Source: Thiomargarita sp. (GTDB taxonomy: Bacteria > Pseudomonadota > Gammaproteobacteria > Beggiatoales > Beggiatoaceae). Taken from it: 64,000 nucleotides of DNA. The DNA is taken from positions 62,001-126,000 of the forward strand of contig DYRG01000002.1 of assembly GCA_020718845.1 (NCBI GenBank). Direction: 5' to 3'. The position numbers and the translations under genes are program-made. Each line of letters starts with the position of its first letter. The stretch's first letter is position 1. A model generated the notes under the pieces. That model was given only the letters and a program-made list of their open reading frames with translations. It was not told where the DNA came from and did not search any database. Below are positions 1 to 64,000 of this stretch, in pieces.

Positions 1-377
1 TGCCTACGACCTATACTAAACACATTTATCTTTAAAATAAAGAACTATTCAACACGCAATATTTTTCTCGATGAAATTTTTAGGTTCAAGTTGTAATTTA
101 ATTTTAAAAAGATAATAAAATTAATAGATTATACAATTTAAATTTTTTTTAAAAAGACCAACTTTTCAAAATATTCTGTTTAAGAAACTCCCGATTTTAT
201 CTTTAATAAATCTTTTTGTTGTTTATGAAATTAATAATTTATTAAGTATTTTTATAGAGATTTCTTGAATCTCTTGCGGGTTATTTACACAATATTTAAA
301 TGGATATTTAGGACTTCATTACTTTATCAGAATGTATTAAAATTAAAATTGAAACCAACAGCTACAAGGAGACAACC
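1..377. other. AT-rich non-coding stretch
   Basis: No reading frame with recognisable protein content was found on either strand. The stretch is very AT-rich with runs of A and T, and must hold the promoter of the dsrC-like gene that follows. I could not single out one convincing -35/-10 pair. The only clear signal is a ribosome-binding site (AAGGAG) just before the ATG at 378. Confidence 0.5.
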
Positions 378-719
378 ATGCAATATGAAGTAAATGGAAC
401 GACCGTCGAAGCCGATAAAAACGGGTTTTTGGTCGATATTGATGAGTGGAATGAAGACGTTGCGCGAGCGATTGCTGCTCACGACAATATCGAATTAACC
501 GAAAAACACTGGGATTTAATCAACTATTTGCGCGAAGAATACGTTGAAAATCGTGGAAATCAACCAAACACCCGTAGCATTATTAAAGCAATGCAGGAAA
601 AATGGGATGATAAATCCGTTGATTCTAAATCACTTTATGAACTTTTCCCTTTAGACCCTTCAAAACAAGGTGGTCGCATCGCAGGTTTGCCAGAAAGCAA
701 ACGTAAAGGCGGTTATTAA
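378..719 (+). CDS. DsrC/TusE-family protein lacking all cysteines
   Basis: A 113-residue DsrC/TusE/DsvC-family protein. The family fold is seen in the N-terminal GFLVDIDEWNEDVA segment, the helix with HWDLINYLREEY, and the C-terminal arm LFP...RIAGLPE. In family members that carry sulfur (DsrC in dissimilatory sulfur metabolism, TusE in tRNA thiolation) the arm holds one or two cysteines, including the penultimate residue. Here the arm ends KRKGGY, the upstream position is glycine (QGGRIAG), and there is no cysteine anywhere in the protein. It therefore cannot form the persulfide or trisulfide. Cysteine-less homologues are thought to be regulatory rather than sulfur carriers. It stands alone, with a good AAGGAG site and its own terminator. 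Family assignment is firm; the function is inference. Confidence 0.9.
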   Translation: MQYEVNGTTVEADKNGFLVDIDEWNEDVARAIAAHDNIELTEKHWDLINYLREEYVENRGNQPNTRSIIKAMQEKWDDKSVDSKSLYELFPLDPSKQGGRIAGLPESKRKGGY

Positions 720-740
720 TCTATTTTCAAACTCACTTCA

Positions 741-777
741 AACCTAGCAAGTTTTCAAAAACCTGCTAGGTTTTTTT
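741..777 (+). terminator. Rho-independent terminator of the dsrC-like gene
   Basis: Perfect 9-bp inverted repeat AACCTAGCA / TGCTAGGTT (741-749 and 764-772), with an inner GTTTT/AAAAC pairing and a T run to 777. The stem is almost the same as the one at 22259-22294, so it may be a dispersed palindrome used as a terminator. Confidence 0.85.
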
Positions 778-783
778 AGTTCT

Positions 784-1911
784 TCAAATCATAGAAAGCA
801 CTGCATCGGCGGCTAATTCATCTGAATTTTGTCTTAAACTAAAATGAATGATATTAAATGCGCTTTCTAATGCTAATTGCTTTTCTGAATGCTCTAAAAA
901 ATCCCACACAGCTTCCACTAAATGTTCTGGCGTTGCTTGATCTTGAATAAATTCGGGCACTAAACTTTGTTGTGCAAGTAAATTTGGTAATGAGAAATGA
1001 TTTACTTTAACCAATTTTTTCGCAAGCCAATACGTTGAATTGCTCACTTTGTAAGCCACCACCATTGGGCGTTTAATTAGGGCAGTTTCTAAGGTTGCTG
1101 TTCCCGATGCCAATAAAACAACATCTGAAGCCGCCATGATTTGTCGTGCTTGTCCATGAAAGAGTTGAACATCAACATCTTTGAAATGTTCCCATTGCGC
1201 TTTAAAAAGCTCGGTTACTTTCTGATTTGCTAAAGGAACAAGAAAGGTTATTTTTTTTCTAGTTTGTAATAATTGCGCAGTTTTAAGAAATAAATTTCCT
1301 AACCTCGATACTTCGCTCGCCCGACTGCCTGGTAATAATGCAATATATTGATTATCTTGAGGTATTTTTAATAAATGACGGGCTTGTTGTTTATCAGAAG
1401 AAAAAGGAATTTGCCAAGCAAACGGATGCCCAACAAATTTAACTGGCATATTATGTTTTTGATAATAGGCAACTTCAAAAGGAAATAGCGTCAACATCAA
1501 ATCACAAGCGCGTTGAATTTTCTTTAAACGATATTCTCGCCACGCCCACACGGTTGGACTCACATAATGAACGGTTGGAATATTATTCTTTTTTAGAGCA
1601 ACTTCTAATCCTAAATTGAAATCTGGCGCGTCAATTCCTACAAATACATCAGGCGGGTCTTTTAAGAAATGTTTTTTCAAACCTTGTCGACAACTCCACA
1701 AACGTGGTAAATGTTGCAAAACTTCACTCAAACCCATCACAGAAAGCCATTCCATTGGGTATAAACTTTTCATACCCGCAGAAATCATATTTGCACCACC
1801 AATTCCTTCAATTCGAGCATTGGGAAAACGGGTTCTAATTGCTTTAATTAAACCCGCCCCCAACAAATCCCCCGACGTTTCTCCCGCTACAATTGCAATA
1901 TAAGGTTTCAT
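784..1911 (-). CDS. lpxB: Lipid-A-disaccharide synthase
   Basis: LpxB (375 aa, usual length) joins UDP-2,3-diacylglucosamine and lipid X to form the lipid A disaccharide at the inner face of the cytoplasmic membrane. Family motifs are visible: AGETSGD at residues 9-15, GIDAPDFN near 92, the SPTVWAWR segment near 118, LLPGSR near 193, and SGTATLETAL in the C-terminal UDP-sugar half (GT-B, family GT19). In many Proteobacteria lpxB sits with lpxA, lpxD and fabZ; here it is isolated between the dsrC-like gene (convergent) and a marR gene transcribed in the same direction. No unusual residues were noticed. Confidence 0.97.
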   Translation of the reverse strand: MKPYIAIVAGETSGDLLGAGLIKAIRTRFPNARIEGIGGANMISAGMKSLYPMEWLSVMGLSEVLQHLPRLWSCRQGLKKHFLKDPPDVFVGIDAPDFNLGLEVALKKNNIPTVHYVSPTVWAWREYRLKKIQRACDLMLTLFPFEVAYYQKHNMPVKFVGHPFAWQIPFSSDKQQARHLLKIPQDNQYIALLPGSRASEVSRLGNLFLKTAQLLQTRKKITFLVPLANQKVTELFKAQWEHFKDVDVQLFHGQARQIMAASDVVLLASGTATLETALIKRPMVVAYKVSNSTYWLAKKLVKVNHFSLPNLLAQQSLVPEFIQDQATPEHLVEAVWDFLEHSEKQLALESAFNIIHFSLRQNSDELAADAVLSMI

Positions 1912-1984
1912 TGGTGTTGCTCATGGAAATTTTTAAAGGTAAATTGTTTATTTAAAAATAGGCAGTTCTTATGAAATGGCAAGA

Positions 1985-2431
1985 TTACTCTTTAAAGATT
2001 TTCTTTAATTTACGAAGCGCAGTTAAAATCTCTTCATGCTCTTCTGGAGTTAAAGTTTGAAACTGTTGTTTGAAATGTAAAATTTGCGCGGGAAAAATCT
2101 TTTCAAATAAAGTTTCTCCCTCTTTTGTTAAAACCACTTGAAACATTCGTCGATCATGTTGATCCATTTGACGTTGCACTAAACCTTTTTCCTCTAAGCG
2201 ATCAATCACGCCTGTCAATGTGCCTTTGGTGATGAGGGTTTTTTCTCCCAACTCTTTAAAATTAAAACCTTTTATATTACCTAAAGTCGCAATCACATCA
2301 AATTGCGGGGGTGTTAAACCCAATTTGCGAATATGGGTTTCTCCCGTTTTGGTAAATGCTTGATAAGTAAAAATTAATTCTCTCACCAACTCTAAATAAG
2401 GCTCTTGTGCCGCTTGTTTTGAATCGTACAT
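1985..2431 (-). CDS. MarR-family transcriptional regulator
   Basis: A winged-helix MarR regulator of 148 aa when started at the ATG at 2431 (MYDSKQAAQEP). A longer frame reaches 2488, but its extra 19 residues (LTRTILTKTIKQ) do not look like MarR sequence and would cover the operator region, so I prefer the shorter start. Seen: recognition helix region NFKELGEKTLITKGTLTGVIDRLE, then the wing with the DxR motif (DQHDRRMFQVVLT), and flanking dimerisation helices. It is divergent from rraA, with two short perfect inverted repeats in the shared spacer, so it probably represses itself and perhaps rraA. The ligand is unknown. Confidence 0.93.
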   Translation of the reverse strand: MYDSKQAAQEPYLELVRELIFTYQAFTKTGETHIRKLGLTPPQFDVIATLGNIKGFNFKELGEKTLITKGTLTGVIDRLEEKGLVQRQMDQHDRRMFQVVLTKEGETLFEKIFPAQILHFKQQFQTLTPEEHEEILTALRKLKKIFKE

Positions 2432-2469
2432 GACATCGTCTTGTTTTATAGTTTTAGTTAGTATAGTCC

Positions 2470-2481
2470 TAGTTAGAACTA
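2470..2481. promoter_or_regulatory. Putative MarR operator, site 1
   Basis: Perfect inverted repeat TAGTT-AG-AACTA in the marR/rraA spacer, about 40 bp upstream of the chosen marR start. Part of the motif (TAGTTAG) also occurs at about 2456-2462. MarR proteins typically bind short palindromes overlapping their own promoter; binding here is inferred. Confidence 0.4.
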
Positions 2482-2501
2482 CACGCAAATCTTTTTATAA
2501 C

Positions 2502-2531
2502 TTGACGTAAGATCAAAGGTTGCTAGACAAT
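2502..2531 (+). promoter_or_regulatory. Putative sigma-70 promoter of rraA
   Basis: TTGACG (2502-2507) followed after 18 bp by GACAAT (2526-2531), about 30 bp before the rraA start. The -35 is good and the -10 moderate. Confidence 0.4.
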
Positions 2532-2546
2532 ATAAGTTTTACTTAT
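2532..2546. promoter_or_regulatory. Putative operator, site 2
   Basis: Perfect inverted repeat ATAAGT-TTT-ACTTAT just downstream of the presumed rraA -10. It lies where a repressor would block transcription. It could be a second MarR target, although the half-site differs from that of site 1. Confidence 0.35.
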
Positions 2547-2562
2547 TTAAAGGATAATCGAA

Positions 2563-3042
2563 ATGTGTTTCCAAACTGCTGATTTATGTGATGAATTTCC
2601 TGATCGAGTCAAAGCTGCCGATCCTATTTTTAAAAACTACGGCACAAAAACTAAATTTTGCGGCGAAATCGTTACTTTGAAAATCCATGAAGATAATGTT
2701 CTTGTAAAACAAAGACTTACTGAAAATGGAAACGGCAAAGTTTTAGTGGTCGACGGCGGCGGGTCGATGCGATGCGCGTTGGTTGGCGATATTTTGGCGA
2801 AAAGCGCGGTTGATAATGGCTGGGCGGGCATCGTGGTGTACGGCTGCATTCGTGATTCTGCGATGATTAACACCATGGACATCGGCATCAAAGCCCTCAA
2901 CACGCACCCGCTGAAAAGCCCCAAACACGGGCGCGGCGACAAAGATATTCCAGTGAATTTTGCGGGCGTGAGCTTTCATGTCGGTCATTATTTGTATGCC
3001 GATGAGGACGGCGTAATCGTCGCTGATGCAAAACTTAAATAA
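2563..3042 (+). CDS. rraA: RraA-family protein (RNase E inhibitor / aldolase-like)
   Basis: RraA-family protein of 159 aa, the usual length. In E. coli RraA binds RNase E and dampens mRNA decay; related proteins are 4-hydroxy-4-methyl-2-oxoglutarate aldolases. Seen: N-terminal TADLCDEF, the strongly conserved VLVVDGGGSMR at about 60-70, GDILA at 75-79, and the RD pair at 97-98 within VVYGCIRDSA. The sequence follows E. coli RraA closely in the N-terminal half, but keeps the RD pair typical of the aldolases, so both activities are conceivable. AAAGGAT precedes the ATG. The 3' end overlaps pyrC by 17 nt, suggesting translational coupling, and the gene is divergent from a marR gene. Confidence 0.9.
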   Translation: MCFQTADLCDEFPDRVKAADPIFKNYGTKTKFCGEIVTLKIHEDNVLVKQRLTENGNGKVLVVDGGGSMRCALVGDILAKSAVDNGWAGIVVYGCIRDSAMINTMDIGIKALNTHPLKSPKHGRGDKDIPVNFAGVSFHVGHYLYADEDGVIVADAKLK

Positions 3043-4066
3043 ATTCAACATGATACGCCCCGATGATGGGCATTTACATTTGCGAGATGGCGCGGCGATG
3101 GCTTCGGTGGTCGGCGCGACCGCACGGGTTTTTGAACGGGCGATTGTAATGCCTAATTTAAAACCACCCATTACAACGGTTGCACAAGCTCTTGATTATA
3201 AACAAAAAATCTTGTCATCGTTGCCAGAAAATACGCATTTCAAACCGTTAATGACTTTGTATTTAACGGATGAAACGTCGCCAGAAGAAATAGAGAAACT
3301 TGCTCAAACAAAAGATTTGATCGGCGTGAAATTATATCCCGCAGGTGCAACCACGAATTCAAATGCGGGCGTTACCGATTTGAGAAAGGTTTGGGACGTT
3401 TTAGAAACCATGCAACGTTGTAATGTTCCTCTATTAATTCACGGCGAAGTGACCACGCAAGGCGTTGATATATTTGATCGAGAATATATGTTTATTCGCC
3501 ACATTCTCGATCCGTTATTAGAAAACTTATCGACGTTGAAAGTCGTTTTAGAACACATTACAACGCAGGAAGCTGTTGATTTTATTAATAATGGTGAGGA
3601 TCGTTTGGGAGCAACTATTACCGCGCATCATTTGTTGTGGAATCGTAATTCGATATTTCAAAATGGGATTAGACCGCATTTCTATTGTTTGCCGATTTTG
3701 AAACGTGAAGAACATCGTTTAGCGTTAGTTGAAGCCGCGATTTCTGGATCGCCCCGTTTCTTTTTAGGAACAGATAGTGCACCTCATGCACAATCTGCAA
3801 AAGAAAATAGTTGTGGTTGCGCTGGAATGTACACTGCGCCCGCTGCATTAGAACTCTATGCAGAAATATTTGAACATTATCAAGCATTAGATAAATTAGA
3901 AGCCTTTGCAAGTTTCTATATGGCGGATTTCTACGGTTTGCCGAGAAACACTAAGCAAATCACTTTAATTAAACAAGCATGGCAAATGCCCGACAAATGC
4001 GCGTTAGGGGAAGAAGTTGTAATTCCTGTGCGTGCTGGAGAGATGATTCAATGGCAAATCGAATGA
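3026..4066 (+). CDS. pyrC: Dihydroorotase (class II)
   Basis: PyrC (346 aa) cyclises carbamoyl-aspartate to dihydroorotate in pyrimidine synthesis. Metal ligands are visible in RPDDGHLHLRDG (His16 and His18), with the carboxylated lysine in GVKLYPAG at about residue 103, histidines in LLIHGE and VVLEHI, and the catalytic aspartate in LGTDSAPH near 251. The start at 3026 gives an N-terminus matching E. coli PyrC in length; an alternative ATG at 3050 begins directly before RPDD. The gene overlaps rraA by 17 nt and rnt by 16 nt. Confidence 0.96.
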   Translation: MQNLNKFNMIRPDDGHLHLRDGAAMASVVGATARVFERAIVMPNLKPPITTVAQALDYKQKILSSLPENTHFKPLMTLYLTDETSPEEIEKLAQTKDLIGVKLYPAGATTNSNAGVTDLRKVWDVLETMQRCNVPLLIHGEVTTQGVDIFDREYMFIRHILDPLLENLSTLKVVLEHITTQEAVDFINNGEDRLGATITAHHLLWNRNSIFQNGIRPHFYCLPILKREEHRLALVEAAISGSPRFFLGTDSAPHAQSAKENSCGCAGMYTAPAALELYAEIFEHYQALDKLEAFASFYMADFYGLPRNTKQITLIKQAWQMPDKCALGEEVVIPVRAGEMIQWQIE

Positions 4067-4665
4067 TTGCAGTTGCTCGACGGTTTCGGGGATTTTTACC
4101 GGTCGTTGTGGATGTAGAAACGGCGGGTTTTAATCCTAAAACTGACGCATTGTTAGAAATTGCCATTGTATTATTAAATACTGATGAAAATGGTCATTGG
4201 GCACGAGAAACAACTTACGCTAGCCATGTTCTCCCTTTTGAGGGTGCAAATTTAGAGAAATCTTCATTGCAATTTACGGGCATTGATCCATATCATCCGT
4301 TTCGTTTTGCGGTTTCTGAACCAGAGGCTTTAAAAACGATTTTTGATCCGATTCGTCAAGCGATTAAAAAGCATCATTGTTCTAAAGCAATCTTGGTAGG
4401 ACATAACCCCGCTTTTGATTTGTCATTCATTAATGCAGCGGTAGAAAGATGCGGTATTAAAAAAAGCCCATTTCATTCGTTTAGTTGTTTTGATACGGCG
4501 ACATTAGCGGGGGTTGCATTTGGACAAACTGTTTTAGCAAGAGCCGTACAATCTGCGGGTTTAGAATGGGATGGAAAGCAAGCCCATTCTGCAATTTATG
4601 ACGCAGAACGTACTGCCGATTTGTTTTGTTCAATTGTTAATCGCTGGGATAACATCAATGATTAA
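4051..4665 (+). CDS. rnt: Ribonuclease T
   Basis: RNase T (204 aa) is a DEDD 3'-5' exonuclease that trims the 3' ends of tRNA and other stable RNAs. Seen: Exo I motif VVDVETAG (Asp21, Glu23), Exo II GHNPAFDLSFIN, and Exo III HSAIYDAERTADLF with the general-base histidine (DEDDh type). The open frame extends upstream to 3979, but those residues are out-of-frame pyrC sequence. The ATG at 4051 has GGAGAGA seven bases upstream and matches the family N-terminus, so I use it. It overlaps the end of pyrC by 16 nt; no functional link between the two is evident. Confidence 0.93.
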   Translation: MANRMIAVARRFRGFLPVVVDVETAGFNPKTDALLEIAIVLLNTDENGHWARETTYASHVLPFEGANLEKSSLQFTGIDPYHPFRFAVSEPEALKTIFDPIRQAIKKHHCSKAILVGHNPAFDLSFINAAVERCGIKKSPFHSFSCFDTATLAGVAFGQTVLARAVQSAGLEWDGKQAHSAIYDAERTADLFCSIVNRWDNIND

Positions 4666-4684
4666 TTAAGGAAGAAAATGAAAT

Positions 4685-4879
4685 ATGCAAATCTTAACTA
4701 TTTCAGTTCAGACTTCAGATATTAGAGATAAAATCCTTTCATTTTTGAAACAAATTGAAAATCAAGGAGTTGAAATTCTTTCGCAAGAAGATACCGATGA
4801 TTACCGATTATTAGCTGCGACTAGAAATGAACAGAGTATTTCTTTTGCTGAGTATTTGAAAAATGAGAATCAATCTTAG
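4685..4879 (+). CDS. Putative antitoxin of RelE-type module
   Basis: Small 64-residue protein rich in charged residues, ending in FAEYLKNENQS. It resembles the short antitoxins that precede RelE/ParE toxins: an N-terminal beta strand (MQILTISVQTSD) and an acidic, helical C-terminal half that would wrap the toxin. The start has only a weak purine-rich site. It overlaps the next gene by 17 nt, typical of a toxin-antitoxin operon. The call rests on size, order and the recognisable toxin next door rather than on a clear family motif. Confidence 0.65.
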   Translation: MQILTISVQTSDIRDKILSFLKQIENQGVEILSQEDTDDYRLLAATRNEQSISFAEYLKNENQS

Positions 4880-5111
4880 AGAAAGTGCACTCAAAGATTT
4901 GAAGAAAATTGATAAGATTGATAAATCTCGTATTCATCAAAAAATACTCGAATTAGAGCAATTTCCAAACATAAGTAATGTGAAGAAATTGACCAATTTT
5001 GAACCCGCCTATCGAGTTAGAGTGGGAGATTATCGGATTTTATTTGATGTGATCGGTGATACCATTGAGATTGGTCGAATTCTGCCTCGTCAAGCAAGCT
5101 ATAAAAATTAA
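4863..5111 (+). CDS. RelE/ParE-family toxin
   Basis: An 82-aa protein of the RelE/ParE superfamily (RelE-type mRNA interferases cleave mRNA at the ribosome). The C-terminal half follows the family pattern: YRVRVGDYRILFDV, then IGRILPRQASYKN. The N-terminal helices ALKDLKKIDK and HQKILELEQF are also typical. Basic residues suited to RNA binding (Arg in YRVRVGDYR, Arg in RILPR) are kept, so it is probably active. It is the downstream partner of the 64-aa antitoxin and lies directly after rnt. Confidence 0.85.
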   Translation: MRINLRESALKDLKKIDKIDKSRIHQKILELEQFPNISNVKKLTNFEPAYRVRVGDYRILFDVIGDTIEIGRILPRQASYKN

Positions 5112-5174
5112 GATAATGTTAATCTTTAATTGATATGATGTAGATTAGAAAATCAACATTATGGAAATTAGCGC

Positions 5175-6425
5175 GTGTCCTCCATTGAAAGTCGTTTGAG
5201 CGGTACAAAAAAAAGCCAAATTGTTCAAGAGTTTTTTAATAATAGTGCGCATTTCCCGATTGTAAATATTTTTTTGGAAATGTTGCTTAAAGGAACGTCG
5301 GTATATTTTCTCTCGGCGGGTTTTGTATTAATGCTCATGAGTGCGGTATTGCAAGCGTATTGGTTGGGGCGTTGGCAATATGAGAAAAATCCTCGCCCTT
5401 TGATTGGAAATCTCATCGGTGTTTTTTGTTACACAGTTGGAGAAATTGCTTTACATATTTTATTTCTCGATGAGTCGTTTTCTCAATCGTTAAATTTCTT
5501 TGAAAAACCGCATCATTTAGCGTATTGGTTCTTTTCAATTTTAATAGGTATTTTGCAATATTTTCGTTGGTATTATCCAAAATTAATTGTTTTGGAAAGT
5601 ATGGTGAGAATTTCTATTTTAGGGGTGATGTATTGGATTTTTGAACAGTTGTTTTTAAACACAAGTTTTCATTGTCATACTGATCCAGTTAATTTCTTCG
5701 CCGATAAAAGCCATATTTTTCTCACTTTATCGATATTCTTTTTAGGAATTGTATTTGGATTTGCTCACTTAAATGCTCAAATTTATTTAACTATTTTGAA
5801 AGAAACTAGCCGCCAGTTACAATGTTATTCAGAATGGTTGTTGGGGCGACATTTGCTCGACGCGGCAATCAACAATCCTGAATCCTTGAGTTTAAATCGA
5901 CGCGAACGAACGGTGATTTTCGTTGATATTCGGGGCTTTACGCAATGGAGCGAATTACAAAATCCAGAAACTGTCGTTGCAATGTTGAATCAATATTTTG
6001 AAATCGGGGAAAGCTGTTGGTTGTCAAATTCTGAATTTAATCAATATCTTATTAAAACAAAATATACGGGTGATGAAATTATGTTAGTTATGGATGATTC
6101 AAATAGTGCAATTCAATTAGCGCAATTACTTTCAAAGAAACTCAATACATTTTTGAAAGATTTTTCATTAGGAACAGGGATTGGAATTCATTGTGGTTTT
6201 TTAGTGGAAGGATTGTTAGGAAGTCAAAAGGTAAAAGCCTACGATGTGATTGGAGATACAGTGAACACCGCGAAACGAATTTGTGATCATGCAATCAGTG
6301 GAGAAATTCTCGTTTCAGAAAACCTATGGTTGAAACATTCAACAAATCACATTTGCAAACAACAGCAGCAAGTCAAAGTGAAAGGAAAACGTGAACCACT
6401 CACTTTGTTCAGTATCGCTTATTAA
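5175..6425 (+). CDS. Membrane-anchored class III adenylate/guanylate cyclase
   Basis: A 416-aa protein. About five to six hydrophobic segments between residues 43 and 205 form a membrane domain I cannot assign to a named sensor type. A class III cyclase domain follows (about 240-416): VIFVDIRGFT carries the first metal aspartate, YTGDEIM the second-metal region, GIGIHCG, and VIGDTVNTAKRI the transition-state-binding Asn. It would make cAMP (or cGMP) in the cytoplasm in response to a membrane signal. The start is a GTG with GGA upstream; no better in-frame ATG precedes residue 36. A chemoreceptor follows 27 nt later on the same strand, so the two may be co-expressed. Confidence 0.9.
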   Translation: MSSIESRLSGTKKSQIVQEFFNNSAHFPIVNIFLEMLLKGTSVYFLSAGFVLMLMSAVLQAYWLGRWQYEKNPRPLIGNLIGVFCYTVGEIALHILFLDESFSQSLNFFEKPHHLAYWFFSILIGILQYFRWYYPKLIVLESMVRISILGVMYWIFEQLFLNTSFHCHTDPVNFFADKSHIFLTLSIFFLGIVFGFAHLNAQIYLTILKETSRQLQCYSEWLLGRHLLDAAINNPESLSLNRRERTVIFVDIRGFTQWSELQNPETVVAMLNQYFEIGESCWLSNSEFNQYLIKTKYTGDEIMLVMDDSNSAIQLAQLLSKKLNTFLKDFSLGTGIGIHCGFLVEGLLGSQKVKAYDVIGDTVNTAKRICDHAISGEILVSENLWLKHSTNHICKQQQQVKVKGKREPLTLFSIAY

Positions 6426-6452
6426 ATATAACAAATATTGTGGAGGATTGCG

Positions 6453-8252
6453 ATGCAAATTAAAACAAAATTACTCATTTTTGGGATTTCTACTATCGTT
6501 ATTTTAACGGCATATCAACTATGGGATAATTATTTAGATTATAAAAATAGTGTGACGCAAGCAAGAGCATTGCATTTATCACAATATCAAAATATTTTTG
6601 AGAACCTTTTAAAAGAGCAATATGTTTTATTTGGATTGGGTTTGACCGCGCTTTTAAATGATCAACATTTAATGCAATTATTTGCAGAACAAAAACGTGA
6701 AGAACTCTATCAAAAAATAAAACATTATCATGATATTGCACGACAAGACTTTCATATTGATCATATTCATTTTCATTTAGCACCTGCGATAAGTTTTCTC
6801 CGTGTACATTTGCCTGAAAAGCATAGTGATGATTTAGCATCATTTCGTCCAATGGTTGTAGAAACTAATAAAATATTGCAACCCAAACGTGGTTTAGAAG
6901 TAGGACGCAAAGGTTTGAAATTACGATTAATTTACCCCGCTTTTTATCAAAATAAACATATTGGATCAATTGAAATTAGTGGAGAACCTTTGCGTTTAGC
7001 ACATCATTTGAAACATATTTTTGGTTTGGAATATGCGGTGGGTATTAAACAACAAGTTTTTGATAAAGCAAAACGATTTGAATCAGCAAAAACTGATATA
7101 AAAATTGGTGAGCAAGTTTTTTATACATTTTCTTCCCAAATTGCATCTGAATTTATTTCACAATATCAAGAAAATGATATAGATTATATCTTTGATGAAC
7201 AACTTTATACTACTTATAAAATTCCTTTGCATGATTTTACTAATCAATACATTGGTGATTTATTGCTAATAGAAAACATCGATAGTATTCAAAAAATGAT
7301 GTGGCATAAACTAATGTGGCATTTGGTGGTAAGTATTTTTATGGTAATTATAATCGTTAGTTTGCTATCATGGTTTATTACAAAATCAATTCATAATCCT
7401 TTGCAATATATTGTGAAAATTGCCGAGAATATTTCCTCTGGTTATTTGAATCAAGAGTTTAAAAATAATCATCGCAACGATGAAATTGGACGTTTAGCGT
7501 TTGCAATGCAAAAAATGGCAATTCAGTTGAGAGAAAACTTGTTATGCGTGCAAGAAGTAATTGAGCAAATTAAAATTATGTCGAACCAATTGAAACAAAC
7601 TGCTGAACAAATTGCCCAAAATAGTTCTCTACAAACTACAAATTTAGAGAAAACTAATCAATCAATGGTGCATTTAACAAATAGTGTTGGACATAATGCG
7701 AGTAGTGCAAGTTATACTTTCAGCCGTGCAAAAGAAGCGGCATTGCTTGCTCAACAAGGTGACAAAGCAATTTTGAATACAACGTTGGTAATGGAAGAAA
7801 TCATTGAGCGCATTAATGTGGTAAAAGAAATTGCTCATCAAACCCGTTTGTTGGCGTTAAATGCGGCGATTGAGGCGGCGAAAGCGGGACAGCAAGGATT
7901 GGGATTTGAAGTGGTTGCCAGCGAGGTGCGTCAATTATCGGATCACAGTCACGAAACTGCCTTAAAAATCAGTCAGTTGACATATAATAGCCAAAAAGTT
8001 TCTGATTATGCGAAGAAAATGTTTAATCGAATTTTGCCAGAAGTTCAAGAAACCGCACAATTAGTCGATGGCATTAATCAAACTTGTCATGAACAAAGCA
8101 AGAAAATCATTGAAATCAATAAATTAATTATTCAGCTTGAAATCATTACACATCAAAATCTTGCGGCATCTGAAGAACTCGCCAGCGCAAGCTCAGAAAT
8201 GAATACACAAGCTCAACAACTTTCAACATTAATGAACCACTTTATTTTGTAA
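6453..8252 (+). CDS. Methyl-accepting chemotaxis protein
   Basis: Chemoreceptor of 599 aa. Order: transmembrane helix 1 (about 7-24); a large periplasmic sensor region (about 25-280) resembling a double-CACHE-like domain with VGRKGLKLRLIYPAF and HIGSIEISGEP; transmembrane helix 2 (about 285-308); a HAMP linker (ITKSIHNPLQYI to GRLAFAMQKM); and a signalling domain with the hairpin tip EIAHQTRLLALNAAIEAA and GFEVVASEVRQLS. There is no C-terminal pentapeptide for CheR docking. The ATG at 6453 is preceded by GGAGG at ideal spacing, better than the in-frame TTG at 6438. The ligand is unknown. Confidence 0.95.
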   Translation: MQIKTKLLIFGISTIVILTAYQLWDNYLDYKNSVTQARALHLSQYQNIFENLLKEQYVLFGLGLTALLNDQHLMQLFAEQKREELYQKIKHYHDIARQDFHIDHIHFHLAPAISFLRVHLPEKHSDDLASFRPMVVETNKILQPKRGLEVGRKGLKLRLIYPAFYQNKHIGSIEISGEPLRLAHHLKHIFGLEYAVGIKQQVFDKAKRFESAKTDIKIGEQVFYTFSSQIASEFISQYQENDIDYIFDEQLYTTYKIPLHDFTNQYIGDLLLIENIDSIQKMMWHKLMWHLVVSIFMVIIIVSLLSWFITKSIHNPLQYIVKIAENISSGYLNQEFKNNHRNDEIGRLAFAMQKMAIQLRENLLCVQEVIEQIKIMSNQLKQTAEQIAQNSSLQTTNLEKTNQSMVHLTNSVGHNASSASYTFSRAKEAALLAQQGDKAILNTTLVMEEIIERINVVKEIAHQTRLLALNAAIEAAKAGQQGLGFEVVASEVRQLSDHSHETALKISQLTYNSQKVSDYAKKMFNRILPEVQETAQLVDGINQTCHEQSKKIIEINKLIIQLEIITHQNLAASEELASASSEMNTQAQQLSTLMNHFIL

Positions 8253-8278
8253 TTTCATCTCTTTGTTCTCAAAGAAAA

Positions 8279-8308
8279 GCGTGAGAATTAATTGATTTTT
8301 TCTCACGC
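8279..8308 (-). terminator. Terminator between the chemoreceptor gene and grxD
   Basis: Perfect 9-bp stem GCGTGAGAA / TTCTCACGC, with a T-rich tract on the minus-strand side (TTTTCTTT). It serves the convergent grxD transcript and may act in both directions. Confidence 0.7.
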
Positions 8309-8315
8309 AAATGAA

Positions 8316-8630
8316 CTAAACAACAGCTTGTTCAAGCATTTGTTTTAATTCACCTTTTTGATGTAATTCTAAGGTAATATCGCAACCGCCAATTAATTCA
8401 CCTTTCACATAAATTTGAGGAAAAGTGGGCCAATTTGCAAAGCGCGGAAGATTTACAAGAATTTCCTCATCCGCCAACACATTCACATACGCGAAAGGAA
8501 TGCCGCACGCTTGCAATGCTTGCGCCGCACGAGATGAAAAACCACATTGTGGCATTTTGGGCGTGCCTTTCATATAAATAATAACTGGATTTGCGGTGAC
8601 TTGTTCTTTAATGCGTTCTAAAATATCCAT
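8316..8630 (-). CDS. grxD: Monothiol glutaredoxin Grx4
   Basis: A 104-aa monothiol glutaredoxin with active site CGFS at residues 29-32, preceded by KGTPKMPQ. Also seen are the glutathione-binding WPTFPQIYVKGELIGGCDI segment features (cis-Pro after Thr, GG-D). Such proteins bind a glutathione-ligated [2Fe-2S] cluster as dimers and pass clusters to target proteins in the cytoplasm. It is followed 23 nt upstream on the same strand by an acyltransferase gene. Confidence 0.96.
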   Translation of the reverse strand: MDILERIKEQVTANPVIIYMKGTPKMPQCGFSSRAAQALQACGIPFAYVNVLADEEILVNLPRFANWPTFPQIYVKGELIGGCDITLELHQKGELKQMLEQAVV

Positions 8631-8653
8631 TGTGAAAATTCCTCAAAGTTAAA

Positions 8654-9298
8654 TTAAAGAAACAACTTGCCCTTTTTCTCAAGTTGTCGGGTAAAACGAT
8701 TGAATAAACGTTGCAAACGAATTAATAAGGTTTGCGATGAAAATTTATATCGACAAACAAAGACTTGCGCAGACATTGGAATCGGAAAATGACTTCCTTT
8801 TGGCATTGATTTTCCTAACCCATACAATAAAATCGGAATGATTGGAACAGTTGGATGTTTTGCCGCGAGTTTTGAAATGCCAGACTTAAACTCCGACAAA
8901 CGCTCGGGTTCTCCACGAGTTCCTTCAGGAAAAAAGATCACTTTTTCTCCCCGTTGCAATGCTTCATTGACTTTTTCAAGCGGATCAAGTTGCTCATCTC
9001 GATGATCTTTGCGACGTTCTAACGCTATGATTCCAATCACATTTTCTGCAAACCATTTCATAAATCCATTTCGATAAAAATAATCCGCCGCCGCAACAGG
9101 TCGAGGTAAATTATCTAATGAAAACAAGCCCATAATCACTAATGTATCCAAATGACTGTTATGATTTGCAATGATGATCGCCGCGCCAGAAATGGGTAAT
9201 CTTTCTCGATGTCGCACCACCGTTCCTAACAAAATCCACAACAACGCTCGCACCACTAAAAAGAAAATTCTACGAGCGAAAAAATTGAGGATTTTCAT
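8654..9298 (-). CDS. Lysophospholipid acyltransferase (PlsC family)
   Basis: A 214-aa membrane-associated acyltransferase of the PlsC/1-acylglycerol-3-phosphate acyltransferase family. Seen: an N-terminal hydrophobic helix (about 10-30), the HX4D catalytic motif in ANHNSHLDT (about 46-51), and the FFPEGTRG motif near 122-129, followed by FKSGISKLA. It would acylate the sn-2 position of lysophosphatidate or a related lysolipid. It lies in line with dnaJ upstream (5-nt gap) and grxD downstream. Whether it is the main PlsC or an accessory enzyme cannot be decided from the window. Confidence 0.88.
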   Translation of the reverse strand: MKILNFFARRIFFLVVRALLWILLGTVVRHRERLPISGAAIIIANHNSHLDTLVIMGLFSLDNLPRPVAAADYFYRNGFMKWFAENVIGIIALERRKDHRDEQLDPLEKVNEALQRGEKVIFFPEGTRGEPERLSEFKSGISKLAAKHPTVPIIPILLYGLGKSMPKGSHFPIPMSAQVFVCRYKFSSQTLLIRLQRLFNRFTRQLEKKGKLFL

Positions 9299-9302
9299 AA
9301 AG

Positions 9303-10433
9303 TTAAGATTTCAAGTTCTCAAAAAAATCTTTGACACTTTCTAACCACGATTTGGTTTTTGGATGATGCGGCATTCCACTGTCTTTCATGGTTTGTGAGA
9401 ATTGACGTAACAACTCTTTTTGCTGCGAATTTAATTTCACCGGTGTTTCAACGACCACTCGACAATGCAAATCCCCAATCGGACCGCCGCGCACGGGTTT
9501 GATGCCTTTCCCTTTGACTCTAAAGACTTTTCCGCTTTGGGTTTCGCTCGGAATGCTCAATAAAACTTTCCCATTTAAAGTAGGGACTTCCAATTCGCCA
9601 CCCAACGCCGCCGTTACAATATCGATCGGCACTTCGCAAAACAAATGGTTGTCTTCGCGGCTGAAAAAAGTATGAGGTTTTACATGGACTTGTACATATA
9701 AATCGCCAGCGGGTCCACCATTTCCACCCGGTTCACCTTCATTTTGTAAGCGAATCCGATCACCATTATCCACGCCCGCGGGAATTTTGACGGATAAGGT
9801 TTTGTGCTCGGCAACTCGCCCTTCGCCGCGACACGACGGGCACGGATCACGAATAATCGCCCCTGAACCGTGACAGGTCGGGCAGGCTTGTTGAATTGAG
9901 AAAAAGCCTTTTTGCATTCGAACTTGTCCAGCACCGCCGCAAGTATTGCAAGTTGTTGGTTTTGTTCCACTTTTTGCACCCGTTCCGCTACAAGCTAAAC
10001 AAGTAACGTGCGTCGGAATGCGGATTTTGACTTCTGTCCCGTTCACGGCTTGTTCGAGGGTTAATTGCAAATCGTAACGTAAATCTGCGCCTCGATAGAC
10101 TCGGTTGCGATTTCCACCGCCTCCGCCGCCGAACATATCGCCGAACACGCTTTCGAAAATATCTCCAAATCCGCTGAAACCTGCGTCTCCGCCGCCGCCC
10201 ATATTGCCTTCAACGCCCGCGTGACCAAATTGATCATAAGCAGCACGTTTTTGTTCGTCGCTCAAAATTTCATAGGCTTCTTTGGCTTCTTTGAATTGAT
10301 TCTCGGCTTCTGCATCGCCCTGATTGCGGTCGGGATGATATTTCATTGCCAAACGACGATAGGATTTTTTAATCTCCGCTTCGCTCGCGTTTCTCGGTAC
10401 ACCTAATACTTCGTAATAATCACGTTTTGCCAT
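9303..10433 (-). CDS. dnaJ: Chaperone DnaJ (Hsp40)
   Basis: Full-length DnaJ (376 aa), the co-chaperone that stimulates DnaK ATPase activity. Domains: J domain with HPD at residues 33-35, a Gly/Phe-rich linker (about 75-115), four zinc-finger repeats ([32 protein letters not shown]) between about 145 and 215, and the C-terminal substrate-binding domain. All four CXXCXGXG repeats are intact. The order grpE-dnaK-dnaJ is kept on one strand, but about 1.3 kb of other genes sits between dnaK and dnaJ. No sigma-32 promoter was found directly upstream of dnaJ. Confidence 0.98.
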
Positions 10434-10454
10434 TTTTATCTAATCCAAATTTTA

Positions 10455-11186
10455 TTAAATAATTATCGTTGCTTCTTTTAATCGTTCAAAGAATTTCTGA
10501 GTTTTAATTTGCTCATCAACTGTGTAATGTTTTCCCCAATTATTTTGTTTATTAACTTCACTCAATCTTTCTTTACATTGTCGACTTCTGGTTAATAGAT
10601 AATCTAAACTCAAAACTTTATAATGTAATAATTTCAAATCGCCAGAGGATTCATATAATTTAATTTCACCCGTCGGTTCACAAGAATGCGCACCCGCAGA
10701 ATAATTTATTTCTTCAATTTTATTTGGATTAAATATTGCGGATTTAGATGAGGCTTCTTGAGGAATACCTCTTTTTAGTTCATCATAAATCATTCCTTTT
10801 GTCGTCGGTAACTTCTCACTCACCATTAAATAACCTTTTGGTTTGCAAAGTGTAATACCTTTTGAGTATTTTTTCTTTAAAAAATCATATAAATCAAGAT
10901 GATATATAAATTCATCAGTATCAACAACAATTACCCAATCAGCTCTACCTCGAGAATCTTTCCAACAATTATTTTTTATATCAAGATACAAATCATCTCT
11001 AATTTGATTATTAGAGTCATAAACTCTAATTTCTACCTTTGGATGGGTTTTTAAAATATTTAAAGAACTATCAGTTGACATATTATCATAAACAATAATT
11101 TTATCAGCGATAGTTTCATAATGCTTTAAAAAATAAGGCAAAATAATTTCTTCATTCCAACACAAAGTATAAACATGAATTTTCAT
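10455..11186 (-). CDS. Glycosyltransferase family 2-like protein
   Basis: A 243-aa protein of the Glyco_tranf_2_4 type. Seen: the N-terminal strand with CWNEE, the KIIVYDNMSTDSS motif, and a DXD-like metal site in VVDTDEF at about residues 88-95. The remainder is consistent with small sugar transferases that act on polysaccharide or protein acceptors in the cytoplasm; the substrate is not predictable. Together with the brnTA remnant it separates dnaK from dnaJ. Its coding sequence looks more AT-rich than the flanking chaperone genes, which suggests an acquired insert. Confidence 0.8.
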   Translation of the reverse strand: MKIHVYTLCWNEEIILPYFLKHYETIADKIIVYDNMSTDSSLNILKTHPKVEIRVYDSNNQIRDDLYLDIKNNCWKDSRGRADWVIVVDTDEFIYHLDLYDFLKKKYSKGITLCKPKGYLMVSEKLPTTKGMIYDELKRGIPQEASSKSAIFNPNKIEEINYSAGAHSCEPTGEIKLYESSGDLKLLHYKVLSLDYLLTRSRQCKERLSEVNKQNNWGKHYTVDEQIKTQKFFERLKEATIII

Positions 11187-11196
11187 AAAAAATTCC

Positions 11197-11460
11197 TTAA
11201 ATTGGGTGAGTTTTAATCCATTGTTCTAAAGCATCACTCATTTGTAATTGCCAATTTTTTCCAAATGCTTTGAAATATTGGATAATTTCTTTAGGTAATT
11301 CAATTTCAATGGGTACAATCTCAACGCCAGCTCTTTTATAACTTGCTCGTTCAAACATTTCATCGGTTAATTCAGGCAATTCATCATATTCTTCTTGTGA
11401 GATAATATGCGCATCAACTTTCGCTAAATCGCTGCCGATATTTATTAAATTCCCGTTCAT
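11197..11460 (-). CDS. brnA: BrnA-family antitoxin
   Basis: An 87-aa BrnA antitoxin. The signature ELPELTDEMFERA lies at about residues 27-39. The C-terminal ribbon-helix-helix region (IEIELPKEIIQYFKAFGKNWQ...) fits dimerisation and operator binding. BrnA neutralises BrnT, a RelE-like RNase, and represses the operon. The gene is intact and overlaps the 3' part of the upstream toxin frame by about 47 nt. Because the toxin gene is frameshifted, this antitoxin may be an orphan. Confidence 0.85.
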   Translation of the reverse strand: MNGNLINIGSDLAKVDAHIISQEEYDELPELTDEMFERASYKRAGVEIVPIEIELPKEIIQYFKAFGKNWQLQMSDALEQWIKTHPI

Positions 11461-11682
11461 TTGCTTTCCTCATTGAAAAAATATGGCGAATTTCACCGCG
11501 TTGCACATATCCAATAATTACCATTCTTTTTTTCAAAAAACCAACACAGATTATTCGTTGCTCTCCATAATCTTGACGAATATCCTCAAATTCATAGTAA
11601 ATACAAATAAAGCATCATTAAAATCTAATCCTCTTTCTTTCAATGTTTTATTACGCTTATTTTGATCAAAATTAATTACCAT
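11414..11682 (-). pseudogene. brnT: BrnT-family toxin gene, frameshifted
   Basis: Reading the minus strand from the ATG at 11682 gives MVINFDQNKRNKTLKERGLDFNDALFVF, the usual BrnT N-terminus, which then runs into a TAA at 11551-11553. From about 11598, a different frame continues with the BrnT C-terminal half: YEFEDIRQDYGEQR, then IRHIFSMRKANERE, ending at a TGA at 11414. The two halves together cover the whole family, minus a few residues at the junction, so a small deletion has shifted the frame. The catalytic half is no longer translated from the start codon. I see no slippery heptamer that would suggest programmed frameshifting. A sequencing or assembly error is the main alternative. Confidence 0.8.
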
Positions 11683-11711
11683 TTTTTACAAAACTGCGCT
11701 ACTAATTAAAG

Positions 11712-11752
11712 AAAAAATTTGATATTCCCAGAAATAACGCTGAGAATACCAA
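11712..11752 (-). terminator. Terminator of dnaK
   Basis: On the minus strand, a long imperfect stem (TTGGTATTC-CAG paired with CTG-GAATATCAA, one wobble and one mismatch) is followed by a T6 run. It lies just after the dnaK stop and separates the grpE-dnaK unit from the brnTA/glycosyltransferase insert. Confidence 0.75.
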
Positions 11753-11775
11753 ATCCTATATTTTAAGAAAAGAAA

Positions 11776-13728
11776 TTATTTCTTTTCTTTGATTTCTTCG
11801 AACTCAGCGTCGACGACATCGTCTTTTTTCTTACCGCTTGCATTAGGATTTTGAGCGGCTTGCGCAGCATCGGTGAAACCAGCGGTTGGATCAACGCCCG
11901 CCGCACCACCTGCTTGGCTGTACATTTTCTCTGCTAATTTACTTGAAACTTCAGTTAAAGCCTTCGTTTTGTTTTCAATGGCTTCTTTGTCATCGCTTTG
12001 TAAAACGTCTTTGAGCGCTTTAACGGCGGTTTCAATGCTAGATTTCTCGGACGCATCAATTTTATCGCCCATTTCCTCTAACATTTTCTCAACCGAATGA
12101 ACCATATTATCGGCTTGGTTTCTCGCAGTAATTAAATCGTGGAATTTCTTATCTTCTGCTGCGTGAAGTTCTGCGTCTTTGACCATGTTTTTGATTTCAT
12201 CTTCACTCAAACCACTTGATGCCGTAATTCTAATCGATTGTTCTTTACCGGTTGCTTTGTCTTTTGCAGAAACGTGTAAAATACCATTTGCATCAATGTC
12301 AAAAGTCACTTCAACTTGAGGAACTCCTCGACGCGCAGGAGGAATGCCCATCAAATCAAATTTACCTAATGATTTATTTGCAGAAGCCATTTCACGCTCA
12401 CCTTGTAAAACGTGAACTGTAACAGCATTTTGATTATCTTCTGCGGTAGAAAAAGTTTGCGATTGTTTAGTTGGAATTGTGGTGTTTTTGGTAATTAATT
12501 TGGTCATGACTCCGCCTAAGGTTTCAATACCCAAAGAAAGCGGTGTAACGTCTAATAATAACACGTCTTTAACTTGACCTGATAAAACCCCACCTTGAAT
12601 CGCTGCGCCGACTGCCACTGCTTCGTCTGGATTCACGTCTTTTCTTGGTTCTTTTCCAAACAATTTTGCAACCATTTCTTGGACTTTTGGCATCCGAGAT
12701 TGACCGCCCACTAAAATCACTTCATCAATCTCAGACGTGCTTAAACCCGCGTCTTTTAACGCCATTTTACAAGGAGCAATGGTTCTTTCAACTAACTCTT
12801 CCACTAAAGATTCAAACTTCGCACGAGTAATCTTTAAATTCAAATGCTTAGGACCACTTGCATCGGCGGTGATGTAAGGTAAGTTGATTTCAGTTTGTTG
12901 GCTTGAAGAAAGCTCAATTTTGGCTTTTTCAGCAGCTTCTTTCAAACGTTGTAATGCTAACGGATCATTATGTAAATCAACACTAGAATCTTTCTTAAAT
13001 TCTGCGGTGAGATAATCAATCAAACGCGCATCAAAATCTTCACCCCCTAAAAATGTATCACCATTGGTAGAAAGCACTTCAAATTGATGTTCACCGTCGA
13101 CTTCCGCAATTTCAATGATTGAAATATCGAATGTTCCACCGCCCAAATCATAAACTGCGATTTTAGAATCACCGCGTTTTTTATCCATTCCATACGCTAA
13201 GGCTGCGGCGGTTGGTTCATTGATAATTCTTTTAACATCTAAACCTGCAATTCTTCCCGCATCTTTAGTGGCTTGACGTTGAGAATCATTAAAATAAGCT
13301 GGGACAGTAATGACTGCTTCTGTGACTTCTTCGCCTAAGTAATCTTCGGCGGTTTTCTTCATTTTCATTAACACGCGAGCGGCGATTTCTGGGGGAGCCA
13401 TTTTCTTCCCATTTGCTTCAACCCACGCATCGCCATTATCCGCGCCGACAATGTTATAAGGAACCATTTTAATATCGCGTTGAACTACGTCATCTTTGAA
13501 ACGACGACCAATCAAACGTTTCACTGCAAATAAAGTATTTTTAGGATTAGTAACGGCTTGGCGTTTAGCGGATTGACCGACCAAGATTTCGCCATCATTC
13601 GCAAATGCAACCACAGATGGGGTAGTGCGAGTGCCTTCGCTGTTTTCGATGACGCGAGGTTTGCCGCCTTCCATGATCGCCACGCAAGAATTGGTTGTGC
13701 CCAAATCGATACCGATAATTTTTGACAT
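11776..13728 (-). CDS. dnaK: Chaperone DnaK (Hsp70)
   Basis: Complete DnaK of 650 aa. ATPase-domain motifs: [14 protein letters not shown] (start), [14 protein letters not shown], and [14 protein letters not shown]. The linker [15 protein letters not shown] leads into the peptide-binding domain, then the helical lid and an acidic tail ending in VVDAEFEEI. The frame is open to 13758, but [12 protein letters not shown] with AGAGGA upstream fixes the start at 13728. A sigma-32-type promoter sits right behind the grpE stop, so dnaK can be transcribed alone as well as with grpE. Confidence 0.98.
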
Positions 13729-13779
13729 AGTAAAGAATCCTCTTTTTAAGTTTTTCAAATAAGTTTGTTGGTGAGGTTA

Positions 13780-13806
13780 AGTTGGGGTGTACAAATGTTT
13801 TTCAAG
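13780..13806 (-). promoter_or_regulatory. Sigma-32 heat-shock promoter of dnaK
   Basis: On the minus strand CTTGAAA (13800-13806) is followed after 12 bp by CCCCAACT (13780-13787). This is close to the RpoH consensus CTTGAAA-N11-16-CCCCATNT. It starts at the base after the grpE stop codon and lies about 50 bp before the dnaK start. Confidence 0.75.
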
Positions 13807-14412
13807 CTATTCCATTGCCTTGGCGATAATCACGCGAGCGGGTCGCAACAAACGCCCATTGAGCAGATAACCTTTTTGTTGAACAAAGAGCACAGTGCCC
13901 GCTTCTTGAGTGTTGACGGGCTGCATGGCGAGGGCTTCGTGGAATTCTGGATTAAATTTCTCGCCTTCGGGATTGATGGTTTGCACGCCGAATTTATCTA
14001 AAACCCCGCTTAACATCTTATAAATCAACGCACTACCTTCACGCAACGCATTCATATCAGCATTTTCTTTTTGAGCGGCGGCTTGTTCCATTTCCATTGA
14101 ATCACAGACGGGCAATAATTCATTTGCAATGTTTTTCAAAGCAAACTTATGCGCGTCTTCAACGTCACGTTGTAAGCGTTTGCGAGTATTTTCCATCTCC
14201 GCTTGTTGACGTACAAAACGGTCTTTATAATCAGCGACTTGGAATTGTAATTGAGCGAGTTCTTGTTGTAATTGTTCAATCAAAATGCTTTGATCATTTT
14301 CTTCTGACATTTCAACAATATCTTCGATGGGGGCGGTTTCAGAAATAACCTCTTGATCAACGATTTCAACGACGGGCTGTTCTTCAACGGGGGGATTGGT
14401 TTGTTCGGTCAT
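13807..14412 (-). CDS. grpE: Nucleotide exchange factor GrpE
   Basis: GrpE (201 aa) releases ADP from DnaK. Seen: an acidic, low-complexity N-terminus (residues 1-45), a long coiled-coil (about 50-100, QLQQELAQLQFQVADYKDRF...), and the conserved core with NELLPVCDSME, the GVQTINPEGEKFNPEFHEAL segment features, and the C-terminal beta domain GYLLNGRLLRPARVIIA. GGAG precedes the ATG. It is first in a unit with dnaK and starts behind a clear sigma-32 promoter. Confidence 0.97.
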   Translation of the reverse strand: MTEQTNPPVEEQPVVEIVDQEVISETAPIEDIVEMSEENDQSILIEQLQQELAQLQFQVADYKDRFVRQQAEMENTRKRLQRDVEDAHKFALKNIANELLPVCDSMEMEQAAAQKENADMNALREGSALIYKMLSGVLDKFGVQTINPEGEKFNPEFHEALAMQPVNTQEAGTVLFVQQKGYLLNGRLLRPARVIIAKAME

Positions 14413-14445
14413 GGTAACTCCTCTGTAAGCGATTGTGCGCTAAAA

Positions 14446-14473
14446 CAATGGGGCTTTTTTAATCCCATTCAAG
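14446..14473 (-). promoter_or_regulatory. Sigma-32 heat-shock promoter of grpE
   Basis: On the minus strand CTTGAAT (14467-14473) is separated by 13 bp from CCCCATTG (14446-14453), a near-perfect RpoH promoter about 35 bp upstream of the grpE start. Confidence 0.8.
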
Positions 14474-14554
14474 AGCTTATTTATTTTTTAGTTATAAGAT
14501 GTTACAATATTCTGCGTAAGAATTTCATTCAATAACTAATGGGTCACTATTATC

Positions 14555-15610
14555 ATGAAGAACGCTGAAAATTTTGGTATTTTAGCCTCTATGTCTTGGA
14601 ATAGCACTGGCTGGGAAGGAGAACCAACCAATGAAGATTTAAAAAACTCAGGATACAGCTATGTTCAAGATGAACAAAATATGTACGAAAGCGTTACTTT
14701 TGGACATAATAAACTCTCATTGGAAGATGGGGACTATTACATAGGTTATTCACCAGTCCTTTTCCGCTTACCAGATGCCAATAAATCAAGAAATGTAAAG
14801 ATTATTTTTTTATTTAGTACCAATAAAAATGAAAGCAAAAAATATATTGTTGGATTTTATGGATTTCCTGAATTTGGATGGTCTAAGCGTTACGCTGAAG
14901 AAGAAATATATAAAAAATACATAGATGGTAACATTAAATCACATGTTAATCATATTATCCGTCTTAATAATTATGTTGAGATAAGTGATCAAATTATTGA
15001 AGAAAAAAATTTTCTACCACCAACTAAAAAACTAGGCAAACAAGGTTTTAATTATCTAGATAAAGGTAATGTTAAAAATATCTTGAAAGTGATTTATGAT
15101 CAAAATAAAAAAGATGAAAAACTAAAAAAATTTTTACATGATCATAAAGATATTTTTGAGGTGCAGATTGCTGATGAAATAAAAGAAATACTCTCTGATG
15201 AAAAAATACAGCAAAAATCTAATGATATTAAAGGGATTAATGAACTAGAAAATATAATGATAGATTTATCCTCACCAATAGTGAAAGAAAGAGTTTCAAA
15301 ATATATTGAGCGTGGAGCTATTGCAAATAAAATAAAAAAATTAACAAATTATAAATGTTTAATTTGTTCAAAAATGGGTGAAACTCCGTATTCTTTTAGG
15401 AAAAAAGATGGTGAATACTATATAGAAACACATCACGTTATTCCCGTTTCAGAAAAAGGCTCTCTAGGCATAGCTAACTTAATTACGCTCTGCGCTAATC
15501 ATCATAGACAAATGCATTATGGAAACGTGGAATTACTTGAAGATACTGAAAAATATTTCAAATTTAAAATTGATGGAAAGCAAATTATCATAGAGAAAAT
15601 AAAATTATAG
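14555..15610 (+). CDS. HNH endonuclease with unassigned N-terminal domain
   Basis: A 351-aa protein. The C-terminal domain (about 262-325) is an HNH nuclease of the McrA-like kind: CLIC at 268-271, the catalytic THHVIP at about 292-297, Asn in ANLITLC, and NHHRQMH at about 315-321, with paired cysteines for zinc. The first roughly 160 residues (WNSTGWEGEP..., YYIGYSP, KYIVGFYGFPEFGW) form a beta-rich domain I cannot name. By position it could be a substrate reader, as in modification-dependent restriction enzymes; that is inference. A lysine-rich helical linker joins the two. The gene is very AT-rich, divergent from grpE, and has no methyltransferase nearby. Confidence 0.75.
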   Translation: MKNAENFGILASMSWNSTGWEGEPTNEDLKNSGYSYVQDEQNMYESVTFGHNKLSLEDGDYYIGYSPVLFRLPDANKSRNVKIIFLFSTNKNESKKYIVGFYGFPEFGWSKRYAEEEIYKKYIDGNIKSHVNHIIRLNNYVEISDQIIEEKNFLPPTKKLGKQGFNYLDKGNVKNILKVIYDQNKKDEKLKKFLHDHKDIFEVQIADEIKEILSDEKIQQKSNDIKGINELENIMIDLSSPIVKERVSKYIERGAIANKIKKLTNYKCLICSKMGETPYSFRKKDGEYYIETHHVIPVSEKGSLGIANLITLCANHHRQMHYGNVELLEDTEKYFKFKIDGKQIIIEKIKL

Positions 15611-15668
15611 TTGCATTTTTTATTTATAAACTGCATCATTTTAACCTCTTGATTAAAAAGACAATTTT

Positions 15669-15875
15669 ATGCTAATCATCCACAAACAAGACATCGGCAA
15701 TTTGCTTTTGTTTGATTATCTTTCCTCATTGCATACGGTACGCGAGAAACTACGTTTATTAGAAACTAAATATCATAGTTCGTGGGAAGTATTTGTCGAT
15801 CATCTTCACGCTAGTCATGAAGAAAATATGCAACAATGGGATGATTACATTGAGTGGAAAGCCTATTTAAGATAA
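15669..15875 (+). CDS. Small hypothetical protein, possible antitoxin-like
   Basis: A 68-aa protein: a hydrophobic start (LLLFDYLSSL), a charged helix (REKLRLLETKY) and an end rich in aromatic residues, WDDYIEWKAYLR. I recall similar short proteins with the DDYIEWKAY ending as frequent, often TA-associated, hypothetical proteins that usually run on for another 15-30 residues. This copy stops right after the motif and may be shortened. No toxin gene follows: the next 100 bp carries no convincing frame. The GTG/ATG context is weak. Function unknown. Confidence 0.5.
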   Translation: MLIIHKQDIGNLLLFDYLSSLHTVREKLRLLETKYHSSWEVFVDHLHASHEENMQQWDDYIEWKAYLR

Positions 15876-15884
15876 TGGTGCATT

Positions 15885-15955
15885 TAGTGGGCGATGGTCT
15901 TTGTATTTCAAGAAATTAGAACAATATTTCACTCTATAGTGCACCACTAAAATAA
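15885..15955. repeat. Short inverted repeat after the 68-aa gene
   Basis: TTTAGTGG (from about 15885) recurs inverted as CCACTAAA (to about 15955), and GGTGCA / TGCACC overlap the same ends. The two arms enclose about 55 bp of non-coding AT-rich DNA. It could be a remnant of a small mobile palindrome; no T run supports a terminator. Confidence 0.3.
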
Positions 15956-15977
15956 CCAATTGCAGCATAGTAAGGGG

Positions 15978-17906
15978 TTAGGGTTGATGTAATAATAATA
16001 AATGTTTTTTTGGAGAATGTTGTGGGATTTGTCGGACAGTTTCTTTTAGGATTTCTAAGGGCGCGAATAAATCAGGTTCTGTTCTGGGTAATATGATGAT
16101 TTCTAAGGATTTTTTTAATGTTTCACGAGTAACTTGTCCCGCCCACACGGGTTTCTGGTTGCTTAAAATGGTGTAGGTTTTCCACAATCTTAAAATCCAT
16201 CGAGATGAACCGTCGATTTTCATTAATTGCAAGATTTCGTGTTGACCATCGTGAACTTTTGGTAAAACAGGTAACTCATTGATTTTAGGGTCTGGATTCA
16301 ACCATTGCAAAGTTGCCGCTGCGGTGAATGCGGGTGAATCTTGCCAACCTTGGGTTAATAGATGTTCGCGTAAAAAGTCTAAATCCCCCGCATATTGCAC
16401 GGTGAAAGGTTGCACTGCCTCGCCCGCCCAATCGACCCGATTTGAAGGAAGTTGATCCCAATCTTGTTGCCACCATTGTTCTGAATTTAAATAAAAAATA
16501 GGATATTCAACGACATGGCGGTTGACGGTTTCTGTGTGATGAAAGGAAAAATGCCACGCGCTCATTGCAATAATTCCCGTCATTAACGCCGCACTCAATT
16601 TCAAATAACGCACGGATGACGTGGGTCGACGGCGATAGGCTAATCCCAAAAAAGCTACCCAAATCAAAGACAAAGCGATATTCACTAATCCGTCAGACAA
16701 CCAATATTGCGCTAAATACAGCGATGCAATTAATTCACCTACAATCCAAGTACTTACGAGCGTGTAAGGAATAAATCGCCAAAAAGTCGATAGTTCAAGT
16801 TCAATCAGCACCGCCCAAAAACCGTACAATAAAACGCCCATTGTCAAATCAACTTGCTGAAAAAACAATGGTTTACCTTCTTCTAAGGACAACGTGGGCG
16901 GAAATAAAGGCATCAATGAATGTAATATCGTCGCGGTTAAAACCCCAAAAGCTAAGGCGGCAATCCAATAACCCAACGCTCGCCAATGTTGTTGCCAAAT
17001 TAACCAGCCAAATCCGAAACTTGCAATCCATAAATTTGCCGTGAAAGTCCCCAAACTGGTGACGAACACCATCAAATGATCTGCCCAAGGCGTGCGGAGG
17101 TTTTGAAATAGAAAATACACTTGACTATCAAGGCTTAACGGACGTTGCCATATCAACAGCATCACAAATAACCCCGCCGCAATTATTAAAATAATCCCCA
17201 ATTCAACTAAAATATAAACATCTGATTGATTTGGAAAGTGTTTTTGAAAAAAATGCGCCATTAGTTGATAAGCCTGTGGTTGCAATTGTCGATAGGTTCT
17301 TCCGACCAACCACCCCGTGAACCACACGATCCCAATCACGATCACCACTAAAATCGCCAATCGCGTCGTCACGCCCGCCGCCACCGATAACGACGCACCC
17401 AACACCACTCCCGGCAAAATATACGACGGTGCCCACAACAACGCCGAAATTACATTCACCACATAAAAACGCGCAGGTGTCATGCCCATCATGCCCGCCA
17501 CAACTGGGATAATCGGACGCACTGGTCCGGCAAATCGTCCAAATACGACGCTTTTTCCACCGTGTCGAGCGAAAAATACTTCGGCGCGGGTCAACCATTC
17601 GGGGTGACGATTGAACGGGTACATACTGCGCATCGCTTCTCGATAATGATGTCCGATCCAAAAACTAATCCCGTCGCCGACAATCGCCCCCGCAATCGAC
17701 CACAGCAACGTATCCCACAAATTCATCCCACCCATTGCGACGAGTGCACCGATCCCAAACATCACCACCGTCCCAGGGATAAAAAGCCCCACCACAGCCA
17801 ATGATTCGCCCAACGAAATCAAAAACACTACCAATCCCGACCAACCCGGATTATTAGCTAACCATTGAATCATCCAATCTACAAAATTTGGTGCATTTTC
17901 AGTCAT
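15978..17906 (-). CDS. DedA - PAP2-like - LssY C-terminal fusion protein
   Basis: A 642-aa inner-membrane protein with three parts. The DedA/VTT domain (about 1-200) has GLFIPGTVVMFG, GDGISFWIGHHY and FGRFAGPVRPIIPVVAGM; DedA proteins act in lipid flipping and envelope homeostasis. A PAP2-like phosphatase region follows (about 235-430). The last part (about 480-600) is an LssY_C domain (VQYAGDLDFLREHL...). In active PAP2 enzymes the middle part has PSGH and, near the end, a histidine in the SRxxxxxHxxxD motif. Here the matching places read FFQQVD and LYLAQYWLSDG, so both catalytic histidines are missing. The PAP2 part is probably non-catalytic. It stands alone between an AT-rich gap and a CorC-type gene. 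Confidence 0.88.
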   Translation of the reverse strand: MTENAPNFVDWMIQWLANNPGWSGLVVFLISLGESLAVVGLFIPGTVVMFGIGALVAMGGMNLWDTLLWSIAGAIVGDGISFWIGHHYREAMRSMYPFNRHPEWLTRAEVFFARHGGKSVVFGRFAGPVRPIIPVVAGMMGMTPARFYVVNVISALLWAPSYILPGVVLGASLSVAAGVTTRLAILVVIVIGIVWFTGWLVGRTYRQLQPQAYQLMAHFFQKHFPNQSDVYILVELGIILIIAAGLFVMLLIWQRPLSLDSQVYFLFQNLRTPWADHLMVFVTSLGTFTANLWIASFGFGWLIWQQHWRALGYWIAALAFGVLTATILHSLMPLFPPTLSLEEGKPLFFQQVDLTMGVLLYGFWAVLIELELSTFWRFIPYTLVSTWIVGELIASLYLAQYWLSDGLVNIALSLIWVAFLGLAYRRRPTSSVRYLKLSAALMTGIIAMSAWHFSFHHTETVNRHVVEYPIFYLNSEQWWQQDWDQLPSNRVDWAGEAVQPFTVQYAGDLDFLREHLLTQGWQDSPAFTAAATLQWLNPDPKINELPVLPKVHDGQHEILQLMKIDGSSRWILRLWKTYTILSNQKPVWAGQVTRETLKKSLEIIILPRTEPDLFAPLEILKETVRQIPQHSPKKHLLLLHQP

Positions 17907-18038
17907 AGAATTAACATTACATTAAATATCCTTTGAAAAGAAAAAAGATGGCAAATTAAAACCACCTTTCGTGAATATTTTGCTCGGGTTCGAGTGTTTA
18001 TTGATTTGTATCTTTTTAAGATTTAAAATTTAATAAAA

Positions 18039-19304
18039 CTATGATTTATCTGGAAAAATTCGGACAGTTTTAATCGCATTGTTTGTAACATGAATGATTT
18101 CCATTGAATAATTTGAAATACGGAAACTTATCCCCGTTTGAGGAATGGTTTCTAAGTAATTTAAAATCAATCCATTTAAGGTTCTTGCACCATCGGTTGA
18201 TAATTGCCAATGCAATGCTTTGTTCAAATCACGAATGGGCATACTTGCATCGACCAAATAAGTGCCGTCAGATTGAAGATGTAAATGCTGATTGAAAGCA
18301 TCGGGCGAGGTAGTAAATTCTCCAACAATTTCCTCTAAAATATCTTCTAAAGTGACTAATCCTTGAATATCACCATATTCATTTACCACCAAACCAACGC
18401 GGCGTTTTTGGCGTTGAAAGTTTAAAAGCTGTGTATAAAGAGAAGTTCCTTCAGGAATAAAATAAAGTTCTTTTGCGGCTTCTTGTTTTAAGATTTCTTT
18501 ATCCAAATCATTATGTTGGAAATAAGGCAGAAGTTTTCTTAACTGTATGATTCCTATCACATTTTCAATGCTATCTTGATACAATAATAAACGGCTGTGT
18601 TGAGCATCTGAAAGTTTTTTAGAGATAGTTGTTAGAGAATCTTCTAAATCAATTCCTAAGATGTCACTGCGTGGAATCATAATATCTTCAATGGTTTTTT
18701 TCTCTAAATCTAAAATCCCCAATAACATTTCACGATGATTAAGTTGAATAATGCCTTCAGCTTCATGAACCAACGTGCGCAATTCATCTAAATTAAGGTG
18801 ATGATTATTATGATTATTTTTAGGTAAAGAAACCCCAAAAAGTTTTAAGATGTTCACCCCAATTAAATTGATAAGCCAAACAAATGGATACAATATAGTT
18901 AATAAAGGTAAAATGAGGCGAGAAACTGGAAATGCAATGCGTTCAGGTAATAATGCAGCGACCATTTTGGGCGTGACTTCCCCAAAGATTAATAAAACAA
19001 TCGTAGTAATTAATGCGGCAATTGCAACCGCAGTTTCTCCCCCTAATTTGATAGCAATAAGGGTAGCAACTGAGGAGGCGAGGGTATTAACGAAATTATT
19101 GCCTAATAAAATCACCCCGATCATACGGTCTGGGTGTTCTAAGAGCCGTAAAACCCGTTGTGCGCCCGCGTGACCTTGACTTGCTAAATGACGTAGGCGG
19201 TAACGATTGGTCGCCATCATGCCAGTTTCTGATGCTGAGAAAAACGCTGATCCTAGCAATGACAGCAGAAATATCCCGATTAAAGCACTTAAAGAAATGT
19301 CCAT
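18039..19304 (-). CDS. CNNM/CorC-type HlyC family membrane protein
   Basis: A 421-aa protein with an N-terminal CNNM (DUF21) membrane domain (about 1-180; SASETGMMATNRYRLRHLA, GNNFVNTLAS, FGEVTPK), two CBS domains (about 200-330; MIPRSDILGI, VVNEYGDIQGLVTLEDILEEIVGEF) and a C-terminal CorC_HlyC domain (ARTLNGLILNYLETIP). This is the architecture of YfjD/YtfL-type proteins linked to Mg2+ or polyamine export. The stop lies 6 nt from a downstream secreted protein in the other direction of reading: the 127-aa gene is upstream of it on the same strand, so the two form a likely operon. Confidence 0.93.
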   Translation of the reverse strand: MDISLSALIGIFLLSLLGSAFFSASETGMMATNRYRLRHLASQGHAGAQRVLRLLEHPDRMIGVILLGNNFVNTLASSVATLIAIKLGGETAVAIAALITTIVLLIFGEVTPKMVAALLPERIAFPVSRLILPLLTILYPFVWLINLIGVNILKLFGVSLPKNNHNNHHLNLDELRTLVHEAEGIIQLNHREMLLGILDLEKKTIEDIMIPRSDILGIDLEDSLTTISKKLSDAQHSRLLLYQDSIENVIGIIQLRKLLPYFQHNDLDKEILKQEAAKELYFIPEGTSLYTQLLNFQRQKRRVGLVVNEYGDIQGLVTLEDILEEIVGEFTTSPDAFNQHLHLQSDGTYLVDASMPIRDLNKALHWQLSTDGARTLNGLILNYLETIPQTGISFRISNYSMEIIHVTNNAIKTVRIFPDKS

Positions 19305-19310
19305 GTTGAA

Positions 19311-19694
19311 TTATTTTTTCTCAGGTTCTTCACAAACCACGAGGCTTTGAACGGCTTTAGAAATTGCACCTGTTTTTTTTATAGGAATGACATCCTGTGC
19401 AGAAATCGCTTCCAATGAGGCACGATCAAAGCCATTTGCAACCAAAATAGTTGCGCCTTGTTTTGCTAAATTAGCGGCAGCTTCTCTCGCGTCGCCTTGG
19501 TTTTTATTTGCAATAGCTTGTAAAAAGTTTCCTTCGTTATTAAATAATAAGAAAAACGAGGCTTTGGTTGCACTGGTGATTGCACTGGATTGATTATTTC
19601 CATTTGCAGCAACCGCAATAATTGCATTAATATCAGCTGCTTGTGCAAAAGTAGTATTTAAGAAAAGGCTTAAACAGATTAAGAAAACACGCAT
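19311..19694 (-). CDS. Exported NifX/NifB-like domain protein
   Basis: A 127-aa protein. A cleavable signal peptide (residues 1-19, hydrophobic core VFLICLSLFLNTTF, cut after AQA) is followed by one domain of the dinitrogenase iron-molybdenum cofactor biosynthesis family (NifX/NafY/C-terminal NifB type): IIAVAANGNNQSSAITSATK, then NQGDAREAAANLAKQGATILVANGF and AISKAVQSLV. Known members are cytoplasmic and bind Fe-S-Mo cofactors. The export signal is therefore unusual, and the cofactor-type cysteine or histidine ligands are absent apart from Cys121. It lies 6 nt upstream of the CorC-type gene on the same strand. Function unknown. Confidence 0.75.
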   Translation of the reverse strand: MRVFLICLSLFLNTTFAQAADINAIIAVAANGNNQSSAITSATKASFFLLFNNEGNFLQAIANKNQGDAREAAANLAKQGATILVANGFDRASLEAISAQDVIPIKKTGAISKAVQSLVVCEEPEKK

Positions 19695-19883
19695 TTGAAA
19701 TCCTCCAAGATTATTTTAAAGTTAATTGTAAAGGGTAGAGCTAGTTATCGCAAGTTGTCAGCAAATTAGTCATAAAAATGACATGAAATTAGCGTCGAAA
19801 AAATGACATCGTTTGAATGAAGAGTAAACAGTTCTTTTTTAATAAAAACAAGATAATAGCTTGATTTTGTTGGATAAAACAAA

Positions 19884-19899
19884 TGGCATAGACTATGCT
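19884..19899 (+). promoter_or_regulatory. Putative sigma-54 promoter
   Basis: TGGCATAGACTATGCT matches the -24/-12 consensus TGGCAC(G)-N4-TTGCW, with the invariant GG and GC at the right spacing. It lies about 70 bp upstream of a sigma-54-dependent activator gene, suggesting that the activator or a relative controls it. Confidence 0.5.
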
Positions 19900-19971
19900 T
19901 TAGGTATTGCAAATCGCCAAAATATTTTGTATTTTGCACTGTAAAACGCAATTTCTCAGGATGGTCATACC

Positions 19972-21402
19972 ATGAAACCGAACGTCTTAATCGTTGAAGA
20001 TAGCCACTCCATCGCGCTGTTGTATCGTGAATACCTGCGCAATGAAACTATTCAGTTGACTTTAGTCGAAACTGGCAACGAAGCCCTTGAATTTATTAAA
20101 AATAATCCCCCACACATTATGTTGCTCGATTTGCAATTGCCCGACATGGACGGGATGGCAATTTTAAAATATGTTACTGATCAACATCTTGAAATCTCGG
20201 TGGTGGTCGTCACTGGACACGGATCAGTGAATGTCGCCGTCGATGCAATGCGTAATGGAGCGTTTGATTTTATTGAAAAACCTTTCGTTCCCGAACGCCT
20301 TTTAATCACTTTGCGAAACGCCATCGAACGCCAACGTTTGTCCGCGCTTGTTGAAAGTTACAAAGAAGGTTTTCGTGATAATTATCATGGATTTATCGGA
20401 TCATCGGTCGTGATGCGAGGGATTTATCACATCATCGAAAGCGCCGCGCCGAGCAAAGCCACTGTTTTTATTACGGGTGAATCAGGAACAGGCAAAGAAC
20501 TCTGCGCCGAAGCGATTCACAAAGAAAGCGAGCGCAAAAACAATGCTTTCGTAGCAATTAACTGTGCCGCAATCCCGCGAGATTTAATGGAAAGCGAGAT
20601 TTTCGGACACGTCAAAGGCGCATTCACCGGCGCGCATCTCACACGTCAAGGCGCGGCATCAACCGCAAATGGCGGCACATTATTTTTAGATGAAATCTGC
20701 GATATGGATATGGATTTACAAACCAAATTCTTACGTTTTATTCAAACGGGTTCTTATCAACCGGTGGGAAGTAGCGAATTAAAGAAAGCAGATATTCGTT
20801 TTATTTGTGCAACCAATAAAGACCCCTTAAAAGAAGTTGCAGGGGGACGGTTTCGTGAAGATTTGTATTATCGATTGCACGTTATTCCCATTACATTACC
20901 GTCTTTGAGAAAAAGAGATGCCGATGTAATGATGATTGCTCGGAAGTTTTTATTAGAATACAGCGAAGAAGAAGGCAAACGTTTTAAAGATTTCATGCCT
21001 CAAACTGAATCGATGTTTTTAGCTTATAACTGGCCTGGAAATGTTCGCCAATTACAAAACGTGATGAGAAACATTGTTGTTTTAAACGATGGCGAATTTG
21101 TTACGCCAGAAATGTTACCGCCGCCTTTAAACGGTTTTCACCCTCAAATCAATCATTTATTAGACGAAGGAATATTTATGAAACCTTCCATTTCCTCAAT
21201 GACATCTATTCAAAGACATTCAGGCATTTTGCCAGATTCTGTGGAGAGCATTCGTCCTCTCGCAGACATAGAACGAGAAATCATCGAACGCGCCATTAGT
21301 TTATGCAATGGCAACATTCCTAAAGCCGCGATTCACTTAGGAATTAGCGCCTCCACCATTTACCGTAAAAAACAAAACTGGGACGCTGCAACGCCTCATT
21401 AA
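19972..21402 (+). CDS. Sigma-54-dependent response regulator (NtrC/LuxO type)
   Basis: A 476-aa response regulator. The receiver domain (about 1-120) has phospho-acceptor Asp54 in MLLDLQLPDMDG. The AAA+ sigma-54 interaction domain (about 140-375) shows Walker A GESGTGKE, the sigma-54 contact loop GAFTGAH, Walker B GGTLFLDEI and the R-finger region FREDLYYRL. A Fis-type helix-turn-helix ends the protein (GNIPKAAIHLGISASTIYRKKQ). The helix-turn-helix resembles that of LuxO. No histidine kinase is adjacent, so the partner is elsewhere. A good sigma-54 promoter lies upstream, consistent with auto-activation. A terminator follows, and a phasin gene lies downstream but has its own promoter. Confidence 0.95.
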   Translation: MKPNVLIVEDSHSIALLYREYLRNETIQLTLVETGNEALEFIKNNPPHIMLLDLQLPDMDGMAILKYVTDQHLEISVVVVTGHGSVNVAVDAMRNGAFDFIEKPFVPERLLITLRNAIERQRLSALVESYKEGFRDNYHGFIGSSVVMRGIYHIIESAAPSKATVFITGESGTGKELCAEAIHKESERKNNAFVAINCAAIPRDLMESEIFGHVKGAFTGAHLTRQGAASTANGGTLFLDEICDMDMDLQTKFLRFIQTGSYQPVGSSELKKADIRFICATNKDPLKEVAGGRFREDLYYRLHVIPITLPSLRKRDADVMMIARKFLLEYSEEEGKRFKDFMPQTESMFLAYNWPGNVRQLQNVMRNIVVLNDGEFVTPEMLPPPLNGFHPQINHLLDEGIFMKPSISSMTSIQRHSGILPDSVESIRPLADIEREIIERAISLCNGNIPKAAIHLGISASTIYRKKQNWDAATPH

Positions 21403-21426
21403 ATTCATTACTTTCCTCTCACCACT

Positions 21427-21457
21427 CCTCCATTTTGCATAAAAGTGGAGGTTTTTT
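21427..21457 (+). terminator. Terminator of the sigma-54 activator gene
   Basis: Stem CCTCCA / TGGAGG extended by TTTT/AAAA with one bulge, followed by T6 at 21452-21457. Confidence 0.8.
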
Positions 21458-21533
21458 ATGTTTAAAAAGTAAATATTACAACTCATTGATTTTAAATATA
21501 AAAATAAACAGCATTAGTATTTTTTATGAATCT

Positions 21534-21541
21534 GCTATAAT
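21534..21541 (+). promoter_or_regulatory. Extended -10 promoter of the phasin gene
   Basis: GCTATAAT, preceded by T, gives the extended -10 form TGNTATAAT; the -35 is poor. It lies about 75 bp before the phasin start. Confidence 0.5.
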
Positions 21542-21614
21542 TAGATTGATGTTTGCGACCGCAGACGTTTTTCCCTCAAAACAGTGAGTCACCCATGCAA
21601 CAAGGAGATTAATT

Positions 21615-22145
21615 ATGGCAACACCCTTCTTCAAACAATGGCTGGATATGGGACAAGCCTCTTTAGAAAACCTCAGAAAGCTCACCGAAACCAATACCGC
21701 CAATATGAATGACGCATTGCATTATCAAATAACCAATGCCGATTTGACGCAATTAATTAAAGCCTCGATTCAATCTACCCAACAATTGAGTGAAATCAAT
21801 AGTGCCGCATTTCACAATTTATTTCGTAATCAACTAAATATGATGCAAACCAACATTTCTGCGCCCGCATTGCAGGAATGGACGAATATGATGAATAAAT
21901 TAACCCAAAACTTTATGCAACAACAAGCGGGTTTGTTCACCGATTGCTCTCATGTTTTTAACAGTTATCTTGCTGATTTACAAAAGGTTCATACTGTCGA
22001 AGAAATGAGTTCTTTGCAATTAGATTTGTATAATAACTTGGAAGAAAAAGTTAAGAATAATTCCAGTCATCATATCGATTTGCTCAGCACCCTCAAAGCT
22101 GAAATGAATACATGGGCTGAAAAAAATCTTTCTCACTCCGCTTAA
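21615..22145 (+). CDS. Phasin family protein
   Basis: A 176-aa, almost entirely helical protein without cysteine-rich or membrane regions except for Cys114 in FTDCSHVF. The amphipathic pattern (MATPFFKQWLDMGQASLENLRKLTETN, repeated Gln/Asn-rich helices) is that of phasins, which coat polyhydroxyalkanoate granules in the cytoplasm. AAGGAGA precedes the start, an efficient site fitting an abundant protein. No PHA synthase or depolymerase lies in the window. The sigma-54 activator upstream is separated by a terminator, so shared control is not shown. Confidence 0.75.
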   Translation: MATPFFKQWLDMGQASLENLRKLTETNTANMNDALHYQITNADLTQLIKASIQSTQQLSEINSAAFHNLFRNQLNMMQTNISAPALQEWTNMMNKLTQNFMQQQAGLFTDCSHVFNSYLADLQKVHTVEEMSSLQLDLYNNLEEKVKNNSSHHIDLLSTLKAEMNTWAEKNLSHSA

Positions 22146-22258
22146 CCCTTAAATCGCCCTAATTTCCTTTTCTCTTTTTTAGGGCGATTCTTTTTTATTT
22201 TTTAATCTTCCTGTTAAAACTTTCTTTTAATTTATTTCTATACTTTTTTAAATGACTA

Positions 22259-22294
22259 AACCTAGCAGGTTTTAAAAGCCTACTAGGTTTTTTA
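22259..22294. terminator. Palindromic terminator between phasin and dapB-like genes
   Basis: AACCTAGCAGG (22259-22269) pairs with CCTACTAGGTT (22279-22289), 10 of 11 positions, with a T run to 22294 on the plus side. It closely resembles the stem at 741-777, so the same palindromic element is used twice. Confidence 0.75.
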
Positions 22295-22297
22295 TTT

Positions 22298-23053
22298 TTA
22301 AGATTCAAGAGAGAAATAAGGCAATAGCAAATCTTCCATTGAATAAAGCCCTTTTTCTTTATTTACGATGGCTAAAGCGGCAAATAATGCACCGTTTCCA
22401 AATGCTTCTCTTGAAATAGATTCGTGTAATAAACGAACCGTTTGATAAGGAAATCCAAATAAGATTTCATGCCGTCCAATAATTCCTCCTGCTCGAATGC
22501 TTTTTATATCAATGATGGGAATGCTTAGTGAATTAGCAATTTTCTTTGCTGTTCCAGAAATCTCCTTTTTATCTTTAAAATGCTCCTCGATAATTTCAAT
22601 ATCTGTATAAGGTGCTATTTTCTGTAGGATTTTTGCTGCAATCATCAAAAAGTTAATACCAATCGTGATATTGGGCGACCAAAGCACTTTAGTATCTTTT
22701 GAAAGTTGCTCAATGTAGTGGATTTGATCCTCTGGATATTCAGAAATAGCAGTAACAATAGCGATTTCTCTTTTTCCCGCTTCTTCTCCATAAAATGAAA
22801 TACCATCTTTAGAAGAAAAATCTACGATAACATCTACAGGATATTTATCCAATAATTGTTTTGCTGTCCATTCAGTTTTTGAGAAAATTAACCCAGGTTC
22901 ATCTGATTCAACGCCTAAAAATTCAGGTACAGAATAATGCTTTGATTTACCTGATTTTTTTAGCACCCAAACTAATTCAGTTTCTTTTCTCAATAAAAGT
23001 ATCGAAGCAACCGCTTTTCCTGCTTTGCCAAAGCCTAAAAGTCCTACTTTCAT
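22298..23053 (-). CDS. DapB-like oxidoreductase
   Basis: A 251-aa protein resembling dihydrodipicolinate reductase. Seen: N-terminal Rossmann motif GLLGFGKAGKA, VIVDFSS, WSPNITIGINFL, and a C-terminal catalytic-type segment EEHFKDKKEISGTA. In classical DapB that segment is EHHxxKxDxPSGTA with two adjacent histidines. Here only one His, the Lys and the SGTA remain, so it may reduce a different substrate. It lies about 95 nt downstream of an NhaD-like antiporter on the same strand. Whether this cell has another, canonical DapB cannot be seen. Confidence 0.75.
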   Translation of the reverse strand: MKVGLLGFGKAGKAVASILLLRKETELVWVLKKSGKSKHYSVPEFLGVESDEPGLIFSKTEWTAKQLLDKYPVDVIVDFSSKDGISFYGEEAGKREIAIVTAISEYPEDQIHYIEQLSKDTKVLWSPNITIGINFLMIAAKILQKIAPYTDIEIIEEHFKDKKEISGTAKKIANSLSIPIIDIKSIRAGGIIGRHEILFGFPYQTVRLLHESISREAFGNGALFAALAIVNKEKGLYSMEDLLLPYFSLES

Positions 23054-23149
23054 GGTATCTCTCCGTGGCTCTAATAATTAAAGGAATTACCCTTATAACA
23101 CCGATACACAAAAAAATCCATAAAAAGTAGTTTATTCCTTTATTTTTTG

Positions 23150-24466
23150 CTATAAAAACAACCAATTAATTACAACAAATAAAGGAATTAAAATCCCGCC
23201 CGACCATAACAAATAACCACCAAAAGAAGGCATTTTAATACCGCGTTTCTCGGTGATGTTCTTTACCATAAAATTAGGCGCATTTCCAATATAAGAATTA
23301 GCACCCATAAATACCGCTCCTAAACTAATTGCAATTAACAAAGATTCTCCATATTTGCTATGTTGAATAATTGTGTTTAAATCCCCTTGAACACCTAACA
23401 CACCTTGCGCTAATGCAGTGAAACTCAAATAAGTCGGCGCATTATCTAAAAATGAGGAAAGCATTCCTGTGTACCAAAAAAATTGGGTAGGCGTTGTAAT
23501 CCCAAATTCACTGCCTTTTGCTTGCAAAATGAGTAACGCTGGAATCATCGTAATAAACAATCCAATAAATAATACTGCAACCTCTTCTAAAGGATGAAAA
23601 TTAAACTCATTGCTTTGATGCGCTTCATCTGGAGTTATGAAATAAGAAATCACCGCCGTTATAAAAATAATTACATCACGAGTTAAATTAGCCAATATAT
23701 CAGCATTTGCAATCCCTAAAGCAGCATAAAAACCGTGAAATGTTTTGGTTAAAATCACGCTGACTAAAATAATGGCTAACAATATAAAATTGCGTTTTCC
23801 AATAATAGAAATCGGAACAAAATGCTGTTGATCTTTAACCAAATCTTCACGCGTTTCACGTTTATAAGCAATTGAATCAACTATAAAAAATAAAGCTAAT
23901 AATACTGAAATAGCAAACAACCATTCGGGAAAAAGTTGTAATGTCCATTCAAAGGGAATTCCTCGCAAAAATCCTAAGAATAAAGGCGGATCGCCTAAAG
24001 GCGTTAAAGCTCCCCCAATATTACTCACAATGAAAATAAAAAAAATTGGAATATGAATAACATGATGACGATCTTGATTCATAGTTAGCATCGGGCGAAT
24101 TAACAACATACTTGCACCCGTTGTTCCCAGTATATTTGCTAAAATTGCGCCCACTGCAAGAAACAAAGTGTTATTTCTAGGCGTGGCAAGAATATCGCCT
24201 TTTAAAAAAATTCCTCCCGCAACCGTGAACAAACCACCTACATAAATAATAAAGGAAATATACTCTAAACCTGTATGAACTAATTGATGATAATCCACCA
24301 TCAAGAAATAAATAAAAATCGGCGTACTACAAATAAAAACAATAATCGCTTGATTTTTAATTTTGCTCCACCATTCCTCAAAATATAATGGCATAATTGC
24401 AATGCACAGCAATAAAGCAACAAATGGCAAGGTGGTGTACCATGCTAAACTTTGTCCAATATTCAT
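23150..24466 (-). CDS. Sodium:proton antiporter, NhaD-like (ion transporter superfamily)
   Basis: A polytopic inner-membrane protein of 438 aa with about 11-12 hydrophobic segments. Family features of NhaD/citrate-transporter-like carriers: ANILGTTGASMLLIRP, the loop NIGGALTPLGDPPLFLG, and a matching C-terminal FLDNAPTYL...GANSYIGNAPNFMVK. These two inverted re-entrant loops carry the Na+ site. Two ATGs lie close together; GGAG is well spaced for the one at 24466, so I use it rather than 24478. It probably exports Na+ in exchange for H+. It may be co-transcribed with the DapB-like gene. Confidence 0.85.
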   Translation of the reverse strand: MNIGQSLAWYTTLPFVALLLCIAIMPLYFEEWWSKIKNQAIIVFICSTPIFIYFLMVDYHQLVHTGLEYISFIIYVGGLFTVAGGIFLKGDILATPRNNTLFLAVGAILANILGTTGASMLLIRPMLTMNQDRHHVIHIPIFFIFIVSNIGGALTPLGDPPLFLGFLRGIPFEWTLQLFPEWLFAISVLLALFFIVDSIAYKRETREDLVKDQQHFVPISIIGKRNFILLAIILVSVILTKTFHGFYAALGIANADILANLTRDVIIFITAVISYFITPDEAHQSNEFNFHPLEEVAVLFIGLFITMIPALLILQAKGSEFGITTPTQFFWYTGMLSSFLDNAPTYLSFTALAQGVLGVQGDLNTIIQHSKYGESLLIAISLGAVFMGANSYIGNAPNFMVKNITEKRGIKMPSFGGYLLWSGGILIPLFVVINWLFL

Positions 24467-24620
24467 TTTTAGCTCCATTTAGAAAGTGATTAAAAAAAGA
24501 TTTTGTCATATTTTGCACAAAAAACATAGTATGTGCGCATTACAACAAACTAAAAACCGCATCATAACGAATTATTAATGTTTTTCATACATAAAATCGC
24601 AAAGGATATGCCAAAAGAAC

Positions 24621-25436
24621 TTAAAGGATTTCTTTATGACGAAGAGATTTCATAATTGAAATGGTTTCAGGGCGAATGCCGCGCCAAATAAAAAAGGCTT
24701 CGGCGGCTTGTTCGACTAACATTCCTATGCCATCGACGGTTTTGCAATTTTGATTTTCCGCCCATTTCATAAAAGGTGTTTTTTGATTTCCATACACCAT
24801 ATCGTATGCTAACCCGTTATTTTTTAAGAGTTTTTGTGGAAGATTTGGCATTTCACCATGTAGACCACTCGACACGCCATTAATGATTAAATCAAAGGTT
24901 TCGCCATTTAAATCATCGAACCCGCAACTTTGCATAGTTTTCGGCTCTAAATTGGCTAATTCTGCGGCTTTTGAAAGGGTACGATTTGCAATTATGATCT
25001 GTTGCGGATTGGCTGATAATAGCGGCGATAAAATTCCTCGCACTGCACCGCCCGCCCCTAAAATTAAGATTCTTTTTTTAGTTAAATCAAAGGCTTGATT
25101 AATTATAATATCTCGCAACAAACCCACGCCGTCGGTATTGTCGCCGCTTAATGTTCCGCATTTTCCGATCCATAACGTATTGATTGCACCCGCAATTTCT
25201 GCGCGTTCGGTTCGAGATTGGGCAAGCGCAAAAGCCTCCAATTTAAAAGGCACAGTAACATTAAGTCCTTTTCCCCCTTTTTTGAAAAAATCGCCCACTT
25301 GTTGCGCAAAACCGTCCAAAGGCACGCATTCGGCAATATAAGTTAAATCTTGCCCCGTTTGTTTCGCAAAAGCCGCATGAATGAATGGAGATTTGCTGTG
25401 CGAGATTGGATTGCCAAAAACAGCATAGTTGTTCAT
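24621..25436 (-). CDS. aroE: Shikimate dehydrogenase
   Basis: AroE (271 aa) reduces 3-dehydroshikimate to shikimate with NADPH. Substrate-site motifs: GNPISHSKSP at about 8-17, NVTVPFK near 59-65 with the catalytic Lys, and DNTDGVG near 100. The NADPH-binding loop is GAGGAVRG at about 127-134, followed by NRT. GIGMLVEQAAEAFFIW marks the C-terminus. It is divergent from fixH and has a spacer on its 3' side before the antiporter. Nothing unusual. Confidence 0.97.
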   Translation of the reverse strand: MNNYAVFGNPISHSKSPFIHAAFAKQTGQDLTYIAECVPLDGFAQQVGDFFKKGGKGLNVTVPFKLEAFALAQSRTERAEIAGAINTLWIGKCGTLSGDNTDGVGLLRDIIINQAFDLTKKRILILGAGGAVRGILSPLLSANPQQIIIANRTLSKAAELANLEPKTMQSCGFDDLNGETFDLIINGVSSGLHGEMPNLPQKLLKNNGLAYDMVYGNQKTPFMKWAENQNCKTVDGIGMLVEQAAEAFFIWRGIRPETISIMKSLRHKEIL

Positions 25437-25523
25437 AATGTTTTCTTTTCGTTTGGTTGAATTGAAATTAAGCGTATTTTAGTATAGCAAACTTTCAATT
25501 AACAGCTTTTTGAGGTGATTAAA

Positions 25524-26048
25524 ATGGTAAATAAAGAAACTGCGCCGCGTCCTTGGTATAAAGAATTTTATGTGTGGATGATTTTATTCTTTCCTTTTTC
25601 AGCAATGGTGGTGGGTTTCACGATGCTGCGGATTTCATTGGTAACTTTTGACGGTTTGGTGGTCGATGATTATTACAAAAGAGGATTAGAAATTAACCGT
25701 AGTTTTGAGCGCGATAAAACCGCTTTGAAATATGGTTTAGAGGGTTATTTGCAAGCCAATACAAATGGTGCATTGCGTTTGTTTTTGAAATCAAAAGAAA
25801 CCTATCCATTACCTTCGCAATTAAAAATAAGTTTCTTACATCGCACGCGAAAAGGATTTGATCAAAGTATTACTTTACAACGCCAAGCTGATGTTTATGT
25901 TGGAAATATTGCGCCATTGATTGATGGTTTGTGGGAAATTATGATCGAAGGTCAAGATTGGCGTTTAGATTCAATAGTCAACGGTAAAATCTCCGAAGTG
26001 AAATTCTTCGCGTCTGAGGATTTGTATAAAACCACCCCTCAAATCTAA
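25524..26048 (+). CDS. FixH family protein
   Basis: A 174-aa FixH-like protein, a membrane protein needed for copper insertion or assembly of cbb3-type cytochrome oxidase. Seen: a cytoplasmic N-terminus with PWYKEFYVWMI, one transmembrane helix (about residues 14-38), then a periplasmic beta domain beginning LVVDDYYKRGLEIN, the most conserved piece. GAGG is 8 nt before the ATG at 25524; the in-frame GTG at 25515 overlaps that site and is less likely. The rest of the fix/cco genes are not in the window. Confidence 0.85.
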   Translation: MVNKETAPRPWYKEFYVWMILFFPFSAMVVGFTMLRISLVTFDGLVVDDYYKRGLEINRSFERDKTALKYGLEGYLQANTNGALRLFLKSKETYPLPSQLKISFLHRTRKGFDQSITLQRQADVYVGNIAPLIDGLWEIMIEGQDWRLDSIVNGKISEVKFFASEDLYKTTPQI

Positions 26049-26080
26049 TCAAATGCTCTAAATCTACCATGATAATTGCT

Positions 26081-26101
26081 CACTATTACAAATAAATAGT
26101 G
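26081..26101. terminator. Possible bidirectional hairpin between fixH and modC
   Basis: CACTATT / AATAGTG, 7-bp stem with a 7-nt loop, between two convergent genes. The flanking tracts are AT-rich without a long T run. Confidence 0.45.
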
Positions 26102-26107
26102 GGTAAT

Positions 26108-27166
26108 TTAAATTAAAGCAACACTTTTCACTTGAGCAAATAAAGGCGTACCAATTTTTAGTTCTAAATGATCCCAAGATTTTCTTGTAATTCTTGCTAA
26201 TAATTGTGCGCCATTGTTCTCTAATCTTAAAACCACGTTCATTTTTGAATTATTTAAAGGCGCAAAACTTTCAACTGTTGCAGGTAAAATGTTTAAAATT
26301 GAACTCGCATCTCCTCTATATTTTGCAAGGCTCACATCTTGCGCTAAAATTCTAATTTTTATCATATTTTTTTGAGGAACTTTGCTCGGCAACCACAACT
26401 TTCCTCCCGCAATTTTAACTAAGGTTAATTCATATTGTTCATCATATTCAATTACTTGTGCTTCAAAAACCGTTGCTGCCTCTTGTGATTTTGCTAAGGG
26501 TAAATCTAACCGTGCAGCTAATTCATTTAATTCACCGATTTCTTTAATTTTTCCATTCTCTAATAAAATCAAATGATCCGCTAATCTTTCAACTTCAAAT
26601 ACATCGTGCGTTACATAAAAAATTGGGATTTTTAAGTTCTGATGCAATCGATCCAAATAAGGAATAATTTCATTTTTGTTATCTCGATCTAATGCGGATA
26701 AAGGTTCGTCCATTAATAACAAACGGGGCGACGATAATAAAGCGCGTCCAATTGCCACTCGTTGACGTTCTCCACCCGATAATTTGTTCGGTCGACGCTC
26801 TAAAAGTTTCTCTATTCCTAACAAATCAATAATTTCTTCAAATGAAACCGTAGAAACTTGAAGAGAACGTTTTGCACCAAATTGTAAGTTTTCTTTCACA
26901 GACAAATGCGGAAATAAACTCGCTTCTTGAAATACATAACCCAAAGGACGGCGATAGGTGGGTAGAAATGTTTTTTGATCTTGCCAAATATCGTTTTCAA
27001 TATGAAAAAAACCTTCTAAACGTTGCAATCCTGCCATACATCTTAAAATAGTCGTTTTTCCACACCCAGAAACCCCAAATAAAGCAATAATTCCTTTATT
27101 TGGAGATTGAAAATGTACATCTAATTTGAAATGCCCTAATTGCCCACAAAATCGCGCTTCAATCAT
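26108..27166 (-). CDS. modC: Molybdate ABC transporter ATP-binding protein
   Basis: ModC (352 aa) drives molybdate uptake. ATPase domain: Walker [10 protein letters not shown] at about 32-40, Q-loop [10 protein letters not shown], signature [15 protein letters not shown], Walker [15 protein letters not shown]-loop YVTHD. The C-terminal part (about 285-352) is a TOBE/Mop domain that senses or binds oxyanion. The gene overlaps modB by 8 nt in the order mop-modA-modB-modC. Confidence 0.96.
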
Positions 27167-27818
27167 AACGAAAACGTCGCTCTACTAATCGCATAATGAC
27201 AATCACCAAAAATGAGAAAATCAACATTCCTCCCGATAACCAATGCGCTTGTTTCCATTGCAAACTTTCTACATAATCATAAATCGCTACAGAAAGCACT
27301 TTTGTTTCACTTGGAATATTTCCACCAATCATCAAAATTACCCCAAATTCTCCTACCGTATGCGCAAAGGTTAAAACAGAACCCGTTAAAAGCCCAGAAC
27401 GTGCCATTGGGATAACAACTGAAATAAAAGTATCTAATGGAGATGCTCTCAAAGTTGCAGCAACTTCTAAAGGGCGTTCTCCCATACTTTCAAATGAATC
27501 TCTTAACGGTTGAACCATAAAAGGTAATGAATAAATTACTGATCCAATGACTAATCCAGTGAACGTAAAAGGCAACGCATAACCAAAGACATCTACAAAT
27601 AATTTTCCAATAAAATGATTCGGGCTTAATGTAATGAGCAAATAAAAGCCTAAAACGGTCGGCGGTAAAACTAAAGGTAAAGTCACAATGCTGGCAATAA
27701 TTTCTTTCCACCAACGTTTAGAACGTGCTAACCACCATGCTAAAGGCATTCCAATCAACAATAAAACCAATGTTGTTATCGTTGCCAATTTGATAGTTAA
27801 AACAATAGCTTCTAACAT
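27159..27818 (-). CDS. modB: Molybdate ABC transporter permease
   Basis: ModB (219 aa), five to six transmembrane helices, with the ABC-contact loop [14 protein letters not shown]-like segment present as [19 protein letters not shown]. Also typical are [15 protein letters not shown] and [15 protein letters not shown]. It sits 8 nt after modA and overlaps modC, so the transport genes are translationally coupled. Confidence 0.96.
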
Positions 27819-27826
27819 ATTTGAAA

Positions 27827-28573
27827 TTACTCATTCGGTAAATTGAAACCATATTTTTTGAAAATATCACGGGCAGGTTTTGTTTCAAGATAATCAGCAA
27901 ATTTAAAAGCAAGTTGATTTTTTTCTGCACGTTTTAAAATGACATAACCTTGTTCTAAAGGAGAGTGCAAATTGCTTTCAATGAGAAAGGATTGTCCCTC
28001 ATTTTTTATGGCGGGACTTAATGCTAAAGAAAATGCACCAATGCCCAATTCTACTGCACCGCTATGCACATATTGAAATACTTGCGCAACGTTTTCAGTG
28101 AAAACTAATTTGCTTTGAAGTTCTTCCCATAAATTGAGTTTTTCTAAAAGTTCTTTTGCGCGTTTTCCATATGGGGCGTGCAAGGGATTTGCAATAGCAA
28201 TTCTCTTGATTTTAGGCTGTTTTAACGTGTTTAAATTCAAATCTCCCGTTCTATGTTCTTGCCACAAAACAAGTCGACCAATCGCGTAAAGTTTTGGTTC
28301 GCTAAGTGTTTGTTTTTCTTGAAATAATTTTTGTGGATAGTCGATGTCCGCAGAAAAAAATAAATCAAAAGGCGCGCCATTAGAAATTTGATGAAAAAAC
28401 TTACCCGATGATCCAGTAATAATTTCTATTTTATCGGATTGATTTGATTGAGAAAAATCTTTTACTAATTCTTCTATCGCATATTTCAAATCAGCTGCTG
28501 CTGCAATACGAATTTCATCGGCATAACTGATCTGGCTTAATAAAACGCTCAGTACAAATAAAAAATATTTCAT
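27827..28573 (-). CDS. modA: Molybdate-binding periplasmic protein
   Basis: ModA (248 aa) captures molybdate or tungstate in the periplasm. A signal peptide (1-18, [18 protein letters not shown]) is followed by the binding-protein start [12 protein letters not shown], then [10 protein letters not shown] (oxyanion-binding serine), [12 protein letters not shown] and [15 protein letters not shown]. The C-terminal [19 protein letters not shown] is standard. The position between the Mop gene and modB supports the role. Confidence 0.96.
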
Positions 28574-28643
28574 GATAAACTCCTAAATTAAGAAAGTGAA
28601 AAAGCAGTCTTAAAATAGGCAAGACTGCTAATTTTGTTTAAAA

Positions 28644-28856
28644 TCAATCATCAATGCCAATCATGACATTAGATGCTTTAACAATCGCGTGAACAACTTT
28701 ACCGTTCACCAAACCCAAATTTTTTACCGAATCATTGGTAATAACAGAAACCAATTCTTGTCCATCGGGTAATGCAAGAATGATTTCAGAATTTACCGCA
28801 CCTGTATGAATGGTTCTAATGGTACAAGAAATCACATTTCGCGCACTAATTTTCAT
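28644..28856 (-). CDS. Molbindin-type Mop protein (single TOBE domain)
   Basis: A 70-aa single-domain Mop/TOBE protein: MKISARNVISCTIRTIHTGAVNSEI at the start, then GQELVSVITNDSVKNLGL and HAIVKASNVMIGI. Molbindins of this size assemble into hexamers that bind molybdate or tungstate. A longer frame reaches 28913, but MKISARN is the standard family start, so I use 28856. It lies first in the mod operon and just downstream of the truncated modE. It could store molybdate or supply the sensing domain that the ModE neighbour lacks. Confidence 0.9.
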   Translation of the reverse strand: MKISARNVISCTIRTIHTGAVNSEIILALPDGQELVSVITNDSVKNLGLVNGKVVHAIVKASNVMIGIDD

Positions 28857-28903
28857 TTCAAATGTCTTTTTTGCCGAGAAATTTTTGGAAAATACCCAAA
28901 CAC

Positions 28904-28933
28904 AGTATCGCATTATCGATAGCGTTAAGTCAA
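28904..28933 (-). promoter_or_regulatory. Promoter of the mop-modABC operon
   Basis: On the minus strand TTGACT (28928-28933) and GATACT (28904-28909) are 18 bp apart, about 50 bp before the mop start. The -35 lies inside the putative ModE box. Confidence 0.5.
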
Positions 28934-28946
28934 AAAAAACCTAACG
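28923..28946. promoter_or_regulatory. Putative ModE operator
   Basis: Inverted repeat CGTTAAGT-N8-ACCTAACG, 7 of 8 positions symmetric. The CGTTA...TAACG half-sites match the known ModE recognition sequence. It overlaps the -35 of the mod operon, between modE and mop, as expected for repression when molybdate is plentiful. Confidence 0.6.
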
Positions 28947-28986
28947 AAAAATCTAGATGCAATGAACGTTCCATATTTAAAAATAT

Positions 28987-29340
28987 TTATTTTGCGAGTT
29001 CACACAGCGCGTCGAGTTCTTCGCTGGATGCGGCATTTAGGCGGGCTTCGAGCGCTAAATAACGCTCGATAATCGCTAATCCTAACGGGGTTAAAGTTGT
29101 GCTTCCACCACCTTTTCCACCCGCTGAGGTTTCAACGACGGGGCTTCCAAAGCCCTGATTTAGGGAATCAATCAACAGCCACGCACGCTTATAGGGCATT
29201 TTTAAAATCCGTGCGGCGGCAGCAATCGACTGGGTTTGATTGATTTGTCCAAGTAAATCAATTTTTCCAGGTCCAATAGAAATCTTATCCCCAATGTAAA
29301 TTCGAGGACGTACCATAATTGTTTGATACTTATGTTTCAT
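28987..29340 (-). CDS. ModE-like regulator, DNA-binding domain only
   Basis: A 117-aa protein with the ModE N-terminal LysR-type winged helix: ISIGPGKIDLLGQINQTQSIAAAARILKMPYKRAWLLID, then GSPVVETSAGGKGGGSTTLTPLG and a C-terminal dimerisation helix. Full-length ModE carries two TOBE (Mop) domains after this; here the protein stops. A separate Mop protein is encoded next. No clear ribosome-binding site marks the start: either the ATG at 29340 or the one at 29316 (MVRPRIYIGDK) is possible. It probably controls the mod operon through the inverted repeat between them. Confidence 0.88.
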   Translation of the reverse strand: MKHKYQTIMVRPRIYIGDKISIGPGKIDLLGQINQTQSIAAAARILKMPYKRAWLLIDSLNQGFGSPVVETSAGGKGGGSTTLTPLGLAIIERYLALEARLNAASSEELDALCELAK

Positions 29341-29361
29341 TAATGTAGTTTATTGATTTAA

Positions 29362-29787
29362 TTAAACATTTTGTAATGGCATTAAACCTGTTTGCTTTGC
29401 GTAGATGCCATATTTGTTATCGATACCTATAATATGAGTAGAAAGCCAAAATTTGAGGAAAATAATAAACTCGCTGCTCAATTTTTCCTCATGATTTTGT
29501 TTGAAATCATCGCCCAATATTTTTAAATCATTGAGCAAATTTTGGTGAAGTTTTTTATGCGCTTCCAAATTCGGGAAACTAATTGAAGCCATAAAAGTTT
29601 CTTCTTCTCTGAAATGTTTAACAACAAACAGAAATAATTCATCAACGTTTTTAATAAGTTGATTTTTTGGGATATTTGCACTATTTTGGTTATAAAGTTT
29701 ATCCATCATTCCAATAAGGATTTGATGTTGTTGATTCATCGCATCAACCCCCACATCAAACGCGCTATTCCACTCAAAAAATGCCAT
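29362..29787 (-). CDS. Bacteriohemerythrin
   Basis: A 141-aa hemerythrin. The di-iron ligand pattern is complete: His21 in NQQHQIL, HFREEETFM (His and Glu near 58-62), EAHKKLHQ (His77 and His82 region), and the C-terminal HIIGIDNKYG (His and Asp near 117-122). It binds O2 reversibly in the cytoplasm; roles proposed in the family are O2 delivery, scavenging or sensing. It starts MAFFEWNSAFDVGVDAMN, a typical family start. It is a single gene between modE and the divergent ubiG. Confidence 0.95.
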   Translation of the reverse strand: MAFFEWNSAFDVGVDAMNQQHQILIGMMDKLYNQNSANIPKNQLIKNVDELFLFVVKHFREEETFMASISFPNLEAHKKLHQNLLNDLKILGDDFKQNHEEKLSSEFIIFLKFWLSTHIIGIDNKYGIYAKQTGLMPLQNV

Positions 29788-29881
29788 AATAGCTTTCCTC
29801 TGATTTATTTTGAAATTCGTAAAGAAAGTAATAAAATTTAAATCTTAGCACAAATTACCCTCAAAGAAAGGAAAACGCCGC

Positions 29882-30592
29882 ATGACTACTGCAACCTTAA
29901 ATATCGATCATAGAGAAGTCAATAAATTCAATAATTTAGCAGCACGTTGGTGGGATCGCAACGGTGAATGCAAACCTCTTCACGACATTAATCCCTTACG
30001 TTTGGATTATATTAGCCAATACACTGATTTAAAAGAAAAAAATATCATCGATGTGGGTTGTGGCGGCGGAATTTTAAGCGAAGGATTAGCGCAACGTGGA
30101 GCAACTGTGACTGCAATTGATATGAGCGAAGCCGCTTTGACGGTTGCAAAATTGCATTTGTTTGAATCTAATTTACAAATCAATTACCAACAAACAACGG
30201 TTGAGCAATGGGCTGAGAAACATCCTCAACAATATGATGTGGTGACTTGCATGGAAATGTTAGAACACGTTCCTAATCCAGCGTCGGTAATTTTGGCGTG
30301 CAGTCAATTAGTAAAACCAGAAGGAAAAATCTTTTTTTCTACGCTAAATAGGCATTGGAAATCGTATTTGATGGCGATTTTAGGGGCGGAATATGTGTTG
30401 CAATTATTACCGAAAGGAACGCATGATTATGCGCATTTCATCAAACCCGCAGAATTAGCACAATGGATTCGTGCCGCAGATTTGGAATTAAAACATTTAA
30501 CAGGTATGACTTATCAACCTTTTTCTCAAACCTATCATTTAACCAATGATTTATCTACAAATTATTTAGGTTATGCAATTAAATCTCTTTGA
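29882..30592 (+). CDS. ubiG: Ubiquinone biosynthesis O-methyltransferase
   Basis: UbiG (236 aa) carries out both O-methylations of the ubiquinone ring with S-adenosylmethionine. Seen: N-terminal NKFNNLAARWWD, SAM-binding motif I DVGCGGGILSEGLA at about 56-69, VTAIDMSEAAL, and VVTCMEMLEHVPNP, FFSTLNR. The start has AAAGGAAAA upstream. The length and motifs are standard. The gene is divergent from hemerythrin and not in a ubi cluster. Confidence 0.96.
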   Translation: MTTATLNIDHREVNKFNNLAARWWDRNGECKPLHDINPLRLDYISQYTDLKEKNIIDVGCGGGILSEGLAQRGATVTAIDMSEAALTVAKLHLFESNLQINYQQTTVEQWAEKHPQQYDVVTCMEMLEHVPNPASVILACSQLVKPEGKIFFSTLNRHWKSYLMAILGAEYVLQLLPKGTHDYAHFIKPAELAQWIRAADLELKHLTGMTYQPFSQTYHLTNDLSTNYLGYAIKSL

Positions 30593-30705
30593 TTGGTAAT
30601 TTGAATTTAAATTTTTTGTACGTTACCGAGTTTTTAGGCTTGAGTTTTAAATAAAAACAGATTAAATTGTTTTAACTTTTCAATTAATTTTATTTGGAGC
30701 ATTTT

Positions 30706-31206
30706 ATGAAACAAAGTTTCGTGTTTGGCATCGTTTTAAGCGTGAGCAGTGTGGCGTGTGCGGATTTACCCGACGCGAACAAATTGCAAAACTTACAAAA
30801 AGCCCTGACTGATAAAGCCAATGAATACAAGATGTTAGTGAATGGCGCAGGGAAATGTTTAGATGTTTCACCTGCTCAAGCCCGCAATAATGGTGCGCGA
30901 ATTCAACTTTGGGATTGCAACCCCAATGAATTTCAACGTTGGAAAAGTGAGAATGGTCGTTTCAAAAACACCAGCGGCAAATGTTTAGATGTGGCGGGTG
31001 ATGTCAAAAAAGGCGGTACAATCATTCACTTATGGGATTGCAACGATGCCCCTAATCAAAAATGGTCATTTGACGGCGGACGTTTGCGCAATGCGGGCGG
31101 CAAATGTTTGGACGTAAATGGCGACGTGAACAAAAACGGTTCTGGCGTGCAAATTTGGGATTGCAACAACGCGATTAACCAAAAATGGTCGCACCAACTC
31201 AAATAA
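30706..31206 (+). CDS. Exported ricin-type beta-trefoil lectin
   Basis: A 166-aa protein with a signal peptide (1-19, cut after a VACA-like site), followed by a single ricin B-type beta-trefoil domain of three repeats. Each repeat has the GKCLDV start and the QxW-type end: LWDCNPNEFQRW, LWDCNDAPNQKW, IWDCNNAINQKW. Such domains bind galactose-like or other sugars. No enzymatic domain is attached, so it is a free secreted or periplasmic lectin. GGAG six bases before the ATG at 30706 sets the start. Its end overlaps gluQ by 22 nt. Confidence 0.88.
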   Translation: MKQSFVFGIVLSVSSVACADLPDANKLQNLQKALTDKANEYKMLVNGAGKCLDVSPAQARNNGARIQLWDCNPNEFQRWKSENGRFKNTSGKCLDVAGDVKKGGTIIHLWDCNDAPNQKWSFDGGRLRNAGGKCLDVNGDVNKNGSGVQIWDCNNAINQKWSHQLK

Positions 31207-32066
31207 CCTATCGCGGGCGTTTTGCGCCTTCACCGACGGGTTTTCTTCATTTGGGTTCGTTGGTGACGGCGTTGGGGGGTTTTCTTCAGGCTCGATCTAA
31301 TCACGGCGAATGGCTCGTTCGCATGGAAGACCTTGATTTACCTAGAAATCTGGCGGGCGCGGCGGACGATATTTTGTTCACTTTAGAAACCTGCGGATTG
31401 CATTGGGATGGCGCAGTTTTATATCAAACCACTCGCAATGAAATCTATTTTGAAATGCTTCATTCTCTAAAAGATCAGACTTTTTTATGCGGTTGTAGTC
31501 GTAAAGAACTTCAATATAATCAAGGGTTTTACGATGGAAAATGTCGACACGGCATTCCGTTTGGAAAAACCCCTCGAACCATTCGTTTGAAAGTTCCCGA
31601 TCAAATCATTTCTTTTGAAGATTTGATTCAAGGTTCTTTTCAACAAAACTTATCAAAAGAAGTCGGGGATTTTGTTATCAAACGTGCTGATGGTTGTTAT
31701 GCGTATCAATTAGCAGTTGTTATCGACGATGCAATGCAAAATATTACTGAAATTGTGCGCGGTTGTGATTTGTTAGATTCCACGCCTCGACAAATCTATT
31801 TGCAATCACTTTTGAAATACCCAACACCGAAATATGCACATTTGTCGATTATTACCAATACTTTAGGTCAGAAATTAAGCAAACAAACCCTCGCCAAACC
31901 CATCGATAAAAAAAATCCTTTACCAGCCTTATTTCAAGCCCTGCAATATTTAGGACACGCTCCACCTTTAGAATTATTAAACGAGAAAGTTGAAACCCTT
32001 TTGCAATGGGCAATTACAAATTGGCAATTATCTAAAATTCCTCACGTTTTTGCTCAAATAGAATAA
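31185..32066 (+). CDS. gluQ: Glutamyl-Q tRNA(Asp) synthetase
   Basis: GluQ-RS (293 aa) attaches glutamate to the queuosine base of tRNA-Asp, not to the 3' end. It matches the catalytic half of glutamyl-tRNA synthetase: GRFAPSPTGFLHLGSL (HIGH-type motif), a zinc-binding CGCSRKELQ...GKCRHG segment, and KLSKQT (KMSKS-type). It lacks the anticodon-binding domain, as expected. The start overlaps the lectin gene by 22 nt; this is the only ATG that keeps the conserved N-terminus. Confidence 0.95.
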   Translation: MVAPTQITYRGRFAPSPTGFLHLGSLVTALGGFLQARSNHGEWLVRMEDLDLPRNLAGAADDILFTLETCGLHWDGAVLYQTTRNEIYFEMLHSLKDQTFLCGCSRKELQYNQGFYDGKCRHGIPFGKTPRTIRLKVPDQIISFEDLIQGSFQQNLSKEVGDFVIKRADGCYAYQLAVVIDDAMQNITEIVRGCDLLDSTPRQIYLQSLLKYPTPKYAHLSIITNTLGQKLSKQTLAKPIDKKNPLPALFQALQYLGHAPPLELLNEKVETLLQWAITNWQLSKIPHVFAQIE

Positions 32067-32100
32067 TTAGAAATTAAGAAAAAAATGGATTTTCTGCAAA

Positions 32101-32133
32101 AATAAAGATCAGATTTTTTACCTGATCTTTATT
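32101..32133. terminator. Bidirectional terminator between gluQ and pckA
   Basis: Perfect 12-bp stem AATAAAGATCAG / CTGATCTTTATT with a 9-nt loop, between two convergent genes, with AT-rich tails on both sides. Confidence 0.8.
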
Positions 32134-32158
32134 ATTTAAATAACTTAGAAATTAAGTA

Positions 32159-33745
32159 CTAGGCAGGACCTGCGGTACGAACTTCAGGAGTGGTTTGATC
32201 GGCGAATTTCTTGAAGTTTTCCGCAAACATACCCGCTAATTTCTGTGCTTGTGCGTCGTAATCGGCTGGATTTGACCAAGTATTGCGCGGATTTAAAACT
32301 TCATTCGGAACGCCCGGGCATTCGGTAGGGATTTCTAAACCAAAGAAAGGTTCTTTAACTGTCGGAACATTATCAAGTTTTCCATCCAACGCCGCATTCA
32401 CTAACGCCCGCGTGTGCGCAATCGCCATCCGATGTCCAACGCCATACGGACCGCCCGTCCAACCCGTATTCACTAACCATACATGAGAACCATGTTTGGT
32501 CAATTTTTCACCCAATAATTGCGCGTAACGCATTGGATGTAAAGGCATAAATGGCGCACCATAACACGCACTAAAATTAGGAGAAGGTTCAGTTACGCCG
32601 CGTTCTGTGCCCGCAACTTTCGCCGTATAACCCGACAAGAAATGATACATTGCCTGTTCTTTAGTTAATTTTGCAATTGGCGGTAAAACACCAAATGCGT
32701 CCGCAGAAAGGAAAATAACGGTTTCTGGATGTCCACCTAAACCCGTTTCACTTGCATTAGGAATTGCACTAATGGGATAAGAACCGCGTGTGTTTTCTGT
32801 GAAAGACGCATCATCTAAATCTACTAATCGCGTATCTGCATCAATTCTTACGTTTTCTAATACCGTTCCAAAACGTTTAGTGGTTGCAAAAATTTCAGGT
32901 TCTGCTTCGGGTGATAAACGAATCAATTTTGCATAACAACCGCCTTCAAAATTAAATACGCCATCATCTCCCCAACCGTGTTCGTCATCACCAATCAAAG
33001 TCCGCGACGCATCAGCCGATAAGGTCGTTTTACCCGTTCCACTTAAACCAAAAAATAACGCTGTTTTTCCTGCCGCACTAATGTTTGCCGAACAGTGCAT
33101 CGGTAAAACACCTTTGAAAGGCAAAATGTAATTCAAAACGCTGAAAATTGATTTCTTAGTTTCTCCCGCATAGCTTGTGCCGCCGACTAAAACTAATTTT
33201 TTCGCAAAGTTCACAATAATAAAGGTTTCAGAATTCGTGCCGTCCTCTGCGGGATCGCCGTGAAAACGAGGAGCATTAATTACTGTAAATTGTGGAACAT
33301 GATTCTTTAATTCTTCGGGAGTTGCTTCAACAAACATATTTCTAGCAAATAAGCTGTGCCACGCATATTCTGTAATAATTCTGACGGGCATTCTAAATGT
33401 TTTATCTGTTCCAGCCCAGCAATCTTGTACAAATACGTCTTTGCTTTCTAAGTGCATCATCATTTTCTTATGCAATTGATCAAATTTTTCAGAAGAAAAA
33501 GGACGATTAACTTTACCCCACCAAATGTGCTCTTTTGTACTCGCTTCTTCAACGACGAATTTATCATTTGCAGAACGTCCCGTATGATGTCCAGTTCTTA
33601 CCACAATCGGACCCATATCAGAAAGCACACCTTCACGACGAGTTAAAATCTTTTCATACAACGTCGGTGCAGGTAAATTCCAATAAATTTCGTTCAAATT
33701 TGTTAAGCCGTGATTATCCAGCCCAAAATGACTATGCTCACGCAT
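32159..33745 (-). CDS. pckA: Phosphoenolpyruvate carboxykinase (ATP)
   Basis: PckA (528 aa) interconverts oxaloacetate and PEP using ATP, the entry step of gluconeogenesis. Seen: VVRTGHHTGRSANDKF, the substrate site AGTSYAGETKKS-like segment (VGGTSYAGETKKSIF), kinase 1a/P-loop GLSGTGKTTLSAD, kinase 2 IGDDEHGW, and the adenine-binding TEPSPNFSACYGAPF. AAGGAG precedes the ATG at 33745. Length and motifs fit the ATP-dependent class. Confidence 0.97.
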   Translation of the reverse strand: MREHSHFGLDNHGLTNLNEIYWNLPAPTLYEKILTRREGVLSDMGPIVVRTGHHTGRSANDKFVVEEASTKEHIWWGKVNRPFSSEKFDQLHKKMMMHLESKDVFVQDCWAGTDKTFRMPVRIITEYAWHSLFARNMFVEATPEELKNHVPQFTVINAPRFHGDPAEDGTNSETFIIVNFAKKLVLVGGTSYAGETKKSIFSVLNYILPFKGVLPMHCSANISAAGKTALFFGLSGTGKTTLSADASRTLIGDDEHGWGDDGVFNFEGGCYAKLIRLSPEAEPEIFATTKRFGTVLENVRIDADTRLVDLDDASFTENTRGSYPISAIPNASETGLGGHPETVIFLSADAFGVLPPIAKLTKEQAMYHFLSGYTAKVAGTERGVTEPSPNFSACYGAPFMPLHPMRYAQLLGEKLTKHGSHVWLVNTGWTGGPYGVGHRMAIAHTRALVNAALDGKLDNVPTVKEPFFGLEIPTECPGVPNEVLNPRNTWSNPADYDAQAQKLAGMFAENFKKFADQTTPEVRTAGPA

Positions 33746-33809
33746 ATTTTTAGTTCTCCTTAGTAAGAAAGGTTAATTAGAAATTTGTTTCAACTTCAAA
33801 TCTTAATAA

Positions 33810-34067
33810 TTAGGCTCTTTTCCAATATTGCCTAATTGCCGTAGAAATTTTTACTAATTGTATTTCAGAAAAATCACTTCGATAAGTTTGTTCAAAAAAT
33901 TGTACTTGTAATTCAATCGGATCAGTTATTTCTGTTTTTAATCGCGCCAGCATTAATCGTCGTGCACTGGTGAACATGGATGATCCCATTTTTAAGCGTT
34001 CTTGACTGGAAAAACGCATTAACATATCTCTTTGTATTTCTTTAATTTTTTTATCCGTATCATTCAT
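33810..34067 (-). CDS. Small hypothetical protein paired with nucleotidyltransferase
   Basis: An 85-aa, mostly helical protein: EIQRDMLMRFSSQERLKMGSSMFTSARRLMLARL, then a second helix pair ending in IRQYWKRA. I recall short proteins with the ERLxMGSxMF...AR pattern next to nucleotidyltransferases in several bacterial phyla, but no function is known to me. Its ATG lies inside the last codons of the nucleotidyltransferase gene (8-nt overlap), so the two are translated together. A toxin-antitoxin or regulatory pair is a reasonable but unproven guess. Confidence 0.6.
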   Translation of the reverse strand: MNDTDKKIKEIQRDMLMRFSSQERLKMGSSMFTSARRLMLARLKTEITDPIELQVQFFEQTYRSDFSEIQLVKISTAIRQYWKRA

Positions 34068-34614
34068 CGCTTTTTATTTCTTCCAATAATGCAATTATAT
34101 TTAACTCATTAGCCCATTTTCTTAGATAAGAATAATCTATTTTTATCTTTGAATTTAATAAGTTAGATACATCTCTTAATTGAAACTCAGAATGGCTATC
34201 TTTTGCCCAGATCAATTTAGATAAAATTAAATCTTCTGGGGTCACAAACCAAGCAAAAACATTATCATCAATTTGAATACGTTGGCGGCGATTAAACTCT
34301 TCAATTCGAAACGGTAAATTTTTTTTCACAACAAAATCTATTTTTACGGCTGTTTGATAATGGATAATATTAAAGAACCCTTTCATTTCAACTTGTTTGC
34401 GAATTGTTTCTTCGTCTAAGTAAAAATCCAACTCAAATAATTCTTTTAATGTGTTGATATTATTACAATTTAACTCAATAACAATGTCAATATCTCGCGT
34501 CATGCGTGGCTGTACATAGTAATTCATTGCAGTCGAACCACTTATCATATAAGTAATTTCTGCTTGCTCTAATTTTATTACCACGTCAACCAGAATATCA
34601 AACTGTTCTTTCAT
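34060..34614 (-). CDS. Nucleotidyltransferase, DUF6036/AbiEii-like
   Basis: A 184-aa protein of the nucleotidyltransferase superfamily. Seen: the GS motif and paired aspartates in ISGSTAMNYYVQPRMTRDIDIVIEL, with a third acidic position in VKIDFVV, and a later conserved segment FVTPEDLILSKLIWAKDSHSEFQLRDVSNLL typical of DUF6036/AbiEii-like proteins. All metal-binding aspartates are kept, so it is probably active and would move a nucleotide onto protein or RNA. It starts 4 nt after the der stop and overlaps the small 85-aa gene by 8 nt. Confidence 0.78.
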   Translation of the reverse strand: MKEQFDILVDVVIKLEQAEITYMISGSTAMNYYVQPRMTRDIDIVIELNCNNINTLKELFELDFYLDEETIRKQVEMKGFFNIIHYQTAVKIDFVVKKNLPFRIEEFNRRQRIQIDDNVFAWFVTPEDLILSKLIWAKDSHSEFQLRDVSNLLNSKIKIDYSYLRKWANELNIIALLEEIKSDE

Positions 34615-34617
34615 ATT

Positions 34618-36000
34618 TTATTTCTTAGCAAAACGGACTAAACGACGGCGTTTTTTGACTTGGTGGGGCGTAAGTGTATTTTTACGATCTTTAAAAGGAT
34701 TCTCGGATTGTTTGAAATTGATCTTAATTGGTGTTCCTTCCAATTTTAAGGTATTTCTTAATGCATTATTCAAATAACGTTGATACATTTCTGGCATATC
34801 ATCAGTTTGATTGCCATGAATAATAAATAACGGAGGATTTTGACCGCCTTGGTGCATATAACGTAACTTAATTCGACGACCTTTCACTAAAGGAGGCGGA
34901 TGTGCAGAAACCAGTTCTTGTAACAAGTTGTTTAATTGTGGCGTGCTCACTTTACAAAACGCAGAGGTATAAGCGCGGCGAATGAGTTGAAATAAATTTC
35001 CTACCCCACTTCCATGCAATGCAGAAATGAATTGAGGCTTTGCAAAATCAATGAAATGAAACTTGCGTTCTAAGGTAGCTTTAACGTGGTTTCTTTGGTC
35101 TTCATTTAAACCGTCCCATTTGTTAATTGCTAACACTAAAGAACGCCCACTTTCTACCACTAAACCTAATAAAGAAGCATCTTGATCGGTAATGCCTTCG
35201 CGTGCATCGAACATCATCACCACGACGTGCGCTAATTCTAAGGATTGTAACGATTTGATTACACTGAATTTTTCGATACCTTCGTCGACGCGAGAACGGC
35301 GGCGAATTCCAGCGGTGTCGATTAAAAGAAAGGCTTGTCCGTCGTGTTCAAAAGGGACGGAAATGCTGTCGCGGGTGGTGCCGGGCGCGTCGAAAGTTAA
35401 AAGGCGTTCTTCACCTAAGATTCTGTTTATTAAGGTAGATTTTCCCACGTTTGGACGACCAATCACCGCAACGCGAATTTGTTCGGGCACATCTGGTAAT
35501 TCGACTTCTTCGGGAAATGGCGCGAGCACGTCCAAAATCAAATCCATTACGCCTTGTCCGTGCGAAGCAGAAATTGCGGCGTAATTTTGAAATCCCAACC
35601 GATGAAAATCGACGCTAATCATTGTGGAATCAAAGCCTTCCGCTTTATTGATGACTAAATACAAAGGCTTATTATAAGTGCGGAGTTGTCGAGCGATGGT
35701 TTCGTCTAAAGCGGTCAAACCTGCGCGTCCATCGACCAAAAACAGCACGACATCGGCTTCTTCGACGGCTTTGAGGGCTTGTTGGCTGATGCGGGTGTCG
35801 AGGGAATCGTCGGAATTGTTCAACCCGCCGGTGTCGACCACCATGTAACGTCGCCCGCTAAGCTTTCCTAACCCATATTTGCGATCGCGGGTCAAACCAG
35901 CCTGATCGGCGACAATCGCGTCGCGGGTGCGAGTTAAGGCATTGAAAAGTGTAGATTTTCCAACATTTGGTCGTCCGACAATCGCAATTACTGGCAGCAT
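34618..36000 (-). CDS. der: GTPase Der (EngA)
   Basis: Der (460 aa) is a ribosome-assembly GTPase with two tandem G domains. GRPNVGKST occurs twice (about 8-16 and 184-192), with DTAG/DTGG, NKAEG and NKWDG. A C-terminal KH-like domain (about 355-440) follows, with RIKLRYMHQGGQNPP and KRRRLVRFAKK at the end. It is normally downstream of bamB or hisS; here the nucleotidyltransferase pair follows closely. Confidence 0.97.
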   Translation of the reverse strand: MLPVIAIVGRPNVGKSTLFNALTRTRDAIVADQAGLTRDRKYGLGKLSGRRYMVVDTGGLNNSDDSLDTRISQQALKAVEEADVVLFLVDGRAGLTALDETIARQLRTYNKPLYLVINKAEGFDSTMISVDFHRLGFQNYAAISASHGQGVMDLILDVLAPFPEEVELPDVPEQIRVAVIGRPNVGKSTLINRILGEERLLTFDAPGTTRDSISVPFEHDGQAFLLIDTAGIRRRSRVDEGIEKFSVIKSLQSLELAHVVVMMFDAREGITDQDASLLGLVVESGRSLVLAINKWDGLNEDQRNHVKATLERKFHFIDFAKPQFISALHGSGVGNLFQLIRRAYTSAFCKVSTPQLNNLLQELVSAHPPPLVKGRRIKLRYMHQGGQNPPLFIIHGNQTDDMPEMYQRYLNNALRNTLKLEGTPIKINFKQSENPFKDRKNTLTPHQVKKRRRLVRFAKK

Positions 36001-36210
36001 AATTTTTTATAATGTACAGATAGAAATGATCTGTGTAGTGTAACACACGACAATCCCAAAAAATACGAAGAAACCCTATGTTTTGCTAATAATGTTTATT
36101 CAATAGACACGACTAGACTGTTCTACAAAAGTGAGAATATAAAAGGGATATTATTGGCAAATTTTTCGACAGTTTCTTTGATATAATGAAATCCATTTTT
36201 ACGAAAAACA

Positions 36211-36270
36211 TTAATGCTCAAATTCCTCATCAATGAATAGTTTCGGGCGTATTTTTTCTTTATTTTCCAT
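36211..36270 (-). pseudogene. Short remnant downstream of the ATPase fragment
   Basis: Minus-strand frame of 19 codons, MENKEKIRPKLFIDEEFEH then stop, with a GGAGA site nearby. It is too short for a functional call and is best seen as debris of the ATPase locus or of a partner gene. Confidence 0.3.
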
Positions 36271-36310
36271 ACATCTTCTCCAAATGTTATATCCTTAACC
36301 TAGAAACACC

Positions 36311-36466
36311 TTATCTTAAAATATTATTCAATTTTTCTATGAAAACGGTTTTGCCGATGTTATTTTTGCCACTAATTAAATTGATGCGCTTGAAACCTTT
36401 TGCACTAAAGTTTTGAAAGCATTTGAAATCGATAATGTCGATATCGGTGAGAAAATGATTATCCAT
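36311..36466 (-). pseudogene. AAA-type ATPase N-terminal remnant
   Basis: A 51-codon minus-strand frame with a GGAG site upstream. It encodes an N-terminus typical of AAA_15/AAA_21-type ATPases (as in OLD-like and abortive-infection proteins): IDIIDFKCFQNFSAKGF, then the P-loop SGKNNIGKT. A stop follows soon after the P-loop; the Walker B and sensor parts are gone. The truncation is clear from the sequence; the original function is not recoverable. Confidence 0.65.
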
Positions 36467-36595
36467 TTGAAAAACTCCTTTTTTAATAAATTCAATGAAT
36501 TATAGCTAAAAGAAAACGAAAAATAACGGATTTAGGCTGTCGTCTGTTAGAATTAAAGCAGTTTTTTAACCTTAAAATCAAGTTAGGCGAATATT

Positions 36596-38335
36596 TTGAA
36601 TAGCAATTTTTCCTTATATAACAGATTGTTGCGTTATGTAAAACCTTATCGTTGGGCGTTTGGCGGTGTGATCGTTGCGATGATCGTGAGTGCCGCAACC
36701 GAACCACTCATCCCCGCATTACTTAAACCTTTGTTAGACGAAGGATTTGTCGCCAAAGACCCCGCAATTATTAAATCTTTGCCGTTGTGGTTAATTTTAT
36801 TGGCGACGATTCGCGGATTGAGCACTTTTGCGAGCCAAGTCGGATTAACATGGGTTGCGAGCCGCGTGGTTTTCGATTTGCGGGGCGAAATGTTTGCGAG
36901 GTTGCTCAGTTTGCCGACCGCTCGCTTCGACAACGCCTCTGCGGGTGCGCTGCTCTCCAAAGTCACCTTCGATGCCAACCGCGTGATGCTCGCCACCACC
37001 GAAGCCATTATCATCATTGTACGCGATTCTTTAGCTGTGTTGGGCTTGTTGTTATGGATGTTTTATTTGAATTGGCAATTGTCGTTGATTTTATTTAGCA
37101 TTGTTCCGTTTATTGTGCTAGTTGTGAAATACAGCGGTAAGAAAATGCGGCGAGGAAATTTAGAGCAACAAGATAACATGGGACAGCTAACTCGTATATT
37201 AGAAGAAGCGATTAGTGGACATAAATTAGTTAAAATATTTGGCGGTCAAGATTACGAAAATAATCGTTTCCAAAAAGCGAGTAATGGCGTGCGTTTTTGG
37301 GAAGTTCGTTTGAAAACCATTTCGCATTTGAGTATGTTTGCCGCAGAAATCTTAATTGCATTAGTTTTAGCGTTAATTATTTACATTGCAACCTCACAAG
37401 CAAATCATGATCAAGTTTCGGTAGGAAGTTTTATTTCATTATTTGCCGCGATGGGTATGTTATTTTCTCCCATTAAACGTTTAACTAAAGTCAATGAACA
37501 AATCCAACAAGGATTAGCAGCGGCTCAAACGGTTTTTGAATTAATCGATGAAATCCCTGAAAAAGAACATCTTCTTTTAGCATCTTCGCCAACTCTTAAA
37601 GGAAATATTGAGTTTCGTGATTTAAACTTTGGTTATTCTCAAGATAAAAAAATCCTTTCAAATATTGATCTAAAAATCAATGCGGGAGAAACTATTGGTT
37701 TGGTTGGCATTTCTGGAAGTGGAAAAACTACTTTAACGAATTTATTGGCGTGTTTTTATCCTATTGAAAATAATCAGATTTTTATCGATCAGTTTGATGT
37801 AAATGAAATCGCTTTAAAAACCTTACGTTCTCATTTGGCATTAGTCAGTCAAGAAATTGTTTTATTTAATGATACGATTGCAGCAAACATTGCTTATGGA
37901 TCAATGAGTAATGCTTCAAAAGAAGACATCGAGAAAGCCGCCGAAGCCGCTTTTGCAATGGAATTTATTAAACAAATGCCTGATGGTTTAAATACGATGA
38001 TTGGAGAACGCGGCGTTAAATTATCGGGTGGACAACGCCAACGTTTAGCGATTGCACGAGCGTTATTGAAAAACGCGCCGATTTTGATTTTTGATGAAGC
38101 AACTTCTGCATTAGATAGTCATGCCGAACAACAGGTTCAAATGGCATTAGAAAATTTGAGAAAAAATAGAACAACGTTGATTATTGCGCATCGTTTGTCG
38201 ACTATAGAAAAAGCGGATCGAATTGTGGTATTAGAACAAGGTCAAATTGCTGAAATTGGTACACATCAAATGCTTTTAGAGCAAAATGGTGTATATTCAC
38301 GTTTGTATCAAGCGCAAGTAAATTCAGTTTCTTAA
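36596..38335 (+). CDS. msbA: Lipid A export ATP-binding/permease protein
   Basis: MsbA (579 aa) flips core-lipid A across the inner membrane. Six transmembrane helices (about 20-315) are followed by the ATPase domain: Walker A GISGSGKTT near 372-380, signature LSGGQRQRLAIARALL, Walker B ILIFDEATSALD, and H-loop IIAHRLST. The start appears to be TTG at 36596 (LYNRLLRYVKPYRW follows), with AGG about ten bases upstream; no in-frame ATG fits the family N-terminus. It is not next to lpxK as in E. coli, and leads the msbA-DUF4395-ispE run. Confidence 0.95.
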   Translation: MNSNFSLYNRLLRYVKPYRWAFGGVIVAMIVSAATEPLIPALLKPLLDEGFVAKDPAIIKSLPLWLILLATIRGLSTFASQVGLTWVASRVVFDLRGEMFARLLSLPTARFDNASAGALLSKVTFDANRVMLATTEAIIIIVRDSLAVLGLLLWMFYLNWQLSLILFSIVPFIVLVVKYSGKKMRRGNLEQQDNMGQLTRILEEAISGHKLVKIFGGQDYENNRFQKASNGVRFWEVRLKTISHLSMFAAEILIALVLALIIYIATSQANHDQVSVGSFISLFAAMGMLFSPIKRLTKVNEQIQQGLAAAQTVFELIDEIPEKEHLLLASSPTLKGNIEFRDLNFGYSQDKKILSNIDLKINAGETIGLVGISGSGKTTLTNLLACFYPIENNQIFIDQFDVNEIALKTLRSHLALVSQEIVLFNDTIAANIAYGSMSNASKEDIEKAAEAAFAMEFIKQMPDGLNTMIGERGVKLSGGQRQRLAIARALLKNAPILIFDEATSALDSHAEQQVQMALENLRKNRTTLIIAHRLSTIEKADRIVVLEQGQIAEIGTHQMLLEQNGVYSRLYQAQVNSVS

Positions 38336-38355
38336 CAAGAAGGAGTTATTTCAAA

Positions 38356-39048
38356 ATGTTTGGCGAAAAGGTGCAAGGCTATGATATTCCAGTCCTTAAT
38401 GAACGCGAAGTTCGAGCAGGTGCGGGAATTTTATTTTTCTTTTCTTTAACGATGTTTTTAGGCGCATGGCACGCGGATCAATTATTACCCGGTCAAATGA
38501 TGATTGTCGCGTTCTTTGTAGATTTCTTAATTCGAGTGTTTAATCCGCGCTTTTCTCCGAGTTTAATTTTGGGAAGAATCGCGGTTTCAAATCAAACCCC
38601 AGAATATACTGCTGCTTCCCCTAAGCGTTTTGCGTGGTGGATTGGATTAGGTTTAGCAAGCATTATGTTAGTCACAATTGTTTTCATGCACAATATGAGT
38701 TTGCTCAATTTTGGGATTTGTGGATTGTGCATTGTTTTGCTATTTATGGAATCGTCGTTTGGGATTTGTTTGGGTTGCATTGTGTATAACAAATTGCTCA
38801 AAAAAGAAATAACTTTATGCGCAGGCGGCGTGTGTGAAATTAAACAAAAAGAACCAATTCAAGAAATAAAATTATTACAACTTATTGTTTTAATTGGGTT
38901 TTTTGTGTTTTTATACGGGGCTTTTTCTTTACTTCAACAACATCAACATCCTAAAGAACATGGAAAGCCCAATCATCAACTTTTGCATGATTTGAAAAAC
39001 CAAACGCCCACTTTAGAAAAACCTACTGAACATCAACACCATCATTAA
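38356..39048 (+). CDS. DUF4395-family membrane protein with His-rich tail
   Basis: A 230-aa membrane protein: ERE-VRAGAGILFF near the N-terminus, four to five transmembrane helices, NPRFSPSLILGR, and the paired cysteines FGICLGCIVYN, with CAGGVCE in a loop. These are hallmarks of DUF4395. The last 40 residues are polar and histidine-rich, ending EHQHHH, which suggests metal binding. Function unknown. AAGGAG precedes the ATG. It is placed tightly between msbA and ispE (20 and 6 nt gaps). Confidence 0.85.
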   Translation: MFGEKVQGYDIPVLNEREVRAGAGILFFFSLTMFLGAWHADQLLPGQMMIVAFFVDFLIRVFNPRFSPSLILGRIAVSNQTPEYTAASPKRFAWWIGLGLASIMLVTIVFMHNMSLLNFGICGLCIVLLFMESSFGICLGCIVYNKLLKKEITLCAGGVCEIKQKEPIQEIKLLQLIVLIGFFVFLYGAFSLLQQHQHPKEHGKPNHQLLHDLKNQTPTLEKPTEHQHHH

Positions 39049-39054
39049 GAAATT

Positions 39055-39864
39055 ATGAAAGAAACTTGGTTAGCTCCTGCGAAATTAAATCTCTTTCTTC
39101 ATATTGTTGGACAACGTGAAGACGGCTATCATTTATTACAAACAATTTTTCAATTCATTGATTTGTACGATGTATTACATTTTGAAATCCGTGAAGATAA
39201 TAAAATTGTTTTAAATAGTCCTTTTAAACAACAAAATTTAATTTATCGAGCGGCGTTTGAATTACAACAAAGATTTAATGTTTCAAAAGGGATTTCAATT
39301 GAGATAGAAAAAAATATCCCAATTGGTGGTGGATTGGGCGGCGGAAGTTCAGATGCCGCGACGACGTTGTTGGCTTTGAATAAAATTTGGCAATTAAATC
39401 AAGGTGTTGAAACACTTTCAGAAATTGGTTTAAAACTCGGCGCGGATGTTCCGATTTTTGTTCACGGGAAAGCGGCGTGGGCGGAAGGAATTGGCGAAAA
39501 ACTCACGCCCGTCGATTTGCCAAAGCCTTATTTTGTGGTGATTAAGCCCGATTGCAGTGTTGCAACCGCCAAAATTTTTCGCGCCCCACACTTGACGCGC
39601 AACTCGAAACCCATTACAATGCGCGCTTTCTTTGCTGGTCAAAGCAAAAATGATTGTCAAGCAGTGGTTTGTGAAGAATATCCAATCATTCAAACTGCCT
39701 TAAATTGGCTTAATCAATTTGCTCCCGCAAAATTAACTGGCACTGGAAGTTGTATTTTTGCCGCTTTTGATGATAAATCTCAAGCAGATCAAGTACATAA
39801 ACAGTCGCTTTGGCAAAGTTGGGTTGTGAAAGGTTTAAACGTTTCGCCTGCTTTGCAGAAATAA
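39055..39864 (+). CDS. ispE: 4-diphosphocytidyl-2-C-methyl-D-erythritol kinase
   Basis: IspE (269 aa), a GHMP kinase in the non-mevalonate isoprenoid pathway. Seen: PAKLNLFLHIVGQREDGYH at the start, the ATP-binding loop PIGGGLGGGSSDAA at about 90-103, and the C-terminal LTGTGSCIFA. The arrangement ispE / tRNA-Gln / prs is a common gammaproteobacterial one. The other pathway genes ispD and ispF lie about 17 and 23 kb away in the window. Confidence 0.96.
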   Translation: MKETWLAPAKLNLFLHIVGQREDGYHLLQTIFQFIDLYDVLHFEIREDNKIVLNSPFKQQNLIYRAAFELQQRFNVSKGISIEIEKNIPIGGGLGGGSSDAATTLLALNKIWQLNQGVETLSEIGLKLGADVPIFVHGKAAWAEGIGEKLTPVDLPKPYFVVIKPDCSVATAKIFRAPHLTRNSKPITMRAFFAGQSKNDCQAVVCEEYPIIQTALNWLNQFAPAKLTGTGSCIFAAFDDKSQADQVHKQSLWQSWVVKGLNVSPALQK

Positions 39865-39871
39865 ATTTATT

Positions 39872-39946
39872 TGGGGTGTCGCCAAGCGGTAAGGCAGCGG
39901 GTTTTGATCCCGCCATTCAGTGGTTCGAATCCATTCACCCCAGCCA
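39872..39946 (+). tRNA. tRNA-Gln (anticodon UUG)
   Basis: Full cloverleaf: acceptor stem TGGGGTG / CACCCCA, anticodon stem GCGGG / CCCGC around loop TTTTGAT (anticodon TTG), T-arm with GGTTCGAATCC, discriminator G, and an encoded CCA at 39944-39946. It lies between ispE and prs, the usual place. Confidence 0.95.
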
Positions 39947-39982
39947 TTTCTCTTCCCTGTCTTTGCTCGTGTGATACTCACC

Positions 39983-40954
39983 ATGCCTGATGTTACCGGC
40001 TCTCATCCGCATAAAATGGTTGTTTTTTCTGGCAATGCCAATCTTGATTTAGCGCACGCAGTTGTTAATCACCTCAATTTGCCCCTTGGGTCTGCTCATG
40101 TCGGACGCTTTAGTGACGGCGAAATTCAGGTCGAAATCATGGAAAACGTGCGTGGAAAAGATGTCTTCATTATCCAACCCACTTGCGCCCCCACTAACGA
40201 TAACCTCATGGAATTGTTAGTAATGATCGATGCTGTGAAACGTGCGTCGGCGGGAAGAATTACGGCGGTTGTGCCTTATTTTGGCTATTCACGCCAAGAT
40301 CGTCGTCCGCGTTCAGCGCGTGTTCCGATCACTGCAAAAGTGGTTGCGAATATGATTGCCAGCGTCGGTGCAAATCGCGTGTTAACCATTGATTTACATG
40401 CAGATCAAATTCAAGGTTATTTTGATCTACCCGTCGATAACATTTATGCGTCGCCTGTTTTGTTGGGAGATATTTGGAAGAAAGAATACCCCAATTTAAT
40501 GGTAGTTTCTCCCGATGTGGGCGGCGTGGTGCGGGCGCGAGCGGTCGCAAAACACTTAGATGACGCGGACTTAGCGATTATCGATAAACGTCGTCCTCGC
40601 CCGAATGAATCCAAAGTCATGCACATTATCGGCGACGTTCGAGATCGGAGTTGTGTCATTATTGACGATTTGGTCGATACAGCGGGCACATTGTGCAAAG
40701 CCGCCGACGCATTGAAAAATCATGGCGCGGCTCGAGTATTAGCGTATTGCACGCACGCGGTCTTATCTGGCAAAGCCATTGATAATATTAACAATTCTCA
40801 ACTTGACGAATTAGTTATCACCAATACGATTCCTTTAAAACCCGAAGTCGCCGCGTGTGAGAAAATTCGCCAATTAAGCATTGCTGAAATGCTCGCCGAA
40901 ACCATGCGCCGCATCAGCGAAGAAGAATCCGTCAGTTCTTTATTCATGGATTAG
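39983..40954 (+). CDS. prs: Ribose-phosphate pyrophosphokinase
   Basis: Prs (323 aa from the ATG at 39983) makes PRPP from ribose-5-phosphate and ATP for nucleotide, His and Trp synthesis. Seen: [35 protein letters not shown] (divalent-metal site), DKRRPRPN (flexible loop) and the PRPP loop [12 protein letters not shown]. The frame runs back into the tRNA, so 39920 is excluded; a second ATG at 40016 (MVVFSGNAN) would also suit the family. Confidence 0.96.
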
Positions 40955-40960
40955 AAATAA

Positions 40961-41002
40961 AATCCTTCTTTAAATTTCTTTTTTCTCATCTAAAGAAGGA
41001 TT
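40961..41002 (+). terminator. Terminator of prs
   Basis: Perfect 12-bp stem AATCCTTCTTTA / TAAAGAAGGATT with an 18-nt loop, just after the prs stop; only a short T-rich tail follows. It also faces the end of the TPR gene. Confidence 0.65.
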
Positions 41003-41126
41003 GGTTTCTGTTTATGATTTGTAATGAGAGAAATTCCTTCTAACAAATCCAACCTGTTATCGTTTGATGAACCGCCACTTCCTCCTCAAAAATCCTTTTA
41101 AACTATTTCAAACGGCTACGAGAAAA

Positions 41127-42353
41127 TTAATACTTGCAGGGAGGACAGGTTGTTTTCTGGCATTCAGCGATTTTAACTTTTGCGAGTTCTCGATTAATTT
41201 GGGCATTGGTGTAGTTTGGATTAATCATTAAGGCTTTTTCAAAATTATCAAGTGCTTGTGTGAAACATCCCAAAAGACCAAAAGTTACCCCGCGACTACT
41301 CCATGCTTCAATGTAATTAGGGTTAAGAACGAGAGCTTTGTCGTAATATTGAAGAGCTTCGTCATAGCGTTTCAAATCTTTTAATGTCAATCCGCAGTTA
41401 TACCATGCTATATCAATGTTAGGATTAATGCTCAAAACCTGATGACAAGTTTGTAATGCCTCTTCATAACGTTTTAAAGTACTAAAAACGTTTCCAAGAT
41501 TAATCCATCCGCTAACAAAATTAGGATCAATAGAAATGGCTTTGTTATAGGATGTAATGGCTTTTTCATAGTGTTTTAATTTATAGAGTGCATTTCCTTT
41601 GTTATACCATGCTGCCGCAAAGTTTGGAGTAATAACAAGTGCTTTTTCGTGACTTTGAAGTGCTTCTTCGTAGCGTTTTAACCCATGAAGAGCAAGCCCA
41701 CGATTAATCCATGCAGAGGGATGATTTGGCGCAAGGGTGAGGGCTTTATCAGTGCTTTGAAGAGATTCGTCATAACGTTTTAATTCGCTTAATACCAGTC
41801 CACGATTAATCCATGCGCTGACATTTTCTGGATCAGAGATAAATACGTTGTCCAAACTTTGGAGTGCTTCTTCGTGGCGTTTTAAACTCTGAAGAGTAAG
41901 CCCCCGACTAATCCACGCTTCCGTAAAATTGGGAACAAAACCAAGGGCTTTATCAAAACTTTGGAGAGATTCTTCATAACGCATTAATTCCCGAAGGGTA
42001 TTTCCACGATTGTACCATGCCATTGAATAATCAGGATAAACACTAAATGCTTGATCGAAACTTTGAAGAGCTTCCTCATAACGTTTTAATTTGTGCAGCA
42101 TAATTCCGCGATTTGTCCACGCTTCAACGTAATTAGGATTAAGACGAGTCGCTTCATCGCATCGTTGTAAGGCTTCCTCAAGACGATTTAATTTATAAAA
42201 ATCAATGCATTGGATGTGTATTTCCTCAGCACTTTGTATTTGCGAAGTGGGCGAAGTTGCATTCGTTGACTCGCGCACAGGGATTGTTGCTTTATCACAC
42301 GCTGCGAGCGTTGATATACTCAAAACTATAGCTAATTTAATGAATTTATTCAT
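41127..42353 (-). CDS. TPR-repeat lipoprotein
   Basis: A 408-aa protein. The N-terminus is a lipoprotein signal (hydrophobic core LAIVLSISTL, lipobox LAAC with Cys19). From about residue 45 to 390 there are ten regular 34-residue tetratricopeptide repeats of the form YxxAWxNRGxxLxxLKRYEEALQSxDKAL. It would be lipid-anchored in the envelope as a protein-protein interaction scaffold. The C-terminus is cysteine-rich (CQKTTCPPCKY). The near-identity of repeats suggests expansion by internal duplication, so length may vary between strains. The partner is unknown. Confidence 0.85.
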   Translation of the reverse strand: MNKFIKLAIVLSISTLAACDKATIPVRESTNATSPTSQIQSAEEIHIQCIDFYKLNRLEEALQRCDEATRLNPNYVEAWTNRGIMLHKLKRYEEALQSFDQAFSVYPDYSMAWYNRGNTLRELMRYEESLQSFDKALGFVPNFTEAWISRGLTLQSLKRHEEALQSLDNVFISDPENVSAWINRGLVLSELKRYDESLQSTDKALTLAPNHPSAWINRGLALHGLKRYEEALQSHEKALVITPNFAAAWYNKGNALYKLKHYEKAITSYNKAISIDPNFVSGWINLGNVFSTLKRYEEALQTCHQVLSINPNIDIAWYNCGLTLKDLKRYDEALQYYDKALVLNPNYIEAWSSRGVTFGLLGCFTQALDNFEKALMINPNYTNAQINRELAKVKIAECQKTTCPPCKY

Positions 42354-42445
42354 AAATTTTCTCCATTATCTTGGGATGTGGTTGAAAATTTATATTTTAC
42401 CAAAAAATACAGGTTAATTTATTTCTAACCTTAGTAGCCCGTAGG

Positions 42446-42462
42446 GTGCAATGCAATTGCAC
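42446..42462. repeat. Short perfect palindrome
   Basis: GTGCAAT-GCA-ATTGCAC, a 7-3-7 perfect inverted repeat, followed by T5 and preceded by TAGCCCGTAGG. It lies in the gap before tRNA-Ser. The flanking GTAGCCCGTAGGGTGC string recalls a dispersed repeat seen in related and other bacteria, but only one copy is present in the window. Confidence 0.4.
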
Positions 42463-42579
42463 TGTTTTTCATTTACTTTTTCTATCATGTCACTATTCTG
42501 CGCATCGCTACCGAATTAGCTATTTGATAAACGGGGCTTGCGTTTTGATGGAAAATCACGGATAATGCGTGCTTCATTT

Positions 42580-42670
42580 GGAGAGATGGCAGAGCGGTTT
42601 AATGCGGCGGTCTTGAAAACCGTTGTGGGCTTGTACCCCACCGGGGGTTCGAATCCCTCTCTCTCCGCCA
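42580..42670 (+). tRNA. tRNA-Ser (anticodon UGA)
   Basis: Class II tRNA with acceptor GGAGAGA / TCTCTCC, anticodon loop CTTGAAA (anticodon TGA), a long variable arm (TGGGCTTGTACCCCACC), T-loop GGTTCGAATCC, discriminator G and encoded CCA at 42668-42670. Confidence 0.95.
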
Positions 42671-42695
42671 ATTTCCCCGCCTTTTTGAATACAAT

Positions 42696-43145
42696 ATGTT
42701 GAAAATACTCGTTATTTTATCATTTCTGAATGTGTGGGCTGTCGATCAAGCCGCCACACCCTTTTCTAATCCGCAGCAAGAAACAACTTATAAGAACTTA
42801 ATTGAAGAACTGCGGTGCGTTGTCTGTCAAAATCAATCACTTGCAGATTCGAACGCCTCGTTAGCACAAGATTTACGCAATGAAGTTCGCTCAATGGTTC
42901 AACAAGGCAAAAACGAGCAACAAGTGACTAATTTTTTAGTGGAACGATATGGCGATTTCGTTTTATATCGTCCACCTTTAAAATCAACAACTTATTTGTT
43001 ATGGCTTGGACCGATTGCATTATTATTCATTGCATTTCTTAGCGGTTTGTATTTCATTCGCCGTCAACCTAAAACCGCTTCAACGTTAAGTGCTGACGAA
43101 CAAGCTCAATTAAATAATATCTTGAATAATAAGGAAAAATTATGA
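42696..43145 (+). CDS. ccmH: Cytochrome c maturation protein CcmH
   Basis: CcmH (149 aa) handles apocytochrome c thiols in the periplasm. Seen: a short N-terminal signal, the redox motif LRCVVCQNQSL (Cys41 and Cys44 region), three-helix domain DLRNEVRSMVQQGKNEQQVTNFLVERYGDFVLY-type segments, and a transmembrane helix at about 100-120. It overlaps ccmI by 4 nt, so they form a pair. The rest of the ccm cluster is not in the window. The start codon lies 26 nt after tRNA-Ser. Confidence 0.93.
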   Translation: MLKILVILSFLNVWAVDQAATPFSNPQQETTYKNLIEELRCVVCQNQSLADSNASLAQDLRNEVRSMVQQGKNEQQVTNFLVERYGDFVLYRPPLKSTTYLLWLGPIALLFIAFLSGLYFIRRQPKTASTLSADEQAQLNNILNNKEKL

Positions 43146-44365
43146 TTTTTTGGTTTGTTGCCGTGGGCTTAATAGCGTTAGCATTAGCCTTTGTATTACC
43201 GCCTTTTTTACGCAAATCCTCATCTTCTCAAATAACAACTTCCTCTCGTGATTTAAATGTTGCAATCTATCAAGAACGATTAGACGATTTAAAACAACTT
43301 AATTTATCAGAAACCGACTTTGCTCAAGCAAAAACCGAATTAGATAAAACTTTATTAGAAGATATTCAAACCGAACAACCTCTTTCTCCACAAACTCAAT
43401 CAACGGGACGTTGGGCTGCTGCTGTTGTTCTAATTATGTTGCCCATTTTAACGATTGGAATATTTTGGAAAACAGGGCATTTTGCTATTTTAGAAACGAT
43501 CCAAAAAACACCTTCTCAAACCGCTGAACAAGCTGAACTAAATTCTTTAGAAGAAATGATTGGACGTTTAATTGAAAAAATGAAACAAAATCCAGAAGAT
43601 TCAAAAGGTTGGGCAATGTTAGGGCGTTCGTATGCAGTATTAGAACGTTATGAAGAAGCGGAACAAGCCTATTTGAAAGCCGTTGTTTTAACTAAAGAAA
43701 ATGATCCCGATATTGTATCTGATTATGCCGAAGCCATTGCTTTAAAAAATGACGGTCAAATCGCTGGAAAACCTTTGGAATTAATTCAAAAAAATCTCAG
43801 TAAATTTTCTGATCATCCCAAATCTTTGTGGTTAGTAGGTTTAAATGCGGCACAACAAGAAAACTTTAAAGAAGCTGTGCAAAATTGGGAGAAAGTTTTA
43901 GCGCAAATGCCGCCTAATTCTGAAGCATCAAAAACTATGCAAAATCATATTCAAGAAGCAAAGAAAGCGGGTAATTTACCTGAAACAACTTTAGAACAAC
44001 CTCAACCCGTTGTTTCAAATGTGAAATTAAATGTTCAAATCGAACTTGATCCTACTTTGCAAGCTCAATTACAACCAGAACAAACCCTCTTTATTTATGC
44101 ACATCCTGCACAAAATAAAATGCCACTTGCAATGGTCACTAAAACCGCTAAAGATTTGCCTTTGAATGTCACTTTAGATGATTCTCAATCAATGTTGCCA
44201 ACTGCAAAACTTTCGCAATATCAAGAAGTTATCATTTCAGCGCGGATTTCTAAAACAGGAACTGCTGCGCCTCAAACGGGTGATGTATTTGGAGAAACTG
44301 GTGTAATTAAAATTAATGAAGTTTCTCAACCCATTAAAATCATCATTAATCAACTTGTTCCTTAG
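43142..44365 (+). CDS. ccmI: Cytochrome c biogenesis protein CcmI
   Basis: CcmI (407 aa) holds apocytochrome c for heme ligation. Two transmembrane helices (about 2-20 and 96-115) flank a coiled cytoplasmic loop with the NVAIYQERLDDL motif; the long periplasmic C-terminal part has TPR repeats (GWAMLGRSYAVLERYEEAEQAY) and a final beta domain. Order and overlap with ccmH support the call. The last 20 nt overlap a convergent glycosyltransferase gene. Confidence 0.93.
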   Translation: MIFWFVAVGLIALALAFVLPPFLRKSSSSQITTSSRDLNVAIYQERLDDLKQLNLSETDFAQAKTELDKTLLEDIQTEQPLSPQTQSTGRWAAAVVLIMLPILTIGIFWKTGHFAILETIQKTPSQTAEQAELNSLEEMIGRLIEKMKQNPEDSKGWAMLGRSYAVLERYEEAEQAYLKAVVLTKENDPDIVSDYAEAIALKNDGQIAGKPLELIQKNLSKFSDHPKSLWLVGLNAAQQENFKEAVQNWEKVLAQMPPNSEASKTMQNHIQEAKKAGNLPETTLEQPQPVVSNVKLNVQIELDPTLQAQLQPEQTLFIYAHPAQNKMPLAMVTKTAKDLPLNVTLDDSQSMLPTAKLSQYQEVIISARISKTGTAAPQTGDVFGETGVIKINEVSQPIKIIINQLVP

Positions 44366-45110
44366 TTTTGTTCAAATAAAACAGTTTCAAATATCGATAA
44401 TAACAACCTTCGGCATTTGAAACTGCTAAAATAAACCCTTCGCGCCCATCTAAAAAACCAAGTTTTAAAAAATAACTTTTTACAAATGTCGACAAACCAT
44501 GCACAATGGCTTTGCTCAAACTACTTTTCTTACCTTTTTCAAATGCCATTTCCGCCCCAATTGTCGAATAAGAATTCACTTTATTTAAAACGCTATTTAA
44601 ATCATCGTACGCATAATGTAATAAAGGTTGTTTCAAATAGCCAATTTCTCCCTTTTCAACTACCACTTTTTCATGAATTAAATCATTAGTGAAATGTGCC
44701 GTTCCTCGTTTCCACAAACGCAATACATAATCTGGATACCAACCCCCATGCTTCATCCATCTTCCACAATAATTTGATAAACGTGGCATATAGAAAGCAG
44801 TATATTTTTCTTCACGAATGACAGTTTGAATTTCTAAAGCAAGTTCTTCAGTAATTTCTTCATCGGAATCAATCGATAAAACCCAATCACTTATTGCTTT
44901 TTCTAATGCACGATTCTTTTGAATTCCAAAGCCTTGCCAATCTGTTTCAAAAACTAAATTTGTAAATTGTCGACAAATCTCTTTTGTTCGATCGGAACTG
45001 CCCGAATCTAAAACAATAATTTCATTTGAAAATTCAAACGAATTCAAACACTTATTAATTGTTTTTTCGGCATTTTTTGCAATAATAATTACTGAGAGCG
45101 TTGGCTGCAT
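44346..45110 (-). CDS. LPS core glycosyltransferase, WaaE/KdtX-like
   Basis: A 254-aa family 2 glycosyltransferase: VIIIAKNAEKTINKCL, IIVLDSGSSDRT, the WQGFGIQKNRAL motif, and the metal site SIDSDEE. HGGWYPDYVLRLWKRG and FLDGREGFILA are typical of WaaE/KdtX-type LPS core beta-glucosyltransferases. The ATG at 45110 (MQPTLSV) has TAGTAGG upstream and fits the family better than the TTG at 45128. It overlaps the end of waaL by 22 nt and is last in the run tolB-GT2-waaL-waaE. Confidence 0.85.
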   Translation of the reverse strand: MQPTLSVIIIAKNAEKTINKCLNSFEFSNEIIVLDSGSSDRTKEICRQFTNLVFETDWQGFGIQKNRALEKAISDWVLSIDSDEEITEELALEIQTVIREEKYTAFYMPRLSNYCGRWMKHGGWYPDYVLRLWKRGTAHFTNDLIHEKVVVEKGEIGYLKQPLLHYAYDDLNSVLNKVNSYSTIGAEMAFEKGKKSSLSKAIVHGLSTFVKSYFLKLGFLDGREGFILAVSNAEGCYYRYLKLFYLNKTKEQVD

Positions 45111-46237
45111 AACAAACCTACTAACCAAGCAAAAAGATGAGCTTCGGTGAAATCTAGCAATGCGGAATTAACTAAACAAATGCTCGCCATTGTTAAGGCT
45201 AAACCTTGCGCTACATAACCTTCAAATAACGGTAAAAATTTCGCCATTTTCCACAAACTTAATAACATTCCTACAAATAAAATAATCCCAATTAATCCCC
45301 ATTGCGTTCCAATTAGTAAATATTCGTTATGTGGATTTGAAGTTAAACGCGGTGCTATTTTAGTATATTCTTTTTCAAAACTGCCTGTTCCTTTTCCAAA
45401 AAGTGGACTTTTTTGAAATAATTCCCAACTATATTTGTAATATTCTAAACGCATTCCTAAAGAAGTATTTTCAGGATGACCTTGCTCATACTTTTCTATA
45501 TCGTTGAAACCAGCAATTAAACGAGTTTGTAATGTGGGTGAGAAATGATATAAACCAATCGCAACAATGATTGCTAAAACAACGCCAGAAATTAAGCCGC
45601 GTATTTTAAAAAGTTGCCAAAGTAGCAATAACATTAAAATGAAGAACAAAATGTAACCCGTTCTTCCAAATGAAAGAAACAAAGTGTCAAATAAAGCTAA
45701 TATGGCGAGAAATAAGGCGGGATAACGGTATTTTTGATTCAAAAAAGCGAATAAAATCAATATATAAGCCGCAAAAACCATCATAATACTTTGGGTAATG
45801 TAATTTTTAAAGGCGGGGGCATTGGAAGTAGCTTTCCCAGAAATAGGTACACCTAAGAAATAAAAGTAAGAAACTATCAAAGTAATTACAATAGAAACTA
45901 ATAAAGCAAACCATGCGTATTTTTTATTTTTTAATTGACTAAAAGCGATCATAAAAAGTGGAAGTAAAAATAATTCTTGGTATTTGAAAAAGATATTGAT
46001 GCTTTCTTTCCAACTACTTGATGTATAAAGAAAACCTATTATCATTAAAAAAAATAAACTCATTGACCATAATGCAACAGGTTGTTGTTTTAAGATAACA
46101 AGTCGCAGATTTCCATTAAACAACCAAATTAAGAAAATTAAAAAAGTTAAACCATTTGTAGCGGCAGTAGAAATTGGAAGAACTAAGCCCAATAAAATGA
46201 TTGCAAAAAAATTGATTTTTGATAAATAGTAGTTCAT
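45089..46237 (-). CDS. waaL: O-antigen ligase family protein
   Basis: A 382-aa polytopic membrane protein with about 11 transmembrane segments and a large periplasmic loop (about 245-300) containing GMRLEYYKYSWELFQKSPLFGKGTGSF and NPHNEYLLIGTQWGLIG. The Arg in RLEYYKYSW and the PHNEYL motif are the Wzy_C/WaaL signature. It would join O-antigen to lipid A-core at the periplasmic side. Its start overlaps the preceding glycosyltransferase by 4 nt. A role in another polysaccharide ligation is possible. Confidence 0.88.
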   Translation of the reverse strand: MNYYLSKINFFAIILLGLVLPISTAATNGLTFLIFLIWLFNGNLRLVILKQQPVALWSMSLFFLMIIGFLYTSSSWKESINIFFKYQELFLLPLFMIAFSQLKNKKYAWFALLVSIVITLIVSYFYFLGVPISGKATSNAPAFKNYITQSIMMVFAAYILILFAFLNQKYRYPALFLAILALFDTLFLSFGRTGYILFFILMLLLLWQLFKIRGLISGVVLAIIVAIGLYHFSPTLQTRLIAGFNDIEKYEQGHPENTSLGMRLEYYKYSWELFQKSPLFGKGTGSFEKEYTKIAPRLTSNPHNEYLLIGTQWGLIGIILFVGMLLSLWKMAKFLPLFEGYVAQGLALTMASICLVNSALLDFTEAHLFAWLVGLLCSQRSQ

Positions 46238-47100
46238 TTTCTAAATAAAGGTTTTAGGATTTCAAAACGGATAATCTTTTCTAATATCGATAAGTTCATC
46301 AAATTTTTATTAAAAAGATAACGAATTAACTGTCGTGCTTTTGAATAAAAACGTGCTCGATAACCTAAACCAATCAACATATCATAATAATGTTTTTCTA
46401 AAGCAGGATATTGAGAAAGAAATATTTGATGTTTTTGAACAAAATAACACACATCATTGAAACGACTTTCCCAATTTGGTGAGCGACTTAAACTTGGTAA
46501 AGGATGCTGATGAATTTTAATTAAAATATCGGGTAATGGTTTGCCTTTAAATTGATGTTGAACTAAACGAAAAAAAATATCAAGGTCTTCATTTGTTTTG
46601 AGATTTTTATCAAAATAACCTATTGAATTAAAACAATTTTTATGAATTACAACGCCAAATGAAAAACTTAATTGTGTGAGAAAAGTTACATCATTAGAAT
46701 TTTTCCAAATATGATGAGAAACTTTATTGTGATGATTAATAAATCTTTGGTAACTTGTCCAAAGAAAATCTGGAGGTTGAGTGCTTTGAAATGCTCGATA
46801 AACCGTTTCTAAAAAATGAGGAAAATATTCGTCATCATCATCTAAAAAAGCTAAATAAGTTCCTCTTGCATGAGAAATCCCTACATTGCGAGAAACAGAA
46901 ACGCCACTATTTATTGAATTATGAAAACAACGAATACGTTGATCTTGATAAGTTTCTATGTGTAATTGCGTATGATCGGTCGAGCAATCATTAATAATAA
47001 GCAATTCAAAATCAGAGAAAGTTTGTTGCAACACACTGTCGATGGCTCGTTTGAGCAATTCAACGCGATTGTAAGTAGTTAATATAATTGAAAAAATCAT
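46234..47100 (-). CDS. Family 2 glycosyltransferase
   Basis: A 288-aa GT-A transferase: FSIILTTYNRVELLKRAIDSVLQQT, ELLIINDCSTDHT, YLAFLDDDDEYFP (metal-binding aspartates), and KTNEDLDIFFRL with the catalytic-type acidic pair. The C-terminal 90 residues are basic and helical. Its ATG at 47100 overlaps the tolB stop in an ATGA, so it is translationally coupled to the Tol operon. The longer frame to 47118 lies in tolB. It probably builds the LPS core or O-antigen, together with waaL. Confidence 0.88.
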   Translation of the reverse strand: MIFSIILTTYNRVELLKRAIDSVLQQTFSDFELLIINDCSTDHTQLHIETYQDQRIRCFHNSINSGVSVSRNVGISHARGTYLAFLDDDDEYFPHFLETVYRAFQSTQPPDFLWTSYQRFINHHNKVSHHIWKNSNDVTFLTQLSFSFGVVIHKNCFNSIGYFDKNLKTNEDLDIFFRLVQHQFKGKPLPDILIKIHQHPLPSLSRSPNWESRFNDVCYFVQKHQIFLSQYPALEKHYYDMLIGLGYRARFYSKARQLIRYLFNKNLMNLSILEKIIRFEILKPLFRK

Positions 47101-48365
47101 GGCAAACGTGGCGACCATGCGGATTCACGGATTTCTGCGCCCGCGTCGACGTTGATGCGTTGTCGCACCCGCCCGTCAACGGAAACCGCCGCCAACGACC
47201 GCTGTGTCGCGTACATGACCATGCTTCCATTAGGGGAAAATGACGGCGATTTATCCATTGCGGTATTGCTCACATAACGCATTTGACCGTTTTCTAAAAT
47301 TGCAATACGAAACAAACCGTTATCTCCATTTATAAGAACAATTTTTTGTCCATTTGGTGAAAAACTCGCTCGTGCATTGTAATTACCTTGAAAAGTTAAT
47401 CTTTGTGCCGATCCACCCTTACTAATCATTTGATAAATTTGAGGTTTTCCGCCACGATCCGAAGTGAAAATAATCATTTTTCCATCGGGCGACCATGCGG
47501 GTTCGGTGTCGATGGCGGGATCGTGCGTTAAACGTTGCAAAGATTTCGTTGTTAAATCAAGCACATAAATTTCTGCATTGCCGTCTTTTGATAGCGTCAT
47601 CGCCAATTTTGAACCATCGGGCGACCACGCGGGCGAACTATTTAATCCTTGATGTGCCGACACCTGATCGCGTAAATTACTATAAATATCATGCACATAA
47701 ATTGCCATGCGTTTATTTTCCAACGACACATACGCCAACCGCCGACCATCGGGCGACCACGCAGGCGATAAAATCGGTTCGTCACCTTGCGTAATTATTT
47801 TTGCATTAAACCCATCAAAATCAGATATTTGCAAACGATATTGTTTGCCTTTCGCAATTTTATGGGTGGTAATGTAAGCAATCCGCGAATTAAATACGCC
47901 CATTTCTCCCGTCAAAGTTTGATAAATTAAGTCACTGATTTTATGGGCAGTTTTTCTCAAATCCGTCCGCGCAGACGGCAAACTTTGTGATAACATTATT
48001 TGCCCGTCCACTACATTGATCAAATGAAAAGTAACCGCATAATTATTTCCCGTTGCTTGAATATTTCCTATCACTACAAATCGGGTTAATTCTTTCCATT
48101 TTGTATTATTTAGAAACTTAGGATCAGTAATTTTTTCAGGGTGTTGCGTATTTGATAATACTGAAAATCTACCGCTGCGTCCTAAATCATTTGAAATGAT
48201 CGTTGCAACATCTTCTTGTACTGGTAATCCACTCACTTCTAATCCAAATGGCACAATTGCAATCGGTAATGCACTTTCCATGACTTGTGTAATGTCGATA
48301 TTTAATGCTGCCATTACGTTTTGAAACCAACATAATTGCATGATTAATAAGATATTTTTTATCAT
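47097..48365 (-). CDS. tolB: Tol-Pal system beta-propeller protein TolB
   Basis: TolB (422 aa), periplasmic partner of Pal and TolA in outer-membrane constriction. A signal peptide (about 1-19) precedes the alpha/beta domain (about 25-160) and a six-bladed propeller with repeated SPAWSPDG motifs. Normally pal follows tolB; here a glycosyltransferase does. It overlaps tolA by 4 nt. Confidence 0.96.
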   Translation of the reverse strand: MIKNILLIMQLCWFQNVMAALNIDITQVMESALPIAIVPFGLEVSGLPVQEDVATIISNDLGRSGRFSVLSNTQHPEKITDPKFLNNTKWKELTRFVVIGNIQATGNNYAVTFHLINVVDGQIMLSQSLPSARTDLRKTAHKISDLIYQTLTGEMGVFNSRIAYITTHKIAKGKQYRLQISDFDGFNAKIITQGDEPILSPAWSPDGRRLAYVSLENKRMAIYVHDIYSNLRDQVSAHQGLNSSPAWSPDGSKLAMTLSKDGNAEIYVLDLTTKSLQRLTHDPAIDTEPAWSPDGKMIIFTSDRGGKPQIYQMISKGGSAQRLTFQGNYNARASFSPNGQKIVLINGDNGLFRIAILENGQMRYVSNTAMDKSPSFSPNGSMVMYATQRSLAAVSVDGRVRQRINVDAGAEIRESAWSPRLP

Positions 48366-49687
48366 TTTGGTAATTCTCCCTTATAATTCAATTTAATATC
48401 GTAAAATTCACCTAATTGATAGATTTTACTATCATTTCCTTTTGGAACGGGTAACGGAGAGGATTTTCTTATCCCAATTTCCACTAAACGATCAAACTCT
48501 TTATTTCCACTACTTTTGGATAAAATTACTTTCGTAATTTGACCATTTTCTTCTGTTTTAATGTTAAATTCAGCCACCAACTCTTTTGGAAAACCATTAA
48601 TCAATGGTTCTGTATTTTTTTGAATAAATATTTTAACACCATTTTTATATCTTCCAATCAAAAGTTTTTCTTGATCATTAGAAACTGTTGCTTGAGGAGT
48701 ATTTGCTTCTGCTTCTTGCATGTCTCTCAAACTATTTTTAGTGGGTGGTAATGTTTCAGCAATTTCAGGCTCAGGATTTTCTTCAATAGGCGTTTCTTTT
48801 TCTTGTAATGTTTTTTTAGCCAATTTTTTTTCAAGAGATTTTCTTTTTCTTTCCTCTTCTTTTAAACGTTTTTTCTCAGCACGTTCTTCGGCTCTTTTAG
48901 CTTTTGCTTCTTTTTTTGCTTCCTCAATGATTCGTTTATTTTCTTCCTCACGTTTTTGTTTTTCAACCACTTGTTTTTCTGCAAGTTCTTCTTGATGTTT
49001 CTTTTTATCGAGTTCTTGTTGTTCTTTTTCTTTAAGTGCAAGTTCTTCTTCAAGTTGGCGTTTTTTAATAGCGACTTGTTTTTGTTCTTCTTCTTTTGTT
49101 TGTTTTTGTTTTTCTTCTAAAATTTTATTTTCTTGTTCCTTTTGATCTTTTTGAAGTTTTTCAATGCGATCTTGCTCTTGTTTTTGAACCAATAAGATTT
49201 TTTTCAATTGTTCTTCTTCTTTTAAACGTTTTTGTTCAGCAGATTCTAATTGCTTTTGAGCATCTGCTAATTTTTTCTCATTTTCTTGACGTTGTTTTTC
49301 AGTTTCAGCAAGGATTTTTTCTTGTTTTTCTTTTTCTAATTTAATTTGATCTTCAACTTGTTGTTTTTGAACAACTAAATTTAAGGCTTTTTCATTAATT
49401 TCCTTTTCTTTTTGCGCTAAGTTTTCTTCGACTTCTTTACGTTTTAATTCAGCTTTTTCTAATTCTTGTTGCTTAATTTTTTCCTCTTGTTGCTTCTTTG
49501 CAATTACTTCTTGAATAATTTTAGGATCAACGGGCTTTACTTTAACTGGCTGAGAAATCACAGAACAATCATTATTTAGATTTTTTTTTGAATTAAAATT
49601 TATTTGTGAATTAAAAAACATAACCATTACAACACAGAGATGTATTGCAATCGCTAAGACAATACCTGTTAAATAGTGCTTTTTCAT
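48362..49687 (-). CDS. tolA: Cell envelope protein TolA
   Basis: TolA (441 aa) spans the periplasm and links TolQR to TolB/Pal. Seen: one N-terminal transmembrane helix (about 7-26), a very long charged coiled coil rich in Lys, Glu and Gln (about 55-310), and a C-terminal TonB/TolA-like domain (about 335-441) with a GNKEFDRLVEIGIRKSSPLPVP pattern typical of the family. The coiled coil is unusually low in Ala compared with E. coli TolA, reflecting the AT-rich genome. Position between tolR and tolB confirms the call. Confidence 0.93.
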   Translation of the reverse strand: MKKHYLTGIVLAIAIHLCVVMVMFFNSQINFNSKKNLNNDCSVISQPVKVKPVDPKIIQEVIAKKQQEEKIKQQELEKAELKRKEVEENLAQKEKEINEKALNLVVQKQQVEDQIKLEKEKQEKILAETEKQRQENEKKLADAQKQLESAEQKRLKEEEQLKKILLVQKQEQDRIEKLQKDQKEQENKILEEKQKQTKEEEQKQVAIKKRQLEEELALKEKEQQELDKKKHQEELAEKQVVEKQKREEENKRIIEEAKKEAKAKRAEERAEKKRLKEEERKRKSLEKKLAKKTLQEKETPIEENPEPEIAETLPPTKNSLRDMQEAEANTPQATVSNDQEKLLIGRYKNGVKIFIQKNTEPLINGFPKELVAEFNIKTEENGQITKVILSKSSGNKEFDRLVEIGIRKSSPLPVPKGNDSKIYQLGEFYDIKLNYKGELPK

Positions 49688-49692
49688 ATTAT

Positions 49693-50082
49693 TTATTTTA
49701 ATGAAAAATTAATATCTTTAGATTGCAAAACAATCATAAAGTCTTCCAATCTTCCAAATGTAATATCTTTATCTGGTTCTAAAATTATTGATTTACTTTG
49801 GTGTTTATCCATAATTTCTTTTATAAGATTAGCCGTTTCTTCACCGTTGTCTATGGTTTTATGTAGCTCTATTTCTTTATTTGTAGATTTATCCAAAATA
49901 TTAATATAACCTTTTAAGTCTATTTTTAAAAGAATTTCGCTGGTTTCTTCTGTGGTATCCACTTGTTTTGATTCATTTGACATTAATGGCGATGTAACCA
50001 TAAAGATTACCAATAACACCAACATTACATCGATATAAGGCACAACATTCATTTCTACAATATGGCGGCGATGACGACTCAT
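49693..50082 (-). CDS. tolR: Biopolymer transport protein TolR
   Basis: TolR (129 aa): short cytoplasmic RHRRHIVEMNVVPYIDVMLVLLVIFMV, containing the transmembrane helix with the critical proton-path aspartate (Asp18), followed by a periplasmic domain with a peptidoglycan-binding-type end. It lies between tolQ (4-nt overlap) and tolA (5-nt gap). Confidence 0.95.
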   Translation of the reverse strand: MSRHRRHIVEMNVVPYIDVMLVLLVIFMVTSPLMSNESKQVDTTEETSEILLKIDLKGYINILDKSTNKEIELHKTIDNGEETANLIKEIMDKHQSKSIILEPDKDITFGRLEDFMIVLQSKDINFSLK

Positions 50083-50804
50083 ACTATTTTCTCTTTCTCA
50101 ATAGGTTTCTCAGATTTTTCAATCTTTTCATTAGCTAACATTTGATGTGCTAAACGTTGTAAAATTACACTAAATTCCTCAACAAAATTTTCATATTGAT
50201 TGTTTAGTTTATCGACTTTTGTAATGTAGTTGTTATATGCCATGACTGCGGGAATTGCGACAAACAAACCCATTGCCGTTGCAATTAACGCTTCAGAAAT
50301 CCCAGGTGCAACCATTGCTAAGGTCACTTGTTTAACCGTCGACAAACCATGAAATGAATTCATAATTCCCCACACCGTTCCAAATAAACCAATATACGGA
50401 CTTACCGATCCAAGCGTTGCTAAAATGGGGAGTATTTCTTCTAAGGTTTCTAATTCCTTTTGCATCGTTACTTTCATAGAACGTTGCGCACCTAATACCA
50501 AATCCATTGCTAAAATATTGCTTTGTCGATGTAATTTTGCAAAGGTTTCATAACCCGCAATAAAAATATTTTCAAGAGCCGATTTTTTATAATGATAATC
50601 AGAAACTTGCGAATAAAGATGATTAAAATCTTTTGTAAAATTAAACTGTTCAAGAAACTTAGTTGCTTGCTGACGAGCATTGTTTAATTCATAACGCTTT
50701 GCAAAAATAATTGTCCACGAATAAATCGACATTGCCAATAATATCAACATTACAGCTTGAACTAATAAACTTGCTTTAAGAATTAGCTCTAAAGTATCAT
50801 TCAT
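50079..50804 (-). CDS. tolQ: Biopolymer transport protein TolQ
   Basis: TolQ (241 aa), MotA/ExbB-type proton channel with three transmembrane helices (about 12-30, 135-160 and 170-195). Typical segments: LGSVSPYIGLFGTVWGIMNSF, VAPGISEALIATAMGLFVAIPAV. It powers TolA with TolR. Overlaps ybgC by 4 nt and tolR by 4 nt. Confidence 0.96.
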   Translation of the reverse strand: MNDTLELILKASLLVQAVMLILLAMSIYSWTIIFAKRYELNNARQQATKFLEQFNFTKDFNHLYSQVSDYHYKKSALENIFIAGYETFAKLHRQSNILAMDLVLGAQRSMKVTMQKELETLEEILPILATLGSVSPYIGLFGTVWGIMNSFHGLSTVKQVTLAMVAPGISEALIATAMGLFVAIPAVMAYNNYITKVDKLNNQYENFVEEFSVILQRLAHQMLANEKIEKSEKPIEKEKIV

Positions 50805-51205
50805 GCTTTAACACCTGTTAAAATCAATTCTGGAATGCGTCGAGGTTTGAAAGTATCGGGATAAACAGCAGCAATTTTTATTTCTGCTTTACATAAAAGT
50901 TCATTAGTTTTTTGATGAATAATGCTTTGTGTTAAAAGAAAACTTGCAAACATGGCTTTTTTTAAATGTGTAGAAACAATCAGTGCATCATTAAAACGCG
51001 CGGGTTTTATAAAATCTATTTCAATTCTTTTGACAACAAAAATACATTTGTATTCTTCTCGTAAAGCATCCTGTTCAAATCCCAAGTTTCTCAACCATTC
51101 GGTGCGAGTTCTTTCCATAAAATTCAAATATTGGCTATGATAAACCACACCGCCACTATCCGTATCTTCATAATACACTCGAATGGGAAAATTAAAATCA
51201 GGCAT
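50801..51205 (-). CDS. ybgC: Tol-Pal-associated acyl-CoA thioesterase
   Basis: YbgC (134 aa), a hotdog-fold thioesterase. Seen: RVYYEDTDSGGVVYHSQYLNFMERTRTEWLR, with the catalytic aspartate in YEDTDSGG and His in YHSQY. First gene of the Tol operon, as usual. Its role in the operon is linked to phospholipid handling in the family; the substrate here is not known. Confidence 0.95.
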   Translation of the reverse strand: MPDFNFPIRVYYEDTDSGGVVYHSQYLNFMERTRTEWLRNLGFEQDALREEYKCIFVVKRIEIDFIKPARFNDALIVSTHLKKAMFASFLLTQSIIHQKTNELLCKAEIKIAAVYPDTFKPRRIPELILTGVKA

Positions 51206-51226
51206 TAAAATATTTCCTTTATATTT

Positions 51227-52627
51227 TTAAATATCTTTTGTATTATCGGTTCGATGTTCTTCAAGGGCAGCATTAATTAGAAAATCTAGCTTTCCTTCAT
51301 TTGAGTCATTTTCTAACTGTTTATCCCAGAATAATTGTTTAAGTATTTCTTTAAATGAAAAATTAAATTGCACATTTCTTTTCTCTGAATTAGAAAAATC
51401 TTCAAATTGAAATTCCTTTGTCATACCATAATGTTTGAAAAATTGCCAAAACCGAGAAAATTCTGCTTCTATAGTAAAATCAGCTTCTAAATTTGAAAAT
51501 GTTGGGATAATGAAAATATATGTCAAAAATGTAAAATGAAGTATACCAACAGCATATGGAAACGATGGATTATTATCATTATCATTTTTTTGAATGTACA
51601 CAAACATTTTTGGCTGTGTATGAAAAAATTCATAAGAACCTAACACTCCAATTTTTGGCAATTTTTCTTTAAAATTAGTAGGTTCTCTAATCCATTTAAT
51701 TGTTTCTGAAAAAAACTTGAGATTAATTTTATCTGGAATACTAAGAGCATATTTTACTAATGTTTTGTATATATTTTATTGGACTAAACTTTCATGTAAT
51801 TTTAAAGGAAAATTTTCTAGTAATTCAATAGGATTAATTTTATCTTTTTCTTTACCAGAAATGGTATTTAATTGAATATGATCTCCAAATCTTTCAAGGG
51901 TAGCATTTTTTCCCTTAATGGATGGAATCTTGTTGTCCTTATTTAATATCCCAAAAAGTATTCTAAAGGGACTTAAATATGTAATAAAATCTCTTTCTAT
52001 ATTTTGATCAAAATATGAGTTACATTCATCACACTCTTCATTAAGTATTATTGTTTTATTACCTAAAGCTTCTGATATAGCATGTGCTTTATTTTGAAAT
52101 GATGCCCCAGTTATTTTTGTTCTTCCGCAAAACCGACAAACTCTTTTGTCTTTATTTGATTCTCCTATATGTATCTTTTTTGTTATATTTGTAGTGGTTA
52201 CTTGATAAAAATTTAATAACGGCTTAGTAACTAATTCAAAGAAATGAGAAAATTTTCTATATTTTTCTATTTCTTCTGTAGTAAGACTAGGCATATTTAA
52301 ATTTACTAATTCTATACCCAATTTTACCTCTTCTTCTTGCGTCAAATTTCTTGATAATCCAAACAGAAAAAATTTTTCGCCTTCTGCAAGATTTTTTAAA
52401 AAAGTATTAAGCTGATGTACTTGAGGAAATATTGATTTATATTTTGATACTAAATTATTTATAGACAACCTAATTTTTTCATTATTAGATTGAACCTCCG
52501 TATCATGATTAAATGGTATAAACAAATCACCTAAGAAAACAGTATAAGTATTTATATCATCTTGAGGGTTAAAACGTAAAAGCAGTTTGTCTTTTAAACT
52601 TAAAAAGAGAAGTTTAATTTCTTGCAT
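51227..52627 (-). pseudogene. HNH endonuclease gene split by an in-frame TAA
   Basis: One continuous minus-strand frame of 467 codons is interrupted only by a TAA at 51776-51778. The first part (283 aa) contains an HNH_5-like site: CRFCGRTK, then KAHAISEALGN and EECDECNSYF, followed by IERDFITYLSPFR. Directly after the stop, in the same frame, the sequence continues NIYKTLVKYALSIP and WIREPTNF, then 144 aa from LPKIGVLGSYEF to the end. The post-stop part fits the C-terminal region normally found in this family. Thus one point mutation probably broke the gene. The 283-aa part may still be made and holds the nuclease centre. AT-rich, between tol and ruvB, it looks acquired. Confidence 0.75.
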
Positions 52628-52645
52628 AAATATCCTCCCATAAAA

Positions 52646-53689
52646 TTATAATAAGCCTTGTTCTTCAAATAGAGCATTATTACGGGGTTTTAATTGAAAA
52701 TGTTCCCACGCTAAACGGGTAGCAATTCTTCCACGCGGCGTGCGCATGAGAAATCCCTGTTGTAATAAATAAGGCTCAACCACTTCCTCTAAAGTTCCTC
52801 TCTCGTCACCAATCGCTGCCGCTAAACTTTCAATGCCAGCGGGTCCGCCGTCGAATTTCTGCATTAAGGTTAAAAGGAACTTGTGATCTAAAATGTCTAA
52901 ACCAAAGGTATCAACTTTAAGTAAATCAAGAGCTTGCTGAGCAATAGTTAGTTTTATAACGCCATCTGACTTAATTTGCGCAAAATCACGCACTCGACGC
53001 AATAATCTATTTGCGATGCGCGGCGTACCCCTTGATCTTTTGGCAATTTCATAGCCACCCTCATCGGTGATTTCTGCATTTAAGATACGCGCAGAACGGC
53101 TAATAATGTGGGCTAAATCATCAATACTGTAAAATTCGAGGCGTTGACTGATTCCAAAGCGATCTCGCAGCGGCGCAGTCAATAATCCACTCCGCGTCGT
53201 CGCTCCCACCAACGTGAACGGCGGCAAATCCAACTTAATCGACCGCGCCGCTGGTCCTTCGCCAATCATAATGTCGAGCTGATAATCCTCCATCGCAGGA
53301 TATAAAATTTCCTCAACGATGGGGCTAAGTCGATGAATTTCATCAATAAAAAGCACATCACGCGCTTCTAAATTGGTTAATAACGCCGCCAAATCTCCCG
53401 CTTTTTCTAAAACTGGACCCGACGTTTGCCGCAAATTCACCCCCATTTCACGCGCGATAATGTTGGCAAGAGTTGTTTTGCCTAATCCTGGCGGACCAAA
53501 AAGTAGAACATGATCAAGGGCTTCCCCGCGAGATTGCGCCGCTGGTATGAATATTTCCAGTTGCTCACGAATATGCGGTTGCCCAACATAATCCTGCAAC
53601 CGACGGGGGCGAATTTCCGCATCCAGCGTAGTTTCTTCGGGTGTCGATGCTCGCTGCGGTGCAATTAAACGATCAGTGTGAATTGCCAT
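52646..53689 (-). CDS. ruvB: Holliday junction branch migration helicase RuvB
   Basis: RuvB (347 aa), the AAA+ motor for branch migration. Seen: [11 protein letters not shown], Walker [12 protein letters not shown] at about 61-71, Walker [11 protein letters not shown], the [24 protein letters not shown] segment features (beta hairpin and sensor 1), arginine finger LRDRFG, sensor 2 [13 protein letters not shown], and the C-terminal winged helix. ruvA and ruvC are not adjacent, unlike the common ruvCAB or ruvAB order; the tol operon often lies downstream of ruvB in Gammaproteobacteria, and here the broken HNH gene separates the two. Confidence 0.97.
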
Positions 53690-53695
53690 AACATC

Positions 53696-54295
53696 TTATT
53701 TTAACAGATTTTTTTGTTTTAAAAAAGCTAACACTTGATCGCGGCTTTCCTCGACTGAAATCGTGGCAGTATTCACCATCAAATCAGGTTGCTCTGGAAT
53801 TTCATATGGTGAGGAAATCCCCGTGAAATGTTTAATTTCACCTTTTCTTGCCTTTTGATATAAACCTTTTACATCACGTTGCTCACACATTTCTAATGAA
53901 CAATTGCAATAGATTTCAATAAAATTTTCTTTACCAACTAATTCACGAACTTTCTGACGATCTGATCGAAATGGTGAAATAAAAGCTGTTAAAACAATTG
54001 CTCCCGCTTCGACAAATAGTTTTGAAATCTCACCAACTCGACGAATGTTTTCAATTCGATCCGCATCACTAAAACCCAAGTCTTTACATAATCCATGCCG
54101 CACATTATCACCATCTAAAACAAAGGTTCGACAATGTTGTTGAAATAAACTTTCCTCAACAATATGTGCTAAAGTTGATTTGCCAGCGCCAGACAAACCC
54201 GTGAACCATAAAACCGCGCTATGATGTTGATTTTGTTGTTCTCTTCGCGCTCGCGTTACGGTTGCATGATGCCAGACGATGTTATTATTTTGCAT
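53696..54295 (-). CDS. cysC: Adenylylsulfate kinase
   Basis: CysC (199 aa) phosphorylates APS to PAPS. Walker [10 protein letters not shown] at about 33-41, then [26 protein letters not shown] and FISPFRSDR (lid), [23 protein letters not shown] and [11 protein letters not shown]. All typical and complete. No cysND or cysH is nearby. The 6-nt gap to ruvB suggests co-transcription. Confidence 0.96.
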
Positions 54296-54389
54296 AATAG
54301 TTGTTTTCCATTCAAATAAAGTAGGATTGTACCGTTAAAAACAATTTCGTATAATACGAACTTAATACATTTTTGGGTGAAGAAATAAA

Positions 54390-54842
54390 ATGAATACGTC
54401 ACAAAGTGTTCGTAGCCTATTGATTCCATTGAGTTCTGGGTGGTTGTTGTTACCCGGAGCGATGGTTGCTGAAGTAATCCCTTTTCGCGCGCCCGACCAA
54501 CCTAATCATGATAATGGTTGGTTAAAAGGTTTATTTGCATGGCGAGATCAAACCGTTCCTCTGATTTCTTTTGAAAAAATTGCTCACTTAGATCAATCAA
54601 ATACCACAGATAATCCGCGCATTATTATTTGTTATGGAATTAAGAACCCTAAAAAGCTCCCTTTCTATGGAATTAAAACCCCATCTATTCCTTTAAGTGT
54701 GAATGTCAATGAGAACACATTGAAATCACCATTGCCGATTTCTAAAGATCATCAGGGTTTATTAGCCAGTGTGATTGTAGTAAATAAAATTGCTTGGCTT
54801 CCCGATATTGATTACATTGAGAAACTCTTAATTGAAAGATAA
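54390..54842 (+). CDS. CheW-like chemotaxis/pilus signalling protein
   Basis: A 150-aa single-domain CheW-like protein: LIPLSSGWLLLPGAMVAEVIPF at the start, WLKGLFAWRDQTVPLISFE (the most conserved element), IIICYGI, and a C-terminal LPDIDYIEKLL. Such proteins tie chemoreceptors to a CheA-type kinase; the sequence resembles the short CheW copies (PilI/ChpC type) of twitching-motility pathways more than classical CheW. No CheA is nearby. It is convergent with sirB1 with a 2-nt gap and divergent from cysC. Confidence 0.8.
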   Translation: MNTSQSVRSLLIPLSSGWLLLPGAMVAEVIPFRAPDQPNHDNGWLKGLFAWRDQTVPLISFEKIAHLDQSNTTDNPRIIICYGIKNPKKLPFYGIKTPSIPLSVNVNENTLKSPLPISKDHQGLLASVIVVNKIAWLPDIDYIEKLLIER

Positions 54843-54844
54843 GG

Positions 54845-55699
54845 TTAATGGAAGCGTTTGATTTGATTGGATAATTGATTGATTTGTTCTTCAATAAAAT
54901 CACTATCAATTGCATAAGGTTCGATGCTTAAATATCGCTCGTAATCAGAAACCGCTGCGCGAGCGCATTCTAATCGTTGATATAACATTCCTCGATCTCG
55001 CCATTCTTCTGATAAATCTGGATTTATAATTAGCAGTTGTTCCATAATTGCCAATAGTTTTGACCATTGCTCAGAACGTAAGTAAATATCTTTCAAGTTT
55101 CTCAACATTCTAATCAAAATATCTTGCTGATTAGCGGTTTGTAATGCTTGTCGGAGAAATATGCGACCCGCTCGTCCTTTTCCTTGAATTTCCTCTAAAC
55201 GTTGATTTAACATTGTTTCGCTTAAAGGAATGCCTTTTGAAAACGGATCAAGCACCAACATACTATGCGCTGACATTTCTAGTTTCACTAAAAAATGACC
55301 CGGAAATGAAATCCCTTTCAATGGCAATCCTAAACGTTGTCCAACTTCTAAATAAATAATCGCCAAAGTAATAGGAATTCCCGTTTTACGATCTAATACT
55401 TCATTTAAAAAAGAGTTCTTTGGATCATAATAGTTTTCTAAATTACCGCAGAAACCTTCTTCCTCAAACAAAACTTGATTCAAAGTAGTAATCATATTGG
55501 GGGTTGATTGATGAATAATTCGTTGACGAACTTGATTGGCTAGTTCTTCAAATCGCTGCATATAATTAATAATATTTAATTCAGGATATTCCATCTTTGC
55601 TAAGAGCAACGCGGTTTCTGCTAAATTCGGTTGAGAAACCCCATTGCTTAACCATTGTTGCAATTCTAAAGTTGCGGGCGTGCTGGGAATCAGGTGCAT
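54845..55699 (-). CDS. SirB1 family protein (transglutaminase-like and TPR)
   Basis: A 284-aa protein of the SirB1/YchA family. N-terminal to middle: the transglutaminase-like SirB1_N domain with NLENYYDPKNSFLNEVLDRKTGIPITLAIIYLEVGQRLGLP and GISFPGHFLVKLE; C-terminal TPR-like region with LLIINPDLSEEWRDRGMLYQRL. Most family members lack a proven activity. It is last in the operon RND-folK-folM-ispD-sirB1. Confidence 0.88.
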   Translation of the reverse strand: MHLIPSTPATLELQQWLSNGVSQPNLAETALLLAKMEYPELNIINYMQRFEELANQVRQRIIHQSTPNMITTLNQVLFEEEGFCGNLENYYDPKNSFLNEVLDRKTGIPITLAIIYLEVGQRLGLPLKGISFPGHFLVKLEMSAHSMLVLDPFSKGIPLSETMLNQRLEEIQGKGRAGRIFLRQALQTANQQDILIRMLRNLKDIYLRSEQWSKLLAIMEQLLIINPDLSEEWRDRGMLYQRLECARAAVSDYERYLSIEPYAIDSDFIEEQINQLSNQIKRFH

Positions 55700-55707
55700 A
55701 AATACTC

Positions 55708-56391
55708 CTAATTCAATAGGTTAGAAAGAAATAAATGCGCTAATTGTAAATCATTTGGATGCGTAATTTTAATATTATCCGCATGACCTTCAATTAACAT
55801 TGGATGTAATCCTAAAAATTCAATTGCTTGTGCTTCATCTGTAATGATTTGTTGCTTTTCTAAAGCCGTTTCTAAGGCTGTTTTTAATGTTTTAAAACGA
55901 AACATTTGAGGCGTTAAAGCGTGCCAGAGATTTTCTCTATTAACAGTGGTTTCAACGTGCTGGTTTTTTGCTCGTTTCATGGTATCTCGAACTGACACCG
56001 CTAATAATCCACCCACTTCATGATCTTGTAATTCAAACATTAACTTTTCAATATCGCTTTTTCTCACGCAAGGTCGAGCGGCATCATGTACTAAAATCCA
56101 ATTATTTTCCTCTGCATATTTCTCTAAAAATTTTAAGCCATTTAAAACCGAATCACAACGTTCTTTTCCTCCGTTGGTCATCATGATTTGTTTTGAAATC
56201 GATAATTGATTAAAAAAAAGATCATCAGGCGCAAGACAAATCACAATCCCTTTTATTTGAGGTAAATTTTGAAACCGATTGATCGTGTGTTCTAAAACAG
56301 TTTGATCACCCAATTTCAAATATTGTTTGGGAATTTCTGTTCCCATGCGTTTTCCAATGCCAGCGGCTGGAATAATGACCCAATAATTCAT
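55708..56391 (-). CDS. ispD: 2-C-methyl-D-erythritol 4-phosphate cytidylyltransferase
   Basis: IspD (227 aa) makes CDP-methylerythritol from CTP and MEP. Seen: IIPAAGIGKRMGTEIPKQYLKLGD, GGKERCDSVLNGL, ILVHDAARPCV, and VETTVNRENLW. Length and motifs are standard. It is 2 nt downstream of folM and 9 nt before sirB1; unlike many genomes it is not next to ispF, which lies 6 kb away. Confidence 0.96.
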   Translation of the reverse strand: MNYWVIIPAAGIGKRMGTEIPKQYLKLGDQTVLEHTINRFQNLPQIKGIVICLAPDDLFFNQLSISKQIMMTNGGKERCDSVLNGLKFLEKYAEENNWILVHDAARPCVRKSDIEKLMFELQDHEVGGLLAVSVRDTMKRAKNQHVETTVNRENLWHALTPQMFRFKTLKTALETALEKQQIITDEAQAIEFLGLHPMLIEGHADNIKITHPNDLQLAHLFLSNLLN

Positions 56392-56392
56392 A

Positions 56393-57133
56393 TCAATTAA
56401 AATTAAGCGTATTACGCCCCGTGTTGGTTAATAATTCACCACCGTCCACCACTAAAATATGACCAGTGATATATTCATTTGAAATCAAACTTAAAATTGC
56501 TTGATTAATTTCTTTCAAATCCGCAAAACGTTGCAATGGAATGCCTTTCTTTCGCCAGTTGTTATAATCTTCAGTGCGTGATGCAATCGGTAAAACCGTA
56601 CCAGGTGCAACCCCATTTACTCTAATATGTGGTGCAAATTCCATTGCCGCCATTTTAGTTAATTCTGCTAAGGCTTTCTTTGCTAATAAATACGCAGCAT
56701 ATTGAAATTGATTAAAACCCATTTTATTATCTATAATATTGATTATATTACCTTTTTTACAATATTGCGCGTAATTTTTAATTAAGAAAAAAGGGGCTTT
56801 TAAATTCATCGCAATTTGTTCATCAAACGTATCAATAGTTGTATTTTGAATTAGTGCTTGTTGATAAGTCGATGCACTATTAATTAAAACATTTAAATGA
56901 GGAAATCGTTGAATAGTTTTTTGAATTAAAGGTTCTATTTCTTCTGCGTTGCTTAAATTAGCTTGAAATAATTCACATTGCACACCGAGTTGTTGAATTT
57001 GTTGTTGAGTTTCTTGCGCTGCATTTACCGACGAATGATAATGTAATGCAATGTCGTAGCCTTGTTTTGCTAATGCTAAAGCAATGCCTTTTCCTACCCG
57101 AATTGCACCGCCCGTAATTAATGCTGCTTTCAT
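56393..57133 (-). CDS. folM: Pteridine reductase / dihydromonapterin reductase-like SDR
   Basis: A 246-aa short-chain dehydrogenase. Seen: ALITGGAIRVGKGIALAL (the GGxxRVG variant of the cofactor loop typical of pteridine reductases), NVLINSAS, a YLLAKKAL-type catalytic YxxxK, and the C-terminal GHILVVDGG. It would reduce dihydromonapterin or dihydrofolate (FolM/PTR1-like). The frame is open to 57196, but MKAALITGG begins at 57133, with the ATG overlapping the folK stop (ATGA) and AAAGGA upstream. Sitting after folK supports a pterin role. Confidence 0.88.
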   Translation of the reverse strand: MKAALITGGAIRVGKGIALALAKQGYDIALHYHSSVNAAQETQQQIQQLGVQCELFQANLSNAEEIEPLIQKTIQRFPHLNVLINSASTYQQALIQNTTIDTFDEQIAMNLKAPFFLIKNYAQYCKKGNIINIIDNKMGFNQFQYAAYLLAKKALAELTKMAAMEFAPHIRVNGVAPGTVLPIASRTEDYNNWRKKGIPLQRFADLKEINQAILSLISNEYITGHILVVDGGELLTNTGRNTLNFN

Positions 57134-57624
57134 AGTTTTTCCTTTGTTATCCAAATCGCATTTAAACCAAATTTTTGGTGGTTTATTTCTAAACAAATAC
57201 CATTTTCTAATGCTAGTATTTCTATAGGATACCCTAAATAAGCTAACAATTCCAATAGCAAAGGCTTAATATAGGATTCCGTTGGAAAATTTTGAATATC
57301 ATTTAATTTTTCAAGCCCCCAAATAATATCTATATCCGCTGGATGATCTTTTTTTGCTCGATTTGGATCGTTTCTATTGCGTCCTAATTGCGTTTCAATG
57401 TGATTAAAATATTCTTTTAATTCAATTTCTTTTTCTTTTAGTTCATCGCTTTCAAAATAAATGCACGCATTCAAAAAGTAATTTTTAGAAATAAAACCTT
57501 CAGGTTCAGTTAAAATCACTTTGCTAATCAATAAACGCTCAGAAAATTGAAATAATTGGTCGATGATTAAAATAAAATTTTTTTCGGGTTCAATATTTGA
57601 ACCGATGCTTAAAAAGTAGTGCAT
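57130..57624 (-). CDS. folK: 6-hydroxymethyl-7,8-dihydropterin pyrophosphokinase
   Basis: FolK (164 aa) in folate synthesis. The HPPK motif LGRNRNDPNRAKKDHPADIDI is complete, and the N-terminus YFLSIGSNIEPEKN and SKVILTEPEGF match. It is AT-rich and diverged towards its C-terminus but the catalytic residues (Asp-x-Asp in ADIDI) are present. Overlaps folM by 4 nt and sits 1 nt from the RND pump gene stop. Confidence 0.9.
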   Translation of the reverse strand: MHYFLSIGSNIEPEKNFILIIDQLFQFSERLLISKVILTEPEGFISKNYFLNACIYFESDELKEKEIELKEYFNHIETQLGRNRNDPNRAKKDHPADIDIIWGLEKLNDIQNFPTESYIKPLLLELLAYLGYPIEILALENGICLEINHQKFGLNAIWITKEKL

Positions 57625-57625
57625 T

Positions 57626-60600
57626 TTATTTCACACGAAACCATGCCGCATATAATGCTGGAAGAAATAATAAAGTGAGCAATGTTGCACCCATCAAACC
57701 ACCCATAATTGCAACCGCCATTGGTCCCCAGAAAATGTTTTGAGAAAGCGGAATCATCGCTAAAATAGCGGCTAAAGCAGTAAGCATAATCGGACGAAAT
57801 CTTCTCACAGTTGATTCAATAATCGCTTCTTTTAAAGGTAAACCAGTTTCTACATCTTGATCAATTTGATCTACTAAAATCACCGAGTTACGCATGATCA
57901 TCCCGCTTAATGAAATCGCCCCTAACATTGCAACAAAACCAAATGGACTATGCAATGCCAACAGAGCAACGGTCATCCCAATTAAGCCTAAAGGTGCAGT
58001 TAATAAAACTAATACAGTTTTAGAAAAATTCTTTAGCTGAAGCATTAAAATTGTAATGATCGTAATTAACATGATCGGCATCACTTGTCCAATGGGTTTT
58101 TGTGATTTTGAACTTTCTTCAAATGCTCCCCCAATTTCAATGCGATAACCAGCAGGGAGTTTCTCACGGAGTTCTTTTAATTGTGGATCGATTTGTAATG
58201 AAACATCGGGAGCTTGAATATTATCCGCAATATCTGCTCGTGCGTGAACCATAATATCACGATTTTTTCTCCAAATAATACCTTCTTCAAATGAGGGTTC
58301 AATGCGCGCAATTTGCTCTAAAGGAATGGTGCGTTTGCTATCCAAATACAAATTAATGTCTTTTAATTTGCTCAAATCAGTTCGTTCTTCAGGCTTTGCT
58401 CTCGCAATAATGTCAATGCGTTTGTCATTTTCTCGATAAATGGTTAAAGAAGAACCATTTAAATAGGTTTGTAAGTTTCTCGCTAAAGTTTGAGCACTAA
58501 TCCCTAATTGTTGGGCTTTGTCATCATCAACAATCACACGAATACTTTTGGCGGGTTCTTGCCAATCTAAATGTACGTCATGAACGTGAGGATTTTTGCG
58601 CATAATTTGAGCAACTTCACGAGCAATTGCTTGGGTTTTCTCTATTTCTCGACCTGTTACACGAAATTGCACGGGATAATTCACGGGCGGTCCATTTTCT
58701 AAACGAGAAACCCGACCACGTACATTTGGAAAATCTTTATCAAAAGCCCCGCGTAATTTCTGTAAAACTGCTTCACGAGCCTTTCCTCCTTTGGTCATGA
58801 TCACTAATTGGGCAAAATTAGTGTTAAACAACTGAACGTCTAACGCTAAATAAAAACGTGGAGAACCACCGCCAATATAAGTTGCGTAATTAACGATATT
58901 TTGATCATTTGCTAAAAGGGTTTCTAGTTTTTTAACTTCTTTTTCTGTTGATTCAAATGAAGAACCTTGAGGAAGTCGCATTTCTAAAATGAGTTCTGGA
59001 CGACTCGAAGAAGGAAAGAATTGTTGCTCGACAAATCCAAATCCAATCACCGAAGAAACAAATAAAGCAACGGTGATCAAAATAACGGTTTTACGAAATC
59101 TCACGCACAAAGCAACTAATTTGCGAAAAGGAACGTAAAAACCTCGATGATAAACGTCATGTTCTTGATCTGGAACGTATTTTGGCGTGGGCAATAACAC
59201 ATATCCCAAATAAGGAATAAATAACACCGCGACCACCCACGAAACAAGCAATGACACAATTACAACCACAAACATTGAGTGGGTATATTCGCCCGCCGCC
59301 GATTTCGCCAAGCCGACTGGAATGAAGCCCGCCGCCGTGACTAAAGTGCCGCTCAACATCGGGAAAGCCGTTGATTTATAAGCAAAAGTTGCAGCTTTGA
59401 CGCGATCCCAGCCTTGTTCGAGTTTGATTGCCATCATTTCAACCGCGATCATCGCATCGTCGACTAAAAGTCCTAAGCCGATAATTAATGCGCCCAAAGA
59501 AATTCTTTGTAAATCAACGCCTAACCAAAACATGATTAAAAACGTAATGCTTAAAACTAAAGGAATGCTCAATGCGACGACTAAACCTGTGCGAAATCCG
59601 AGACTTAGAAAACTCACCGCTAAAACAATAATCACTGCTTCGGCTAAAACTTTAACAAAACCACGCACTTCCGACACCACGACGGCGGGTTGATTAGAAA
59701 CTTGGTGCAACTCTAAGCCAAGTGGTAAATTTCTTTTAATATCAAGCATTTTCGATTGCAACGCTTCACCAAGTGCGGGAATATCACCGCCTTTTCGCAT
59801 GGAAATCGCCAATCCAATCGCGGGTTTGCCATTAAAGTGCATTTTGAAAATCGGCGGATCGACATATCCCCGATAAATATGCGCAATATCACCCAAACGA
59901 AAATTTTTGCCATCAATACTAATTAATTGATTTTTAACGGTTTCTAAATCATTGTATGCGCTGTTTAATCGAACAAATAAGGTGTCTGAAGCCGTATCGA
60001 CTCGACCTGCGCTATTTATCGAGTTTCGGGCTTGCAAAGTGTTCAAAATGTAAAGCGGATCAAGACCTAAGGTCGCTAATTGATGATGGGAAAATTCAAG
60101 ATAGATTTTTTCGTCTTGCAAGGCAACGAGTTGGATTTTTCCAACAAATTCAATGCGTAAGAGTTCTTGACACACGCGCTCGGCGTGTTCTTTGAGATCG
60201 GCAAAACTGAAATTATCGCCCGTAAATGCGAAAATTGACCCGAAGGTGTCATCGAATTCATCGTTGAAATAAACCCCTTGTAAATCGCTGGGCAATTCAC
60301 TGCGTAAATCGTTGATTTTCTTACGAACTTGATACCAAACATTTTTAACTTCTGAGGCGGGCATATCGTCGCGTAACATTACAAACACTGTGCCTTCACC
60401 CGGTTTGGTGTAACTTCGAAGTTGGTCGAGGAAAGGCGTTTCTTGGAGTTTTTTCTCAATTCGATCAGTAACTTGCAGCGCAGTTTCTCGAGCAGTCGCA
60501 CCATGCCAAAATGCCTGAACGATCATCACTTTTAGAGTAAAATCAGGGTCTTCGAGCCGCCCCAAATTTGAATACGCCCACACGCCCGCCGCCATCAACA

Positions 60601-60664
60601 TCACCATCAAATAACGAATTAACGGTTGATGTTGCAACGCCCACGCTGACAAATTCGGTAACAT
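57626..60664 (-). CDS. RND efflux transporter permease
   Basis: A 1012-aa inner-membrane RND pump (AcrB/HAE superfamily): one helix at 12-32, two groups of transmembrane helices (about 330-530 and 845-1005) and two large periplasmic domains. Seen: TM4 GLLVDDAMIAVEMM with the paired proton-path aspartates, the GGGSPRFYLALD segment, and the family ending AVAIMGGLMGATLLTLLFLPALYA. It is shorter than AcrB and closer to the MexK/OqxB-like heavier groups that act with a separate periplasmic adaptor; no adaptor or TolC gene is in the window. It leads an operon with folK. Confidence 0.9.
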   Translation of the reverse strand: MLPNLSAWALQHQPLIRYLMVMLMAAGVWAYSNLGRLEDPDFTLKVMIVQAFWHGATARETALQVTDRIEKKLQETPFLDQLRSYTKPGEGTVFVMLRDDMPASEVKNVWYQVRKKINDLRSELPSDLQGVYFNDEFDDTFGSIFAFTGDNFSFADLKEHAERVCQELLRIEFVGKIQLVALQDEKIYLEFSHHQLATLGLDPLYILNTLQARNSINSAGRVDTASDTLFVRLNSAYNDLETVKNQLISIDGKNFRLGDIAHIYRGYVDPPIFKMHFNGKPAIGLAISMRKGGDIPALGEALQSKMLDIKRNLPLGLELHQVSNQPAVVVSEVRGFVKVLAEAVIIVLAVSFLSLGFRTGLVVALSIPLVLSITFLIMFWLGVDLQRISLGALIIGLGLLVDDAMIAVEMMAIKLEQGWDRVKAATFAYKSTAFPMLSGTLVTAAGFIPVGLAKSAAGEYTHSMFVVVIVSLLVSWVVAVLFIPYLGYVLLPTPKYVPDQEHDVYHRGFYVPFRKLVALCVRFRKTVILITVALFVSSVIGFGFVEQQFFPSSSRPELILEMRLPQGSSFESTEKEVKKLETLLANDQNIVNYATYIGGGSPRFYLALDVQLFNTNFAQLVIMTKGGKAREAVLQKLRGAFDKDFPNVRGRVSRLENGPPVNYPVQFRVTGREIEKTQAIAREVAQIMRKNPHVHDVHLDWQEPAKSIRVIVDDDKAQQLGISAQTLARNLQTYLNGSSLTIYRENDKRIDIIARAKPEERTDLSKLKDINLYLDSKRTIPLEQIARIEPSFEEGIIWRKNRDIMVHARADIADNIQAPDVSLQIDPQLKELREKLPAGYRIEIGGAFEESSKSQKPIGQVMPIMLITIITILMLQLKNFSKTVLVLLTAPLGLIGMTVALLALHSPFGFVAMLGAISLSGMIMRNSVILVDQIDQDVETGLPLKEAIIESTVRRFRPIMLTALAAILAMIPLSQNIFWGPMAVAIMGGLMGATLLTLLFLPALYAAWFRVK

Positions 60665-60788
60665 TTCTTCTACATCCTTATTTCAATACAAAAGCCTTAT
60701 TTTACTCGATATTTGATTACTCGTGAAATACTTTATTGATTTGTAAAAAATAACTTTTTTATTTCATAATAAAGCTACATTTCATCTC

Positions 60789-61229
60789 TTAATTAGAAGA
60801 TGACAAATACAGTTGTTCAGGGTCAATTAAAGGCTCGCTAATAATTTCTACTGTATCCGTTTTGATTTCAAAAAAGAAACAACTTCGGCGACCTGTATGA
60901 CACGCGGGACCCGTTTGATCTACTTTTAATAATAACGTATCACCATCACAATCTAAAAATACGCTTTTCAAATATTGAACTTGCCCCGATTCTTCTCCTT
61001 TTCTCCAAAATTTTTTTCTCGATCTTGACCAATAACAAACCCGTTTTGTTTGGAGCGTTTCTAATAACGATTCTCTATTCATCCACGCCATCATTAAAAC
61101 TTCATTTGAATCAAATTGTTGTGAAATGGCGGGTAATAATCCTTCTGAATTAAAAGGCAGTTTCTCCAAAATTTCTTCCCAATTTAAACGAGTTCCAATC
61201 GGAAGTTTCTCAAATTCTTTTAACGACAT
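60789..61229 (-). CDS. hisI: Phosphoribosyl-AMP cyclohydrolase
   Basis: HisI (146 aa), third step of histidine synthesis, without a fused HisE part. Seen: SNEVLMMAWMNRESL, VCYWSRSRKKFWRKGEESG, and the metal sites DCDGDTLL and CHTGRRSCFF. GAGG is 9 nt before the ATG at 61229, better than the one at 61235. It overlaps the nudix/thiE gene by 10 nt and ends the operon. Confidence 0.93.
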   Translation of the reverse strand: MSLKEFEKLPIGTRLNWEEILEKLPFNSEGLLPAISQQFDSNEVLMMAWMNRESLLETLQTKRVCYWSRSRKKFWRKGEESGQVQYLKSVFLDCDGDTLLLKVDQTGPACHTGRRSCFFFEIKTDTVEIISEPLIDPEQLYLSSSN

Positions 61230-62152
61230 TGCCATAATCCTCTAATTGCTGCAATCCCTTGTGCACCATGCGCCCACGCAATCGACAAATCATTTTTTTT
61301 CATTCCACCCAACGCATAAATCGGAATTTTGCTCTGTTCTGTCAATTGAGAAAATTCAAACCAACCAATTGGTTTTTTTTCTAGGTGAGAAAGGGTGTTT
61401 TTAACGGGTGCTAATAAAATAAAATCTGCATCTATTTTATGCGCTTGTTTAATATCTTCTAAGTTGTGGCAAGATACTGATAATATTATATTTTTATCAA
61501 CAGGTCTTTCATTATAAATATAGAGTCTTTGGCTATTTAAATGAATACCTTGACTTTTAACTTGCTGTGCGGATTTCAAATCGGTATTTAAAAGTATTTT
61601 GGTTTGATAAGGTTGAGCTATTTTTAAGATTTTTTCTGCATATTCACAGTATTGTTTATTTTCTAATGAATGTGCACGAAATTGAAGAAATAAAATACCC
61701 GTTTCTAAAGTTTTTTCTAATTCGTACCAAAAATCACCATTAGGCTCAGGTGTAATCGCAATTGTCGAGGGTAATTGCACTGCTTTTAAAATCGGATAAT
61801 TAGCCTCTAAAAAGGTTAAATGTGAGAAATCTGTCAACCATTGGATTTCTTGATGTTCTTTTCCAAAAGGTTCTCCGTTCCAACCTTCCACTTGCCAAAT
61901 ATCTAAATGAATTCTTTTGTTTTCAGGATAATCGTGATTAATATGAATTAAAGGACGCGCATTTGTTACCTCAATTCCTAACTCTTCAAATAGCTCACGC
62001 TTTAAAGTTTGAAATACGGATTCATTAAATTCACGCTTACCACCTGGAAACTCCCACAAACCCGCATAAATCGTATTTGGAAGGCGTTTTGATAATAACG
62101 TTTCTCCCTTTGAATTACGAATCACAGCAGCAACAACGTGTAATGATTTCAT
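61220..62152 (-). CDS. Nudix hydrolase (MutT) - thiamine phosphate synthase-like fusion
   Basis: A 310-aa two-domain protein. N-terminal Nudix domain (about 1-130) of 8-oxo-dGTP type: VVAAVIRNSKGETLLSKR, Nudix box GGKREFNESVFQTLKRELFEELGI with the RE-x2-EE-x-G core. C-terminal ThiE-like barrel (about 140-310): NTDLKSAQQVKSQGIHLNSQRL, DADFILLAPVKNTLSHLEKK, ALGGMKKNDLSIAWAHGAQGIAAIRGLW. The fusion is known in Gammaproteobacteria; the ThiE part often lacks full thiamine-synthase activity. Starts overlap ispF (ATGA). Confidence 0.92.
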   Translation of the reverse strand: MKSLHVVAAVIRNSKGETLLSKRLPNTIYAGLWEFPGGKREFNESVFQTLKRELFEELGIEVTNARPLIHINHDYPENKRIHLDIWQVEGWNGEPFGKEHQEIQWLTDFSHLTFLEANYPILKAVQLPSTIAITPEPNGDFWYELEKTLETGILFLQFRAHSLENKQYCEYAEKILKIAQPYQTKILLNTDLKSAQQVKSQGIHLNSQRLYIYNERPVDKNIILSVSCHNLEDIKQAHKIDADFILLAPVKNTLSHLEKKPIGWFEFSQLTEQSKIPIYALGGMKKNDLSIAWAHGAQGIAAIRGLWQCR

Positions 62153-62625
62153 AATGGCATCGCAGAAACAATCACAAATGCTTGAATTCCTTCCCCTCGA
62201 CCAAAGGCTGTCAAACCTTCACCACTCGTCGCAGTAATTCCAATTTGACAAACCTTTAAATTGAGCAACTGTGCAAGATTTTCTTTCATTTTTGAAATCA
62301 TCGGGGTAATTTTCGGTTTTTGACATTCAATGCTAATTGAAATATGGGTAAGTTGATGATTTTTTAGCGTTTTTAATGCTTCTTTTAGATAAATACTACT
62401 ATCAGAAATCCCTTCTTTTAAGCATAAATCATCACTAATTTTACCCAAAATATTCACGCCAGAAATACCCGAAATCGCATTTGTAATTGCGTGCAGAATG
62501 ACATCCGCATCGCTATTTCCTAATAAGGGTGCTTCTCCCTCAAATTCAACGCCTGCTAAAATCAGTTTCTTTTGAGTATTTCCAATGTCAAAACGATGAC
62601 TATCTTGTCCAATTGCAGCAATCAT
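62149..62625 (-). CDS. ispF: IspF-like 2-C-methyl-D-erythritol 2,4-cyclodiphosphate synthase, divergent
   Basis: An IspF-family protein of 158 aa. Metal-site pattern DSHRF (Asp8, His10) and GNSDADVILHAI (the third ligand His) are kept, as are SIECQKPKI and a C-terminal GEGLTAFGRGEGIQ. However, the conserved GDIGKLFPDTD loop of ordinary IspF is replaced by NILGKISDDLCLKEGISDSS, and TTTEKLGFTG by TSGEGLTAFG. This matches a divergent IspF group that I recall from other bacterial lineages. It sits in the operon recJ-hisC-ispF-nudix-hisI, with 4-nt overlaps on both sides. The start MIAAIGQDS at 62625 is preferred. Confidence 0.82.
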   Translation of the reverse strand: MIAAIGQDSHRFDIGNTQKKLILAGVEFEGEAPLLGNSDADVILHAITNAISGISGVNILGKISDDLCLKEGISDSSIYLKEALKTLKNHQLTHISISIECQKPKITPMISKMKENLAQLLNLKVCQIGITATSGEGLTAFGRGEGIQAFVIVSAMPL

Positions 62626-63725
62626 TTTAAAACCTTTTCTAATGCTTGAATGCAACGAGTATTTTCTTCGGGTAATCCAATGCTAATTCTTAAAAAAGTT
62701 GGCATTCCATAATTACCAACTGGTCGAACAATGACCCCTTCTTTTAAAAGAAGTTGATAAATTTTTCCCCCATTTCTTTTAACATCAACGGTAATGAAAT
62801 TACCCACCGATGAAATATAATCTAATTTCATGTTTTGAAAAGCATTTTCAAATTGCTGCATTCCTTGTTTATTTAATGCAACCGCTTGTTTTAAATGATC
62901 TTTATCACTTAAAGCAATTTCTGCGGCTTTTAAAGCAAAACTATTCACATTGAAAGGCTGACGAACCCGATTTAACAAATCCGCAATTTGAGGATTTGAA
63001 ATACTGTAACCCACTCGCAAACTCGCCAATCCGTATGCTTTTGAAAACGTTCGTGTAATGATAATATTTGGATAGGTTTCTAACCACTCTAAACTATTAG
63101 GAAACTCTGGATTTTCTATATATTCAATATAGGCTTCATCTAATACTACAATAATATTTTTAGAAACCTGATTTAAAAAGGATTCTAAATTATTTTTGCT
63201 CAACCAAGTTCCCGTTGGATTATTGGGATTTGCAATAAAAATTACTCGCGTTTTTTCAGTAATATGTTTAAGCATTTCCTCTAAATCATGACCCCAGTTT
63301 TTTGCTGGAACAATTTGCATTTCTGCACCAATGGCTTGCGTAACAATTGGGTACACGGCAAACGCATATTGAGAAAACATCACCGCCAAATTACTGGTCA
63401 CAAATGCACGAGCAATGAGTTCTAATAAATCATTTGAACCATTACCTAACGTGATCATTTCTTGAGGAATATTATATTGATTTGCAATGGATTTTTTTAA
63501 AGAAAAACCGCTTCCGTCTGGATATAATGCAACATTTTGAGGCGTGCAAAATTCTTTTAAGGCTTGCAATATTTTTGGTGAAGGTCCTAAAGGGTTTTCA
63601 TTTGAAGCCAGTTTAATGATGTTAGAAATACCTAATTCGCGTTCAAGTTCTTCAATAGGTTTGCCCGCTTGATAGGGTTGTAATTTGCGCACGCCGACGG
63701 TTGCTAAACTTAAAAAATCGCACAT
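62622..63725 (-). CDS. hisC: Histidinol-phosphate aminotransferase
   Basis: HisC (367 aa) is a PLP enzyme. Seen: KLQPYQAGKPIEELERELG, KLASNENPLGPSP, the PLP-binding FIANPNNPTG, DEAYIEYIE, and the Schiff-base lysine in TRTFSKAYGLASLRVGYS. The ATG at 63725 (MCDFLSLATVGVRKL) has AAGGAA upstream; the longer frame to 63755 would overlap recJ. Overlaps ispF by 4 nt. Confidence 0.95.
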   Translation of the reverse strand: MCDFLSLATVGVRKLQPYQAGKPIEELERELGISNIIKLASNENPLGPSPKILQALKEFCTPQNVALYPDGSGFSLKKSIANQYNIPQEMITLGNGSNDLLELIARAFVTSNLAVMFSQYAFAVYPIVTQAIGAEMQIVPAKNWGHDLEEMLKHITEKTRVIFIANPNNPTGTWLSKNNLESFLNQVSKNIIVVLDEAYIEYIENPEFPNSLEWLETYPNIIITRTFSKAYGLASLRVGYSISNPQIADLLNRVRQPFNVNSFALKAAEIALSDKDHLKQAVALNKQGMQQFENAFQNMKLDYISSVGNFITVDVKRNGGKIYQLLLKEGVIVRPVGNYGMPTFLRISIGLPEENTRCIQALEKVLK

Positions 63726-63738
63726 TTCTTTTATTTCC

Positions 63739-64000
63739 TTATACACAGGTTTCAATATATTCTGTTTTTAATCGTAAAATTGGATTTCCTCGTTGTGCGT
63801 AGAAATCCAAACGATAGGCTAAATTCAAAAAATCAGTAGGATAATCAGACTCTTGCGTATTATAAGCAACCGCTTCGACTGTCGTTTGACTGTTTTCTGG
63901 TTGCAATAATAATTTCAAATGTAGTTCGCCCATTTTTGTTCGCTGTAAAACCCGAAATTTTCCATCAAATAAAGGTTCTGGAAAACCCTGTCCCCACGCT
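63739..64000 (-). CDS. recJ: Single-stranded-DNA-specific exonuclease RecJ, C-terminal end
   Basis: Partial gene running off the right edge. The readable part from about 63999 encodes WGQGFPEPLFDGKFRVLQRTK, then HLKLLLQPE..., YPTDFLNLAYRLDFYAQRGNPILRLKTEYIE. The WGQGFPEPLFDG motif and the final beta-strand pattern are characteristic of the C-terminal OB-like domain of RecJ. The catalytic DHH region lies outside the window. It stops 13 nt before hisC. Confidence 0.88.
   Translation of the reverse strand, partial: AWGQGFPEPLFDGKFRVLQRTKMGELHLKLLLQPENSQTTVEAVAYNTQESDYPTDFLNLAYRLDFYAQRGNPILRLKTEYIETCV

What the first reader, a model, noticed from the sequence alone, without database searches (positions are those of the whole stretch)
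33810..34614. Nucleotidyltransferase/small-protein pair behind der
An NTase with intact GS and DxD residues overlaps by 8 nt an 85-aa helical protein of unknown function. The same kind of pair recurs, from memory, in several phyla. Overlap, size and NTase type fit a toxin-antitoxin module like MNT/HEPN or AbiEii/AbiEi but the small partner matches neither. This is my best candidate for an undescribed system.
Basis: inference. Interest (0 to 1): 0.55.

Follow-up and report, generated by a model that had tools for sequence, protein, structure and literature searches.

The report
Toxin-first relative of MenAT1 toxin-antitoxin
Two overlapping genes look like a self-poisoning enzyme and its small antidote, related to a tuberculosis toxin-antitoxin pair but with the gene order reversed, and the same reversed pair occurs across many bacterial phyla.

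Summary
In detail: a 184-aa nucleotidyltransferase (NTase, 34060-34614, minus strand) starts 3 nt behind der and overlaps an 85-aa helical protein (33810-34067) by 8 nt. The pairing is real and recurrent. All 80 NTase relatives I kept (of 177 found; 13 phyla among the 54 rows of the tree) have the small gene directly behind them, usually overlapping by 4 or 8 nt. It is not an unknown kind of system. The NTase is closest to MenT1 (Rv0078A) by profile and by fold (Z 17.4, 178 residues), with T39, D41, K133 and D148 at the MenT1 active-site positions. The small family is homologous to the Rv0078B/MenA1 antitoxin family by profile, although the window protein alone matches no Pfam model. What is new here is the layout: in MenAT1 and in 25 of 28 related NTases in Verrucomicrobiota the antitoxin gene comes first; here the toxin gene does, and these NTases form one clade (support 96/98). 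Orphan small genes with a lost or truncated NTase are common; the reverse is nearly absent, so the NTase is probably the toxin. Five of six plasmid homologues carry the small domain fused to the NTase. Best reading: a toxin-first MenAT1-type tRNA-modifying toxin-antitoxin pair. Activity was not tested.

The parts
34060..34614 (-). NTase, 184 aa, predicted toxin (MenT1-like). Active-site residues by alignment or spacing with MenT1: T39, D41, D43, K133, D148
33810..34067 (-). 85-aa all-helical protein, predicted antitoxin (MenA1/PF18993-like family); starts MNDT; long helix at residues 21-42
34060..34067 (-). 8-nt overlap of the NTase stop and the small-gene start, probable translational coupling
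34618..36000 (-). der (GTPase), 3 nt upstream of the NTase start; probably co-transcribed, but the linkage is not conserved and der is not part of the module

Best explanation
The pair is a chromosomal toxin-antitoxin module of the MenAT1 type with the gene order inverted. The NTase is the toxin: it probably adds nucleotides to the 3' end of tRNAs and stops translation (inferred from MenT1). The small helical protein is the antitoxin: its long conserved helix probably binds the T39 loop of the NTase and either blocks the active site or pushes T39 towards bound NTP, so that the toxin phosphorylates itself and is switched off (inferred from MenA1). The small gene is translated by coupling through the 4/8-nt overlap (inferred). 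Shown here: obligate pairing, homology of both halves to MenAT1, invariance of T39 and the catalytic residues, a single clade for the toxin-first NTases, natural fusions in relatives, and loss of the NTase but not of the small gene. Not shown: toxicity, tRNA target, phosphorylation.
For: Pairing in 80 of 80 NTase loci. Fold: 8an5_A Z 17.4 and 8an4_A Z 17.3, 178 residues aligned; the best non-MenT1 row is Z 13.8. NTase profile against PDB sequences: MenT1 is the best of 5 hits, E 2.1e-7. T39, D41 and K133 in 54 of 54 toxin-first and 24 of 24 antitoxin-first NTases; D148 in 54 of 54 and 23 of 24. MenT1 T39, D41, K137 and D152 are the published active-site residues, with the same 15-residue K-D spacing. 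Small family: 15 of 59 members match PF18993 at E<=0.1, the most frequent of 13 families, best 5.4e-5; its profile pulled out two proteins that pass the PF18993 cut-off (L156, L166); profile-profile score against antitoxin-first small proteins 41.6, highest of 200 column shuffles 14.4, reversed 8.1. In 230 Verrucomicrobiota genomes, 27 of 28 NTase hits have such a small gene, 25 upstream and 2 downstream. Asymmetric loss: NTase-ascertained loci, small gene intact in 78, broken in 1; small-ascertained loci, NTase intact in 4, broken or absent in 8; p 5e-8; without second copies 78/1 against 3/4, p 8e-5. Small domain fused to the NTase in 5 of 6 plasmid hits.
Against: The window small protein alone matches nothing in Pfam, NCBIfam or PADLOC above chance, and the small-family profile does not find the MenA1 chain in the PDB even at E 10. 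The gene order is the opposite of MenAT1, and the 5' gene of a TA pair is more often the antitoxin (an argument in PMC3710099). The asymmetric-loss sample is small (13 loci) and partly second copies in genomes that hold another pair. The pair sits 3 nt behind der with no convincing promoter of its own (hits no more than in shuffles). No measurement of toxicity.
Confidence: 0.8

Rival explanations
1. Roles swapped, as in MNT/HEPN: the small protein is the toxin and the NTase the antitoxin, which nucleotidylates the small protein, perhaps at its invariant tyrosine Y62.
For: The NTase is the 5' gene, as MNT is in MNT-HEPN pairs. The small family has a Tyr in 59 of 59 members near the C-terminus. 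The NTase active site is intact.
Against: The window small protein has no histidine, so no RX4-6H motif is possible; by pattern only 6 of 59 members have one. No HEPN model is among the Pfam families listed for the 59 members at E<=0.1. Orphan small genes outlive their NTase, the opposite of what a small toxin would do. Both halves are homologous to MenT1 and MenA1, where the NTase is the toxin.
Confidence: 0.1
2. Not a TA module but a housekeeping or regulatory NTase with a small obligate subunit that modifies some RNA or protein and is co-expressed with der.
For: 3 nt from der. Mostly one copy per genome in the 50 genomes looked at. No hit in phage or viral collections.
Against: Patchy: 1 of 398 genomes of the phylum, the window's own, and 7 of 240 Verrucomicrobiota. 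der linkage absent in 17 of 17 relatives with der found. Phyla mixed in the tree, each of the four largest groups needing 5 changes. Decay of the NTase alone. Family kinship with a proven toxin. Distant members sit on plasmids.
Confidence: 0.09
3. Anti-phage defence unit (abortive infection like AbiE), in addition to or instead of a plain TA module.
For: AbiEii is the most frequent Pfam match of the NTase family, 47 of 54 members at E<=0.01.
Against: PADLOC matches are weak. No third gene is conserved: the largest cluster of flanking ORFs is in 8 of 80 loci; defence-island enrichment was not tested. It does not exclude the main reading, since TA and defence can coincide.
Confidence: 0.15

Closest known systems
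MenAT1 (Rv0078B-Rv0078A, MenA1/MenT1) of Mycobacterium tuberculosis; PMC10435456, PMC11375011
   Same: NTase fold, active-site residues T39/D41/K/D, toxin of similar length (184 against 196 aa); small helical antitoxin without DNA-binding domain; homologous small families by profile
   Different: Toxin gene first here; an N-terminal MNDT stretch and helix in front of the part that matches PF18993, and a conserved R-x-Y-G near the end; NTase identity about 20% in the structural alignment; M38 and R40 invariant in this clade; function not tested
PF18993-containing antitoxin-first MenT1-like pairs in Verrucomicrobiota (found here)
   Same: Homologous NTase and homologous small gene, directly adjacent
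   Different: Small gene upstream in 25 of 28 NTase hits; the NTases fall outside the toxin-first clade
AbiE (AbiEi/AbiEii), MenAT3, MenAT4
   Same: DUF1814-type NTase toxin superfamily, conserved Ser/Thr at the phosphoacceptor position
   Different: Their antitoxin is a large winged-helix protein (AbiEi/COG5340); here 85 aa
MNT/HEPN (MntA/HepT)
   Same: NTase gene 5' and small helical partner
   Different: Partner has no HEPN match and no RX4-6H motif in the window protein

Membership tests
MenAT1 (MenT1/MenA1) | NTase of the MenT1 fold | tested here: met
   Top three of the rows listed are MenT1 entries, Z 17.4, 17.3 and 15.9; next Z 13.8; MenT1 best PDB profile hit
MenAT1 (MenT1/MenA1) | Active-site T39, D41, K137, D152 (residues named in PMC10435456) | tested here: met
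   T39 and D41 aligned; K133/D148 assigned by equal spacing and invariance, not by a residue-level structural alignment
MenAT1 (MenT1/MenA1) | Small antitoxin homologous to Rv0078B | tested here: met
   At family level: profile-profile 41.6 against shuffle maximum 14.4, bridged by L156/L166 over the PF18993 cut-off. The window protein alone has no Pfam match
MenAT1 (MenT1/MenA1) | Small partner has the MenA1 fold | tested here: inconclusive
   Model of the small protein compared with 54 Foldseek-ranked chains, no Z>=5
MenAT1 (MenT1/MenA1) | Antitoxin gene upstream of toxin gene (15 of 21 menA1 genes, PMC10435456) | tested here: not met
   Toxin gene first here and in 80 of 80 close relatives
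MenAT1 (MenT1/MenA1) | Toxicity, neutralisation, tRNA 3'-end extension, T39 phosphorylation | not testable with these tools
   Needs experiments
Pfam PF18993 (Rv0078B-related antitoxin) | Score over the curated cut-off 27.1 bits | tested here: not met
   Window protein no match; best of the ten members scanned singly, L025, 23.6 bits
AbiE | AbiEi/COG5340 winged-helix antitoxin | tested here: not met
   Partner is 85 aa, four helices, no AbiEi match in Pfam or PADLOC
AbiE | AbiEii-type NTase | tested here: inconclusive
   PF08843 at 22.2 bits against cut-off 22.5 for the window protein; 47 of 54 members at E<=0.01
MNT/HEPN | HEPN partner with RX4-6H | tested here: not met
   No histidine in the window protein; 6 of 59 members by pattern; no HEPN model among Pfam matches

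The most novel reading that the evidence does not exclude
A distinct, widespread branch in which the MenA1-type antitoxin works as a catalytic, sub-stoichiometric trigger of toxin self-phosphorylation. That would make the usual antitoxin-first order unnecessary, so that the toxin can be translated first and be disarmed by few antitoxin molecules. In plasmid relatives the trigger helix is even fused to the toxin as a built-in switch. The unit would then be a self-silencing tRNA-modifying enzyme waiting for release rather than a classical addiction pair.
Probability: 0.25. Interest if true: 0.65.

Novelty: new variant of a known kind. Interest (0 to 1): 0.45.

Why it matters
The published MenAT1 study listed 21 menA1 genes, 15 of them upstream of a menT-like gene. 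Here the same type of pair, in a flipped order not mentioned in the passages I read, appears in at least 13 phyla, with 177 NTase matches in one scan. It gives natural tests of the antitoxin-induced autophosphorylation model: an invariant T39, an isolated trigger helix, orphan antitoxins, and natural antitoxin-toxin fusions. It also suggests names for two sets of genes that have none: the small proteins lie below or outside Pfam, and the plasmid NTases are annotated 'hypothetical protein'.

Tried and rejected
Single-protein look-ups of the small protein gave nothing useful. PDB profile searches with the small family found no MenA1 chain. The structure comparison of the small model listed only rows with Z under 5, MenA1 not among them; taken as uninformative. 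Viral contigs: no relative of either protein. PF18993 in 299 genomes of the window's phylum: 8 weak hits, none over the cut-off, not used. L013 was dropped: no profile match. L152 (=L167) and L153 were dropped from the loss count because their small gene is itself broken; L159 was dropped from the test because its partner is another NTase; L156, L158, L165 and L166 are antitoxin-first or unpaired and were not counted there. The invariance of D3-T4 is partly by construction, because I cut the proteins at an MxDT-like start; L062 and L078 lack it at the start and L159 reads MDDI. Promoter and terminator scan: no more hits than shuffles. A der-linked function was rejected. A claim of absence from print is not made; my searches for the family names and for MenAT gene order or fusion found no paper on a toxin-first form in the listings, and the library lacks most subscription journals.

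Full report
OBSERVATION. The NTase ATG lies 3 nt behind the der stop. The pair is AT-rich: GC 29% and 32% against 44% for der and 37% for the window; this is only in the lowest tenth of tiles of that size in the window, so weak as a sign of transfer.

PAIRING. Single-protein look-ups name the NTase loosely (DUF6036 28.4 bits over its cut-off, AbiEii just under, DUF2204 just over) and the small protein not at all. A class-wide search with the small protein (274 genomes) found 5 genomes including the window's own; two of the other four hits had the same NTase directly upstream. A scan of one genome per species with the NTase alignment gave 177 relatives, of which the best 80 were kept. All 80 have the small gene directly downstream. 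By profile coverage it is complete in 78; L074 is cut by the contig end and L015 is frameshifted. The L015 genome holds another, intact orphan copy (L151). The overlap is 4 nt in 45 and 8 nt in 24 of 79 loci measured. No third gene is conserved: the largest cluster of flanking ORFs is in 8 of 80 loci.

WHAT IT IS. The NTase profile (A4, 54 sequences) finds MenT1 first among PDB chains (E 2.1e-7, 5 hits up to E 1). In that alignment MenT1 PRFTRDVD lies on PRMTRDID of this family, so T39, R40, D41 and D43 carry the same numbers in both. The predicted fold (mean pLDDT 95.6) matches the MenT1-MenA1 entry 8an5 at Z 17.4, 3.2 A, 178 residues; the three MenT1 entries head the list and the next row is Z 13.8. 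PMC10435456 (sections 6 and 11 and passages read) names T39, D41, K137 and D152 as the MenT1 active site and reports that D41A, K137A and D152A abolish toxicity. K133 and D148 here have the same spacing and are invariant; that pairing is by spacing, not by a structural residue alignment.

The small family (A3, 59 sequences) is linked to the MenA1 family (Pfam PF18993) in four ways. First, PF18993 is the Pfam family matched by most members at E<=0.1, 15 of 59, best 5.4e-5, below its cut-off. Second, searches with A3 turned up L156 and L166, which score 36.0 and 32.1 bits in PF18993, over the cut-off of 27.1. Third, the profile-profile score of A3 against 26 antitoxin-first small proteins is 41.6; 200 column shuffles reached at most 14.4 and the reversed profile 8.1. 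Fourth, both are partners of homologous NTases. Against: the window protein alone shows none of this, and the A3 profile misses the MenA1 chain in the PDB.

GENE ORDER. In 230 Verrucomicrobiota genomes the NTase profile gave 28 hits at E<=1e-15. Twenty-five have the small gene upstream, two downstream (L187, L188) and one none recognised (L213). PMC10435456 reports 15 of 21 menA1 genes upstream of a menT-like gene. In a tree of 81 NTases the 56 toxin-first rows are one side of a branch (96/98; in 95% of 200 bootstrap trees), so the order changed once as far as this sample shows. T39 and D41 are present in 54 of 54 toxin-first and 24 of 24 antitoxin-first NTases; M38 and R40 are invariant only in the toxin-first clade.

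WHICH IS THE TOXIN. Order alone would hint that the 5' gene, the NTase, is the antitoxin, as argued for MNT-HEPN in PMC3710099 (passages). Decay says otherwise. Starting from NTases, the small gene is intact in 78 of 79 evaluable loci. Starting from small genes found without the NTase, of 13 loci with an intact small gene of this type the NTase is intact in 4 (L011, L012, L161 and G592:C23), absent or truncated in 7 (L010, L151, L154, L155, L162, L163, L164), carries an internal deletion in 1 (L157), and is a different NTase in 1 (L159). Fisher test 78/1 against 4/8: p 5e-8. Leaving out second copies in genomes with another pair, 78/1 against 3/4: p 8e-5. L012 is the same contig as L029 judging by length and sequence. 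Losing the toxin and keeping the antitoxin is what a TA pair allows; the reverse would harm the cell.

FUSIONS. tblastn of the NTase against plasmids gave 6 records, five cyanobacterial and one of Herpetosiphon. In 5 of 6 the annotated protein has about 90-130 residues in front of the NTase that match the small families: profile-profile 44.8 against A3 and 54.2 against the antitoxin-first set, with shuffle maxima of 17.7 and 18.5 in 200 each. In the sixth (L215) an IS701-like transposase lies just upstream. Two fusions (L219, L220) read Gly where D41 should be, so these two may be inactive.

MECHANISM. Shown here: obligate adjacency, homology of both halves, conserved active site and T39, one clade with inverted order, fusions, asymmetric decay. 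Inferred from MenAT1: tRNA 3'-end extension by the NTase; binding of the long helix of the small protein to the T39 loop; self-phosphorylation of T39. PMC11375011 (sections 6, 11 and 12 and passages read) reports that MenA1 induces MenT1 phosphorylation at T39 and that MenA1 residues 1-32, its first helix, suffice. The part of our family that matches the start of PF18993 is residues 17-43, which covers the long predicted helix 21-42. A catalytic antitoxin would also explain why the toxin may be made first; that is my inference.

DISTRIBUTION. Patchy: 1 of 398 genomes of the phylum (the window's own) and 7 of 240 Verrucomicrobiota with the small-family profile; of those seven, two (L165 and L166, in G917 and G886) are of the antitoxin-first or unpaired type. 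These counts are sensitivity-limited: the single-protein class search found four further candidates in 274, one of them unconfirmed (L013). Thirteen phyla occur among the 54 tree rows, and Verrucomicrobiota, Pseudomonadota, Acidobacteriota and Myxococcota each need 5 changes. No relatives in viral contigs or phage records.

VERDICT. A toxin-first branch of MenAT1-type TA pairs: a new variant of a known kind, well supported by sequence, untested at the bench.

Noticed in passing
L215-L220 (plasmid records): MenT1-like NTases with the antitoxin-like helical domain fused at the N-terminus in 5 of 6 plasmid hits; two of them (L219, L220) have Gly at the D41 position.
   Followed up: partly
L159:1273-1518 (minus-strand ORF coordinates), genome G618: A member of the small family (MDDI start) overlaps the end of a different, distant NTase, suggesting that the antitoxin has changed partner.
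   Followed up: partly
L015 and L151, genome G570: The only NTase locus with a broken adjacent small gene lies in a genome with an intact orphan small gene; the orphan is preceded by a run of short tandem repeats.
   Followed up: no
window 36311-36466 (minus strand): A 51-aa ORF upstream of der with a Walker A-like GKNNIGKT motif, probably a fragment of an AAA/OLD-type ATPase; judged by eye only.
   Followed up: no
window 30694-31206 (plus strand): ORF with repeated GKCLDV...W motifs typical of a ricin-type beta-trefoil lectin; judged by eye only.
   Followed up: no
L114, downstream of der: In a genome of the same family the gene behind der looks like a RelE-type toxin followed by a small possible antitoxin, another TA-like pair in the same place; judged by eye only.
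   Followed up: no
own genome, loci L001-L008: Nine matches to PF01909 minimal NTases in the window's genome; their partners were not examined.
   Followed up: no
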